A stretch of DNA of 64,000 nucleotides from Chamaelirium japonicum (lineage: Eukaryota; Streptophyta; Magnoliopsida; Liliales; Melanthiaceae). The stretch spans positions 53,175,472-53,239,471 of the forward strand of contig OX393557.1 of assembly GCA_947650365.1 (NCBI GenBank). The letters run 5' to 3'. Of this stretch, positions 1-64,000 are shown in pieces. The first letter of the stretch is position 1, and each line of letters starts with the position of its first letter. Under the pieces are notes generated by a model that was not told the origin of the DNA, did no database searches, and saw only the letters and a program-made list of their open reading frames with translations. Position numbers and translations under genes: made by a program.

Positions 1-2
1 CT

Positions 3-254
3 GAACTTGCTACAAGAGATACCGCTTTTGCTGCTAAGGAGATAGCCTCAGCTGCCAAGGAGGACGCCCTCAACAAGGAGCTGGAGCATATGCGCACTGA
101 ATGCGCGAGTTACAGGGAGACGACTGAGAAGGCGGTGGAGGCGCTCAGGGTCCACGCTAGCAGCGTCCGATCTTCTAAGGCTTCAGTGGCGAGTAAAGCT
201 CGAGGTGGATCCGAAGGAGAGAAGTCGCGCGCTCCCAATGTGGCTAAACCCTGA
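3..254 (+). CDS. C-terminal part of antisense additional ORF (aORF) of Gypsy-1
   Basis: An open frame runs from the window edge to a stop at 252-254 and encodes about 83 residues. The first half is alanine-, lysine- and glutamate-rich with heptad-like spacing (coiled coil); the tail is Ser/Gly/Lys-rich. It lies downstream of the Gypsy-1 integrase on the opposite strand, where Tat elements are known to carry aORFs that often encode a plant mobile domain followed by a coiled coil. The globular part would be left of the window. The antisense ORF of the second gypsy (50.2-53.1 kb) has the same position and a coiled-coil end. The assignment rests on position and composition, because the tail itself has no diagnostic motif. 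Confidence 0.55.
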   Translation, partial: ELATRDTAFAAKEIASAAKEDALNKELEHMRTECASYRETTEKAVEALRVHASSVRSSKASVASKARGGSEGEKSRAPNVAKP

Positions 255-429
255 TGTACTTCTACCTTCTTCTCTATTGTTGCACTTGTAAACTTGTGAT
301 ATGAAAAGGCTCACTCCTGTATTTGGCAAATTTTTGATAATAGAAATCTTTTTGGTGTTTGAAAGTTGGATGTCTCTTGTGTTGAATGTCTTCGAATATC
401 ATGTTCTGAATAGCATTGGAATGTGGAAT

Positions 430-860
430 GGATACAATCTTTTGAATGTAAGGGGTCGAGTCGCAACTCGATTACCCAAACTTATTGTAACTTGAAAATT
501 GAAATGGATACAATCTTTTGAATGTAAGGGGTCGAGTCGCAACTCGATTACCCAAACTTATTGTAACTTGAAAATTGGATTTGTATTCGTGTAACACTCG
601 TATGTGAGGGGTTGAGTCGCAACTCAAGCACCCAAACCTGTTAGACGATATTGAAGTTGATTGAAATTGAATATTGAAATTGAAGGTAAGTTTAACATTT
701 GTAAGTAAGGGGTAGTGTCGCAACACAAACTCCCCAACTTGTTAAACCAACCAGTGACTTAAAGGTTGCTTTGAATGACAACCTGAAATCGTTTTAACAT
801 TTACCAGTAAGGGGTTGAGTCGCAACTCTAACACCCAAACTTGTTAAAAGACCTTGTAAC
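430..860. repeat. Five degenerate tandem repeats with a near-palindromic core, Gypsy-1 3' spacer
   Basis: A motif of the form AAGGGGTYGAGTCGCAACTC followed by an ACCCAAACTTGTT-like stretch recurs near 449, 529, 606, 706 and 809. The first two copies lie in an essentially exact duplication of about 78 bp; the later ones are spaced about 77-103 bp apart. Each core (GAGTCGCAACTC) can fold on itself. The array fills the spacer between the aORF end and the integrase end, a hypervariable zone in related plant elements. Confidence 0.8.
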
Positions 861-943
861 TTGAACATGGATAATTTGAAACTGCTTCAGAACTAGAACA
901 TTTGAATAGTTGAAAAAGATCTTTATTCATCATGGAATTTACA

Positions 944-2044
944 TCATGGATAGAATAATTTGAGGTGTCTAGAATTCCAAGCTCGTGGCAATCTATCTCC
1001 TTCTGGTGAGATCAGTCTATAAGAGCCTTTGCCTCCCACTGATTCGACGATATATGGACCTTCCCAGTTGGGAGCAAGTTTCCCACTGTTGTGTTCTTTA
1101 GTGTTGTAGAAAACTGCTCTGAGAACTAGGCTGCCTACTGGGAACTGTCTCTTGTAAATCTTCTCATCGTAGGCTCGTTTGATCTTCTGCTGATACTTGG
1201 CCACACGAAGGGAAGCTTGGTCTCGTAGTTCTTCAGAGAAGTCCAGATCATTGACTCGAAGCTCTTCGTTGTTTCCTTCTTCAACTGCCCTGGTCTTCAG
1301 AGTACTTGATATGTTTTCTGTTGGGAGTACTGCTTCCGATCCATATGTTAGATGAAAGGGTGAGAACCCTGTTGATCTTCTCGGGGTTGTGCGATACCCC
1401 CAAAGAACTTTGGGTATGACTTGTTCCCACAATCCTTTCTTGTCGTTGAGTTTCTTCTTGAGTATACCAAGAATAGCTCTATTGGAGGCTTCTGCTTGAC
1501 CATTGCATTGAGGGTGCCTTGGAGTTGAATAGAAGAGCTTGATCCCGTTGTTCAGACAGAACTCACGGAACTTGTCAGAGTCGAATTGAGCTCCATTATC
1601 AGCAACAAGAACTTGAGGTGTACCAAATCTTGAGAAGATGTTGTGCCGAATGAATTTGATCACTTCATCATCGGTCTCTCGGAAGAGGGGCACAGCTTTA
1701 ACCCATTTGGTGAAATAATCCGTGGCCAGCAGTAGATACTTCTTCTTGCTCGGAGTTGGTGGGAAGGGACCCAGGAAATCTAACTCCCATTGGTGGAAAG
1801 GCCACGGACTCGACAATTGGTGAAGCTCATCTACAGGGAGATGGATAGCTCGAGCGTGTCGTTGGCATGGCTCGCATCTTTGAACAACTTGCTGAGCATT
1901 CCTTGCCATTGTTGGCCAGTAGTAACCTTGTAGCTTCGTCTTGGCTTCAAGAGATCTTCCTCCCGAATGATTCCTACAAGCTCCAGAGTGGATATCAATC
2001 AGAATTGCCTTTGCTTGTTCGGGACCAATACACTTGAGCATCAC
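944..2044 (-). CDS. Gypsy-1 pol: integrase region
   Basis: This is the last domain of the Gypsy-1 polyprotein, which inserts the element cDNA into the host chromosome. Near 1870-2000 is an HHCC zinc-binding region (two His, then CEPC). Near 1350-1800 is the DDE catalytic core, with LDFLGPFP around the first Asp and VADNGAQF around the second, followed by the STPRHPQCNGQAE block. The C-terminal part (about 950-1250) holds the usual LRAVF...GPYIV segment. Stop and position fit the natural end of pol. It belongs to a fossil element that carries a few breaks overall. Confidence 0.9.
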   Translation of the reverse strand: MMLKCIGPEQAKAILIDIHSGACRNHSGGRSLEAKTKLQGYYWPTMARNAQQVVQRCEPCQRHARAIHLPVDELHQLSSPWPFHQWELDFLGPFPPTPSKKKYLLLATDYFTKWVKAVPLFRETDDEVIKFIRHNIFSRFGTPQVLVADNGAQFDSDKFREFCLNNGIKLFYSTPRHPQCNGQAEASNRAILGILKKKLNDKKGLWEQVIPKVLWGYRTTPRRSTGFSPFHLTYGSEAVLPTENISSTLKTRAVEEGNNEELRVNDLDFSEELRDQASLRVAKYQQKIKRAYDEKIYKRQFPVGSLVLRAVFYNTKEHNSGKLAPNWEGPYIVESVGGKGSYRLISPEGDRLPRAWNSRHLKLFYP

Positions 2045-2199
2045 CCCGTTGTGAGACTTGAAGTATAGATCTTCTCCTTGAATGGTGTAGCATGGGAGCT
2101 TCCTTTGAAGTCTTCTGGCTTGATTGGGATCTTCTGGTATTTTTCCATGTTTGAAGAAGTCAAAAATTGACAGTCTCCAATCGTCAAGTGTATTTGTGG

Positions 2200-3260
2200 T
2201 AGTAGGTTCAATATCGATTGATCTCCACCCCCAGATCTTTTTGTAGTAGCAAGGATCTGTTGATCGGGGATGGTCTTGGGCACTTCTTGATAATCGATCT
2301 GTATTTGCCTTCCTCCGAGTGAATCGCCAAGAACTGAGGCAGCGTTGGCTAAGGCATCTGCTTCACGATTCTCTGCTCTTGGAATTTGAACGAATTCAGC
2401 ATTAGTAAAACGTTGCTGAAGACGTCGTACTAAGGCTAAGTAGAATTGCATTCTCTCTTCACGAGCTGCGTATTCCCCATTGATTTGCCTTATGATCAGC
2501 TGGGAATCGTTGTACACGATGATTCGATCCACACCCAGGGATTCAGCCATTTCGAGTCCAGAAATGAGTGCTTCGTATTCGGCTTCGTTGTTGGTGGCAT
2601 TGAACCCGAGGAGAGTGGCCTTCTGGAGATGATCAAGTTCAGGGGATACTAAGACTATCCCAGTTTCCGAACCAATCGCACTTGAAGCTCCATCAGTATA
2701 AAGCTTCCATAGAGGAGTTGTGGCAATAGCCTCGAGGCTTGGATCGGTTTTCGTTGCAAGATTGATTGGAGAACTAGCCTCATCTTCCAAGCGTATATCG
2801 ATATCTTCTTCCCAAGAGATGAGGTCTTCAACGGGAAAGTCAGCTAGAAAATCAGCAATGGCCTGACCTTTGACGGAAGTGCGAGATTCGAATTGAATCC
2901 CCAGAGAGCTCATTTCGATCACCCATTTGGTCATTCGACCAGCTCGACCAGCTTTGTCAACAATATCTTTGAGTGGATGTTCTGAAATGACAGTGATTTG
3001 ATGAGAGACGAAGTAGGGTTGGAGGCGACGTGATGCAGTGAGCAAGGCCAGGATGACCTTCTCAGTTTTTGAGTAGTGAGTTTCAGCCGGAAGAAGAGTG
3101 TGGCTGATGTAGTAGACTGGATGCTCGATGCCTTCTTTTCTGCTGACTAGGACTGCACTGATTGCTTGATCGGTCACGGCGAGATAGAGCCATAAATCTT
3201 CTTTAGGAAGAGGAGCAGTAAGGATAGGAGCTTGCACCAGATATTTCTTGATGCCTTGGA
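2200..3260 (-). CDS. Gypsy-1 pol: two consecutive RNase H domains
   Basis: Two RNase H-like domains follow the reverse transcriptase. The first (about 2880-3260) is the usual gypsy type, with LWLYLAVTDQAISAVLV and the YFVSHQITVISEHPLK tail. The second (about 2330-2730) begins LYTDGASSAIGSETG, has NNEAEYEALISGLEMA and YNDSQLIIRQI, and ends near AENREADALA, so its acidic active-site positions can be made out. This second domain resembles the archaeal-type RNase H known to have been acquired by plant Tat elements. The pair is the best lineage marker here. Confidence 0.85.
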
Positions 3261-3299
3261 AAGCTTCTTCACAAATTGGACTCCATCCCGATGTATCTG

Positions 3300-4095
3300 C
3301 CTTTCGCAGCTTGTCGAAAAGAGGCTTACATTTGTCGGAAGACGTTGAGATGAACCGATTGAGGGCAGCAAGTCTTCCAGTGAGACATTGCACTTCCTTC
3401 CGATTAGTAGGTGATGGCATGTCGAGGATGGCTCGAATTTGGTCGGGATTAGCTTCAATGCCCCTCTTGATCACAAGATGACCCAAGAATTTGCCAGATT
3501 GAACTCTGAAAGCGCACTTGGCCGAATTGAGCTTCATACGATACTTTCGAAGGACTTGAAAAGTTTCTGCCAGATCGGATAGATGCTTGCCTCAAATGGA
3601 GCTCTTTGTGAGGAGATCGTCGATGTAGACTTCAACGTTGCGACCGATCTGACCTTCAAACATTTTTGTGACTAGCCTTTGATAGGTAGAACCAGCATTT
3701 TTGAGGCCGAATGGCATGACATTGTAGCAATAGAGAGCTCGCTTAGTCACAAAACATGTCTTCTCTTGATCATCAGCATGAAGTGGAATTTGGTTGTACC
3801 CAGAGTATCCATCCATAAAAGACAATAGCTCGTGGCCAGCAGTGGCATCGACGAGTCTATCTATCCTTGGCATGGGGAATGGATCTTTGGGACAAGCCTT
3901 GTTAAGATTGGTAAAATCGATGCACACTCTGACCTTCCCGTTCTTCTTTGGAACAACAACTATATTAGAGATCCAAGTTGGATACTCTACTTCACGGATG
4001 AAGCCTGCTGCGAGTAGCTTGCTGATCTCTTCTTGAACGGCAATTTGTAGTTCTGGTCGGATTGTGCGTGGCTTTTGCTTGACAGGCTTCACCTC
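3300..4095 (-). CDS. Gypsy-1 pol: reverse transcriptase region
   Basis: Conserved blocks are in order: FIREVEYPTWISNIVVVPKK, RVCIDFTNLNKACPKD, MDGYSGYNQI, FVTKRALYCYNVMPFGLKNA and the catalytic box VYIDDLL near 3610-3630. Towards the low-coordinate side follows the thumb/connection segment with KCAFRVQSGKFLGHLV. The order and spacing are those of gypsy reverse transcriptases. It is part of a broken fossil element. Confidence 0.9.
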
Positions 4096-4559
4096 TTCCT
4101 TGATCGCGAGTCAGTGACAAGCGTCATCTGGATTGATGCCAGGCATGTCTTCAAAGCACCAAGCAAAGACGTCGATATTGGACTGGAGAAAAGATACCAT
4201 GTCTCGCGCTTCTGCATCGCTAAGACCGGTACCAATAAAAGTTTGTTGGTGGAGATCTCCGCTGCCGATATTGATCGAGATGATTTCTTCAATTGAAGGT
4301 GACGCTTCCCATTCGATTGGTGGGGGTTCGGTCAGAGGAATCTCCTTTGATTGCTATTTGGAAGGACCAGCTTCGTCTCGCGGCCGCTTTGGAGGAGCAA
4401 TATTGATCTTACGATCTGTTTTGGCTGCATCAGCCTCACAAGACCTTCCAGCTTGCTGATCGCCTCGAATACAGACAATGCCTTCTTCCATTGCAAACTT
4501 GAGTAGTTGGTGGTAAGAAGAGGAGATGGCATTGATCTGGTGAAGGAATGGTCGCCCGA

Positions 4560-4830
4560 GAATGGCGTTGTAGCTGGACACTCCTTCGACAATTGCAAAC
4601 CTCACCGAGACTCGAGTCTCTCGGCTAAGGTCGAGAGTGAATCTCGATTCGCCCACCGTGATGCTTTGTTCGTCGTTGAAGCCAGTGATCACGGTCGGGA
4701 CAACGTCGAGGCTTGAGTACCTATGTCCCAGACGTTTGAAACAATCTGAGAACATAATATCGATGGAGCTCCCGGTGTCGATGAGGATTCGATTGACGGT
4801 GCTTCCGTCGATGAGGAGTTTCAAGACCAG
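4560..4830 (-). CDS. Gypsy-1 protease region
   Basis: A retroviral-type aspartic protease segment is recognised by RILIDTGSSIDIMF near 4755-4800, with the AILGRPFLHQINA block about 70 residues later (near 4535-4575). The DTGS active-site motif is present. It sits between the gag region and reverse transcriptase, as in other plant gypsy elements, and would cut the element polyprotein. Confidence 0.85.
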
Positions 4831-4899
4831 GGGGTCTCGATGGGGAGTATGGACTCCTTGAAGATCGGAGTCGTTGAAAACAATGGATGGCCAAGCCAA

Positions 4900-6819
4900 A
4901 CCTTCGATAGGCTTCTCGATCCAGGTATCCTCCTTGTTCGCAGCAGAACGAACGTGGAAGATGCGTCGAACTTGCCGATCCACTTCCTTCCCGGTCAAGG
5001 TTTGATTATGCAATGTTCCATGAATACCAAAGACGTTGGCATTCACAGAGATAGGTTGCCGGTTGGAGGAGATTTGATGGATCCAACATGCTTCTTTCCC
5101 CTTTGCAGAGGCTCGACGTTGATCTTGTCCGCCCTTGACGAACTCTTGAAGGTGGCCTTCACGCAGTAGGTCTTCAAGATGGAATTTTAGCCGATAGCAC
5201 CGATCAGTGGAATGGCCATGACTTCGGTGGAAGTCGCAGTAGACCGTTTTGTCAGCCGTGAATTTTGAGTTTGGCTGAAGAGGATTGGGCCTTCGAAGGA
5301 ACTCCTCGTGTTGAATGCGGTCGAGGATCTGTTCGACCGGTAAATTCCACTCGGTGAAAGTGGTCTTCGTTGGAGATCGACGTCCATCATTTTTTGCTCG
5401 CTTGTTGATTGGAGGGGCTGCTGCCTCAGCATTGTGGGCTTTGGCAGCATACTTAGGAGCTTCTCTCTCCGTCGGTCTTCGCTTCGTTTCTCGCCCTTTT
5501 CGAGCGACTTGATCATCTTCAACTTCGATCTCCCTCTGGATTCGATCGAACATAGAACCCAGAGAAGGAGGGGGATTGCGGATAAAATCGTTGTAGATGT
5601 GTAGATCGAATCGGAGGGCGTTCTGGAAAGCCAACATGATGGCTACATCATCCAGATGTCTTCCAGAGAGGGCAGCATGCTCGTTGCGAAACCTCCTGGT
5701 GAAATTACGGAGAGTCTCATCAGCACCCATCCTCAGCCGATATAGGGAGTCGAGCTTCTTCTTTGGCTTCAGATTGAGCTGATAATACTGCACGAAAAGG
5801 TTAGCTAAAACACCGAACTGGGTGATGGACCCAGCTCGGAGATTATGATACCAATCAAGTGAGGGCTCATCGAGACTCCCGACGAAAGTGCGACATAGCA
5901 CGTTGTTCTCTTCTTCGTGCAGTGTCAAGGCTTGTTTGAAGGCGAGTATATAGAGAGTCGGATCTCCTTTGACGCAGTTGAATTTGGGGAGGATAGGAGT
6001 TCTCCATCCCCTTGGAAATGTTGACTCGAAGAGGCTTCGATGTAGAGGCCCGGCGGAGGAATAACCATCCCTACGACCGTGTCCTCGACCTAGATGTGGG
6101 TCAAGAGGCAAGATCGCAAGGTCTTGCTCGGGCATTGAAGTATTTGCCGGTTGAAGTCGATGTCGAAGGTCCGATCCAAGTCCACGTTGAAATGGAATTG
6201 AAGGGGAGACTCTACTCTTTGAAGGAGCGCCTTTTATCTGGTGCCTCCTTGGTATATCGAGTTTTAAAGGTGTCTTCCTATCGCAGTTGCAACCGGAAGA
6301 CGATTGAGAGGACTCATCGTCGAGGCGATCTCAAACACTCTGCTTCCACGGGGTAGCAGAGGGAGTCGGGTCGTGACGAATCCTTTCGAGGGCAGCAGTG
6401 CCCATTGATTTCCGTTGCTCGGAATGGGTTGAATGTCGCGGAAGATTGACCCTCTCACTTATAGAGGGGATAGGAAGAGCGATCCCAGCCTCGGAAGCTG
6501 CTTTCTTAAGAGCATCCCTCTCAGTAGTGAGGGTGGCGTTTTGCTTTGCCAATTGAAGCAATTGGAAGTCGACCGTAGAGATTTGATAGGTCGATGGAGG
6601 GTCTTCAGCAGGAGCGGGGGCAGTTTGCCCAATCGACTGTCGTGCGGGCTGGGCGATCGGTCGATCGACAGATCTCCCACTCCCTGAGCGAACCCCCATC
6701 TCGGGAACAGCAAGGGGCTGTCCGAAGTTGAGCCTTTGACTCATTGATCGAGTCTCAGGACGAGCTTGTTGTTGAGTGTTACTTCCTTCTGGTTGACCCT
6801 GGTGCTTCATCTTCGCCAT
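4900..6819 (-). CDS. Gypsy-1 gag region
   Basis: The frame starts at ATG 6819, about 165 bases after the LTR end. The N-terminal 160 residues are low-complexity (Gln, Ser, Pro, Arg) with one short coiled-coil stretch. The core retrotransposon gag domain lies near 5550-6050, with PILPKFNCVKGDPTLYILAF, the TFVGSLDEPSLDWYHNL block and the ETLRNFTRRFRNE block. A Cys/His-rich segment, VYCDFHRSHGHSTDRCYRLK, lies near 5180-5240. The product would form the capsid of a virus-like particle. The region is not a single open frame. Confidence 0.85.
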
Positions 6820-6962
6820 TCAGTAAGCGAGGGGTGCAACGAGAGTGCCGACGCCCGAGCGGTTGTTTGCTTAACCGAGGGGGCGAGGAAGTTTGACTAT
6901 TGATCAGTTGTCTATCTGACTGATCTAATAGTAATTGCAGAACGGACACAGCTTCTCGTTCG

Positions 6963-6980
6963 ATCCCACAGACGGCACCA
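6963..6980 (-). other. Primer-binding site of Gypsy-1
   Basis: On the minus strand TGGTGCCGTCTGTGGGAT begins three bases after the LTR end. The leading TGG pairs with the CCA end of a tRNA, and the position is exactly where a first-strand primer site belongs. I could not assign the tRNA species with certainty. Confidence 0.8.
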
Positions 6981-7435
6981 AACTGTGGGAGAAAATCTTA
7001 GTGCCGACCCGAAGACTTCACCTCACCAGTCAGTTGAATGTTTGAGTAGAAGAGATCGTTGTTGGATCCGTTTGATTGAAGTTGCTGCTTTCGATATGCA
7101 AACAGAGAGTTTGACACGAGAGATGTGATCTCGGAGTTCAGCCAAAGCCTACGTCTCCGTGCTATAGGGAGCAACCCGAATTCACTAACACTTTGATCAA
7201 AGTGACCTCGACAGGCCGAGTGTCACTGAAGTCTCTCTAATCTCTTTGAGGACAAGAAGAAGATCGAGAAGAGTTGAAGATTGAGAGGGTTAGAACTTCC
7301 AGAGCTCTGATTTCTGAAATCAGATATCAGATGATGATGGCACTGATCTTTCTTTCTGGATTTTCTCTCTGGGTTTTCTCTCTGGATTTTCTCTCTGGAT
7401 TTGAAGTCGGATCCTTTTTACATTCGAAGGCTCTG

Positions 7436-7445
7436 CTATTTATAG
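7436..7445 (-). promoter_or_regulatory. TATA box in Gypsy-1 LTR
   Basis: CTATAAATAG on the minus strand lies in the half of the LTR nearest gag, pointing toward gag. Transcription would start about 30 bases further on, near 7405, giving an R-U5 segment of about 420 bp up to 6984. Identification is by consensus and position only. Confidence 0.6.
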
Positions 7446-7539
7446 AATTCTCTGGTGGTAAATGGCGGTTTCTGCTGCAGTATCTGGGGATCCTCCAGGT
7501 AAAGCTGGTGGGCCCCGTTGCTATCTCCTGGGGGATTCC

Positions 7540-7710
7540 ACAGGCTCTTGGGCCCACCAGGCAGGGCCGGTAGGTCCCGCTGTAGTCTTCGTGGGCCCAT
7601 CGGGCAGGGCCGGTGGGTCCCGCTGTAGTCTTCGTGGGCCCACCGGGCAGGGTCGGTGGGTCCCGCTGTAGTCTTCGTGGGCCCACCAGGCAGGGCCGTT
7701 GGGTCCCGTT
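7540..7710. repeat. 43-bp tandem repeat inside Gypsy-1 LTR
   Basis: The motif TGTAGTCTTCGTGGGCCCA recurs at 7581, 7624 and 7667, an exact 43-bp period, with a partial unit before. Each unit is GC-rich with GGGCCCACC and GGCAGGGC blocks. Confidence 0.9.
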
Positions 7711-7739
7711 GTTTGCAGACTTCTTGCCAAAATTTGCAC

Positions 7740-8000
7740 CCACAGTCTCCAACAAGCCTTCAACTCTGATCAAGCCTAAAAGTCCGGAGAACAAGATAGG
7801 AGCGACATTACCCCATCGTCTCCAACAAGCCTTCGACTCCGATCAAGCTCAAAAGCCCGGAGAAGAAGATCGAAGCGGCATCACCCCGTCATCTTCAACA
7901 ACGTCTACTCTATTCACGAAGAAGAAAGCTTGGAGAAGGACACCCGAAGCTGCGTTACACCCGCCGTCTTCAAAACAAAGCCCTCAACCCCGATCACAAC
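7740..8000. repeat. About 75-bp degenerate tandem repeat inside Gypsy-1 LTR
   Basis: A unit with TCTCCAACAAGCCTTC, GATCAAGC and GGAGAA landmarks repeats at roughly 7745, 7819, 7894 and 7968, with growing divergence rightward. Confidence 0.75.
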
Positions 8001-8691
8001 AAAGAAGCCTAGAGAATAGGAGAAATCAAGCTGATCCCACAACCGTCGAGGAAGCCGGAAGAATAAAAGAGAAGTAAAGACATAGCCATCGTCGTTCGAG
8101 AAGAAGATCGAGTCAACGCTTAAGCAAAAGCCAATGCAAGAAGCCAAAGCAAAAGCATCGGTAAAGCCCACGCCAAAGCAACGCAAGTGCCAAAGCCAAG
8201 CAATTACACCGATCACGAGCAAAGCACCGCACGTTCTAGCCGATATGATGCGAAGTCTGGAAGAACTAAAGCATCGCAAGCCTCTACCCGTCTATGTTCA
8301 AGCGCAAGCGCCAAAGAAAAGCAAAATCCAAAGCCACGCCAAAGATAAAGCCAACACCAAAAGCACAATCGACGCCGAGAACCAACGATCAAGGACGCCG
8401 AGGTCTAGTAAGGATCGAGGGAGACACGAAGACCAAGGAACAAAGCCAAAAACCCCCTAGTTGAGAAGCGTGAAGCATGGAAGGGACAAAAGCAAAGGCC
8501 GATACTCTTTAGCCTCTCAAGAAATTAAACCCTCACCCTGTAAAGACCTCTGTCCTAGGCAACCCATTCAGAGCTCTCACACGAACACCACGTGGAGACG
8601 CAGATCAAAGGGACCCTCCAGAGGATCTCTCCCACAATCTCCTGATCAAATCATCGCCGCACCCGGCTCACCACCCCCGAGTCCCCAGGTC

Positions 8692-8753
8692 CCGGCATCT
8701 GTAATCTCGTGTGTTTGCAATAAAGACGACCCAAATCTTTTTCTGCGCATACA
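8692..8753 (+). repeat. End of an LTR of a second Tat-family element (same family as Gypsy-2)
   Basis: About 60 bases containing CTCGTGTGTTTGCAATAAAG and ending near GCATACA match the LTR end that precedes the primer-binding site of Gypsy-2 (42141-42198) with few differences. Here no primer site follows, so this is an outer LTR end. Since Gypsy-1 ends at 8636, just to its left, Gypsy-1 probably inserted into this older LTR. Confidence 0.7.
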
Positions 8754-8955
8754 CATATCCCATATCATTAAAACATTAACCAATTATCCAATACATAAGG
8801 AGACAATAGCCCAATTAACCATCATTAGGGCATTAACTAATAGGTCGAAAGGCAAAATCCAATGCATAACTAGGATCCGATATACTATCCAAAAAAAATC
8901 ATCATGAAGAATTTAACTAATAGGTCCAATACGAGAGTCCTTAAGAAAAGAGAAA

Positions 8956-11437
8956 TTAATCATCTTCTCCTTCATAGTCATCCTGCTCTTCCTCAACATC
9001 CTCATCCTCTTCATTCACCTCTCCAATCTCCTCTGGCTCTTCAACATCATTTCCAATTGCAATAATTCAGTTATTTCAAATATGGTATACAAATTGTAAA
9101 AGAATGAATTAAGTATATAAAATGCTAAATAAAAAATATTTACCTTCTACCGATGGATCCATCTTCATCCAGTTATCTATTTCCCCTTCTATCCCTTCAG
9201 GAGTTGGCTCCTCTAACTCAATAACACATTCCTTTACTATGTCAATTGAGTCTAAATCGATGGGATCACTATGAATAGGCTTGTGCATAATCCTGTAAAT
9301 AATGCAATACCAATTTATAACTTTGAAAGAGAAAGAAAAAACTAAACAACTAATGGTATAATAGAAGTATATGACATATCATTAAGTTTTATACTGTATA
9401 CCTTTGTCTCAAGCTTAGGTTATAGTACACAAAGACTAAATCATTAAGTCTCTTGTGCTTCAACCTAGTCTATTGCAAGCATCGGTGTGTATTCGAGAGA
9501 AAACACTCCAATTTCTCTTGCATCCACTAGCACTATAGGTCTGGCTAAGGATATGCACAACAAACCTTTTAAGTTTTGAAGTTTGATCTCCAAATCTCTC
9601 CCACCATTCAGCTAAACAATAAAGCTGCTATGAAATAAATATGAATTCCATAATACAAGGGCTAACAAAAATATAAATTTCATAACTAAGCTACATGAAT
9701 TACCTGGATGAATTTCAGTGCAAGTGTTCATAGCATATTGCTGCCCAAATTCCCTAGTACCACTTTCATAGATGCTCATTTACTTTCCCAATAAAATTTG
9801 TATTGCCATATCTGGAAATTACATTTCAATTAAAGTATGCAAGCCATCTCAAACTGACTAGAGAAATTCTCTTTGTTATAAAAATATTTGGGATTGAGGA
9901 AGTAAGCTGCTGCATGTATTGGTCGGTGTAGTTGCTTATCCCATCTTTTATCTATAATCTCCCAATAAGGCATATATTGATTCTTTCGGTTCTTTAAGGA
10001 TTTTGCAATTGCCTCTTTAGTCCTATCCATGGCATCATATATATAGCCCATGATAGGATATGTCTCCTCAGCCACCAACCTCAAAACCTTCACTAAAGGC
10101 TCGTTGACGTGAAAGACATGAGTCATTGAGTTCCAAAAATTTCTATCTAATATGGCATCTGTCATTGTAATCCCATTAGGTTTTGTAGATCATGCTGACT
10201 ACAACCAAGCTTTGGATGTCACCATAGACCGTAACGAATTCTTCTGTCATAGTAAACTTTGAATTGTGAGGAAGTTGGTTGCAAATCTAGTCACTTTTGG
10301 CCTTACCAACTCCCTACCACTAGTATGTTTTCTTATCAAGTTCAATAAAAAAGAATAGTTATAAATAAATTTTGTCATATCCTGAGCTTTGGATACAACA
10401 AAGCTATTTCCTCCTTTCCAATCTCCTTTAGCATCAAATCAATGCATGAGCCACACAAGAAGTCCAAAAGATTGTAGGGTAGGCCTCTTGCAGTTTTTTA
10501 CTCGCTAGTGCATAATTTGTTGCATTATCAGTGATGAATTGCAACACATACTCTAGCCCAATATCCTCAACATCTTTAAACAACTCAAATAAAGCTTGAG
10601 CTGTTTTAATGATATATGTGGCATCCACATATTTCAGAAATATTATTCCTTTGTAACAATACACTATAAAATTTATCAACTGTCCTCCTCTATTATCCTT
10701 CCACCCATCAGCCATAACAGAGTATCCGTGGATAGCCCAAATGTTTTTGAAACAGACAATGTACACTTTCACTTCTTCAACATTCTTATTCAACAAGGAG
10801 GTCCTTACATCATAGTAACTAGGACCTTTATACTTTCCACCAATAGATGTCACCACATCCAACATAGGCTGAAAAAAAATGAACTCACTGCATTAAAAGG
10901 TAATGCAGTATGGTACATTTATCTAGCAACTGCGATGTCTGCCCTTTGCTTTATCTCCAGGCAGCACACTTTTAATAGTTGGTTGTGACCCATGAGTTGT
11001 TCTAGAAGGGAAGTATTTATTGATGGGGATCTCTCTCCCAAAAATAGTGTTGTTAGGTGCAGCCATTGCCCTCTTACCCTTTCTAGTCCTTCTGCCTTCT
11101 TCATCACTCTCTATCTCTTCATACTCTTGCCATGTTGCACTTGCACCGAAGTTTCCAATCTCACATTTTACATCTTTTTTCCTATTCTTTTAGTAATGTG
11201 CTCATCAATGCTTTCCTTCATCTCGTGTTGTACACTAGCAGGAAATTTCAAACATTTAGCAACATTCCCTTTTGTATGGGCTAAATGCTCCTTGACCCTA
11301 TGCATGCCACTACCTTTAATATACTTATCACAATATATGCATATATCCTCATATTTATCTCCCACTAGCTTCTTAGTAACATGCACCCATGCAGGATCAC
11401 TTTTTTTACTTGCTTTTGATGATGCAGATTCAGACAT
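8956..11437 (-). pseudogene. hAT transposase gene (BED finger, DUF659, hATC), decayed
   Basis: The transposase would bind and cut the ends of a hAT element. In reading order: a BED-type zinc finger at 11437-11168 (W-V-H-V-T, CIYC, then H-R-V-K-E-H), with KCLKFPASV following; a linker with FPSRTTHGSQPT; a DUF659 core at 10865-10434 (YSVMADGWKDNRGGQLINF, QFITDNATNY, WTSCVAHALI); a middle part at 10165-9830 ending IHAAAYFLNPKYFY; the hATC dimerisation segment near 9610-9410 (EWWERFGDQTSKL, HILSQTYSASGCKRNWSVF, LNDLVFVYYNLSLR); and an acidic tail with stop at 8956-8958. It is broken: frame changes near 10955 and between the core and middle parts, and an in-frame TAA just after VAR near 10922. Introns probably fall at 9060-9150 and 9300-9410. 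No terminal inverted repeats could be assigned. Confidence 0.85.
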
Positions 11438-11736
11438 GCTTGAGACTTGAGAGGTGGAGGCACCGACATATATAAGTCAAAGTGTCAAACAAAAGAGAAC
11501 AAATAATTACAATATATATTTAATGCATGCCATAACTTAAAAGTTTATATAGATTTTCCATCTAATGACTAATATATACATTATACCTTGCTTCTTGTGT
11601 TTCGTTGAACAGGACCAGAAGCAGAGAGGAGTAGAGATTGAAATTTGCAATTCTACAACATCACTTGCAAAAAAAAAAATTAAGAACTGAGCAATGCATG
11701 GAATAAATTGAAGCTTTGTTTCTCTAAAGGGGATGG

Positions 11737-11738
<2 letters not shown>
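11438..11738. other. Upstream flank of the hAT gene, nothing identified
   Basis: AT-rich sequence with no convincing coding or repeat structure. It may hold the 5' leader and end of the hAT element, but I could not find an end. Confidence 0.4.

Positions 11739-11790
<52 letters not shown>
11739..11790. repeat. (GA)n microsatellite
   Basis: About 52 bases of almost pure GA dinucleotide with one GGAG interruption. Predicted frames over it are artefacts. Confidence 0.95.
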
Positions 11791-12499
11791 CATTGTTTCC
11801 TTCCAACTGCTATTGCACCAAAACAAAACAATCACGAGACGAATAGCTACAGTGCGCAGGCGGTGCGGAGGCCTACAGGAGGCTCGAGGTCGAGGGGCAG
11901 GGTCGATAAACCAGGAAGCTGAACTGGAGAGACAATCACGAGAGATCATAGAGTTGCTTGAAGAGGGGACCCGCAAAAGAGAGGGCCTGCAGTCGACAAA
12001 GGCATGCATGAGAGAGAGAGGCACTGTCCGGGAAGTCCAACGACTAGCGAAGGCACATAAGAGGGGGAGAGGCACTGCGCAAGAGAGGGCAAGTGATCGA
12101 CGAGGGCAAGACGCTCGACGTGCAGAGTGCACCCGAGGAAGACAGCCAAAAATGCCCTAAAGGCTGAAGGGCGGAGGAGCACGGTAAAAGGCCACATTGC
12201 TAGAAGAGGAGGGATCGACCATGACACCGGGAGAACTGTAGGGTCGGCGTGGGGGCCGAGAGGGTGCTGAGGAGCTGAACGAAGGCAAAGCAGGGGCGAT
12301 AAGTGCTGCATGAGGTGCCCTCAATAAAGTAGAGATAGGAGGTGCCCTCGATAAAGCAGAGACGTCAAGGAGGATAGAGGGTGCTGACTGCTTGGGTGCT
12401 CAAGAGAAGTAGGAGTGCGTCTGTCTGGGTATTTGACCAGTAAGAAGAGCAAGAGGGTGCTCCAACTCAACACTAAGCTCTGTCTGGGTGCCCGATTTC
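11791..12499. other. GC/GA-rich stretch without recognisable gene
   Basis: Moderately GC-rich, purine-biased sequence with short internal repeats such as GAGGTGCCCTC near 12311 and 12341. Overlapping frames exist on both strands but their products are low-complexity Arg/Ser-rich and match nothing I recognise. Confidence 0.5.
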
Positions 12500-12507
12500 A
12501 GTACTCT

Positions 12508-13052
12508 TAGGAGTGGCAATCAGTCGGGTTCGGGTCGGACCCTACCCCTATCCATACTCATATCCATTCGGGTATGGCATGGTCCATACCCGACCCATAC
12601 CCATTCGGTTAGAATAGTGTCCATACCTAATCAGGATTCGGGGATGAATTAGGTATAATTTTGCCTAGTTTACTCCATCATAGATTCAATTATTTGAGGA
12701 GAAAAATCAAGGTATCACAATGCAATGTTAAGAAGTTCTTTTGGTTTCTGATTACAATGGCTTTAGTAGAGTATACGTTTAGGTAGGGATATCGGTTCGG
12801 TTAGAATTTGGGTATATAACCACGAGTTTGGAGTCAAAGTGTATTATCTAGTATACATAAGTTAGAGGGACAATCGGGTTCAAGTATGGGTATTGAGGTA
12901 CCCATACCAATACTAATACCCATACCCATTCCCAAAAGTGAATCGGTTAGAGTTCTTATACTCATACCCTACCCAAACCATGTTTCGGGTACAAAATCTG
13001 TACACATACGCAATGTTTCGGGTCAGGTTTTTAGAGTTCATTGCCACCCCTA
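12508..13052. mobile_element. Non-autonomous hAT-type MITE, 545 bp, with 8-bp target duplication
   Basis: Ends are TAGGAGTGGCAAT and ATTGCCACCCCTA, a 13-bp inverted repeat with one mismatch. AGTACTCT flanks it at 12500-12507 and 13053-13060, a perfect 8-bp duplication typical of hAT elements. The inside is rich in GGGTTCGGGT/ACCCATACCC motifs near both ends and has no coding capacity. It is unlikely to be mobilised by the nearby hAT gene, since no end of that element was found to compare. Confidence 0.9.
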
Positions 13053-13071
13053 AGTACTCTTCATTGAGTAG

Positions 13072-13396
13072 TATTAGAGGATTAGCCCCACCTTGGTAAA
13101 GTAGAGGGCGGAAATGATCCTTATATGTATGATGGGACCTCATTTCAATACCTGGGTTTTAGGATTGACAAAATCTCACATGATATCAGAGCCTAACCGC
13201 ATCACTCACATACCGGGTGTGGTCCCCACACATCTATCATCCACGTGACAAGAACCACAAAAAGATTGGCCTGCATGTGAGGGAGAGTGTTCGAGGATTA
13301 GTCCCACCTCGGTAAAGTAGAGAGCTGAAATGATCCTTATATGTATGATGGGGCCTCGTTTCAATATCTGGTTTTTGGGATTGAGAAAATCTCACA
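13072..13396 (+). mobile_element. TRIM (terminal-repeat retrotransposon in miniature), 325 bp
   Basis: Two direct repeats of 109 bp, 13072-13180 and 13288-13396, share GAGGATTAG...CCCACC and end AAATCTCACA. Right after the first comes TGATATCAGAGCC (13181-13193), a match to the initiator-Met tRNA primer site of plant retroelements. Right before the second is a purine run TGTGAGGGAGAG as polypurine tract. The internal part is only about 107 bp and non-coding. The two terminal repeats differ at roughly a tenth of positions, so the copy is old. No clear target duplication. Confidence 0.8.
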
Positions 13397-14060
13397 AAGA
13401 GAGAGCAGGTCCGCAGGTCCCCATATTTCTGGAAATTTCAAAGGAACATGAGGGCTCGTCTACGAAGAGGTGAGGCAACGGAGGCCGACAGCTAGAGAAG
13501 CGGCAATAGGAGGAGGGATCACCTCCCAGTTGAGGAAAAGGTTAGTGGTGAACGGCCAACGGTGAGTGAGGAGGGGATCTGCTCTGCCAGAGAAGTGGAT
13601 CGAACTACAACCGCCAAGGGATTGAGTTGATTCCAAACGGTGGAAGGATTTGCTCTATCAGAGTGAGGATAACTGATAACCTCGAGCTGCTGCCGAATCG
13701 AGAGAAACTTAGATGATCTACTCTGCCAGAGTGAGGATAACTGCGAGCTGCTGCCAAATTGAGAGAAACAGAGATCTCGATCCGATTTTAGGTGGAAAGC
13801 TAATTGCGCGAAGATAAAGCTCGAGCTAATTTAGAGAGAGATGGCCAGATCTCAATCTCAAGAAGTGCTGATCTTGCTAGATCCGATCTTGTCGAATCAA
13901 GAGCTTCTACTACGCCGTGGAGGGCTCAAGCTACTGCCTGAGCTGATCTCGCCAGATCGAGAGAACAGGGATCGATCTCAGATCCCGAGGGGTGATGGAG
14001 GAGCTCGAAAGAGACGATTATCATCGTGCAGAGAAGGGCGGACCCACAGCTCCGATACCA
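13397..14060 (-). other. Leader and internal remnant of an old Ty1/copia element
   Basis: This follows, on the minus strand, the primer-binding site at 14049-14060 of the fossil copia LTR. It is rich in GATCTCGATCTGGC-like short repeats with no gag or pol motif seen, so only leader sequence seems to remain. The coding part is missing. Confidence 0.45.
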
Positions 14061-14075
14061 TATCACCAATAACCC

Positions 14076-14120
<45 letters not shown>

Positions 14121-14299
14121 TGTTTTGGGGGGAGAAGGAATGACTTCTCATTAGGGCATTACCAAATATATAGGTAAGTGTATATACGAATACATACAAA
14201 TATCTTAAAGTACATGCAAATACATATAAGTATCTCTAAAAAGAACGGCACACAAGTGAAGATTAAATACGATAAACAATTTTGATAGCTATACTAACA
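14049..14299 (-). mobile_element. Fossil Ty1/copia 5' LTR with primer-binding site
   Basis: On the minus strand the LTR starts TGTTAGTATAGCTATC (14299) and runs through AATGCCCTAATGAGAAGTC, typical of plant copia LTRs of about 240 bp, to about 14061. The primer site TGGTATCGGAGC (14060-14049) follows, close to the initiator-Met tRNA complement. A (GA)n run (about 14079-14117) lies within the LTR. No second LTR was found; the element is truncated. Confidence 0.6.
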
Positions 14300-14649
14300 A
14301 AATTGGAACTAGTTGGCGACTAATCACCATTTTGCCGACCCAACTGACCAAATGCCCTTAGAGCTAGGAGGAACCCGACTAGACCCCACTAGCAACTGGG
14401 TCTAGTCCGAATTAATGCGGGCTGTACTTGTTTAATAACCCCGCTTGGGCATACTGCTGACTGGACCCACAATATATGCTAGTATGCTATTGATGTTACT
14501 TTCTTTGATTGTTGATGACTTTATATTTTATAATTTATAGTTGATAGTTGTTATTTATGATTATGTATTGACCAACTGATATCGTATTCTTGCTGACATT
14601 TATACTAGTTTATAGATACATATGTTTAGGGAAGGGGAGGGGTTAGCTC
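14300..14649. other. Intergenic, nothing identified
   Basis: Mixed sequence with an AT-rich right half; no coding or repeat signal. Confidence 0.5.
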
Positions 14650-15770
14650 TGTTGGGTGTGTGTGTGTTAAAACCACACTTTTAGTCCCATATCGGTTAGG
14701 GGAGAAATCCCCTACCAACATATAAGGATTTGCCCACTTCCCCCCACTAGTCATCACACTAGAGAAGGGGCTGCACTAGCTCTCACACGCGCGCGCGTGC
14801 GTGCCGTGCCGAGCCGGGCCGGGCCGGGCCGGGCTTGGGCATGGGCTGGGCGGCGCGTGTGTGTGCGCCCGCGGACCCGGACACGATAGCACCTCCGAAA
14901 TGGGCTGGTCCGCACCTGCCCTCTTTTTGTTTTTTGCTTTTAAGTCCTCCACTATTTATTATTTACTATTTGGGACACTAGCCGTTACGCGAGAAGCGCT
15001 GCATGGTAGCCGTTACGTACAGACTCGCTGCGAGCTGTAACGTGCGAGGTTAATGGGCTTAATCGCAGCCCATTAACCGCTCCCCTCTTTCAGCCTCCCA
15101 TTAACAGCCCGAGGCCTATATAAGGCCCGGTGCAGCCATGGGATGTACACACTCTGAAAATCGGAATTTCTCCCTACTTTCTGCCTCTCCCTCTTCCATT
15201 CTCTCGTGCTGTGGTGCTGCCCCTTTGCTCCGAAGAGACTCCCTCTCTCGGATCAAAGCCTTGCTGCGGTGCTGCCTCCCGGCCTCGAGAAGATCGTCAT
15301 CGAGTCGCTGGGTTCCTGAAAGTCTACGAGGTTCGCAAAACCTTCTTGGAGTCGTGCCGACGAGAAGGAGGTCGCCTGACCGGGGTCGCCGTATCTCCCA
15401 GAACAATTGCCACGAGACTCGCACGAGGGGGGCAATAAGATTCTTGGGACAGTGCCTAGCACGCTTCGACCACAGGCCAGAGTCTCTAACTCTTCTTTTG
15501 TCCTAATATTAGATCTAAAATAATCAACTTGCATCTAATAGAGAAATCTAAATAATTAGATATATTTTAGATAGATTGTATCTTCCTTTTAGAAAAGTTC
15601 GGCAAGGTGAATGACGGTTCTATAGAACCCGCTCTGCCTTGGCAAACAATTTCTAAAAGAAATTTGTGACTTGTCCTTGTTTGCAAAAATAACATTTGCT
15701 AATCAATTTTAATATTAATAATTTGATTAAATCCTAAATTTGCTAGTTTAGAACGATTAGATTTCCAACA
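14650..15770 (+). repeat. 5' LTR of Copia-1 (1121 bp)
   Basis: Starts TGTTGGGTGTG and ends TTTCCAACA. Contains a GCCGGGCC tandem run near 14815-14835 and a TATA box CCTATATAAGG near 15115-15125. Frames inside (for example one starting at 15138) recur unchanged in the 3' LTR only because the LTRs are young. Confidence 0.97.
15113..15125 (+). promoter_or_regulatory. TATA box of Copia-1 LTR
   Basis: GGCCTATATAAGG lies about 650 bases before the LTR end, so a start near 15147 would leave about 620 bases of R-U5. An identical copy is in the other LTR near 21229-21241. Confidence 0.65.
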
Positions 15771-16203
15771 ATCCAAGAATCTTATTGTAATTTAATCGTT
15801 CATAAGTTATTTTCTTTGCAACGTGCTCACTAATCATCTATTAGCCTACGTGATCATCTATTAGTCTTTATCTCGTGCTAACTATTAGTTGCTACTAGTT
15901 ACAAAACTATTTTCTACAAAAGTAAATTAGAAGCATAGATTATAGAAAAGACTAAAAGTCGTCATTGGAATATTCCACTGCCTACGGTGTCTAGAAAGGC
16001 TTGTCAAACCGGCATTAAATTGCCCAAGGTAGGTTGGTATTTGAGCGAGCCTAGTGCTCCACCTCCTACCTGGAGCCCATCTGGCCGTTAGGATTTGGAA
16101 GTTTCATTTGGACTTCTAAAAGTCGAATCTATCTAGGTGTACTTTAAAATTGACAAAACTTATTTTTCAATCCACAGATTACAACTCCTTACTTTGGTCC
16201 GAA

Positions 16204-17100
16204 ATGGCCTCACCAAATCGTGAAACCCTGAGTGCCAAACCCGAAAAGTTTGACGGGTCTAACTTCAAGAGGTGGCAGAACCAGATGAGATTCTGGCTAA
16301 CCACACTTGGGTTACTGTCAGCCATAGGTGAAACCGCACCAGGAGTATCCAATGGGTCTAGTCAAACACGTCGTACCCGAGCCTCCACTTCTCAACCAGA
16401 AACTGAACCAACTTCTGGCATTCCTACTAGGACCCCAGAAGAAATCAACTACCATGGCCTTCATTGGATCCTAGGGGCCTTATCTGATAGACTATATGAT
16501 ATCTACTATACCATCCAAAATCCTAAGGACATGATGCTGGAGTAAAACGCTTCAAAGCGTCTGACTTCAACAGCTTCAAAATGGTTGACTCCAAACCCAT
16601 GAATGATCAGATTCATGAGTTTGAGAACCTAGTCCAACATCTGAAGACTAATGGTTCCACCCTTGATGAAACCTTCCAGATAGCCTGTCTTATAGATAAA
16701 CTACCTGCTTCTTGGTCTGAGTTCTCTAAGCACCTAAGTCATACCCAAGGTGACCTAACCCTAACTCAAGTTCTAAACTCTATTAGAATTGAGGAGCAAC
16801 ATAGGCTCAGGGAAGAGGGATCCTCTGAATCCAAACCCAAGGTCAACAACATAGAGAGTCAACCGTCTAAACCATTCCAAAAACCTAAACATAAGTTCCA
16901 GAAGAAACCCTTCCACCCTAAGCCTAAGCCATATACCAAGAAGCCATACCATAGCAACCATAACCCAAACCATCCCAAGGACCAAAAGAAGGAAGGAGTG
17001 CGTTGCTGCTACGTCTGCGGTCGGACCAATCACATGGCCAACCAATGCTTCTACAAGAAGACAGCACCACCTCCAAATCCAAGAAGAAATGGTCCAACGC
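16204..17100 (+). CDS. Copia-1 gag region
   Basis: The likely start is ATG 16204 (MASPNRETLSAKPEKFDGSNF); an upstream in-frame ATG at 16150 is possible. The capsid-like part has FDGSNFKRWQNQMRFWL and, downstream, the FENLVQHLKTNGSTLDETFQ block typical of copia gag. A CCHC zinc knuckle (CYVCGRTNHMANQC) lies at about 17005-17046 in a Lys/Pro-rich basic context. Not a single open frame. Confidence 0.9.
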
Positions 17101-17199
17101 CACCCGGCTCCCAAGTCAACATGGTGACCTCTGGAGCTGGCTCTTCTGGGACCGCTTTCAGGTCTGTTCTCTTCACTTCTGAAGTTAACATGACCTTTC

Positions 17200-17520
17200 A
17201 AGCATTTGATTGGTGGATTGACACAGGAGCTAACATTCATGTTTGCTCTGATCAATCTTTGTTTTCCACCTATCAGGTCTCAGGTGGAGGAGCTATAAGC
17301 ATGGGGAACAATGCTGAGGCTCGTGTGCTAGGGATAGGACGGATCGACCTGAAGCTGACGTCGGAGAAGACCCTGACCCTGCGCGGAGTCCACCATATTC
17401 CGGAGATTAGGAGAAATTTAATTAGTGGGTCCTTATTAGTCCAACAGGGCTATAAGCTTGTATTTGAGTCAAATAAGGTTGTAATCACCAAGGGAATGAA
17501 TTTTATTGGAAAAGGATTTC
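17200..17520 (+). CDS. Copia-1 protease region
   Basis: WWIDTGANIHVC near 17208-17243 carries the aspartic-protease motif of copia elements, followed by GGGAISMGNNAEARVLGIG and the HHIPEIRRNLISGSLL block. It sits directly after the zinc knuckle. Confidence 0.85.
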
Positions 17521-17589
17521 TTTGTGATGGTTTGTTTAAATTAAATGTTTATAATCCTTCGTCCACAATTCTGAATGTTGAGTCTTCGG

Positions 17590-18250
17590 TCACTTGGCAC
17601 CAAAGGCTAGGTCATGTAAATTATAATTCTATTAAGAAACTCATGACCCTAAACATCATTCCTAAATCCGATACTAGGAATCTCGACAAGTGCGAGATAT
17701 GCGTAGAAGCGAAACAACCTAAGAAATCTTTTAAAACCATCGATCGAGACTCCCATATACTTGAATTAATTCACAGCGATGTCTGTGATTCTGGGAGAAC
17801 CTCTAGAGGTGGCAATAGATATTTTGTAACGTTCATAGATGACGCTTCAAAATATTGCCACCTATACCTTATTAAAACTAAGGATGAAGTACTCAGTAAA
17901 TTTAAAATTTACAGAGCTCTGGTTGAAAACCAATTAGACAAAACCATTAAGATCCTTAGGTCAGACCGATGAGGGGAGTACACCTCAAATGAGTTAAGTG
18001 AATACTGTGATGACTATGGAATACTCCATGAAGTCACAGCTCCTTACACTCCCCAATCCAACGGTGTAGCGGAGAGAAAAAACAGGACCCTAATGAACAT
18101 GGTCAATTCCATATTACTAAGCTCTGGAGCGCCAGAGAACTTGTGGGGGGAAGCCCTAATGACGGCCTGTTTTATCCTTAACCGCATTCTTTTCAAACAC
18201 AATGACTTGACCCCATACGAAGTATAGAAACATAGAAAACCTAACTTAGA
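17590..18250 (+). CDS. Copia-1 integrase region
   Basis: The GAG-pre-integrase segment ([17 protein letters not shown], then CEICVEAKQ) carries the HHCC zinc site. The core follows with [10 protein letters not shown] around the first Asp and the [12 protein letters not shown] block. Further on come [16 protein letters not shown] and [16 protein letters not shown]. Order and motifs are those of copia integrases. Confidence 0.88.
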
Positions 18251-18689
18251 ATATTTAAAAGTGTGGGGGTGCCTAGCTAAGGTAAAAATCTCCGATAACA
18301 AAAGAAAGAAGATAGGACCTAAGACTGTAGATGCCATCTTTATTAGCTACGCTTCAGACAGTAACGCTAATCGTTTTTTAGTGTTTAACTCTGAAATAAG
18401 CGAAATAGCCAATAACACCATAATCGAAGCAAGAGATGCCTCATACTTCGAAAACATCTTTCCTTATAAGACTAGGATCAACACTAGGATTAATACCAAT
18501 AACCAGGCCTCCAGTTCTAATCAGGTGACTCAAATCGAACCTGAAGTCCAATTAGAACCTGAAGACCAGACTGAACCGGTAACTCAAACCGAACCTAGGA
18601 GGAGTAAACGTGCCCGTGTAGAGAAAGTCTTTGATGACTTCTATACACTTATGGTGGAGAACTCCCCCTCCACCTATACAGATGCAATG

Positions 18690-20201
18690 ACGTCCATAGA
18701 CTCACCTTTTTGGAAAGAAGCCATAGATAACGAGATCCAATCCATACTTCAAAACCATACCTGGGAACTCACCAATTTACCTCCTGGTTGTAAAACCATA
18801 GGATGTAAATGGGTGTTTAAGAAAAAGCTTAGACCCGACGGTACCATAGATAAATTTAAGGCACGACTTGTAGCCAAAGGCTTTACCCAAAAACCTGGAG
18901 TAGACTACTTTGATGTCTACTCACCTGTCGCTAGGATAACCACGATTAGGATCCTCATCGCCTTAGCTTCAATCTATAAGCTAGTCATACATCAAATGGA
19001 TGTTAAGACTGCTTTCTTGAATGGCGATCTTAATGAGGAAATATACATGGACCTACCCGAGGGATTTACTGCACCTGGACAAGAGGGAAAGGTGTGTAAG
19101 TTAATTCGATCCCTCTATCGTCTTAAACAAGCCCCAAAACAATGGCACATGAAATTCGATGAAGTTATCTTATCCTATGGATTTGATATCAATTCAACGG
19201 ATGAATGTGTATACCATAAAGTAAATGGTAGTAATATTGTCATCTTATGTTTGTATGTTGACGATATTCTGATATTTGGTTCAAACATACAAATCATAAA
19301 TGATATCAAACATTTTTTGTCCCAAAACTTTGACATGAAAGATCTAGGACAAGCCGATATTATTTTGAACACTAAGATCATTAGAAAGGACAATGGTTTA
19401 GTGTTATCCCAATCCCACTATGTCGAGAAAATCCTTAGAAAATTTTACGACCCCGATTGCCAACCAGTATCCACACCATATGATCCAAATACCCATCTAA
19501 CAAAGAATACTGGACTTCCTAGACTACAGAGCGAGTATGCTCAAATCATAGGATCGCTAGGTTTTCTAGCAAACTATACTCGACCCGATATCGCTTACGC
19601 GGTAAATAGACTTAGTCGTTATACGTCTAACCCGAATTTGTCCCATTGGAATGCGTTAGAAAGAATTTTTAGATATCTTAAGGGAACCATATCATACGGT
19701 CTCCACTATAGTGGATATCCAGCTGTATTAGAGGGATACTCTGATGCTAACTGGATTAGTGACTCAATAGATATTAAGTCCACAACCGGATATGTATTCC
19801 TACTAGGAGGTGGAGCCATATCTTGGAAATCCACCAAACAGACTGTTATAGCTAGGAGTACCATGGAATCAGAAATGATAGCGCTAGATACCACTAGCAC
19901 AGAAGCAGAATGTCTTCGAGATCTTCTATATAAGATCCCATTGATAGAAAAGCCTTTACCGGCTATATCTATCCATTGTGATTGTCGATCAGCTATTGAT
20001 AAATGTAATCAAGAAAACGCTGATGTGAAAATAAATCGACATCTGAAAGTGGGACATAGATATCTCAGATATAAGATGAAGAATCAAATAATTGCCCTAG
20101 ATTTTGTTAGATCCGAAAAGAATTTGGCGGATCATCTAACTAAGGGCCTCTCTAGGACAGTGGTCTTAGAATCGTCGAGGGGGATGGGATTAAGCCCATA
20201 A
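18690..20201 (+). CDS. Copia-1 reverse transcriptase and RNase H region
   Basis: Reverse transcriptase at about 18750-19450 has [53 protein letters not shown] and the catalytic YVDDILIF box near 19253-19276. RNase H lies at about 19730-20150 with [30 protein letters not shown] and [11 protein letters not shown] at the end. The stop at 20199-20201 is the natural end of pol. About 550 bases of 3' untranslated sequence follow. Confidence 0.92.
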
Positions 20202-20750
20202 GAAAAATCACCGCAGTGGGAACCCAACCTCACGGAGGTTCAATGGGTAGAAACAAACTGTAGTAGTGATTGAAAATAAGGAGCACTGAATAATGCTCCC
20301 GTCCCTATGACGTCAGTGCTTATTAAAAGCAAGGGGTAGGATGAGTTTAAAACTCTTAATAAGTCCAAGACCCATGAGGCGGGGTGTCGCCTTGCTTACA
20401 CCCCTATTAGGACTTACCTATATGCATGTCGTTGCGAGGCCGCAACTCTGGGATCAGGGCTGCTCCCTAGAAACATACAAGAAAAGATATCTGCGCAAGG
20501 CCATTAATAGCGCAACCCGCTTAGAACCATCGAAAACTGTACTACGTGTACTACTTGTAGAAACCCGATAAATGAGGCTGGTTCAAGGCGTAGTCCACCA
20601 AGTCCTCACGGATGTATAAAACTGTACTAAGTGGAGGTTCAAACCGGAAGGTACCTACACCTACTGCGTAGTATAAGGAATCCAGCAAAGTCTTTTTATT
20701 TTACATTTTAAACTTTTTAATTATTTAATATTTAGTGGTTTTAAACACAT

Positions 20751-20759
20751 GTGGGGGAT
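20751..20759 (+). other. Polypurine tract of Copia-1
   Basis: GTGGGGGAT immediately precedes the first base of the 3' LTR, the position of the plus-strand primer. Confidence 0.8.
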
Positions 20760-21886
20760 TGTTGGGTGTGTGTGTGTTAAAACCACACTTTTAGTCCCAT
20801 ATTGATTAGGGGAGAAATCCCCTACCAACATATAAGGATTTGCCCACTTCCCCCCACTAGTCATCACACTAGAGGAGAGGCTGCACTAGCTCTCACACGC
20901 GCGTGCGTGCGTGCCGTGCCGAGCCGAGCCGGGCCGGGCCGGGCTTGGGCATGGGCATGGGCTGGGCGGCGCGTGTGTGTGCTCCCGCGGACCCGGACAC
21001 GATAGCACCTCCGAAATGGGCTGGTCCGCACCTGCCCTCTTTTTGTTTTTTGCTTTTAAGTCCCCCACTATTTATTATTTACTATTTGGGACACTAGCCG
21101 TTACGCGAGAAGCGCTGCATGGTAGCCGTTACGTACAGACTCGCTGCGAGCTGTAACGTGCGAGGTTAATGGGCTTAATCGCAGCCCATTAACCGCTCCC
21201 CTCTTTCAGCCTCCCATTAACAGCCCGAGGCCTATATAAGGCCCGGTGCAGCCATGGGATGTACACACTCCGAAAATCGGAATTTCTCCCTACTTTCTGC
21301 CTCTCCCTCTTCCATTCTCTCGTGCTGTGGTGCTGCCCCTTTGCTCCGAAGAGACTCCCTCTCTCGGACCAAAGCCTTGCTGCGGTGCTGCCTCCCGGCC
21401 TCGAGAAGATCGTCATCGAGTCGCTGGGTTCCTGAAAGTCTACGAGGTTCGCAAAACCTTCTTGGAGTCGTGCCGACGAGAAGGAGGTCGCCTGACCGGG
21501 GTCGCCGTATCTCCCAGAACAATTGCCACGAGACCCGCACGAGGGGGGCAATAAGATTCTTGGGACAGTGCCTAGCACGCTTCGACCACAGGCCAGAGTC
21601 TCTAACTCTTCTTTTGTCCTAATATTAGATCTAAAATAATCAACTTGCATCTAATAGAGAAATCTAAATAATTAGATATATTTTAGATAGATTGTATCTT
21701 CCTTTTAGAAAAGTTCGGCAAGGTGAATGACGGTTCCATAGAACCCGCTCTGCCTTGGCAAACAATTTCTAAAAGAAATTTGTGACTTGTCCTTGTTTGC
21801 GAAAATAACGTTTGCTAATCAATTTTAATATTAATAATTTGATTAAATCCTAAATTTGCTAGTTTAGAACGATTAGATTTCCAACA
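20760..21886 (+). repeat. 3' LTR of Copia-1 (1127 bp)
   Basis: Same ends and order as the 5' LTR; six bases longer because of one extra GGGCAT unit. Flanked on the right by AGCTC. Confidence 0.97.
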
Positions 21887-22139
21887 AGCTCGACTAGTCC
21901 TAGTCAGCCAACTAGGGCCCGACTTCTGACTTTGACTGCGTAGACAAGAAGTTCGGTAGAAACTTAATTGAACCACATGTTTTCATCCCTTGGAAGATCT
22001 GAACGCCCTTACCACCTACACTTTTCCATGAGCCAATAAATGTATGAATTAAAAGATCATTATACAACCTTAAATATCCAAAAATGATGCAAAGTCAATC
22101 AAAACATAGATGGGAATCTCAGACATGCACTGCTCACTT

Positions 22140-22705
22140 TTACTTCAACAGTTTACCTCATGAACTTATAACTCTATTAGGCTACAACCAGGCATCTTTC
22201 TCAACCCTCTCTCCCCCGCGAGTTGTCTTATATTCGCAGATTCGCACCATTTACTGGCCTGAGCATACATGCTCGAAACCAGTGTATACGTACGCGGGTT
22301 CTGTGGCTCTAGATCGAGGAGCTGCCTTCCGATCGCCTCTCCTAGCTTCGTGTTTCCATGAACTCTGCAAGCAGCAAGCAAAGCACACAAAGCCCTACAC
22401 CTGTCTCTCAATAGGGAAGACTTGGTGATGTCATATGCTTCCTCAAGCCGGCCTGCTCGACCCAATAAATCAACCATGCAACCATAGTGTTCTTCCTGCG
22501 GAGCAATGGAGTACTCGGAGTTCATGGAGCAGAAGATATGCCAGCCCTCTTCAACCATCCCACCATGGCTACAAGCCGAGAGCAACGAAGTGAAGGTCAC
22601 CGCATCTGGTTTCACATTTTCCCTTTGCATTTGATGGAACACCTCAAGCACTTCTCTGTAGGACCCATGGATCCCGAATGCAGCAATCATCGTGTTTCAT
22701 GAGGT
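22140..22705 (-). pseudogene. C-terminal fragment of a PLS-class PPR gene with E domain
   Basis: PPR proteins of this class bind organellar RNA and often serve in RNA editing. The open part (22690-22166, 174 codons) starts TMIAAFGIHGSYREVLEVF, a PPR L motif, and continues VTFTSLLSACSHGGMVEEGW, YGCMVDLLGRAGRLEEAYD and LCALLAACRVHGN, ending in an E domain (AGERGLRKMPGCSLIEL). It is broken on both sides. Two codons before the ATG the expected Trp of S-W-N-T-M-I reads TGA. After LIEL a TAA stands where a Lys is usual, and VHEVN follows. Upstream PPR repeats are missing, with only a short PRTDL trace in another frame. It is a relic of a host gene. Confidence 0.85.
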
Positions 22706-24002
22706 CAGTCCTCGGTCTACCATAAGCCATCTGCGGTAATGTTGTGGTCGTGTTTATGTTAATTAGATGCATATGTTCCTAATTTTTGAAGTCATGATGT
22801 TTCGGATATTGAATCTCTTTACGTTCATATCTTGAAAATCAATTTGGTTTGACTACTTGACTGCTTCGATTCACCTTCAGGCTACTTGGTTGGAAGCTGA
22901 CCTTTTCACTGTTCGCTTGGGTTTGTTTCCTCATACTTTCAATGGGTCTAACTTTAACGTTTTAATATTTCAGAAGATGTATGCGAAACATAGTTAAGTT
23001 ACTGGTATGTGAGTATATGTTCATTGATTGACATTTCATTCTTTTTCTTCTCTTTCGTCTTAACTTTAACCGTGAGCTAAAGCCTCTTAGACAGACCTGC
23101 TTGAAGGTGGATTTTGCCTCCAAATTTTAGCACTTCTATAGTGTTGATAATATGTTTCGTATCACATATTTTTTTAAAACATTGTACATGATCATAGAAT
23201 TGCTACAGACTCATCTTTAGTGTGCCTAATTAAATCGATAGTAGGTCTATCTCATCAAGATGGGCCGACTACAAGAAAGATCGACAAGAACTTTTGACCA
23301 TTTGTCAACCTGATGTCAACCCTCTAAGTTCAATAGTAAAAAATCCGACTAAGAAAACTTGGCTAGAGACGGGCAATGCAAATAAATCTGAGAGTTCAAT
23401 CGACGGGTAGAAAGCCAATCAGTGAGCAACTTTGCAATGTTCCCTCAGACTAAAAAGAGTCTAGGACACAAATTATAAGCCAAAAATAAAAAATGAAACT
23501 ACATACCCCAACCCAATAAACATGCTTTAACTGGTCAAGGTCTAGGTCGAATCCCCCCTCATCCACTGAGAGGGATTTCTAAAAATAAACAGGCCCTACA
23601 AAAAAAAAATTGCTTTCATATAGGTTCATACCAATTTGGGCGATAATGATCAGCACCACCTCAGGGTTGCTTATAACGATATGATGAAATGATACGACAG
23701 TTTTCTTCCTCGAGACTTTGGCAGGAAATGGGACCAGACGATACTCGCAATTCGCAATAAATAGAATTTTTATACATCTGTTCTTAATCAATCATAAGAA
23801 GAAGGAGCAATATTATTCAGCCAGAGCCGTCCCTTTGACTGATCGCCATTCGGGGCTTGGTGCAACGGACAGCCGTGATCAGTGCCACATCAGGATGGAA
23901 ACCAGGATGGCTGAATAGCATTTTTGTAACAACAAGGAAACATGAAAAGGCAGGCTCTTTCATGCCCACTCTTCTATATGTTTAGCGGTCTCCGATTTGC
24001 TG
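22706..24002. other. Intergenic, nothing firm
   Basis: AT-rich sequence without coding signal. Near 23530-23560 is GGTCTAGGTCGAATCCCCCC, which faintly resembles a tRNA B-box and may be a SINE scrap; I would not rely on it. Confidence 0.45.
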
Positions 24003-24205
24003 TCAGCTAGAAACCTTGGCTATGTCCGAAGTCCGGAAAGCTTTATCTATGAGCTACGGAATGGTCAGCTTCAGATCGAACGTGATTCTCTGGAGCATGT
24101 ACGATAGAGTCATCACGTCTTGCATTGCCCTGTGCGCTGGATCCACCAGAGGGATATCATAATGCTCGCGTAGTGCCTTCAGTGAGCAGGATGTAAGCTT
24201 TGATC
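24003..24205 (-). pseudogene. Last exon of a DEDDh 3'-5' exonuclease gene (DPD1-like), broken
   Basis: The exon begins at a good acceptor (TTGCAG then GATCAAAG, boundary 24206/24205). It encodes GSKLTSCSLKALREHYDIPL, AHRAMQDVMTLSYMLQRI and FDLKLTIP. H-R-A-M-Q-D fits the Exo III H-x4-D motif of DnaQ-like exonucleases, and wording and exon end resemble plant organelle-DNA-degrading exonucleases of the DPD1 group (from memory, not searched). After TIP an in-frame TAG (24056-24054) interrupts; a further 16 sensible codons (LIDKAFRTSDIAKVSS) reach TGA at 24003-24005. No upstream exons were seen in the neighbourhood, so this is a fragment. Confidence 0.65.
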
Positions 24206-24856
24206 CTGCAAGCATGAAGTAAAACATACTTTTGATACATAGTTTCAAGCTGAAGGATCAAACACAAGACAACTGGGTGTATTAAGGGTCCGTTTGAATT
24301 GGTTGATGGAGTTTGAAATGAATTTGGAGCCGTAATTACAATTACAAGTAGTTATGACTTTTGATTACTGTTGCTGAAGCTACAGTACGTTGTTTTGTTG
24401 CAGTTTTTTTAACTAAAGAGATTGAAAATTTTTTGTGACTATTGTAGTTTGTTCACCAATCGGTTTTGGTGGGAGTTTGAAATACGTTGGTTCGCCAGAT
24501 ATTGCAGTTTAACTTACATATGTTGAGTACAACTATATGAACCATACTGCGGTGCAGAGGTGTTGCAGTCCAAACTGCTGCAATTCGAACACCACCACCC
24601 AAAACTAATCAGAAATGAAGTTGAAGGGTGTGACCATGTGCAGAGAAAGGAAAATAACAAATTCTTTTCTACGTTGTGGCTCCTAAATTTTTGTCTTAAA
24701 CTTTTCCGTGCTGCCAATCATACTCTTACTTCCAGCTATTTGCTCCTTGATTATACAAATTCTTAGGTTTTGGATGTTGTGTTGCTTCTGATGATTTTTT
24801 TTGTTTTGTTTTGCGAATGCTGTATTTTCCTTAAAGTTTGATATTTGTTTTGCGAA
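24206..24856. other. Intergenic, possible MITE left end
   Basis: At 24289 GGGTCCGTTTGAATTGG looks like the left end of a PIF/Harbinger or similar MITE, but no matching right end was found. Nothing else is identified. Confidence 0.35.
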
Positions 24857-25051
24857 TGCTTGGGCACCGCCGTCATCTACAATAAACACAAGGCCTGGCG
24901 TGATCATGTAAGAGGCTGCAACTCCTGCTCCCCGAACCTCTGCTCCTCCTCTTTATATGATTACAAATATCGTCTCTTTGTCTTGCTGCAGTGGATTTTC
25001 TGGGTAGGACCCTTCGTCGGAGCGCTGGCGGCGGCGGCGTACCACCAGTAC
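24857..25051 (+). pseudogene. C-terminal fragment of a PIP aquaporin gene with intron
   Basis: Exon part 24857-24907 encodes [16 protein letters not shown]. An 84-bp intron follows (24908-24991, GTAAGA...GCTGCAG). The next exon encodes [20 protein letters not shown] (24992-25051). Plant plasma-membrane intrinsic proteins have this block at their sixth membrane helix, and their last intron lies at the same point between DDH and WIFW. After YHQY the similarity stops abruptly, and the usual C-terminal tail with phosphorylation serines is absent. The rest of the channel, including both NPA motifs, is missing. It is a gene fragment, not a retrocopy, because the intron is kept. Confidence 0.85.
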
Positions 25052-25517
25052 TTCTTTTGTCCACCAATATTTGAGTTGTTTCTATCTAGTCTAGTGCAGT
25101 GAGTTCACTTCTTTTGTCTATCGATGTTTGAGTTCTTATGTAGTGCAGTGCATGGTTTTGATATTGGTTCTGTAAAATGTAATTCGCTGGTTCGATTTTC
25201 GGTTTGGGCATGACCAAAATTTAAAACAAAACTGAAATTTATAACCTTGGTCTGGACTACATGTAATCCAACCAAAGTATGTCTTTGGATTAACTTAGAC
25301 CTCGAGTGCATCATCAAATTACAGTAGGCGGTCTTCGACTCTGAGAAACACGGCGGCATGCAAGGGTGCCTTGCAGAAACACCCTTGCACAGGAGGGTTT
25401 GGGCCGCCCACCCACCACATTAAAGTTATCATCTTAGTTAATTAGAGTCGGATTAAAAAAAAAAACCCCAATTTGTATTCTCCATGACACCAGAATTTGT
25501 AAATCTTCAGTTGTGAG
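25052..25517. other. Intergenic with a short direct duplication
   Basis: ACTTCTTTTGTC...TTTGAGTT...TAGTGCAGTG occurs twice (about 25049-25100 and 25107-25150), starting inside the aquaporin fragment. Nothing else is recognised. Confidence 0.5.
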
Positions 25518-25710
25518 TTTTTTTTTTGTGACATGGGCCTTTCGGGCAATGGATCAACTTTGGGGTCAGACTAATCCCGACGGTAATACGCACCAACCCA
25601 CTTAGACGTTTACCCTACGCACTCCTAGGTAACTCGAGGGGGGGAGGAATTGAACCCACACCCTCCTCACCAAAGCATCAGTTGCTTACGAACACTTACC
25701 TATCCCCCGG
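25518..25710 (-). mobile_element. tRNA-derived SINE, copy 1
   Basis: On the minus strand a head GGGGGATAGGTAAG...ATGCTTTGGTGAGGAGG leads to a B-box-like GTGGGTTCAATTCC. The body has GGGATTAGTC, the tail ATTGCCCGAAAGG, and it ends in a poly-A run (T run at 25518-25527). Head, B-box and tail match the plus-strand copy at 39825-40028. Pol III would transcribe it from the internal box. Confidence 0.75.
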
Positions 25711-25879
25711 TGAGTGCTTAAGCGGTATTTTGCAGGGAATCTTGCCTCCATGTGAAATTTGTGGATTACATCTGAAGCCTTTATCAATACTCAGCAATGT
25801 GTTCTTATGGCATACTCGGCAATGTGAGAAATCTTTGAAAATTTATTTAGTCCCGACCAATTTTGAACCCTGAACTAAT

Positions 25880-26523
25880 TTTGATAAATGATACCTGGGG
25901 GGTGTTTTGCCGTTGAAAGGCGGCCTGCTACTTTGCTGACAGGTGTGTTGCCGCTGAAGGCGGACCGCTGCAGTGCCGGCAGGCACGGGCATACAATTTT
26001 GGACCCGTAACGGCTAACCCAACACACGACCCGACTCGAAATTAGCAGGTCTGGGTCAAACGAAACCAGGTCGTAAACGGATCGACACGACGGACCCATT
26101 TAGTAAATGGGCCGGGTCCAGTTTTTGTATCCGACCTATTTAAGACCCGTTTAAAAATCAATGGGTTGGGTCGGGTCGGGTTTACCCAGAATTCATTCAC
26201 AGTCTCCGATGGGTTCAACTGACGGTTGTGATCATGACACCCATGATGGTGAGTTGCAACGTAATAAAAAATTAAAAAATAAAGAATAAATATTTAAACG
26301 GGTCTAATCGAGTCTTAACGGTTGTCCGTCTATCGGGGTGGGCCGGTGTTTCCGCCGAAAGTATTTTGTTGCCGAAGATGGTCAGCTGCGTTGTCGCCGA
26401 ATACGATGGTGTGAGTGGTGATGCTCGGGTCCTGCCGCCGAAGGTGATCCGTTTTTTTGGCGATAGCTGTGTTGCCGCCGAAGATGGCCCGCTGCAGTGC
26501 CGATAGGCACGGGCATGTACTAG
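25880..26523 (+). mobile_element. Helitron-like 3' end(s), nested with a hAT-like terminus
   Basis: The block ending at 26523 has a short hairpin GTGCCGATAGGCAC, then GGGCATGTACTAG followed by T: the hairpin-plus-CTAG/T end of plant Helitrons. A degenerate sister end (GTGCCGGCAGGCACGGGCAT) lies near 25970. Both are preceded by GCCGAAGRTGGCCCGCTGCAG-like motifs, also seen at 39.1 kb. No 5' TC end or Rep/helicase gene was found. Between and beyond lie GGGTCGGGTCGGG and TTACACCCCTA (about 26592-26602), which look like hAT-MITE ends. Confidence 0.5.
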
Positions 26524-26805
26524 TATTTATATATCGTACATGTGAGTCTTTTTAGGCCCGACCCGAGATATATGAGACCCGGTCTGTTTTACACCCCTAA
26601 TTGGACATCAAACTACACACACAAATTACACACGTGACCTTTAAAATAGTACTGAACGGACATGTAGTTTATATCTCGCATGCCCAGAAAATTATTACAA
26701 TAATAATAGTAAAGTAATGTAATAGTACAATGTGTTGACTGTTTTAAAAACACACAACAAAACTTGTGGGTTAGTCCGACAATACCCCTAGTGGCCCTTT
26801 AAAAG

Positions 26806-26924
<119 letters not shown>

Positions 26925-26939
26925 AGCATAGTAGAGGGT

Positions 26940-27235
26940 CTCCTCCAGCACACACACGCGCTTATGTCGATCTGAGTCGGGCTTGGTTGTTGCTTCGATT
27001 GACTGTGTGTATGCGCTCGCGGATCCGAACACGATAACAGTTTCGAAATAAACTGGTTCGCACCTGTCTTATTTTTATTTTTGTTTCTTTCCCTTAATCA
27101 TATTTATTACTTAACTTTCCAAATGGTTACTAGCTGTTACGACTTGTAGCCGTTGCGAGAATGTTGCACATGATCTGTAAAGTGCACAATAAATGGGCCC
27201 GTCTTTATTGCCCATAACTTCTTGATAGAGAACGA
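26940..27235 (+). mobile_element. Diverged relic of a Copia-1-family LTR
   Basis: GTGTGTATGCGCTCGCGGAT, GAACACGATAACA, a GGTTCGCACCTG block, TATTTATTACTTA and GTAGCCGTTGCG follow the same order and spacing as in the Copia-1 LTR (about 14855-15010). Identity is much lower, so the insertion is far older. Only the middle of the LTR is recognisable. Confidence 0.75.
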
Positions 27236-27288
27236 GGTGGTCTATCTCGATCATTGGAATGATGATTCTAAGTCGATCAGGTAGTATT

Positions 27289-28710
27289 TGTAAAACCCGG
27301 TTTTTCCAAGGTTAATTTTTGCTAAGGGCAACCCCCTTGTTTTGTTTTTTTTTTTTATATTATCATTATTGGGGAGGCTCGATAATTTTGGATTTAATTG
27401 TTGTATTTGTATGTCATGATACTAGAGTGTGCGATAAGTTGGGGTTTTTGGACTTGAGTTGTATCGGATCATGGGTCGTAGGTCCGAGTTGCAAGGTGAC
27501 GATAGGAATATTTGGAATAGATGTTGTTATGTATGTGCGTACATCTATGCATGGGGTGCATTATTAATTTGATTACTAACATATTGATTAATAAAGAATT
27601 GAGAACCAATTGGACTCGACGACACTCGCGGTGTCGGCCTGATGCGGCGCAACACGATGTGGGTTCGGACCGTAGCATAGCAAATTGTGGTATGATCAAG
27701 GTAGTTCGGCCAATTATAGCCCACTCTAACTTGTCTCAACGAAACAACTGTTCAACCTGAATGGTTTGCAGACTTCTTTCTTTATAGGCCGCCTTCTTGT
27801 TCAATTCACAACCGTCCATTGCTCCCCAACAAGTGAATTGTACACATCCCATCACACCGATAATGCCCCACGTTTTCAGTCGAGTAGTTGACAGTCGCAT
27901 CATCTCCTATGCATTCACACCCATCCACCGCTCTCAATCTTTTCCTTTATTAACCCCTAGCTTCACCCCATCCCCATGACTTTTAAGACCCCATGAGCTT
28001 TAAAACCTAAGTGTGCATCCTAGGACACTCGTTCAAGGTCGTGACGATCCATCCAGAGGTGGAGCGACGGTTAACTACCAGGAAGTTCGAATTCGACAAT
28101 CAAAAGTATACAAATACATCTCACAAAAACTAAGGCAAATATTCACTTGCTGTGAGGTTATTTTCAACTTATGTTTTCATACCCATAGTTTGTGATTTTT
28201 AAAAATGATTTCTTGTATATTATATAACGTAACTATGGTGACATGTTGGGTTTGACATTATTAAATTAGAACTATATGATATAGTTTTTAATGCTGTTGA
28301 GTAACATCTTTGTTGAGACCCGTGCTTGGTAGATGATTGCAAACGATCAGATATTGTGTTTCTACTACATATGACATATGGTTGGTACCATGACATATAC
28401 TATTGGAACCCATTACAACACGCCTCTAAATATATTATGATTAAAAGTTGAATGCAACATTAGATGGCAGTTGAAGAGCCAGTAGCTGAGTGATAGTTCA
28501 CAATATTTCTTACTTGGGTTTCTCAGAATGTTTCTTACTAAGCTACATTATTGCTATATTTATCTCTAATCTTGCTTCAAAGATACCCTTGCACACACTC
28601 ACCCCCTTAGAGTGGGGTTTACTTGCCACTCAGTGGTTTGGACTGACCCCATTTGGGGCACTAGTCTTTCTACGAGTAGACTTTCTTGTAGAGTGGTACC
28701 AAAGCTAGAG
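27289..28710 (+). mobile_element. Possible old gypsy (Del/Tekay-like) LTR with primer site
   Basis: TGTAAAACCCGG at 27289 resembles the start of Del/Tekay LTRs. About 1.4 kb later TGGTACCAAAGC (28694-28705), followed by TAGAGC, resembles the initiator-Met primer site. No coding motif follows. This is a weak call based on two short landmarks. Confidence 0.3.
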
Positions 28711-29910
28711 CACGGATAGCAGTTGTGGAGTACGATAGCAGTAGCGGAGTTAGTAGCCGTAGTTTTCTTTTTATAGTAGTACTTTATAGACCTTGTGTTG
28801 TTGGGACTATGTCATGGTTATCATAATGAGAAGATATGTTTGGTTTAGTTTAGTTTGTAATATTGTTAGTATAGATTGTGGTTGCAATGATCCAGCTGTA
28901 TCTTCTAGGTAGGCCTCTCCTCAAGGACCATGCTTATGATAGATCACTTTAAAATATAACAAGATATAAATGGACTAACTGACAAACCAAGTAGATAGGA
29001 CTACCAAACTAGCATACCCGTGTGCCAGGGAGTGGGTAAGGGTACTTTGCTCACTGTAGAAAGCTTGAGCATCGTGCTCCCTTAGAAAGAATTTTACCCT
29101 GGAGATTCCTAACTTGGTGTAGTTGTTACTCCCTACCCCAAACCCTTCACCCCTTTCTCTCACCTCACACCCCAGGGATCAGTCTTCAGATTTCTGGGGC
29201 GTGACAGTATTGATGCATTTAGAATACACTGAACAGAATCAAGAGACCGTATCCTATTTTAAGTATTGTCAACAAAGACCACATGTAGCTCTACTACTAG
29301 TTTGCAAGATCCTAGATCCAAGGATGTGATGTGTGTTATTACGTATGCCTATTTTGTTTGGCAAAATTTGAGAGCAAAAATCGGTTCAACGAGGTTACTG
29401 TAACCTATGAATTAGGAAAGCGTGCGTATCCACAACCCATTGAAGACTTCAGAGATACAACACAATATTAGTTCAGCAGTACAACAGAGAATCACCTTGT
29501 GATAAGACTGCCTAGCTTGCACACTCGCTTGCACATGTATCATGATTGTATCCTTTCGGGTTAAGGGGTTTTTGTGTGTGTGTGATTTGCAAAATCATTT
29601 TAATTGATTTGCGTATGTTTTGATCAATTCGTCGCTTTCATTTTTTTCGAGGTCCATGCCTATTTAATATATTTTTATTTTTGAAATCCTAGTTTGGCAG
29701 AGTTCTTAGATTTTTTGGATTGCAAAAATATTTTTTCGATGGATTTACGATTTTACCCCTAGAGAGGTTCCATACGTGTCGCTCTCCGCTGGCTGCTCTC
29801 CATCGAGAGGTGGTAGGCTGTGATTGCTCCATGTGGCGCATTGTGGCTAGTCCATGTGCCGTTCTTCGCTAGCTACTCTCCATCGGGCCACAAGTTGCAC
29901 TTGGAAATCT
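28711..29910. other. Intergenic, nothing firm
   Basis: AT-moderate sequence; CCAGGGATCAGTCTTCAG and TTCTGGGGCGTGACAG near 29171-29207 look LTR-like but have no partner. No gene is seen. Confidence 0.4.
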
Positions 29911-30115
29911 CGTTCTGCTTGGGTCTCTGCTAGTTTGCCGGTGATCCATAAGCTGCACTCGTGGGCCTTATTTTACTCGGGCCTCTGCTTGCCTGCTTGT
30001 GATCCATGAACTGCACTAATGGGGCGTGTTTAGCTCGGGCCTCTGCTGGCTCGATGGTGAACCATGATTTGCCTCATGGACTTTGGAGGTGTGGGCTTCT
30101 GCCAAGTTGCATGCC
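29905..30115. repeat. About 60-bp degenerate tandem repeat, four units
   Basis: GGGYCTCTGCT...GTGATCCATRA...TGCACT recurs near 29920, 29980, 30038 and 30093. Units are diverged. Confidence 0.65.
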
Positions 30116-30414
30116 TTAGCCAATTTTTGCACCCTCAAGTTCGATGATTATAATAAGAATTATCAACACTGGTATAGCATGAACCGTATTTGGTTGGCAC
30201 GATCCTTCCTTGTAAGGCACATATCATCTTCCCTTGGCACAGCGCATCTCTCGTGCGATAATAAACCAACAACACGATACATGCAATTGAGATATAATTG
30301 AGTCTTATTGAAAACATCTCCTTTCATCGATATTCGTAATTAGAACAATCATCAAATAAACGAATAGAAATTTCATGCATCACCCAAATCAAGAAACCAT
30401 AAACTAATATTATT

Positions 30415-30770
30415 TACCGTCGGTAAATATATGATTAATACCGACTGATCTTAATTTTATCGTCGGTATAAACTATTTGATTTTTTACTAATTTTATGAA
30501 TAATTTATACCGACGACTAATTAAAACCCTTCGGCAAAACTAACATACAGACAGAAATATTATTTACCTTCGATAATATATTATATTACTGATGGTTCAT
30601 ACATGTTCCGTCGGTACTATTTTTTTAATTCTTAATTTTATTTATTTTTTTACCAACGGTTTAAAGGTTTCCCGTCGCCATTAAACTTTGACTTAAACCA
30701 ACGGATTTTTTTCAAACCGTTGCTAAAACTATATTATACCGATGGAAAACTATATATCCGTTGGTATAAA
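30415..30770. repeat. CACTA-type subterminal repeats
   Basis: ACCGTCGGTAA, TACCGACTGA, ATCGTCGGTATAA, TACCGACGAC, TCCGTCGGTAC, CCCGTCGCC and ACCGATGG recur in both orientations in an AT-rich background, as at 53160-53640. Confidence 0.7.
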
Positions 30771-31555
30771 CCCACCAATTAATAACTCGAGCTCGACCCC
30801 CCGGCCTGTATTCAATCCGATCCCCTCCGGCCTCCCCTCTCCTCCCCTCCCCTCCCTCCCACGCGCCTCCAGTCACCCCTCCCCTCCTGCGCGCCTCCGG
30901 GGTCGATTCGCCGGCGCCGTCTGCTCCTCCTCCTCTAATAATCCTAATTTTTTTTCAATTCCAAATCGCACCATAATGTTTGAAATGTTAGCACAATACC
31001 CCTTTTTTCAACTACTTAATTTTCTTATTTGAACATTTTTATCTGATTAAAACTGAATTGCAGGGGGCAACATGTAGTTTTTAAAATTGACAAATTAGGT
31101 ATAGGTCCTTAACTATTTTGCAATATTAGCTGCAGGACATCATAATTTGCTATGTATATCAGCTAAGGTCCCTACAAGTACACATTCGTCTTCGGAAAGA
31201 GTCTATATTCATCTTTCGAAAGAGTAAACGTTTGTTTTAGAAAGTGTATATATCTCGAGAGGGACTTGAGCTATATTTTGAGATTAACATGTCATATAAC
31301 TAAAATTTGTCTCTAAAAAATGACTAATGTCAAACTTTCCCTTTTAAAATATAGGAGGTTGTGTTTTTTAGCTAAACTTTAGGGAGGCAAATTGTTATTT
31401 ACCCAATCCAAAATTTACCGGGGGGGGCGTAGCCTCTATGTAGTTCCGTCTTTGCGTCCATGCCTGATGCCCGGACCCCGAACCACGGTGATACCATAGT
31501 TTAAGGCGACTAATTTGCTATATTAGCCTCAGGACACCATAACCACGGTGATACC

Positions 31556-31812
31556 ATGGTTAGGGTTTAGGTTGGGTTTAGGGTTTAAGATTAGGGTTAG
31601 GGTTTAGGATTTAGGTTAGGTTTAGGGTTAGGTTTAGGATTTAGATTAGGTTTAGGGTTTAGGTTTAGGTTTAGGTTAGGGTTTAGGGTTTAGGTTTAGG
31701 ATTAGGATTAGGTTTAGTTTTAGGTTTAGGGTTAGGGTTTAGGTTTAGGTTAGGATTAGGGTTAGAGTTAGGTTTAGGGTTTAGGTTAGGATTAGGTTTA
31801 AGTTAGGATTAG
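31556..31812 (+). repeat. Interstitial telomere-like repeats (TTTAGGG variants)
   Basis: About 250 bases of GGTTTAGGG, GGGTTAGGG and GGATTAGG units, a degenerate form of the plant telomere repeat, G-rich on the plus strand. Sequence continues normally on both sides. Confidence 0.9.
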
Positions 31813-32425
31813 ATTTTGGGTTAGCTTAAATGGTAATTATTATAATTTACTAGAATCTAATATTTGCAATATTTAGACCTTAAAAAAATAAGGGGATATA
31901 AGGGGGGATATTGAAAAATAAATAAATCAATCAAAAAAATTATTATTTAAAGGATTTATGTTTTCTTATATCTTGTAATAAGAAATTACACTTGTCAATG
32001 AACTTTTTTTTAGATCTAATTATAAACAATGAAATATTTCTTTACTAATTTAAACAGGAATAAATACAAGATGTTGTACTACAACGGCAGAATGGGTAGA
32101 CACACATTCATGGCGTTCGAGGGGAGATGATATACACTAGATGCCATCAACTAGGATAAGAAGACTTACGTATCTGCAAATGACTAACTCAATGGAGGAG
32201 GATGGCTTACAAAAGATCTATATTGAGATTTGGAGCAATGAGCGGAGACAATATATCGTCATCCTTGCAAACCCAAAAAAAAAAGAAATCGTATCCATCC
32301 GACGACGTATGCTTCAGTGATGTGAGTATGATGAAGAATATCGGTTAAGTGATTTCAAATATGTTACTTTATCCTATTTGTCACGGTTTCTTTAAGTATT
32401 TCCATAAATGCATTATTAGGAAAAT
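31813..32425. other. AT-rich, nothing identified
   Basis: No coding or repeat signal apart from homopolymer runs. Confidence 0.5.
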
Positions 32426-32429
32426 TGCT

Positions 32430-34275
32430 ACAATGTTTAAAATCCGAAACTAAGTTTAAAATTCAAAAAATGAAAACTTATAATTTTAAATTTCTTAAAC
32501 TCAAAATTCATCAATCGGAGGGTAAAATCTTAAAATATATATTAAATACTTGTTCGCAAGTCCGAAATATGAAAAACCATACAAGTAAGAATTATTGGAT
32601 GCGATCTGATAATGATCCGACCAAATCCATACCTAGTTTATAATTTAAAAGCCGAAAACTTATAATTTACAAACATTTAGACTCTAAATTAGTCAATCGG
32701 AGTAAAAAATCTTAAATATTTACTAAATACTTGTTTGCAAGTCCAAAATACAAAAAACCATACAAGTACAAATTATCGGATGCGATCCAATAATAATCCG
32801 ATCGAATACAAATCAAGTTCAAAAGTCGAAAGCTGAAAACTTATGATTTGCAAATACTTAGACTCTAAATTAGTTAATCAGAGGACAAAATCTTAAAACA
32901 TCTACTAAATTCTTGTTTGTAAGTCCGAAATATGAAAAACCATATAAGTACAAATTATCGGATGCAATCTGATAACGATCTGATCGAATTCAAACAAAAT
33001 TCAAAAGCTGAAAGACAATAATTTATGATTTACAAACACTTAGACTCTAAATTAGTCAATCGGAGGGTGAAATCTTTAAACATCTACTAAATACTTGTAC
33101 GCAAGTTCGAAATACGATACTTCATACAATTACGAATTAACGGATATGATTCGATAACGATCCTATCAAATCCAAACCAAGTTCAAAAGTCGAAAACCAA
33201 AAACTTATGATTTGCAAATACTTAGATTCTGAATCAGTTAATTGGAGGGCAAAATCTTAAAATATCTACTAAATTTTTGTTCGCAAATCTGAAATATGAA
33301 AAACCATATAAGTACAAAATATCGGATATGATAAAATAATGATCCGATCGAATCCAAACCAAGTTCAAAAGCCAAAAACAGAAAACCTATGATTTACAAA
33401 CACTTAAACTCTAAATTAGTCAATCGGAGGGCAAAATCTTTAAATATCTTCTAAATACTTGTTTGCAAGTCCGAAATACAAAAAATTATACAAGTATGAA
33501 TTATCGGATGCGATTCGATAACGATTCGATCGAATCCAAAACAAGTTCAAAAGCTGAAAGCCGAAAACCTATGATTTGCAAACACTTAGACTATAAATTA
33601 GTCAATCGGAGGTTAAAATCAATAAATATCTACTAAATACTTATTCGCAAGTCCGAAATACGAAAAATCATACAAGTATAAATTATCGGATGCGATCCGA
33701 TAATGATTCAATCGAATCCAAACTAAGTTCGAAAGTCGAAAGTCTAAAACTTATGATTTACAAACACTTAGACTCTAAATTAGTCAATCGAAAGACAAAA
33801 TCTTAAAATATCTACTAAATTCTTGTTTGTAAGTCTGAAATACGAAAAACCATATAAGTATGACTTATCGGATATGATCCGATCAAATGCAAACCAAGTT
33901 TATAATCCGAAAGCCAAAAACTTATGATTTCTAAGCACTTGGACTATAAATTAGTCAATCGAAGGGTAAAATCTTTAAATATCTACTAAATACTTTTTCG
34001 CAAGTTCAAAATACAAAAATCATACAAGTACGAATTATCGAATGCGATCCGATAATGATCCGATCGAATCCAAACCAAGTTCAAAGTCGAAAGCCAAAAA
34101 CCTATGATTTGCAAACACTTAGAATCTAAATTAGTCAATCGGAGGAAAAAAATCTTTAAATATCTATTAAATACTTGTTTGCAAGTTCGAAATACGAAAA
34201 ACCATACACATACGAATTATCGGATACGATCCGATGACGATCCGATCGAATCCAAATCAAGTTCGAAAGCTGAAC
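32430..34275 (+). repeat. 181-182-bp satellite array A (about 10 units)
   Basis: Landmarks ACTTAGACTCTAAATTAG, TCAATCGGAGG, GCAAGTCCGAAATACGA, GAATTATCGGATGCGATC and GATCGAATCCAAACC repeat with spacing 181-182 (for example 32509, 32691, 32872, 33054). Units differ from each other noticeably. The reverse complement of the array at 54.0-58.9 kb shows the same landmarks in the same order, so both belong to one satellite family in opposite orientations. Confidence 0.93.
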
Positions 34276-34280
34276 AATTT

Positions 34281-34949
34281 TATAACATTCGCCTCAAACA
34301 CACAAGATATTGATCGCTTTGTCCATGCCCGCATGAAGACTTCCCGGGAGGTCACCCGTCCTAGGTCTCTCGAGCACGCTTAACTGCAAAGTTCTTATGG
34401 AATCCGTAGCGGTGCACGATTTTAAAACACGTCTTTTATGTTTGGGAGGGAAAATTATATGTCGCTCAGGTCTCCTTCTCTCCTGATGATTTGGGACTAA
34501 CTCAGTGGCCTTGGACACCTCACCTCATCCCTTTTGGTATCACAGCCTCATGAGTCTTGGCTATTGGCTAAGCACCCCAAGTTCCTCGGCTGCACCTCTC
34601 TAACTTATTGCATCTTGGTCGTCACAATACGACCAAGATGCAATTTCAAATAGCCAAAACTCATGTGACTATGATGCCAGGAGGGATAAGGCGAGGTGAG
34701 GTGTCCAAGGCCACTGAGTTTGTCCGATATCACCTGGAGAGAAGGTGACCTGAGCTACTTATATAATTTTTTCTCCCAAACATAAAAGATGTGTTTTCAA
34801 ACTGTGCGCGACTAGAGATCCCGTAAGAACTTCGTATTTAAACGTGCTCGGGGCAAAAGTAGTACTAGGAAGGGTGACCTCCTGGGAGTCCTCATATGGG
34901 TATGGGCAAAGTGAATAATATCTTGTATGTTTTGGGGGCAGATGTTACA
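34281..34949. mobile_element. Head-to-head Cassandra-like inverted repeat with 5S rRNA-derived arms
   Basis: Two arms (34281-34534 and 34680-34949) are reverse complements along their whole length. Each holds a 5S rRNA-like stretch. The right arm has ATTTAAACGTGCTCGG and GTAGTACTAGGAAGGGTGAC (about 34806-34906, plus strand); the left has the equivalent on the minus strand (about 34321-34418). At the inner edge of each arm is a primer-site-like TGGTATCACAGC (34535-34546, plus) or TGGCATCATAGTC (34679-34667, minus). 5S RNA in an LTR with an initiator-Met primer site is the hallmark of Cassandra TRIMs. Here the two LTR-like arms face each other instead of being direct repeats. The 145-bp centre holds a perfect 16-bp stem. 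Confidence 0.7.
34607..34644. other. Perfect 16-bp stem with 6-base loop
   Basis: ATTGCATCTTGGTCGT (34607-34622) and its exact reverse complement (34629-34644) enclose CACAAT, at the centre of the inverted 5S-bearing element. Confidence 0.95.
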
Positions 34950-35938
34950 CTATAAGAGCACAATACGTACTTCATAGAAAAAAGAAGACCGATGTTTATG
35001 TTTAGGGACGTAAATATGGTGTATTTTTAAGATTTAACTTATAAGATCTAACTATCCTTATAAGAGACATTTCATAAACCACTTATAAGATCTAACTATC
35101 CTAAGCTATTCGTGTGACAGCACCCTCGGTAAGCAGGTGACGCGTCCACCCAATTAACCAAACAAGGACAAGAGACACGCCTCCTAACCCTATGATAGTG
35201 GTTTAGTAGCGACACAATTCCTTAACTCTAATGGCTGGGTGTTTAAGATATCATAACTATTCTCATTAATCACTTGGCCTATGCTACTCTTGTACCTCTC
35301 ACCACTAGTCTAGGCCACTATGATGAACTACCACTACATCCCCTATACAAAAGTAAATTTGACACGCCGACTACCGGCACGGTGATCACCCTTAGTCATC
35401 AACTCTCTACCAGCCCTAGGCATGGTGTTTCTCCGAGTTATACTCTCCATTAGACATTTTTGGAGTCATTATCTCACCTCTACTATGCCAAGACCCAGAC
35501 CACACTTTTAAGTGTCTAGGGTAAGTATAGGGCTCCGTCCTAGCTCCAAGTGGTTTCCGTAGGTTCAAAGCCTAACTGTTTTTGAAACTGGAAAAATGAT
35601 GATAGCTTCGCTTTGTTTGCATTAATGGGGTTAGGTCCCTGACCCGAAGGCTAGTAAATTGGTCATGGACAAGCAATGCCAGTCCTCAGAATCTACATGG
35701 TCGCAACTAGTGTTAGGGCTACGTAGTAGATTCAACCATCGCATGCGACGGTATGACCACCATCCACGTATGATGCGAGGTCACCCCCCTCTCCGTACGC
35801 GGTGGTCATACTGTATCTCGCATGCTAAGTTTGAATCTTCCACCTACCCTAACTTTCATATCCATAATCAACTCATCACATTCAATGGCCAGCCAACCAG
35901 CCTAATTAATCCATTTAATCCTCATGGCATATTAGCAA
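34950..35938. other. Intergenic, nothing identified
   Basis: One 22-base direct duplication around ATAAGATCTAACTATCCT (about 35040 and 35081). No gene or element is recognised. Confidence 0.5.
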
Positions 35939-36670
35939 TAGGACTGTCAAATGGGTCGGGCTAGCCCGATACCCGCCCGTCCGACCCGAAAAAATTTGGG
36001 CTGAGCCTTAAATGGGTTTGGGCTGGGCTGAGTTCGGACATAATTTTATACCCGAAAATTAATTCGGGCCGGGCTCGGGCCAGGTTCAGTCCAGCCCATA
36101 TTCAGCCCAAACCCGAATGCTTATATATTCAATTTAAAAACCCATGAAGTATTGAATCCCCTGTACAGTCTGTATTACCCGAGCATATTGAGTAATCAAG
36201 AGTCACTCCGACCCTCCGACATCTTCTTTCCATAGTTGACTGACAACCAGCACTAATTCAATGGTCAATATACCCTTTCCCAATTTGGGAGTCCCATTAA
36301 TACTATCCCACATTCCCAATCTTCTGTTTCACTTCCTTCCAAACAAAAAAAAAGTCTCTTTTTTGCACTAAAGCCCCTAACCAATCGAAGTCGGACGCCC
36401 TCCATAGCCCCATCCTAGATTCCCAATATTCCGTTACATCTATGCTTGCAGTACAAGATGTCCAATTTTTTTTGCATTTTGATTCACTACAAATCTTAAT
36501 TGGGCTGGCCCGAACTCGGCCCGAAGCCCAAAAAATAAATTGGGCTGAGTTTGGGTTGAATAAATTGGAAAATTTTTGGGCTGAGTTCGGGCTTGGGAAA
36601 GCTGATTCATATACGGGCCGAGTTCGGGCAAGGCTTGGCCCGACCCGAGCCGGCCCGATTGACAGGCCTA
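35939..36670. mobile_element. Non-autonomous hAT-type MITE, 732 bp, with 8-bp target duplication
   Basis: Ends TAGGACTGTCAA and TTGACAGGCCTA form a 12-bp inverted repeat with one mismatch. ATTAGCAA flanks it at 35931-35938 and 36671-36678, a perfect 8-bp duplication. Inner ends are rich in GGGCTGGGCTGAGTTCGGGC-like motifs in both orientations. Non-coding. Confidence 0.9.
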
Positions 36671-36789
36671 ATTAGCAACCCAACTATCATCATAGCATAC
36701 TAACAAGCAATTAACTTAACTAGCCATCATGGTTTGAAAGTATCCAAATAAGGCTAAGCATATTTCATTTAACATCGAACCGTATGAGA

Positions 36790-37245
36790 CTTATATTTAA
36801 TTATACAGTAGAATACCCATATTTATATAAGTAGAGGATACATATTTATACATTTGAATCTCGTATTTATGCTAGTACAAGATATATATTTATATCGTAG
36901 AATATTCGTATTTATATGAGTAGACGATACATATTTATACAGTAGAATATCTATATTTATAAGAGTAGAAGAGACATATTTATATTATAAAATATTCATA
37001 TTTATACAAGTATAAGATACATATTTATACAGTAGAAGACTCGCATTTCTGCGAGTATAAGACACATATTTATATAGTAGAATGCTTATATTTATATGAG
37101 TAGAAGATACATATTTATATAGTAAAAGACTCATATTTATGTGAGTAAAAGGCACATATTTATACAGTAGAAAACTCATATTTATATGAGTAGTTAACAC
37201 ATATTTATACGAAAAAGACTCGTATTTATACCAGTAGAAGACACA
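36790..37245. repeat. 45-bp AT-rich tandem repeat, about ten units
   Basis: A unit like AGATACATATTTATACAGTA with CATATTTATATGAGTAGA recurs at 36837, 36884, 36926, 36970, 37014, 37059, 37106, 37151 and 37197, a period near 45 bp. Confidence 0.9.
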
Positions 37246-37564
37246 CTAGGATTTAGGTTATGACGACGATCAAACTTAGGTAATTAACTAACTATTGATT
37301 TATATGAACACATATATTATATCTAACATGCATTTTTATAAAGTTTAAATCAAAATCAATTAAAAATACGTTAAATCAATCAAATTAAAAAGTTACAGCA
37401 TATGAATGACATCGAGGAAATCAATCAAAGGTGTTTCAACCATGTACATTTTTGTTATTGTCGGAAAAAATCCATATTATACCATTGAGGAAATAAAATC
37501 TCTTTGTAGTGTGCGGTGAATGAGGACCATTGGTTGCCTTTAATGCATGTACTTGGTTTGCGCT

Positions 37565-37870
37565 GGAGAGAGAAATAGAGAAAGAGCGTTTAGAGAGAGG
37601 AGAGATAGAGAGATCGTTTGATAGAGAGAGAGAGAGAGGGAGGGAGACGTAGAGAGAGAGAGATCAGCCCCGAAAGCCCCCGATCAACAGAGGAGTCGAC
37701 GGTGAGTATTGGCCCCCCCTAATATCTCCCGAGCTACAAGCTGGAGAGAGAAACAGAGAGAAAGAGCATTTGAGAGAGAGGAGAGAGAGAGATTGTTTAA
37801 GAGAGAGGGAGGGGGACGTGGAGAGAGAGAGAAGCCCAGATCAGCCCCCAATCGGCAGCGAGGGGAGGAT
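37565..37870. repeat. GA-rich segment duplicated in tandem (about 176 bp)
   Basis: CTGGAGAGAGAAA...GAGGGAGGGRGACGT...ATCAGCCCC occurs at about 37564 and again at 37740. Purine-rich; frames over it are low complexity. Confidence 0.8.
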
Positions 37871-39060
37871 GTTGGTGTCGAGGGAAATCAGTTGTGCTCA
37901 CTCACTAAAGGTGATGAATTACAGTTTTTTTAAATTACTCTGTTTTTTTTTTTTTTGTTATATATAGAATATGTATCCTTTGCAAAGCATTTTCTCTTGT
38001 CCTTGACTAATGCCTTCCCACCCCTCCACCCAAATTTGGATGCCAATGTTGATGTGGGCACCACCAAGGAATTTTTCTGCCCCATGACAATTTTTTTTTT
38101 CCGCTAAAAGCAGCTGCTGCATCAGTTTTATGTTTTTACGTCAACAATATAAAGGTCTTTCCTTGGTAGAAGTGAGAAGTCGTCATCAGTCAATGGAGTA
38201 AAAATCAGTATTTATGGCTTGCATCAGTTTTATATTTTCTATAGGAGCATACCAAAAATTGAAAAAAAACAAATTAATATTTGTGGCTTGATTAAGTGGT
38301 TATGGCAGTGTACGTTGCTGATTGTTATGCTCTGAATTATCTATCTCTGTTCTATTAGTGTCACATTTGATAGTAAGGATATTTCTATTGATATTGTTTC
38401 TTTAGATAATATTTAACAAATTTTCCAAAGATATATGTGATCACTTATTATTAAAAATCATGTTTATGTTAGGATTCTATTTTCCTTTGAATCAATGTCT
38501 TCATTTATTCTTTGTCTAGCTCGTTCATGTTGGCATTGTTGTGGCCGCCTTCAGTGACAAAACATATTTGGTAGGGGCAGAAAAATTGGTTTTGGCATTA
38601 ACTTATCATGTGCCATATTTTTGTTGTTGGGTGTTTTTGTGCCAATTTTATGTTATTGGGTGTTTTTATTCCGCTTGCTTGGTGAGGCATCTGGACTGTT
38701 AATGGAGTAATAGAGATCCGTCTGAATATGTTGTGATTCAGTTTTGGTTTTAGCCTATCCAAGTGCCATTTTTTTGTTGTAGGGTGTTTCCTCCGGATGC
38801 AATTTGTGGTTGACTGCATGGGACTTGAACCGTAAACAGGCTACAATGATCAATTGCCATACCAAGTTAGCACGAGAGGGAGAGAGAGAGAGAGAGGGAT
38901 TTTTTTTAGCATATTATATAAAGGGCTTATAGCCAATTTTTTTTTTTTTTGAGGAACCTAACTGAAACTCTTTTAAATACAAAAAAGGCGAGCGTGACTA
39001 TGTCCTACCAATTACCAAACTTCCATCCAATCAAACATCTAAAACAATGTAGTAGTATTG
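37871..39060. other. Intergenic, nothing firm
   Basis: T-rich sequence. A TTGTTG..GGGTGTTT motif appears three times near 38623-38790. No gene is recognised. Confidence 0.45.
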
Positions 39061-39555
39061 TAATAATATTCAGCGATGATGCCTGTCGCCGCCCAATGTG
39101 ATTGCCCCCACCGAAGGTGGCCACTGTAGTGCCAACATGAATGACTGTAGTGATGGAAGCGATCGATGATGGTGGTGGTGGTAGTTGATGGAGGCGACAA
39201 GAGTTTTGGGCATTGTTCGAGGTGAGTGCTGCTCCTTAGGCGCGATGTGGTTTTTAGTATTGGTGGTGGTGGTGGTGGTGGTGACAGTCGATATAGGATG
39301 CGAGTCCGAGCATCGCCCTGGGGTGTGTTACCGCTGAATGGCCGTTGCAATTCCAAAGCTGTCGAAGACGGCCACGAAATATAGCCACCTTCCTCAAAAT
39401 ATTGTCATCACTTACGAAATATTGTTATCTCGCTCAAAATATTGTCATTGTTCTTGAAATGTTTTGTTGTCACATTTAAAATATTATCACCTTCCTCCAA
39501 ATGTTGTACCCGCCTTTGAAATCTTTTGCGTGCCGACAGATACGGGCATTACTAG
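39060..39555 (+). mobile_element. Helitron-like 3' region
   Basis: Ends TGCCGACAGATACGGGCATTACTAG (terminal CTAG 39552-39555, next base T), in the same style as the 26523 end. It shares the CCGAAGGTGGCCACTGTAGTGCC motif near 39109. Inside are direct repeats of CTCAAAATATTGTCAT. No 5' end found. Confidence 0.5.
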
Positions 39556-39824
39556 TATATCAATATTACATGATCGGGATGGGCCTGGGCCCACGCTTGG
39601 CCCAATACTTCCAACAAATTCGAATTTCCATAATTTGCTATATTAGCTAATTCTGGGTGTTTCTATGGCACCTCCTCAACCGTATGTATTGTGGGCTCTG
39701 GTCCCACCTTCTGATGGGCAGCGACTCCATCCGACGTGTTGTGGGCTGTGATCCGACCTCCTGATGGTCTAGTGCATGACCATCCTTCCAATGTACCAAA
39801 AAAAAAAGCAACACAAGAACACCA

Positions 39825-40028
39825 GGGGATAGGAGAGTTGGCAAAGCAACTTATGCTTTGGTGATGAGGTTGTGGGTTCAACTCTTCCTCCCCTCGATTT
39901 ACTCAGGAGTGAAGTGGGAATTGCCGAGTGGGTCGGGCTTCACTCCCGGAGGGATTAGTCCTAGCCTGAAGTGGGCCATTGCCCGAAAGGTTTCGGGACA
40001 CCCGTCGATCTCAAAAAAAAAAAAAAAA
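39825..40028 (+). mobile_element. tRNA-derived SINE, copy 2
   Basis: Head GGGGATAGGAGAGTTGG...ATGCTTTGGTGATGAGG, B-box-like GTGGGTTCAACTC, body with GGGATTAGTC, tail CATTGCCCGAAAGG and a poly-A run to 40028. It matches the minus-strand copy at 25518-25710. No clear target duplication. It sits about 210 bases beyond the stop of the ubiquitin-fold gene. Confidence 0.78.
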
Positions 40029-40241
40029 CTAAATTGCAGCTTGTCACTCAGGATATATTAAAGAGTTTTTTATTTCAACCACTTGGTACACACCACATGC
40101 ATCAACGGCAACACTACAGCTGACCGTTTATAAAGCAAAAGAGTACTACATAACACGAAGCAGACGGAGGCGTACATAAAGAGGAACCCCAACGAACGGA
40201 GCAGACACCACAGTGGACGTACATATAGCAAACGGAGTTGG

Positions 40242-40478
40242 CTATATATCATCATTAGCCAAATCCAGCTGGATGTTAGCACCGTCAGGGATCGAGTACG
40301 ACTCCAGAGTCTCTTCATCCTCGAGGGTGGATCCTTCGTACTTGAGGACCTGCTGGTCAGGGGAGATGCGCAACACCTTCTGGATCTTTTCCTTGACGCT
40401 TCTGATAGTGTCGGAGATCTCGACCTCGAACGGCGGCATGACCAGACGCATGTAGACTGGCCACACGAAGATAATCAT
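40242..40478 (-). CDS. Small ubiquitin-like protein, 78 aa
   Basis: The product (MIIFVWPVYM...) aligns along nearly its whole length with the ubiquitin fold: first strand at residues 1-6, SDTIRSVKEKIQ helix at about 21-32, SPDQQVLKYEGSTLEDEETL at 38-57, and NIQLDL last strand near 69-74. It lacks the C-terminal diglycine and ends ANDDI, so it could not be conjugated like ubiquitin and is more likely a binding-type ubiquitin-like protein. I chose ATG 40478 because a good acceptor (GAACTACAG) abuts it and a donor (AAG then GTGCAT) lies at 40588, giving a 110-bp intron in the 5' leader. Without splicing, an ATG at 40532 would add 18 residues. It is intact and the only host gene here that looks whole; function unknown. 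Confidence 0.7.
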   Translation of the reverse strand: MIIFVWPVYMRLVMPPFEVEISDTIRSVKEKIQKVLRISPDQQVLKYEGSTLEDEETLESYSIPDGANIQLDLANDDI

Positions 40479-40588
40479 CTGTAGTTCATCATGCATCCAC
40501 GAAAGGAAATCAGGAAGAAGAGATCGATGCAAAATAGAGAAGAAGATTGAAGTTGATCATGAGAGGGAAGATGATCGAACACATGCAC
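40479..40588 (-). other. Putative 5' leader intron of the ubiquitin-like gene
   Basis: GTGCATGTG donor (40588) and a pyrimidine-rich stretch before ACTACAG acceptor (40479). The acceptor lies directly before the ATG that aligns with ubiquitin Met1. Confidence 0.5.
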
Positions 40589-40781
40589 CTTGATATGTTG
40601 TCGTCGTTCGTTCGATCGATCTCGATCTCGATCTCTTTCTCTTGATTGGCCCTGCTCAAAGACTCAAAAGATTGCTATAGGAATCCCACACAGGGAAAGG
40701 AGGGGAAGCCCGGCCTTTTTGTAGGCTAAACAAACATGGCCTACACAGACACGCACACAAAAAAAAAACAAAAAAAATTTC

Positions 40782-41143
40782 TTTAGACCTTGTCCCCCAA
40801 CTTGTAGGTCTTAATTAGACTTTAATCCCTAAAATTTTTAAAATTGGACCATGCCCACCCAATTTCACGGATTCCACACCGTGATTGACCAACGTTTGCT
40901 CCTGTTCACCTTCTGTGAGTGCATTCCTAGATTGACGATACTACCCTTCCATATTTAGACTTTGCCCCTTCAGTTGATAACATGTAGCTATACAATGGCT
41001 ATAAATGGGGGCCAATGTCGTAAGGGATAGTATTGTCAATATGGGAATGCACAAGGGTCACAAAGGATCAGCATAGGCAAAACGTTCTGAAAAGTTTAGG
41101 TCAAAGTCTAATTAAGGGTATAAGTTGGGGGGCGACGTCTAAA
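40782..41143. mobile_element. Fold-back MITE (about 362 bp)
   Basis: Left end TTTAGACCTTGTCCCCCAAC and right end GTTGGGGGGCGACGTCTAAA are inverted. The inner halves also pair: GCATTCCTAGATTGACGATA near 40921 with a reverse-complement match near 41020-41050. No target duplication was resolved. Parts of it recur at 41780-41815 and 42012-42140. Confidence 0.65.
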
Positions 41144-41595
41144 TAACCAAACAAAATATGCACATGCATCCATGTGACCTGGGACCCAACACCCATTTCC
41201 CTAGAAAAATAAAATTTACTCGTGAATCACGCGCCTACTTTTCTATTTTGGTTGAGCTGGGTAAGTCGCTGCATTCGATCATCCATGAATGGTTTGGGGG
41301 GTACACTAATTATGAAAAGTTTGGGTTAAAATCTAATTAAGGGTATAAGTTGGGGGGCGACGTCTAAATAACCAAACAAAATATGCACATGCATCCATGT
41401 GACCTGGGACCCAACACCCATTTCCCTAGAAAAATAAAATTTACTCGTGAATCACGCGCCTACTTTTCTATTTTGGTTGAGCTGGGTAAGTCGCTGCATT
41501 CGATCATCCATGAATGGTTTGGGGGGCACACTAATTATGAAAAGTTTGGGTTAAAATCTAACTAAGGGTATAAGTTGGGGGCGACGTCTAAATAA
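41089..41595. repeat. 225-bp tandem duplication built from the MITE end plus flank
   Basis: GAAAAGTTTRGG starts at 41089, 41314 and 41539, an exact 225-bp spacing. Two full units and a 57-base third follow. Each unit starts with the MITE's right end and continues through ATGCACATGCATCCATGTG. The two full copies are nearly identical; 60-codon frames in them are by-products. Confidence 0.95.
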
Positions 41596-41715
41596 TTTTT
41601 TAAAAAAGGGGGACTTGATGAACAGTCCAAAACATAATTTTCATTTAAGCCTAATGACAGAGGAAGAAAATGCCTCTTCATACACTTCGAATTTTCATTT
41701 GCATGCCATCACCTC

Positions 41716-41758
41716 TAAAGTAAGCCTAAACCTAAACCTAAACCTAATCCTAAAACCT
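41716..41758 (-). repeat. Short interstitial telomere-like repeat
   Basis: About six CCTAAAC-type units (TAAGCCTAAACCTAAACC and onward). Opposite orientation to the 31.6-kb block. Confidence 0.75.
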
Positions 41759-41811
41759 AAGATCTACAGGCCATGGGGAGAACCTTCTGTGAGTGCATTC
41801 CTAGATTGACG

Positions 41812-42017
41812 ATAAAGACGACCCGAATCTTTTTCTATGCATATAGATTTCTGGCACGCCTGGTGGGACCTCCTCTCCTTTCTTCCGTACCTCTGAAGGA
41901 GTTGCTTCAAGTTCGTCATGGTCAGGACAAACAACGATGCGTTTGCTTCAAGCCTTTAACCTATTGCCGAGTCTTCACTACTCCAACATGGTGATCCAGA
42001 GAATCAAGAGGATGACA
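41812..42017 (+). repeat. Extra copy of the Gypsy-2 leader segment
   Basis: ATAAAGACGACCCGAATC through GAGGATGACA at 41812-42017 repeats at 42164-42369 (offset 352) with few differences, including the primer site. The two are separated by MITE-derived sequence. Confidence 0.9.
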
Positions 42018-42203
42018 ATACTATCCCTTACAACGTTTGCTCCTGTTCACCTTCTGTGAGTGCATTCCTAGATTGACGATACTACCCCTCCATATTTAGA
42101 CTTTGCCCCTTCAGTTGATAACATGTAGCTATACAATGGCATCTATAATCTCGTGTGTTTGCAATAAAGACGACCCGAATTTTTTTCTATGCATACAGAT
42201 TTC

Positions 42204-42220
42204 TGGCACGCCTGGTGGGA
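42204..42220 (+). other. Primer-binding site of Gypsy-2
   Basis: TGGCACGCCTGGTGGGA follows the LTR end (GCATACA, about 42198) after a few bases. A second copy lies in the duplicated leader at about 41852-41868. The tRNA species was not determined. Confidence 0.7.
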
Positions 42221-42659
42221 CCTCCTCTCCTTTCTTCCGTACGTCTGAAGGAATTGCTTCAAGTTCGCCATGGTCAGGAAAAACAATGATGCGTTTGCTC
42301 CAAGCCTTTCACCTATTGCCGAGTCTTCACTACTCCAACATGGTGATCCAGAGAATCAAGAGGATGACATTCCCCCGGTAGTACGTGTCTACACTCGACG
42401 TACTCGAACTCTTGCGAATTTCTTCACACTAGAAATTGCTACCGAAGATGCTCGCCAAAGTGCCGATGAGGCCTTGGTGCATGAAGAAACAAGCCTCGAT
42501 CCTGGAATTTCTATCTAGAAATTTGGGGAGGGCCAGCCCCAACCCCGAGCCCGTTTGGGTTCTCCAACGAACTTTGCACCTCCTTTACAGGGGGCAAACA
42601 TCCCCCATTAAGCAGAAGCAAGTCTGTATAACTACGTTTCCGACAATGACGGCGAGAAT

Positions 42660-43800
42660 GCGGGCATGCAGTACCAAGATATCCTACGTCATCATCCTCC
42701 GTCCGCTCTCCAGTTCCAAGTCATGCAAATGGACGAGCATATGGCGCAAATTACTCAGCTGATGGAGGAGAAGGACTGTTACATCAACACTCTGCTTCAA
42801 AAGCTAAACGCGAGGGATGCTACAGCAATCGATCAACCTCTTGCTTCTCCAGTAGCTGCTCCAGCTCCATCTTCAACTCCCACTCCTACAGAGGTTGTTC
42901 CGACGATTTTAGCGACTACTCCAGCACTCTCCTCGGTTCTTGTCCCAACAGAAGTCATCTCTCCAGTGCCAATCTCGGTGATCATGCAACCGCCGGATGC
43001 GGCGATAATGACTGCCCAACAGATACAGGCGTTGGTGGCTGACATGATGCGTTCCCACGGCGGCAGTCTTCCCTCGATCACGGCGGCGTACTCGAAGCCT
43101 TACACTGTAAGGATCCAGCATATGTGTTTTCCTACCGGGTTCTAGCCACCAAAGTTTCAGCACTTTGACGGGAAGGAAAATCCAAGGCAGCATATTTTCC
43201 ACTTCGTCAAAACTTGCAACAATGCTGGTACATACGGCGACGAAATGGTGAAGCAGTTCGTTCACACCCTCAAAGGTAATACATTTGACTGGTATGTTGA
43301 TCTCCTTCCCGGATCCATTGATAGCTGGGACCAAATGGAGAGGGAGTTCCTTAACCGCTTCTACAGCACCCAACGCATCGTTAGCACGACCGAGCTTACG
43401 GCTGTCAAGCAAAGGAAGGATGAGCCGGTGATCGACTACATTCATCGTTGGAGGAACCTTGCGTTGAATTCGCAAGACCGCTTGTCTGAAGATTCGGCCA
43501 TCGAGATGTGCACCCAAGGCATGCACTAGGGCTTGCTTTACATCCTCAAAGGGATCAAACGTCGGTCCTTCGAAGAACTCACAACTCGGGCTCACGATAT
43601 GAAGCTCAGCCTATCAAATCACGGGGACTCGAAGGGCAAAGACTTTTTGAAGGTGGAAAAGAAGGACAAGCCGCCGGCACCAAGAGCAGAGCAAGTTACG
43701 TTGCCGAGGTCGATTCATTCTCCAAACCGCTCAAAATCAGTGGCAAGCCGTGTCAAGGAAAGGGGACCGCCATACCGCCACCTCAGTCTCAATGACAACC
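42660..43800 (+). CDS. Gypsy-2 gag region
   Basis: A Pro/Thr/Ala-rich N-terminal part leads into the retrotransposon gag core at about 43150-43510 (PPKFQHFDGKENPRQHIFHF, KQFVHTLKGNTFDWYVDLLP, EREFLNRFYST, EPVIDYIHRWRNLAL). Lys-rich sequence follows. Decayed fossil. Confidence 0.85.
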
Positions 43801-44289
43801 AAGGATGACTCTCGAGGAGCTCAAAGCAAAGTAATATCCCTTTCTGGACTCAGAAGTCTCCTCCATGTTCGACCAGTTGCTGCAGGAAAAGATGATCGAG
43901 CCTCCTCTATCAAAGAGGTCTGAACAAATGCATCGTGTCGACGACCCACTCTTCTGCAAATCCACCGAGTGGTTAGTCATCCCATCAAGAAGTGCTTCGT
44001 CTTCAAAGAGAGAATCATGGTGCTTGCAAAGCAAGGGAAAATCAAGATCGACTCCGGTGATGTCGCTACAGCAAACATGACATCAATCACCTTTGGTTCC
44101 TTTTCGCTGATTCTCGTTTCTGCACGACTGGGAACGCCCAAGTTGTGCATCAATCGTCAAAGGCCAATCGCAAAGTCGGCTTCATAACCAAAGATCTCGA
44201 AGCGACGACGGCATGCCCCTGCGCTGCTGGGAATGAAACACCATTGCCTCGGGGGCAACCATCATCACGGTAGCAAGCACCTCTCCCGA

Positions 44290-44620
44290 GCAAAGCTATG
44301 TCTCGACAAATTCTCCGAGAAAGGTATAAGCGTGGAGATCCAGAAGTTGGCCTATTGGGCCAACCCTCGAGTAAATTCGATTACTACGTTCTCTACTCTC
44401 AACCTTCATCAGTCTCAATGGTGGAGATCACGCCAACTGGCTAGGGGTCGGAGAACGAGTCTGCGAAAGAGCGAGTCCCTCCCCGTCAAGCTATGTCTTA
44501 GCAAACTCTCCGAGAAAGGTACGAGCAGGGAGATCTAGAAGTTGGCTTATTGGGCCAGCCGTTGGGCAAGTTCAACTACTACACTCTCTACTCAAAAGCC
44601 TTCATTCGTTTCGATAGAAG
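44290..44620. repeat. About 195-bp internal duplication in Gypsy-2
   Basis: AAGCTATGTCT...CTCCGAGAAAGGTA...AGAAGTTGGCCTATTGGGCC occurs near 44298 and again near 44492. Confidence 0.8.
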
Positions 44621-45299
44621 AAATAAAGTCCATCGGCTGGGGATCAGAAGATGAGCCAACCGAGCCTCCAGAGGAACAAGTTTCTCCGACCAACGAAGAA
44701 CCTATAGCCACTACTCTGAATCTTCATATTGGCGAGGGAGAATCCACTGATGAAGATGCATGGGTCATGCTACCCCGGAGGCGAAGGTTACAGCTGGCGA
44801 GATGACACAAGCTAGATCGAGTGACGAGGAAACTCCCCGAGTGAAGTACTTACAAGAAGAAAAGCAAAGCTTCAGAGAGAAAAATGTTCAAAGTGCCATC
44901 GATAAATCCAGACGACCTTCTCCAACAGAGCCCTCTAGAATCAGCAACGCTGCAAGAGTTCTTCCCTGATCACTTTCTCCCAGCCGATCAGCAACTCAGA
45001 GTCTGTTGTTGCATGGTCAAAGTTCACGAGATGTTGAAAGGAAAAAGCAAGTCTTCCGAAGAAGACAACTCCGACGACAAGAGGAATGTCTCCGAAAAGG
45101 AGGGCACTGCCTCCCACGACGAGGCCATCTTGCACTTGCCGTTCATCGAAGCCTTGCACCTTCCGAAGAAAAGCCCGTCTAGCAATGGCCGTAGCCTGGG
45201 CAGATCCAGATAGCTACAAAAGAAAAAGGAAAGATGGTGAGAAGGGCAAAACTGTTGCCTCCTGCGATGCAGTAGTAACCTTCTCAGATGCAGATCTGC

Positions 45300-45570
45300 A
45301 ACTCGGAGCACGACTGCACAACCGGCCCATCTATGTCTCGGGATACATTAAGAAGAAGCCAGTAAATCGAATCCTGCTAGACTGTAGCTCCGCTATCAAT
45401 ATCATAAAGCTAGCTGTGTCATTCAAGGGTTCAACCAAGGCGGATAGTCCACTATCGGGATCATCCGTTTGAAGCTTTCCATCGACCAGCTCGACACAAC
45501 GGTCCTCGTCCACATCATTAACTGCCAGACATCATATCCCTTCTTGCTGGGAAGACCTTGGCTATATGAG
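45300..45570 (+). CDS. Gypsy-2 protease region
   Basis: RPIYVSGYIKKKPVNRILLD and, further on, SYPFLLGRPWLYENGVIVST mark the aspartic protease of Tat elements, in the expected place between gag and reverse transcriptase. Decayed. Confidence 0.75.
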
Positions 45571-46757
45571 AACGGTGTTATAGTATCTACCTGGCACCAG
45601 TGCCTCAAGTACTACGAGGAAGGCATGGAGAAGTGCATCGTCTCTGATGACAAGCCATTCAATGAGGCTGAAGCACACCTTGCTGACGCCAAGTTTTACC
45701 AGGCAAAAGACCTTGTTGCGGAAGTCCTTCTAACTAAAGCTCCTCGAACCCAAAAGGCTGAAGAAATGAGATGGGATAAAACTACTCCACCTGCAAATCC
45801 AGAATAACCTCCCAGCAAGACGATGCTTGAGGTCATGGAAACACCAAGGTCAAAATAAAGAATGCACATCAGCTTCAAGCCAAAACCCACGCAACATGCT
45901 CCGTTGCCAGTCCAAGCTACGCCAGTACTGTGCCTCATGCCTCAGTGGCTTTGCAAACGCAAGCGATCGCCTCTTGCTTCAGCAAAAGAGCCAGTTTCGC
46001 CACTATCGAAGGCCAATGTCATCACTCTGTAAGAAATGACGTGCCACTACTTGGTCTGACGCAAGCTTCAAGCCCGATCGGACTTATCGACTCCAATCAA
46101 CTCGAATTCAAGCCAAAAGGGAGTTGGGGGCAAAACGCCGCCAAGTTGCTGCTTAAAGCCGGATACAACAAAGAGAGCACTATACACATAGGCACGTTTC
46201 CTCCAGCTGCGACACCACATGGGATGACCAAGACTCAAGCTCGCCTTTTTCAAAGCGGCGAACAAATTCTCCCAAATCGACGAGGCATCTGCTTCAGTCA
46301 AACCCCGATGGTCGTCAAGATCGCAACCAATAAGACCTTCACCTCCAACTACATTGAGGTGAAGATAGTAGATGAGGCAGCTAAAGGGTCGATAATCTCT
46401 GATGCACGCTCCACTTACGCTGTCTGTCCTAATAGTAAGTCAGTCAAAAGAAGCGACGACAAGCTCAATGCCGAACCATACTCCAGAAGCAAAATAGAAG
46501 CAGTCAAAGCTGGTCAAATTCAAAGCATACATCCGTGTTCGAAAGGCTCAGGCCAATCAAGAAAGCAAAGAAGAAGTCAGTGTTCGACCGTTTGGAAATG
46601 CCGGTTAGGGATGCCGTTTCAATACCCGCCCATCCACCCATGATAACCATCAATCATATCTCCGTTAATCAGAAAATGGTGATACTTCTACTTCGGACGA
46701 TGAGTTGCAAGACGCCCGTCGGTCCTCGAAGAAGGGGGGCAATCCACCATTGACGAT

Positions 46758-47500
46758 TTGAAGGAAATAAACTTGGGCACAGAAAAAGAGCCCCGGCCTA
46801 CATTCATCAGTACACTCTTGACTCCTGAAGAAGAAGCTGCATACATCAAGCTGCTTCGAGAATACAGAGACGTCTTCGTATGGTCCTACAAGGAGATGCC
46901 AGGTCTTGATCCTAAAATCACAGTGCACCAGCTCGGTGTCAAACACAGAGCTAGCGCTATCAAGCAAGGACAAAGACGCTACCAATCGAAACTGGTATCC
47001 CATATAGAAAGTGCCTTAAACAAGCTCATCGAAGCTGGCTTTATTCGAGAAGTCAAGTACCCGACATGGATTTCCAGCATTGTTCCAGTCAAAAAGAAAA
47101 ATGGTCAAATCAGAGTATACGTGGACTTCAAGGACTTGAACAATGCATGCCCTAAGGATGACTTCCCACTGCCAATCACAGAGCTAATGGTGGACACGAC
47201 GACAGGCCACGAAGTACTAACTTTCATGGACAGATCTTCAGGCCATAACCAGATCAGGATGACGCCAAAAGATGAAGAGCTCACGACGTTCCGCACAACG
47301 AAGGGGATCTACTGCTATAAAGTCATGCCATTCGGCTTGAAAAAAGCAAGAGCCACCTACCAATGAGCCATGCAGAGAATCTTCGATGATATTTTTCATC
47401 AAAACGTGGAATACTACGTCGACGACCTTGTCGTAAAATTAAAGAAGAAGTCGACACGTCTTCAAACCTCGAGCTAATTTTCAAACGGCTTCGAAGGTAC
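46758..47500 (+). CDS. Gypsy-2 reverse transcriptase region
   Basis: Blocks EEEAAYIKLLREYRDVFVWS, FIREVKYPTWISSIVPVKKK, VDFKDLNNACPKDDFPLP, MDRSSGHNQI, KGIYCYKVMPFGLK and YYVDDLV follow in order. Decayed. Confidence 0.88.
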
Positions 47501-47509
47501 CAACTCCGT

Positions 47510-48640
47510 ATGAATCCACTCAAGTGTGCATTTGGAGTTTCTTTGGGAAAATTCGTCGGCTTCATCGTACGGTATCGAGGCATTGAGATAGATCAATCTA
47601 AAATTGATGCTATCATCAACATGCCTGCACCTAAGACGGTGCGAGATCTCAAAGGTCTTCAAGGGCATCTAGCGTATATCAGAAGATTCATCGCCAACCT
47701 AGCCGAAAAATATCGCCCCTTTAGCCACCTCATGAAGAAAGGAGTGTCGTGCAAATGGGATGAAGCTTGCCAAGAAGCTCTCCAAAGCGTCAAAGAGTAT
47801 TTACTCAAGCCTCCAGTCCTGTCAGCACCAGTTGAAGGAAAGCCATTGATTCTCTACATTAGCGCTCAGGAGCAATCCGTGGGGGTGCTCCTGGCTCAAG
47901 ATAACGGACTAGATAAAGAAATAGCTTGGTACTACTTGAGTCGCACCCTCGTCGGTGCGGAACTAAACTACTTCTCGATCGAGAAGGTCTGTCTAGCGCT
48001 CATCTTAGCTACAAAGAAGCTACAACACTATATGCTAGCTCACACCATTAGACTCATATCAAAAGCCGACCCTCTCAAATACATCACGTCAAAACCAGTG
48101 CTCTCCGGACGTCTAGCAAAGTGGGCGCTGCTACTCCTCGAGTTCCATATTACCTTCGTTCCACAGAAGGTAGTCAAAGGGCAAGCTCTTGCAGACTTCA
48201 TGGCGGAATATCCTCTCCCAGTGGAATGGGAACTGTCAGAAGACCTCCCAAACGAAGAAGTATTCTCTATCGACATCGCTCCCTCTTGGAAGATGTTCTT
48301 TGACGGTGCAGCAAGGCAAGACGTGGCAGGAGCAGGGTTTATCTTCGTCACTCCAAACAACGAGATACTCCCCTTCTCGTTTCTACTATTGGAACCATGC
48401 TCTAACAATGTGGCGAAATATCAAGCTCTGCTCATCAGCCTCGAACTCGCCAACGACATAAAGCTTCAAGGGCTCGAGATCTTCGGCGACTCCCAGCTCA
48501 TCATCTAGCAAGTCTTGGGGGCATATGAAGTCAACAAGGAAGACCTCATGCCGCTGCACACATAAGCTCAGGAGCTCCTCGACACGCTCGAGGCCGCTTC
48601 CATTCAGCATGTCCCCAGGAATCTCAACTAGCAGGCTGAG
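47510..48640 (+). CDS. Gypsy-2 connection and dual RNase H region
   Basis: NPLKCAFGVSLGKFVGFIV opens the connection. The first RNase H (about 47820-48220) has LILYISAQEQSVGVLLAQD and IRLISKADPLKYI. The second begins KMFFDGAARQDVAGAGFIFV (about 48290) and has YQALLISLELA and FGDSQLII. The second is the archaeal-type domain known from Tat elements. Confidence 0.85.
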
Positions 48641-48811
48641 ACGCTTGCAAATTTGGCGGCTATACTTTCGTTTCCAGAAGGACGTCAGCTCATCATCCCC
48701 ATCTGCAAAAGAATAGTGATCACCAACAAAGACGGCCCTGCTGGGGGTCCAGTTCAAGTCAACACAATACACGTCTTCATGATTTAAGAACAAGATTGGA
48801 GATAACCCTTA

Positions 48812-50041
48812 TTGGATTACCTCATCCATGGGAAACTACCTGACAATTCAAAGTGCAAAATCGACGTTCGTCGGCGGTCCCTGAAGTTTTTCCACTCCAA
48901 CAATGAGCTGTACCGTCGAAGCTATGATGACATGCTCTTGAGATGTCTCACAAGAAACGAGGCAAAAGCCTCACTGGAAGAGGCCCATGCTAGAATCTGT
49001 AGCTCGCATCAGTCTGATCCAAAGCTCCATTTTTGCATTAGGAGGATGGGTTATTGCTGGCCCACCATGGTTAAGGACTACTTGGAGTTTGCAAAGAAAT
49101 ATCATGCCTGCCAAATACACGACGATTATATCTGTTAACCACCAGAGCCTTTGCATCCGACGATCGCATCATGGCCCTTCGATGGATGGGGACTCGACAT
49201 CGTAGGTCCTCTGCCCAGGTCATCCAGGTAGCATCGTTACATCCTGACAACAACAGACTACTTTTCCAAATGGGCCGAAGCAATACCTCTATGGGAAGTC
49301 ACAAGACACTCCGGTATCAGCTTCATCCAGAATGAAATCATCTTCTGATATGGAGTCCCTCGCTACATCGTCACGGACAACGGGAAGCAGTTCAAGAATG
49401 CCACTGTCAGCCAGTTCTGTGCCAAGTACGACATTAAGCAGAAGTACTCAACAATGTACAATACTCCAACCAATGCCCTGGCGGAAGCCTTCAACAAGAC
49501 TCTCTGTAAGCTGTTGAAGAAGATCATCTCGAAGTCAAAGAAGGACTGACATGAACACATGGGCAAAGCACTATGGGTCTACCGCATGTCCTTCCGTACT
49601 TCAATACAAGCAACTCCGTACTCCCTCGTTTATAGGATAGAAGCTGTCCTCCCACTCGAGCTTCAGATCCCATCGCTCAGGATAGCAATCCAAGAAGGCT
49701 TCACCAGCGACGACAATGCCCAGCTCCGCCAGGCAGAATTGGAGGCACTAGATAAAAGGCGCCTCAAAGCTCAGCAATGTTTGGAGTGCTATCAGGCCAG
49801 ATTGACTCGTGCCTTCAATAAGAAGATTCATCCTTAATCCTTCCAAATAGAAGAGTTGGTACTGACAGTCAAATGCCCCATCATTCTCTCGTATCGAGGA
49901 GAAAAGAAGTTCGACGCCAAATGGGATGGACCGCACGCTGTCAAAGAAGTCTACTCCAGCGGTGCATATCTCCTCACTACACTAGAAGGGCTTGAGCTCG
50001 GTCCTATCAACGACAAGTATCTCAAAAGGTACTATGCCTAA
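48812..50041 (+). CDS. Gypsy-2 integrase region
   Basis: HHCC-type zinc part near 48980-49110 (EAHARICSSHQ, RMGYCWPTM), catalytic-core blocks (WGLDIVGPLP-like near 49185, RYIVTDNGKQF near 49350-49385, YRMSFRTSIQATPYSLVY near 49575-49630) and a C-terminal segment WDGPHAVKEVYSSGAYLL to the stop at 50039-50041. Decayed. Confidence 0.85.
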
Positions 50042-50246
50042 AATGAGGCTGCACAAAAAAAAAAAAACAACGTGAACTACGTGTGACTTGATCCCCCTCA
50101 GGTGAGTACGTAGGCAGCCTGAGAAGTCACTTCAGGTTTAGTTCAACAAAAAAAAAACCAACAATAGTTCATACGAATGATATGAAAAGTATGATGACAT
50201 GAGTCCAAAAAGGAAATACAATATGAAGTGACAAAACAAGATGCAA
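50042..50246. other. Spacer between Gypsy-2 integrase and antisense ORF
   Basis: Contains two A-runs and GAGTACGTAGGCAGCCTGAG, a block often found downstream of pol in plant Tat elements (from memory). It separates two convergent coding regions by about 205 bases. Confidence 0.5.
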
Positions 50247-53142
50247 CTAGTAGAGAGTATCTAGAGCTCGAAGACAACGCAACAACTCCTCTCTAGTAGC
50301 CTCCACTTGCTGCAGCTTCAAAGGGCGTGTGGCTATAAGCTCCCGACGGGCTAACAAGTCCGCTTGCTGGTTCAAGAAGCTCACCCTCGAAGCTCTCTCC
50401 ACAGTCTCGGCCCGCTCCAAACGAGATTCTACTTTCCGAAGCGAGACTCGCACCGATTCCACCTTCTTTTATGCCTTCGCCAAACTTGAAGTCACATCTG
50501 CTAGCTGGCGCTCCGACTGGCCCAAACTCTCCTCAGTTTGTCGCTAACTAAGAAGGAGTATTCCCCTCCAATAGAGCCCACAGGGAACGATAAGCATCGT
50601 TATCAGTCACGAGCAAGTTCATCTGTGCGACAAAAGAAGAACTGTCTACCTTGAACTTCGCCAAACTTGCACAAAACATGGTGCCATCGGTAGACCACAA
50701 GATTTGGAGAGCGTAAAAACTCTCATCCTGGAAAGACTCAAGTGTCAACTTGATGTACTACCGACAACTCTCAAGAAGGAACTCTGAAACTCGGCTCCTC
50801 GGTCTCAACACCTGACAAGGTGCCTCAGAATACGTGGGCAAAACTTTACCCACTACTGCGGCCGCTAGAGGAGCCATCTTTGCTAACGAGGTTGACGAAA
50901 CTGGAGGAACTGCCACCACTGTCGCACCAATCGTCTTCTCCACCAAGCCTGAGAAGACAGTAATCGGGGTATACCGCCTGCCGATACTCGAAACCTCGAC
51001 CTCCTCACGAAAAGACAAAGTATCAGCGTCGATGTCATCTAGATCGATGTCGCCACTGGGAAAGTTCTCCCCGCAAAGTTTAAGAAGGTCCAGATCATTC
51101 AGGGGAACATCTAGCCCACACTTCCCGGGTACTTCTTGCACAGCCCCAGTAAGCGAACGCCCTTGGCACACTTTCAAAGAATCCGGCTCATGCTCCACTA
51201 CTATGATGGAGTCTGCCCAAAGAAAAGGATGCACTACTCAGCAAGACAAAGACCCTGAAATTAAAGAAGAAGCAAGAGAAGAAACTTCGTGCGTACCTAC
51301 AAAGTCAGACAGAGCTATCCCAGATGGGGCAATCACCTCATCCCCTAAAAGACTGGGCTCCTCGACATCCTCTGCCGGGTAGGGCACCCTCGAAGTTGCC
51401 CCACACTGAATGCACACCTTCCGTCTCTTAGGTGGGGCACTTTCGACGGCTGTCTTCTGAAGAATAAACGGCGCAGGGGCACTCGCAGGATCGACCCCTG
51501 ACACGGGAGCCAAAGAAGGGACCTGACGGATACTGGAAAAATGACTACAAGTTCTCTCGATCCTCTGAACTCCCAACCAAAGGCGACGATCCTCAGACCC
51601 CGCTGAAGAATCAAAACTGAAGCCCTTGGACTCGCTACTTGCCTAGACATCAATCGGAAGACTCGCAAGTAATGGGGATACTTGCTCTTCGATCCATTTA
51701 CAGTAACATAGAGTCACGGCATCCCTTGATCCTGACTTGGTCCCAGGAAAGAAGCTGCCACCAGTCAGCCGAGCATAAAGAGAAGCCCAGAGGTGATAGC
51801 CTTCCTGAGGGCTAATACGCCGCTGCAATTGCTGTGGCATACCAATACCTCCTACCGAAATCCTTGTTGGCGAGCAAAGAGGTGAGGGGAGTATTGTTCC
51901 ACCTCCACTATATCTCCTTGACACCAAACCAAATAGCCTGGGCGGCAGCTGACCATGTTCCAGTACAAGCCAATAGAGAGCTCCTCGTTGTCATAAACCG
52001 TCGACCTTTCTAGAGGCAACACTAAGTGCTCTGACGTGAACTCAAAATCTGTACCTCCCATCTTCCGTAAAAGGGTTCGAGCACACTCCTTCGGGCATTC
52101 CCAGCTAATGAAGGCATTCAAGATTCCCCCTACTCCTAACAAGAACGGCAGGTCGGCTGGATGCCCACATCTGGCGAAAATCTCTTTCGAAAAGTGAAGG
52201 GCCACCCAACCGTACAAATAGTGCAGAGGTCCAAAGGCATTAGAATGACCAATTTCCCCTTTGGCGTTGTCCAAATTGGACAAGCTCCAGTACGTACCGC
52301 TAAGCCCCTGGTACAAGACACACAAGATCGCCTGAGCCAAATTGAAGAGCTCCCCCCTCACCATCCGGGATGCTACAAGAAAAGTCCCAGGACGGATGGT
52401 CTCGCCAGCACAAGGAAGCACGAATCGACAAAGGAAAACGACCAACCCGGCGGCTCGACAACCTGCTCACCACTCTTCACTATCACGCTTCAGACTAAGA
52501 ACCTCCCACGGGCTCTGTTTCCTTTCCATCGAATGCCTTACTTGGGTTAAAGGCTTGATCGGCCTCACAAAGGATCGCAGTGGAGGCCTCTTTATTTGGG
52601 CAATTTTCTACATCGAGTGAGCTGAAGGGGCAGAGAACCAGTACTCACCCCTGAACCTGAAATCTACCCAAGATGAATGGCGAACTCGGTCCAACTTATC
52701 TCGCGCTGCAACAATGGCGTACACCTTGAACAAAAGAAGGCAAGAACTCGGGGAAAAGTTGTTATCCATCAGATCCTTCAAAGCTGGCACCTCCTCTTGA
52801 TAATAGTTTCGCACCTCACGACATCCGGTAACGATGTGAACATCGCAGAGGGAAATCCCTATTTCTCCCGCTCCAGTAAGAAACATGTTGGTATCCGGGC
52901 ACCAGAGTTTGCAGAGAGCCCTGCACATCCCTTCAGGATGACTATACTCTCAACATGCTGGCACTAGGAACTTCGCCAATGGTTTCATCTCAGGCTCCAT
53001 CCCGAAAACTTTTGAAAGCTTGCCCATCCACTCGCGAAAACCGCAGAGGTACTGAACATCCTCACAAGGCCAAGAGTCAACACCCCATCGGGTCATGCGA
53101 GAGTAGATCTTTGAAGCCACTACCGGTATAGGCGCAAAGTCT
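50247..53142 (-). CDS. Gypsy-2 antisense additional ORF: plant mobile domain plus coiled coil
   Basis: It runs opposite to gag-pol. Near 52600-52930 are TNMFLTGAGEIGISLCDVHI and YYQEEVPALKDL, and near 52100-52440 are TFLVASRMVRGELFNLAQAI, GPLHYLYGWVALHFSKEIF and the RTLLRKMGG region, characteristic of the plant mobile domain (aminotransferase-like) in Tat additional ORFs. A Ser/Pro-rich middle follows, then a coiled coil (about 50250-50460, RKVESRLERAETVERASR). At the upstream end FREWMGKLSKVFGMEPEMKP continues to 53142, where the CACTA interrupts it. Broken by several changes. Role in the element is unknown. Confidence 0.8.
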
Positions 53143-53145
53143 TCA

Positions 53146-53645
53146 CATTACAAAAAAAACAGTTATTACCGACGGACAATATCCGTCGGTAATATTAATA
53201 TTCCGTCAGTAATATTTTATAGCGACGGAAGATATTTCCGTCGCCAGCTGTCGGGAAAAAAGGTGTCGGGGAAAACAATATGACGGACCAAAAATTACCG
53301 TCGGTAATAATAATTAATACCGACGGTAATATTAAAGCTGTCGGAAAGATTTAAACAATTAAAAATTAATATAATATATTATTACCGACGATACATAATA
53401 TTCCGTCGGTAATATATAAGACTTTTACCGATGGTTAGAATATAACCTGTCGGTAATACTTTATATATTACCGATGGATATATATTTCCGGTCGGTAATA
53501 ATATATATATTACCGACGGCTATATATGTCCAGTCGGCAATAATATATATATTACCGACGGATATTATATTCCGTCGGTAACTTATTTATAATTTTTAAA
53601 AAAATAAAAACTTTATTAAAGACAGAATAATTAATTTCTGTCGGT
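53146..53645. repeat. CACTA terminal and subterminal repeats
   Basis: After the end, TTACCGACGG and CCGTCGGTAAT motifs alternate in both orientations about fifteen times in an AT-rich background, the typical binding-site-dense subterminal zone of plant CACTA elements. It resembles 30415-30770. Confidence 0.88.
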
Positions 53646-53869
53646 AATAAGTATGTTTTTTTTTTAATAAATTTACCTAAATAATGTTATTTAATTCCTG
53701 TGATTTACAACAATACATTACCACAATTTATCAAATATTACCACAATTTATAAAATATTACCGCAAATTTAAAAATATTACCTAAATTGATAAAAAATTA
53801 TAGCAAATTATCAAATAATAACCACATATTACAAAATAATATTTACACAATCCAAAACTGAGAGATGCC
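53646..53869. other. AT-rich 3' region of the tnpA-like gene
   Basis: AAAATATTACC/ACAATTTATC repeats; it would be 3' untranslated sequence of the minus-strand gene. Confidence 0.5.
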
Positions 53870-56800
53870 CTATCTCAACCACCCCCGCCCGCCACCAACG
53901 CTAGTGCTCTCATCGATCCCCTGACGCCGCCCTGCTCCTGCAATTAACATGTATTTGTTAAAAAAATGGTTTATATCTATAACTGAGTCTAAGCGTTAAA
54001 AAATCATAAATTAGCGTGTTTCGGTTTTGAAATAGGTTTGGATTTGATCGGATCGGCATCCGATAATTCGAAGTTGGAATTATTCCATATTTCGGACTTG
54101 TGAGCGAGTTCTAATTGGATATTTGATCAATTTACGCTCCGATTCACCGATTTAGAGTCTAAGTGTTGGAAAATCATAAGTTAATTAGCGTGTTTCGGAT
54201 ATGAAATAGGTTTGGATTCGATCCGATCGTCATCGGATCGGTATCCGATAATTCGAACTTGGAATTATTCCGTATTTCGGACTTGCGAGCGAGTTCTAAT
54301 TGGATATTTGACCAATTTACGATCCGATTCACCGATTTAGAGTCTAAGTGTTGGAAAATCATTAGTTAGCGTGTTTTGGATATGAAATAGGTTTGGATTC
54401 GATCCGATCGTCATCGGATCGGCATCCGATAATTCGAAGTTGGAATTATTCCGTATTTCAGACTTGCGAGCTGATTCTAATTCGATATTTGATCAATTTA
54501 CGCTCCGATTCACCGATTTAGAGTCTAAGTGTTGGAAAATCATAAGTTAGCGTGTTTCGGATATGAAATAGGTTTGGATTCGATCCGATCGTCATCGGAT
54601 CGGCATCCGATAATTCAAACTTAGAATTATTCCGTATTTCAGACTTGCGAGCGGGTTCTAATTGGATATTTGACCAATTTACGATCCGATTCACCGATTT
54701 AAAGTCTAAGTGTTGGTAAATCATAAGTTAGCGTGTTTCGGATATGAAATAGGGTTGGATTCGATCCGATCGTCATCGGATCGGCATCCGATAATTCGAA
54801 CTTGGAATTATTCCGTATTTCGAACTTGCGAGCGGGTTCTAATTGGATATTTGACCAATTTATGCTCCGATTCACCGATTTAGAGTCTAAGTGTTGGAAA
54901 ATCATAAGTTAGCGTATTTCGGATATGAAATAAGTTTGGATTCGATCCGATCGTTATCGGATCGGTATCCGTTAATTCGAACTTGGAATTATTCCGTATT
55001 TCGGACTTGCGAGCGGGTTCTAATTGGATATTTGAGCAATTTACGATCCGATTCACCGATTTAGAGTCTAAGTGCTGGAAAATCATAAGTTAGCGTGTTT
55101 CGGATTTGAAATAGGTTTGGATTCGATCGGATTATCATCGAATCGGCATCCGATAATTCGAACTTGGAATTATTCCGTATTTTCGACTTGCGAGCGGGTT
55201 CTAATTGGATATTTGAGCAATTTACGATCCGATTCACCGATTTAGAGTCTAAGTGTTGGAAAATAATAAGTTAGCGTGTTTCGGATTTGAAATAGGTTTG
55301 GATTCGATCGGATCGTCATCGGATCGGCATCCGATAATTCGAAGTTGGAATTATTCCGTATTTCGGACTTGCGAGCTGGTTCTAATTGGATATATATTTG
55401 ACCAATTTACGGTCCGATTCACCGATTTAGAGTCTAAGTGTTGGAAAATCATAAGTTAGCGTGTTTCGGATTTGAAATAGGTTTGGATTCGATCTGATCG
55501 TCATCGGATCGGCATCCGATAATTCGAAGTTGGAATTATTCCATATTTCGGACTTTCGAGCGAGTTCTAATTGGATATTTGACCAATTTACGCTCCGATT
55601 CACCGATTTAGAGTCGAAGTGTTGAAAAATCATAAGTTAGCGTGTTTCGGATATGAAATAGGTTTGGATTCGATCGGATCGTCATCGGATCGGTATCCGA
55701 TAATTCCAAATTAGAATTATTCTGTATTTCGGACTTGCGAGCGGGTTCTAATAGGATATTTGAATAATTTACGATCCGATTCACCGATTTAGAGTATAAG
55801 TGTTGGAAAATCATAAGTTAGCGTGTTTCAGATATGAAATAGGTTTGGATTCGATCGGATCGTCATCGGATCGGCATCCGATAATTCCAAGTTGGAATTA
55901 TTCCGTATTTCGGACTTGCGAGCGAGTTCTAATTGGATATTTGACCAATTTACGATCCGATTCACCGATTTAGAGTCTAAGTGCTGGAAAATCATAAGTT
56001 AGCGTGTTTCGGATTTGAAATAGGTTTGGATTCGATCGGATCGTCATCGGATCGGCATCTGATAATTCAAATTTAGAATTATTCCGTATTTCGGAATTGC
56101 GAGCGGGTTCTAATTGGATATTTGACCAATTTACGCTCTGATTCACCGATTTAGAGTCTAAGTGTTGGAAAATCATAAGTTAGCGTGTTTCGGATATGAA
56201 ATAGGTTTGGATTCGATCCGATCGTTAACGGATCGGCATCCGATAATTCGAACTTGGAATTATTCCGTATTTCGGACTTGCGAGCGGGTTCTAATTGGAT
56301 ATTTGAGCAATTTACGATCCGATTCACCGATTTAGAGTCTAAGTGCTTGAAAATCATAAGTTAGCGTGTTTCGGATTTGAAATAGGTTTGGATTCGATCG
56401 GATCATCATCGGATCGGCATCCGATAATTCGAACTTGGAATTATTCCGTATTTCAGACTTGTGAGCGGGTTCTAATTGGATATTTGAGCAATTTACGATC
56501 CGATTCACCGATTTAGAGTCTAAGTGTTGGAAAATCATAAGCTAGCGTGTTTCGGATTTGAAATAGGTTTGGATTCGATCGGATCGTCATCGGATCGGCA
56601 TCCGATAATTCGAAGTTTGAATTATTCCGTATTTCGGACTTGCGAGCGGGTTCTAATTGGATATATATTTGACCAATTTACGCTCCGATTCACCGATTTA
56701 GAGTCTAAGTGTTGGAAAATCATAAGTTAGCGTGTTTCGGATTTGAAATAGGTTTGGATTCGATCCGATCGTCATCGGATCGGCATCCGATAATTCAAAG

Positions 56801-59800
56801 TTTGAATTATTTCATATTTCGGACTTGCGAGCGAGTTCTAATTGGATATTTGACCAATTTACGCTCCGATTCACCGATTTAGAGTCGAAGTGTTGAAAAA
56901 TCATAATTAGCGTGTTTTGGATATGAAATAGGTTTGGATTCGATCGGATCGTCATCGGATCTGCATCCGATAATTCCAAGTTTGAATTATTCCGTATTTT
57001 GGACTTGCAAGCGGGTTCTAATCGGATATTTGAACAATTTACGATCCGATTCACCGATTTAGAGTCTAAGTGTTGGAAAATCATAAGTTAGCGTGTTTCA
57101 GATATCACATAGGTTTGGATTCGATCGGATCGTCATCGGATCGGCATCCGATAATTCCAAGTTGGAATTATTCCGTATTTCGGACTTGCGAGCGGGTTTT
57201 AATTGGATATTTGAGCAATTTACGATCCGATTCATCGATTTAGAGTCTAAGTGCTGGAAAATCATAAGTTAGCGTGTTTCGGATTTGAAATAGGTTTGGA
57301 TTCGATCGGATCGTCATCGGATCGGCATCCGATAATTCGAACTTGGAATTATTTCGTATTTCGGACTTGCGAGCGAGTTCTAATTGGATATTTGACCAAT
57401 TTACGCTCCGATTCTCCGATTTAGAGTCGAAGTGTTGAAAAATCATAAGTTAGTGTGTTTCAGATATGAAATAGGTTTGGATTCGATCCAATCGTCATCG
57501 GATCGGCATCCGATAATTCAAACTTGGAATTATTCCGTATTTCGGACTTGCGAGCGAGTTCTAATTGGATATTTGACCAATTTACGATCCGATTCACCGA
57601 TTTAGAGTCTAAGTGTTGGAAAATCATAAGTTAGCGTGTTTCGGATATGAAATAGGTTTGGATTCGATCCGATCGTCATCGGATCGGCATCCGATAATTC
57701 GAACTTGGAATTATTCCGTATTTCGGACTTGCGAGCGGGTTCTAATTGGATATTTGACCAATTTACGCTCCGATTCACCGATTTAAAGTCTAAGTGTTGG
57801 AAAATCATAAGTTAGCATGTTTCGGATTTGAAATAGGTTTGGATTCGATCCGATCGTCATCGGATCGGCATCCGATAATTCGAACTTGGAATTATTCCGT
57901 ATTTCGGACTTGCGAGCGAGTTCTAATTGGATATATATTTGACCAATTTACACTCTGATTCACTGATTTAGAGTCTAAGTGTTAGAAAATCATAAGTTAG
58001 CGTGTTTCGGATTTGAAATAGGTTTGGATTCGATCCGATCGTCATCGGATCGGCATCCGATAATTCGAACTTGGAATTATTCTGTATTTCGGACTTGTGA
58101 GCGAGTTCTAATTGGATATATATTTGACCAATTTACGCTCCGATTCACCGATTTAGAGTCTAAGTGTTGGAAAATCATAAGTTAGCGTGTTTCGGATATG
58201 AAATAGGTTTGGATTCGATCCGATCGTCATCGGATCGGCATCCGATAATTCGAACTTGGAATTATTCCGTATTTCGGACTTGCGAGCGGGTTCTAATTGA
58301 ATATTTGAGCAATTTACGCTCCGATTCACCGATTTAAAGTCTACGTGTTGGAAAATCATAAGTTAGCGTGTTTCGGATTTGAAATAGGGTTGGATTCGAT
58401 CCGATCGTCATCGGATTGGCATCCGATAATTCAAACTTGGAATTATTCCGTATTTCGGACTTGCGAGCGAGTTCTAATTGGATATATATTTGACCAATTT
58501 ACGCTTCGATTCACCGATTTTGAGTCTAAGTGTTGGAAAATCTTAAGTTAGCGTGTTTCGGATATGAAATAGGTTTGGATTCGATCCGATCATTATCGGA
58601 TCGGCATCCGATAATTCGAACTTGGAATTATTTCGTATTTCGGACTTGCGAGCGGGTTCTAATTGGATATTTGACTAATTTACGCTCCGATTCACCGATT
58701 TAAAGTCTAAGTGTTGGAAAATCATAAGTTAGCGTGTTTCGGATATGAAATAGGTTTGGATTCGATCCGATCGTCATCGGATCGGCATCCGATAATTCGA
58801 ACTTGGAATTATTCCGTATTTCGGACTTGCGAGCGGGTTCTAATTGGATATTTGAACAATTTACGATCCGATTCACCAATTTATAGTCTAACTGTTGGAA
58901 AATCATAAGTGTGATAATATGATCTAAACTCAAATTAGTAAGATTCATATTTTTTGCTAATATTATAAAGATTAGTAAGTACCTGATCATGAGGATGAGC
59001 CACCGCTAGACCGGCTTATGAATTCATAAAATTTACGCTCCAGTTCCCTGCGAGCTTCTCTTTCCTCATCGAGGGCCTTCTTCTTCGCCTCAACCCTCTG
59101 CTCGAGGGCCTACCTCTGCTCTTGCTCCACGTCTAGCGCAGACTGCAGCTGATTGATAGCACCGGTCTGGGTGTCCCGTGCCCTCGAGCGCATATCCTCT
59201 CGTCCAAAGTAGGAGGAGGGCGTGACTCCAAGGCCCATACAGAGGACACGGCCGTGCGTGGCAGGTCTCAACACAGCATCCATCGCTGAGTTGACAGATA
59301 CTGAGCTGGAGGAGGAGCCGGCCTCACCCGACGGGGTCACCAGAAGTCGCATCCTCTCCTATATAAAAACAACCAATGATATTCAATGATATTTTATGGC
59401 ATATGTATAAGAATATATTAACAGTAATTTAATTACTTACCACTTGCGAGGCAATCCTGTCGTCCAGAAATGCCCCATCGATACACCGCCTCCTAGAGGC
59501 CTCAAAAAGGTCAATCCTATTAGGCTCGTGGCCCAAGGACTGTATCTGTTGGACATATAAAATAAATAGATGAGTTAATATAACATGTATAGAGCTTTAA
59601 AAAATAACAATGTTTGTATCATTTACCAGCTGCTGGGCAAGCTGGGGCATGGAGGTCCTCCCCTTCACTGGAGCAGGTGTCGTCGAGGCACTTCTATTCT
59701 GCTTGCCTATAGTAGATTTCCTCTGTGTCAATCGATTAAATTTTGAAACATCAATACAAATATTTAGTATAACATTAAAACAAGTACGAATCAACAAAAT

Positions 59801-60639
59801 TATAATTATACCTGAAAGCTAGGGGTGGCCTAGTGAGCGACCAAAAACTATAGAACGTGTAGCGGTGGCGCGTCTCTCATCTCGGCCGCAGCCTGTACCT
59901 CCTCAACCGGCTGGCCGACCAAGTAACCGTAGAGCTGGTAGAGCTCGTGACGGTAATCCCTGTACCGCTCACCCATCATCTTCCACAAGTCCTCCCGATG
60001 GGTGTCGGTTTCCATGTTCTCCCATTTAAATTTCTCCTGTAAAATTAATTTAGAAACAAGTCATTTTATCAAATCAAATTATAAAGAAGTACGATATTAT
60101 TCTAAAATGCTTTAATGAAACTAGCGTACCAAAAACTGCTGATACATCCTCTCTTTATAGGATGCATTAATGTTCTTCCACCCCCTTAACCCCACAATCG
60201 GGGCATTCCTCTCCTCCCGTACTATAATGCCGACCCACGTGGTGGCGTCAGAAGCATGCTCGCCCACAAAGGTCCTGCCGCTCCACTGTAGGGAAAGCGA
60301 CTCACATAAGGCCGACAAGCGCCGGGCCGTCGTCACGCCCCGGTCGCCTACGTGCCTGGTGATCCTCGACCCTGCAAATAAAATATACATCAGTACTAAA
60401 GAAGTATTTACAACATGTATAAAACTTTAGATCTAAACATTACCTGTGGGCGTAGACGCTGTAGCCGAGTGCTGAGCACTGCTCAAAACTCCGGAGGCTG
60501 CGACCACATCAGGAGCTGGTGTGGAGAGAGGAACAGCACTACCAGATCCGGACGGCTCAGCCTCGGACCCTGGGGTGGCAGCCGGAGCGCTCCGAGCTAC
60601 CCCACCCCTGCCTCTACGAACATATGACCGTGATGCCAT
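53870..60639 (-). pseudogene. tnpA-like CACTA gene (Ptta/En/Spm family), about seven exons
   Basis: Starts ATG 60639 with an Arg/Gly/Ser-rich segment. Exons inferred from splice sites: to about 60443; about 60372-60131 (SRITRHVGDRGVTTARRLSA, GLRGWKNINASYKERMY); about 60038-59813 (EKFKWENMETDTHREDLWKM, ERYRDYRHELYQLYGYLVG); about 59730-59629; about 59545-59441 (GHEPNRIDLFEASRRRCIDG); about 59355-58983 (SVNSAMDAVLRP, a coiled coil LEQRVEAKKKALDEEREARR); and 53937-53870 (GIDESTSVGGGRGWLR, stop 53872-53870). These are hallmarks of plant En/Spm second-gene proteins, which bind subterminal repeats. The last intron is 58982-53938, about 5.0 kb of satellite; phase is consistent across it. Premature stops: two after LHV (near 59830-59850), TAG after EQEQR (about 59110), TGA near 58990. 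Confidence 0.75.
53985..58912 (-). repeat. 181-bp satellite array B, about 27 units, inside the last tnpA intron
   Basis: Plus-strand landmarks GTGTTGGAAAATCATAAG, GCGTGTTTCGGATATGAAAT, GATCGTCATCGGATCGGCAT, CGGACTTGCGAGCGGGTTCT and GATTCACCGATTTAGAGTCT recur every 181 bp (for example 54518, 54699, 54880; 55970, 56151, 56332). Several units carry an extra TATA (GGATATATATTTGACC). Units are far more alike than in array A. Many 68-codon frames on both strands arise only because 181 bp repeats; they are not genes. The array ends about 70 bases from the splice donor. Confidence 0.97.
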
Positions 60640-60890
60640 CTGAAACAGTTTAATTTACATATAAAACAGTAAGATTTACATATGAAACAATATAAAACAG
60701 TTTGATTTACTTATGAAACAGTATGATTTATGAAACAATATGAAACAGTTTGATTTACATATAAAACGGTATGATTTATATATGAAACAGTATAAATTAA
60801 TATGATATACATATGAAACAATATGATTTATATATGAAACAATTTGATTTAAATATGAAACAATTTGATTTACATACGGTCTAGTCATTT
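60640..60890. repeat. About 22-bp AT-rich tandem repeat between the two CACTA genes
   Basis: TATGAAACARTWTGATTTACA units recur about eleven times with variants, between the tnpA start and the end of TNP2. It may hold the tnpA promoter or intron; no TATA box can be singled out. Confidence 0.75.
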
Positions 60891-60927
60891 TCTGTCTCAT
60901 CTCTGTCACTCTCATCGCATCCCTCTT

Positions 60928-63900
60928 CTATATTTGATCTGCATTCGTTGTCCAGTTTATATTGTCGACATCTTCATTTTCGTCATGCACTGCGTCGACA
61001 ATGATTATCTCATCATTCTGGTATGCATCCAAATCATCATCGACGACCCCCGCATCCTTGTCTCCTATGTCATAAAAATCTCTGGGTGGTGACCTGACTA
61101 CAATTTGTCAACCTGGAGAGGTATTATCCGGTGCATAAAATTTCTGTTGCGCTTGAGAGGCAAGAATGAATGGATCTTCATATTGGGTATTCAGTCTCTT
61201 GCCAGTGTTGATGCTGATAAAACCGTATTTGTCGACATTATAACCAGTCCCGCGATTATTAACATCATACCAATCGCATTTGAATAATACGATCCGATTT
61301 TGGCCAAGGAATTTAATCTCGAGAATCTCGTTGAGGACGCCGTAGAAGTCGATATTTTCTAATTCTTCTTGTTCACCGTTGACGATAACCCCACTATTTT
61401 GGGTTCTTCGTGATTTTTCACTATCTTTCGTCCGAAATCTATAACCGTTCACGATATAACCATCGTACGATATTGCATCTTACAAAGGACTACAAGATAA
61501 GCGCTAGAGATCCTCATTCATCAGCGGATCGTGGTTGCCGTGCAGCTCTTGTGCCTATAATAACCACATGACATTCATGATATGAACACATAATTATTGT
61601 TCGGTAATGGATGTCAATGAAATTCAGTAATGATGTGAATACTTACGTGTTTCTCGAACCACAATGGAAATTCACGATCATGAATTTGGGGAGCATTTCG
61701 AGTACCCCGATTATTAATGATGGCTTTATGCTTCCTGTTTTACAGGTTATGAATTAGATTATAATTAACACATATACTTAATGAATGGACTGAAAGAATG
61801 AGTAAATGATCGTAAAATGCTTACTCAATGAATGGCCACACTTCATCACATTGGCGCAACACATACATATGTGCCTGTTGAATCTCATCTAGAGACAATC
61901 GACGGGTTTCACCTCCTCCTACAGGTCTACCCATTTCGGCAAATATAGACAGACCCCCATCGAAGTCTATTGGACCACCGTCATAGTTCCGCTTAAGTTG
62001 ATTGAATCGCGTGTTTATACCATGTAGGTATCTTGAGCAGAATATTAGACATTCTTCTGCTAGGTATCCTTCAGCAATTGATCCATCCGGACGAGTTTTA
62101 TTACGAACATATGATTTCAATGTTCGCAAGTACCTAATTTGAGAAAAATATATTTGGATGAATATATCAAGAACGATCAAATACATTGTGCGAATGAGAC
62201 GAGACGATTACCTCTCGATAAAATACATCCAGCGGTAATGAACTGGGCCGCCGAGTTTGGCCTCATTTGCCAAGTGAACGGTCAAATGCACTATGACATC
62301 AAAGAAGGAAGGTGGAAATATCATCTCTAGCTTGCACAATGTGAGCGCAATATCCCTCTCCATCTGTTCAAGTTGGTCCAATCTAAGTACCTTCGAGCAC
62401 AACTGTCTGAAAAAAGTACTGAGCTCAATTAACGGACCGGACATCTGTTCGGTTAAATTCCCACGTATAGCAAGAGATAACAATCGCTGCATAAGAACAT
62501 GACAATCGTGGCTCTTTAATCCAGACAACTTCCGGTCGCTCTCTTGCATGCATCGTGCGATATTCGAAGAATAACCGTCTGGCGTTTTCACAGACGTAGG
62601 AATGCACATAAGGCTGCCTTTTACTGTGAGCTAATGGTGTAGCATGCAACTGGCAACACATACTTATCCCCAATCTCTTGGGGATGAAGTGATTTTCGGA
62701 TGCCCAACTCCTTAAGATCGAGACGAGATTTAAGATTATCCTTCGTCTTACCGTCGAAATTCAGCAGTGTTCCTATAATGTTGTCACACACATTTTTCTC
62801 GATATGCATGACATCCAAGTTATGCCGCAAGAGTAGGCTGCTCCAGTTCGGTAGTTTAAAGAAAATACTCTTCTTCTTCCAGTTATGCTCACGCGTAGAA
62901 TGTTCATGCGTTCTCTTCTTTTTACCTTTCCCAAGTGCCACGACATCAAGCTGATCCAATTCGCACAAGACTTCTACCCCCGAAAGCTGCTCCGGGGCCT
63001 TTGCAAGTTCCTTCTTGCCGTTGAAAGCTCTTTTGTTCTGCCTCCACTTATGGCCGTCAATAAGGAATCTTCGATGGCCCATATAACAGAACTTGCCTCC
63101 GTTCTTCAACCGTAATGAATCTGTCTCCTTATTGCATGTAGGGCACGCCAATTTTCCTTTAGTACTCCACCCGGATAAGTTGGCATATGCAGGAAAATCG
63201 TTGATGGTCCATAGAAGTGCCGCATGCATCCGAAAATTCTAGCGCAACGAGGCATCATACGTATCGGCCCCAACTTCCCATAACTCGTTCAACTCCTCAA
63301 TCAACGGCTGCGAGTAAATGTCAATATCATTACCAGGCGACCTGGGTCCGGGAATGAGCAAGGAGAGCATTGTGTATGGCTTTTTTAAGCACATCCAGGG
63401 AGGCAAATTGTATGGAACTAGGACAACTGGCCAAATGCTGTACGACACACTCATATTCCCAAAGGGATTGAAGCCATCGCTAGCAAGCCCTAACCTAACA
63501 TTGCGAACTTCACATGCGAATTCAGGATAGGTATGATCAAAATCTTTCCACGTCAGAGAGTCGGCCGGATGTCTCATAATCCCGTCATCTGTACGTTCTC
63601 GTGCATGCCACCTTATATGCTCAGCAGTCTTCGATGACATAAACAACCTCTGAAGCCTGTCCCTAAGCGGGAAGTATAGGAGAACCTTTGCAGATATATT
63701 TTTCTTCCTTCGACTGGTACTAGACTCGGCATTCGTCTCTTTATATCTCGTTGCTCCGCATATGTGGCATGACCGCGCATGTTCGTACTCTTTCCAGTAC
63801 AACATACAATCGTTCACGCATGCATCAATTTTCTCATAACCCAGATCGAGATCTTTAATTGTCTTCTTCATCTCATAGAATGATTTCGGTACTGTCTCAC

Positions 63901-64000
63901 CCATAGGAAAAGCTTCTTTCAGCAACTCTACCAACATATTAAATGACTTATTACTCCAACCATTGAGGCACTTCAAATGAAGAAGCTTTACAGTGAAAGA
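60928..64000 (-). pseudogene. TNP2 transposase of CACTA element (5' end outside window)
   Basis: The first visible part (64000-62621) has NMLVELLKEAFPMGETVPKS, DLDLGYEKIDACVNDCMLYW, CHICGATRYK, FASDGFNPFGNMS-like and WPVVLVPYNLPPWMCLK, RMHAALLWTINDFPAYANLS, GKLACPTCN and RHNLDVMHIEKNVCDNIIGT: the TNP2 catalytic region. DUF4218 follows (62609-61821: SGLKSHDCHVLMQRLL, FPPSFFDVIVHLTVHLANE, GPVHYRWMYFIER, GYLAEECLIFCSRYL), then DUF4216 (about 61540-61000: FYGVLNEILEIKFLGQNRIV, FKCDWYDV). The end is TAG 60928-60930 after an acidic tail. The N-terminal transposase-associated domain lies beyond 64000. Broken: TAG at 63239-63241 (probably CAG), TAA plus frame change near 62605-62625, stops near 61470-61510, and TGA near 61110. 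Confidence 0.88.

Follow-up and report, generated by a model that had tools for sequence, protein, structure and literature searches.

A 181-bp satellite array at a fixed place in a CACTA transposon family of Chamaelirium japonicum, probably within a 3′-UTR intron

The window analysed here is a stretch of 64,000 nucleotides from contig OX393557.1 (positions 53,175,472 to 53,239,471 of the forward strand) of the Chamaelirium japonicum assembly GCA_947650365.1. It carries a CACTA transposon with an array of 181-bp satellite monomers beside its tnpA-like gene, and this array is a component of the CACTA family that sits at the same place in its members and travels with them. With moderate confidence we read it as a satellite resident in this CACTA lineage, probably lying in a 3′-UTR intron, carried by transposition, subject to turnover by whole units and probably present before the split between subfamilies A and B. 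The features of the element are the following.

53144 to 53162, no strand: mutated terminal inverted repeat CACATTACAAAAAAAACAG (C6 counterpart CACTACAAAAAAAACAG)
53163 to 53581, no strand: subterminal repeats with CCGTCGGTAAT-like motifs
53938 to 58982, minus strand: putative 3′-UTR intron enclosing the A array (donor 58982, acceptor 53938)
53985 to 58910, minus (gene) strand: subfamily A array, some 27 satellite units of 181 bp, from TRF, BLAST and anchor segmentation
58983 to 59358, minus strand: last coding exon of the tnpA-like (Transposase_24) gene
58987 to 58989, minus strand: in-frame TGA, four bases 5′ of the donor
59439 to 60627, minus strand: earlier exons of the tnpA-like gene, approximately delimited
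60641 to 60876, no strand: AT-rich minisatellite between the tnpA-like and tnpD-like genes
61108 to 64000, minus strand: tnpD-like gene with DUF4216, DUF4218 and Transposase_21, from domain matches; extends past the window

TRF reports a period of 181 bp, 26.7 copies and 93% matches between 54047 and 58910, and BLAST with the last units places the leftward edge at about 53985. Anchor segmentation resolves 27 unit steps, each 170-185 bp long, so that the count and length of units agree with the first-pass annotation, which had claimed about 27 units of 181 bp. The splice-like borders it described are likewise present on the minus strand, the donor-like one as CAG followed by GTACTTAC at 58983/58982 and the acceptor-like one as TTGCAG followed by GAGCAGG at 53938/53937. 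Non-repeat DNA separates the array from these borders, 72 bp on the donor side and 47 bp on the acceptor side. The label "centromere-like" refers to monomer length alone, the copies studied being dispersed and beside CACTA flanks. An Rfam gathering search of the whole window returned 0 matches.

The host is a CACTA element, as had been proposed. Transposase_21, DUF4218 and DUF4216 lie to the right of the array, and Transposase_21 is found on two pieces of the tnpD-like gene (E 1.3e-57 and 1.3e-36). Transposase_24 was found (E 4.2e-10) on exons of the second gene joined by hand; a domain search with four single tnpA-like exons gave no match. With the genes to the right and the subterminal and mutated terminal repeats to the left, the array lies between the second gene and the subterminal repeats, where the annotation had placed it. 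The terminus of the window copy reads CACATTA, mutated from CACTA. A complete copy on C6 measures 15,636 bp, has the CACTA ends CACTACAA and TTGTAGTG and a target-site duplication (TSD) of ATC/ATC, and contains a 5.29-kb array plus a 1.14-kb inverted array between its two genes. Another element (L054), of 1,178 bp, possesses both CACTA ends and a TSD of AAG/AAG, and is reduced to its termini and half of one monomer (about 90 bp). Both elements thus have terminal inverted repeats starting with CACTA and a 3-bp TSD.

The 1.52-Gb assembly was searched with each flank of the array. On the gene side (query 58911-59370; best 40 of 1,572 candidates scored), monomers adjoin the flank in one orientation at all 30 loci of the sample, which includes the window. 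The phase of this junction is equal in 27 of them, the exceptions being L029, L036 and L038. In most loci the 1,500 bp beside the flank are filled by the array, but two loci have only 407 bases (L017) and 1,052 bases (L021) of it. On the end side (query 53830-54046; best 40 of 3,056 candidates scored, all at least 98% identical), a monomer stands, again in one orientation, at the identical place in 30/30 loci, window included here too, L054 having only its ~90 bp. Coordinates show that the window and one C11 copy belong to both sets, which leaves 58 distinct elements. The array was thus found at the same place in other family members, and a separate insertion of it, the refuting outcome named in the annotation, was rejected, monomers being at the flank in every locus of both samples. 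The fixed junctions and the complete copies with TSDs also bear out the proposal that it lies inside the transposon and moves with the CACTA family, and from one fixed place in a transposon each jump can plant a satellite array. An inverted 181-bp array occurs at the minisatellite site between the genes at 9 of the 30 loci on the gene side, including C6, a count to which some other loci could not contribute, their flanks being too short to tell. Counted by eye, the best-match listing of the array comprises 31 clusters, of which 21 have a match to the end-side flank and one more (C1, 104.26 Mb) has the donor. The remaining 9 have no CACTA flank among the best 40 candidates listed, and some arrays may therefore lie outside CACTA elements.

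The tnpA-like reading frame ends immediately before the donor. In the last exon of 30/30 copies the frame reads TGA, then TCAG, then GT. The annotation had described the reading phase as compatible on both sides of the intron, but this TGA lies in the very frame on which it relied. A coding intron is accordingly rejected: the stop codon precedes the donor, and the intron, if real, lies in the 3′ UTR. A splice junction so closely downstream of a stop would not be expected to provoke nonsense-mediated decay. Further in-frame stops are absent from the last exon of 19/30 copies, among them L030, whose start is shifted, while the window copy has one additional stop, TAG. Variation in this exon is 0.055, 0.040 and 0.046 at the three codon positions, nearly equal values which suggest that most copies drift freely, with little sign of selection.

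Exact words at the borders are numerous across the genome. Stop plus donor (TCATGATCAGGTANTTANTAAT) occurs at 1,207 sites, 576 and 631 by strand, with 0 for the backward control, as against a single site with CGA in place of TGA. At 883 sites the exact word of the array edge follows 42-70 bp downstream (control 0), and the acceptor, taken as 29 exact bases, is found at 1,318 sites (control 0). Pairing was examined on C1 up to about 78.9 Mb, where 86 donors and 100 acceptors are among the places listed. They form 60 pairs on the same strand, 1,991-20,627 bp apart with a median of 5,410 bp and none below 500 bp, while 26 donors and 40 acceptors found no partner; in the wrong-strand control 7 pairs arose by chance. 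When periods of 120-260 bp were tested on the 54 lengths shorter than 8.2 kb, the best was 180.5 bp (R 0.58; R 0.57 at 181 bp), from which it follows that copies differ mostly by whole units.

Copies read to both ends illustrate the range, with arrays of 4.9 kb (window), 5.3 kb (C6), 6.6 kb (C11), 3.6 kb (C8, 5.97 Mb), 7.4 kb (C8, 53.46 Mb), 4.0 kb (an internal deletion derivative, C5, 22.76 Mb), 1.35 kb (L052), 1.46 kb (L055) and about 0.09 kb (L054). Among 112 units from four arrays (window, C6, C8 and C11), 68 have their nearest relative inside their own array; when labels were shuffled 1,000 times, this number averaged 28 and never exceeded 44. The end units of the window, C8 and C11 arrays match one another (3-4% apart) and each is 11 bp short; that of C6 is of full length and differs from them by 8-9%. 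This pattern fits one inherited array that would later have undergone local gain, loss and homogenisation of units.

A related array elsewhere in the window bears on the age of the association.

30435 to 30620, no strand: motifs weakly resembling CACTA subterminal motifs (E 1e-4; 67% over 193 bp), close to the B array
32441 to 34269, plus strand (matching the gene strand of the C7 B CACTA): array of subfamily B, related to A (about 71% identical) and built of 182-bp units

The weak motifs, some 1.8 kb left of this B array, suggest that it may belong to a decayed CACTA copy. Its right flank is a separate repeat, whose listed matches meet listed B arrays at three neighbouring places on C9 only. 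Relatives of the B array are dispersed in the genome (best 40 of 2,057 candidates scored). One of them, on C7, belongs to a sister CACTA whose tnpA is 77.8% identical to that of the C6 copy; there the B array stands directly 3′ of the homologous donor region and is followed by the homologous acceptor region and the CACTA end. Among the best 40 matches to the B-type donor flank, four (C7, which is the query, C10, C11 and C4) lie 15-341 bp before a listed B array, as compared by eye among the matches listed. Each of ten further short B-type flanks, fetched over 316-433 bp, passes within that length into monomers of A-like or B-like type, with orientation unchanged. At the stop site these ten have TGA in eight cases, TAA in one and CGA in one. 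The CGA of the C7 B copy was considered as a trace of a coding ancestor, a reading disfavoured by the 1,207 exact TGA sites and the stops in 9/10 B-type flanks. Since a B array occupies the corresponding place in a sister lineage, the association is probably old, and the array is probably older than the A/B split. In L082 a B-like flank is joined to an A-like array (89%), a chimera showing that arrays may be exchanged between subfamilies, which tempers the case for deep co-inheritance.

We consider it likely that the interval holding the array is a 3′-UTR intron from which the array would be spliced. The donor GT is kept in all 30 gene-side copies and the acceptor AG at the same position in 30/31 rows (lost in L064). 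From the stop to the donor, 7/7 columns are invariant, as are the first 12 intron columns, against 228/369 exon columns. GT is also found at the donor in 9/10 B-type flanks (lost in L084). Part of this border conservation may be due to the youth of the copies. The competing reading, to which we give a lesser though appreciable weight, is that there is no intron: the tnpA-like transcript would be cleaved and polyadenylated soon after the stop, and the resident array would be an untranscribed spacer before the subterminal repeats. The protein does end before the donor in all 30 copies, so that splicing is unneeded for it. Against such a spacer stand the two borders, conserved in A and both recognisable in the B lineage (the C7 B copy having GCAA where A has GCAG), and a sequence resembling YTRAY, the branch-site motif, which can be read 5′ of the acceptor. 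The gene strand of the array also contains no AATAAA, where shuffles lead one to expect 10.2, an absence that counts as one property of one monomer and not as 27 independent observations.

On the 3′-UTR intron reading, the array would reside between the tnpA-like stop codon and the 3′ subterminal repeats, and splicing would remove it from the mRNA, so that the element would pay little for it and the array could be nearly neutral. Transposition would deliver it to a new locus each time, after which whole units would be gained or lost, presumably by unequal exchange or slippage, and partly homogenised at each locus. It would probably have been present before the A/B split and have diverged along with both subfamilies. 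Selection might instead maintain the array, as a chromatin or small-RNA feature, as a spacer of subterminal transposase sites or as camouflage; its presence in every full or partial copy fetched and in the B lineage would agree with this, as would the want of any distance below 0.5 kb among the 60 C1 pairs. We regard such selection as improbable, since L054 was mobilised, as its TSD attests, with only about 90 bp of monomer, and since unit number varies as widely as in a passenger. More improbable still is the view that individual CACTA copies captured a host satellite later and repeatedly, or that the array was inserted independently at this locus. The published quinoa case has been termed capture (PMC8978399, in the accessible part of the paper). 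The left junction is nevertheless equal in 30/30 loci, the phase of the right junction is equal in 27/30, and the same 11-bp shortening of the end unit recurs in three of four arrays (window, C8 and C11, not C6). Repeated capture is refuted for the sampled copies; a single ancient capture by their ancestor may have occurred.

The quinoa element, Jozin of Chenopodium quinoa, is a Transposase_21 CACTA of 16.5 kb with "captured" satellite DNA (Belyayev et al. 2022, PMC8978399). In the accessible part of that paper its array measures 5,550 bp, with 32.5 monomers of 171 bp, and lies near the 3′ end; four elements are named and the array is dispersed along chromosomes. Given this element, the first-pass annotation overstated the rarity of such arrays. 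Both families have an array of several kilobases, made of monomers of about 170-180 bp, near the CACTA 3′ end. The four Jozin elements compare with 58 distinct ones fetched in C. japonicum, and Jozin as described in that part of the paper is without splice-like borders, unit steps, an inverted second array or a homologous array in a sister lineage. The monomers of the two families are unrelated: in BLASTN the published 171-bp quinoa monomer and the 181-bp consensus gave nothing better than E 7.5. The major satellite of Chenopodium, which is derived from a CACTA-like element (PMC7320549, accessible part), offers a further connection of CACTA and satellite; that repeat arose from deletion derivatives of the transposase domain, whereas the 181-bp monomer is without known source. 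Helitron and Helentron elements with central satellite-like arrays (review, PMC12628747; oyster case, PMC7492417; both in their accessible parts) are similar in that conserved transposon ends carry and disperse a variable array, and differ in being rolling-circle elements with a central array (PMC12628747), that of C. japonicum lying in a putative intron of a gene. Satellite within introns is also known from the Drosophila Y genes kl-3 and kl-5, where megabases of simple repeats are transcribed (PMC6508621, accessible part). These are host genes with demonstrated transcription, whereas transcription across the C. japonicum array is putative.

A satellite within a CACTA intron was not found in the literature searched, which covered a minority of subscription papers. 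As far as these searches go, five features are new: the place fixed across the family, the splice-like borders, the length steps by whole units in many copies, the sister lineage with a homologous array, and the additional array in inverted orientation. A ride on a transposon offers a direct mechanism by which a single satellite family could come to occupy so many scattered sites. With more than 1,000 fixed-flank copies in one genome, one could measure copy by copy how units are gained and lost, how they are homogenised inside a locus and among loci, and how larger arrays are seeded. The question is also raised of whether plant cells splice over kilobases of satellite in a transposon transcript. 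Put at its broadest, and at this breadth tentatively, with somewhat less than even confidence, the intron of a transposon gene would be a long-term refuge for a satellite, spliced out, inherited in one CACTA lineage since before the A/B split and changing mostly by whole units, and the genome would owe this satellite chiefly to the transposon and not to the centromere.

The satellite array of 182-bp units at 32 kb in the window (the B array) adjoins degenerate telomere-like GGTTTA(GG) repeats (31564-31824), and degenerate repeats of the same type are also found at positions 1-430 of locus L077, where they precede the tnpA-like gene in the C7 copy of the B CACTA. Another repeat adjoining the array (34270-34760), with 4,649 first-look candidates across the genome, is reminiscent of 5S-like repeats, but an Rfam gathering search of the 64-kb window, this repeat included, returned no match.

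Two further tandem repeats lie in the window, a perfect (TC)56 microsatellite (26811-26922) and a 225-bp unit present in 2.3 copies that are 97% alike (41088-41595). The two 1,128-bp direct repeats at 14650-15771 and 20760-21887, which are 98.2% identical and spaced by about 5 kb, look like the LTRs of a putative young retrotransposon.

In the CACTA copy on C8 at 53.46 Mb (loci L074 and L076), an insertion of approximately 4 kb of other DNA separates the array from the last exon (element positions 6269/6262).

Among the ten short donor flanks of L079-L088, B-type flanks are followed by A-like or mixed monomers in L079 and L082. These two loci point to the exchange of arrays between CACTA subfamilies A and B.
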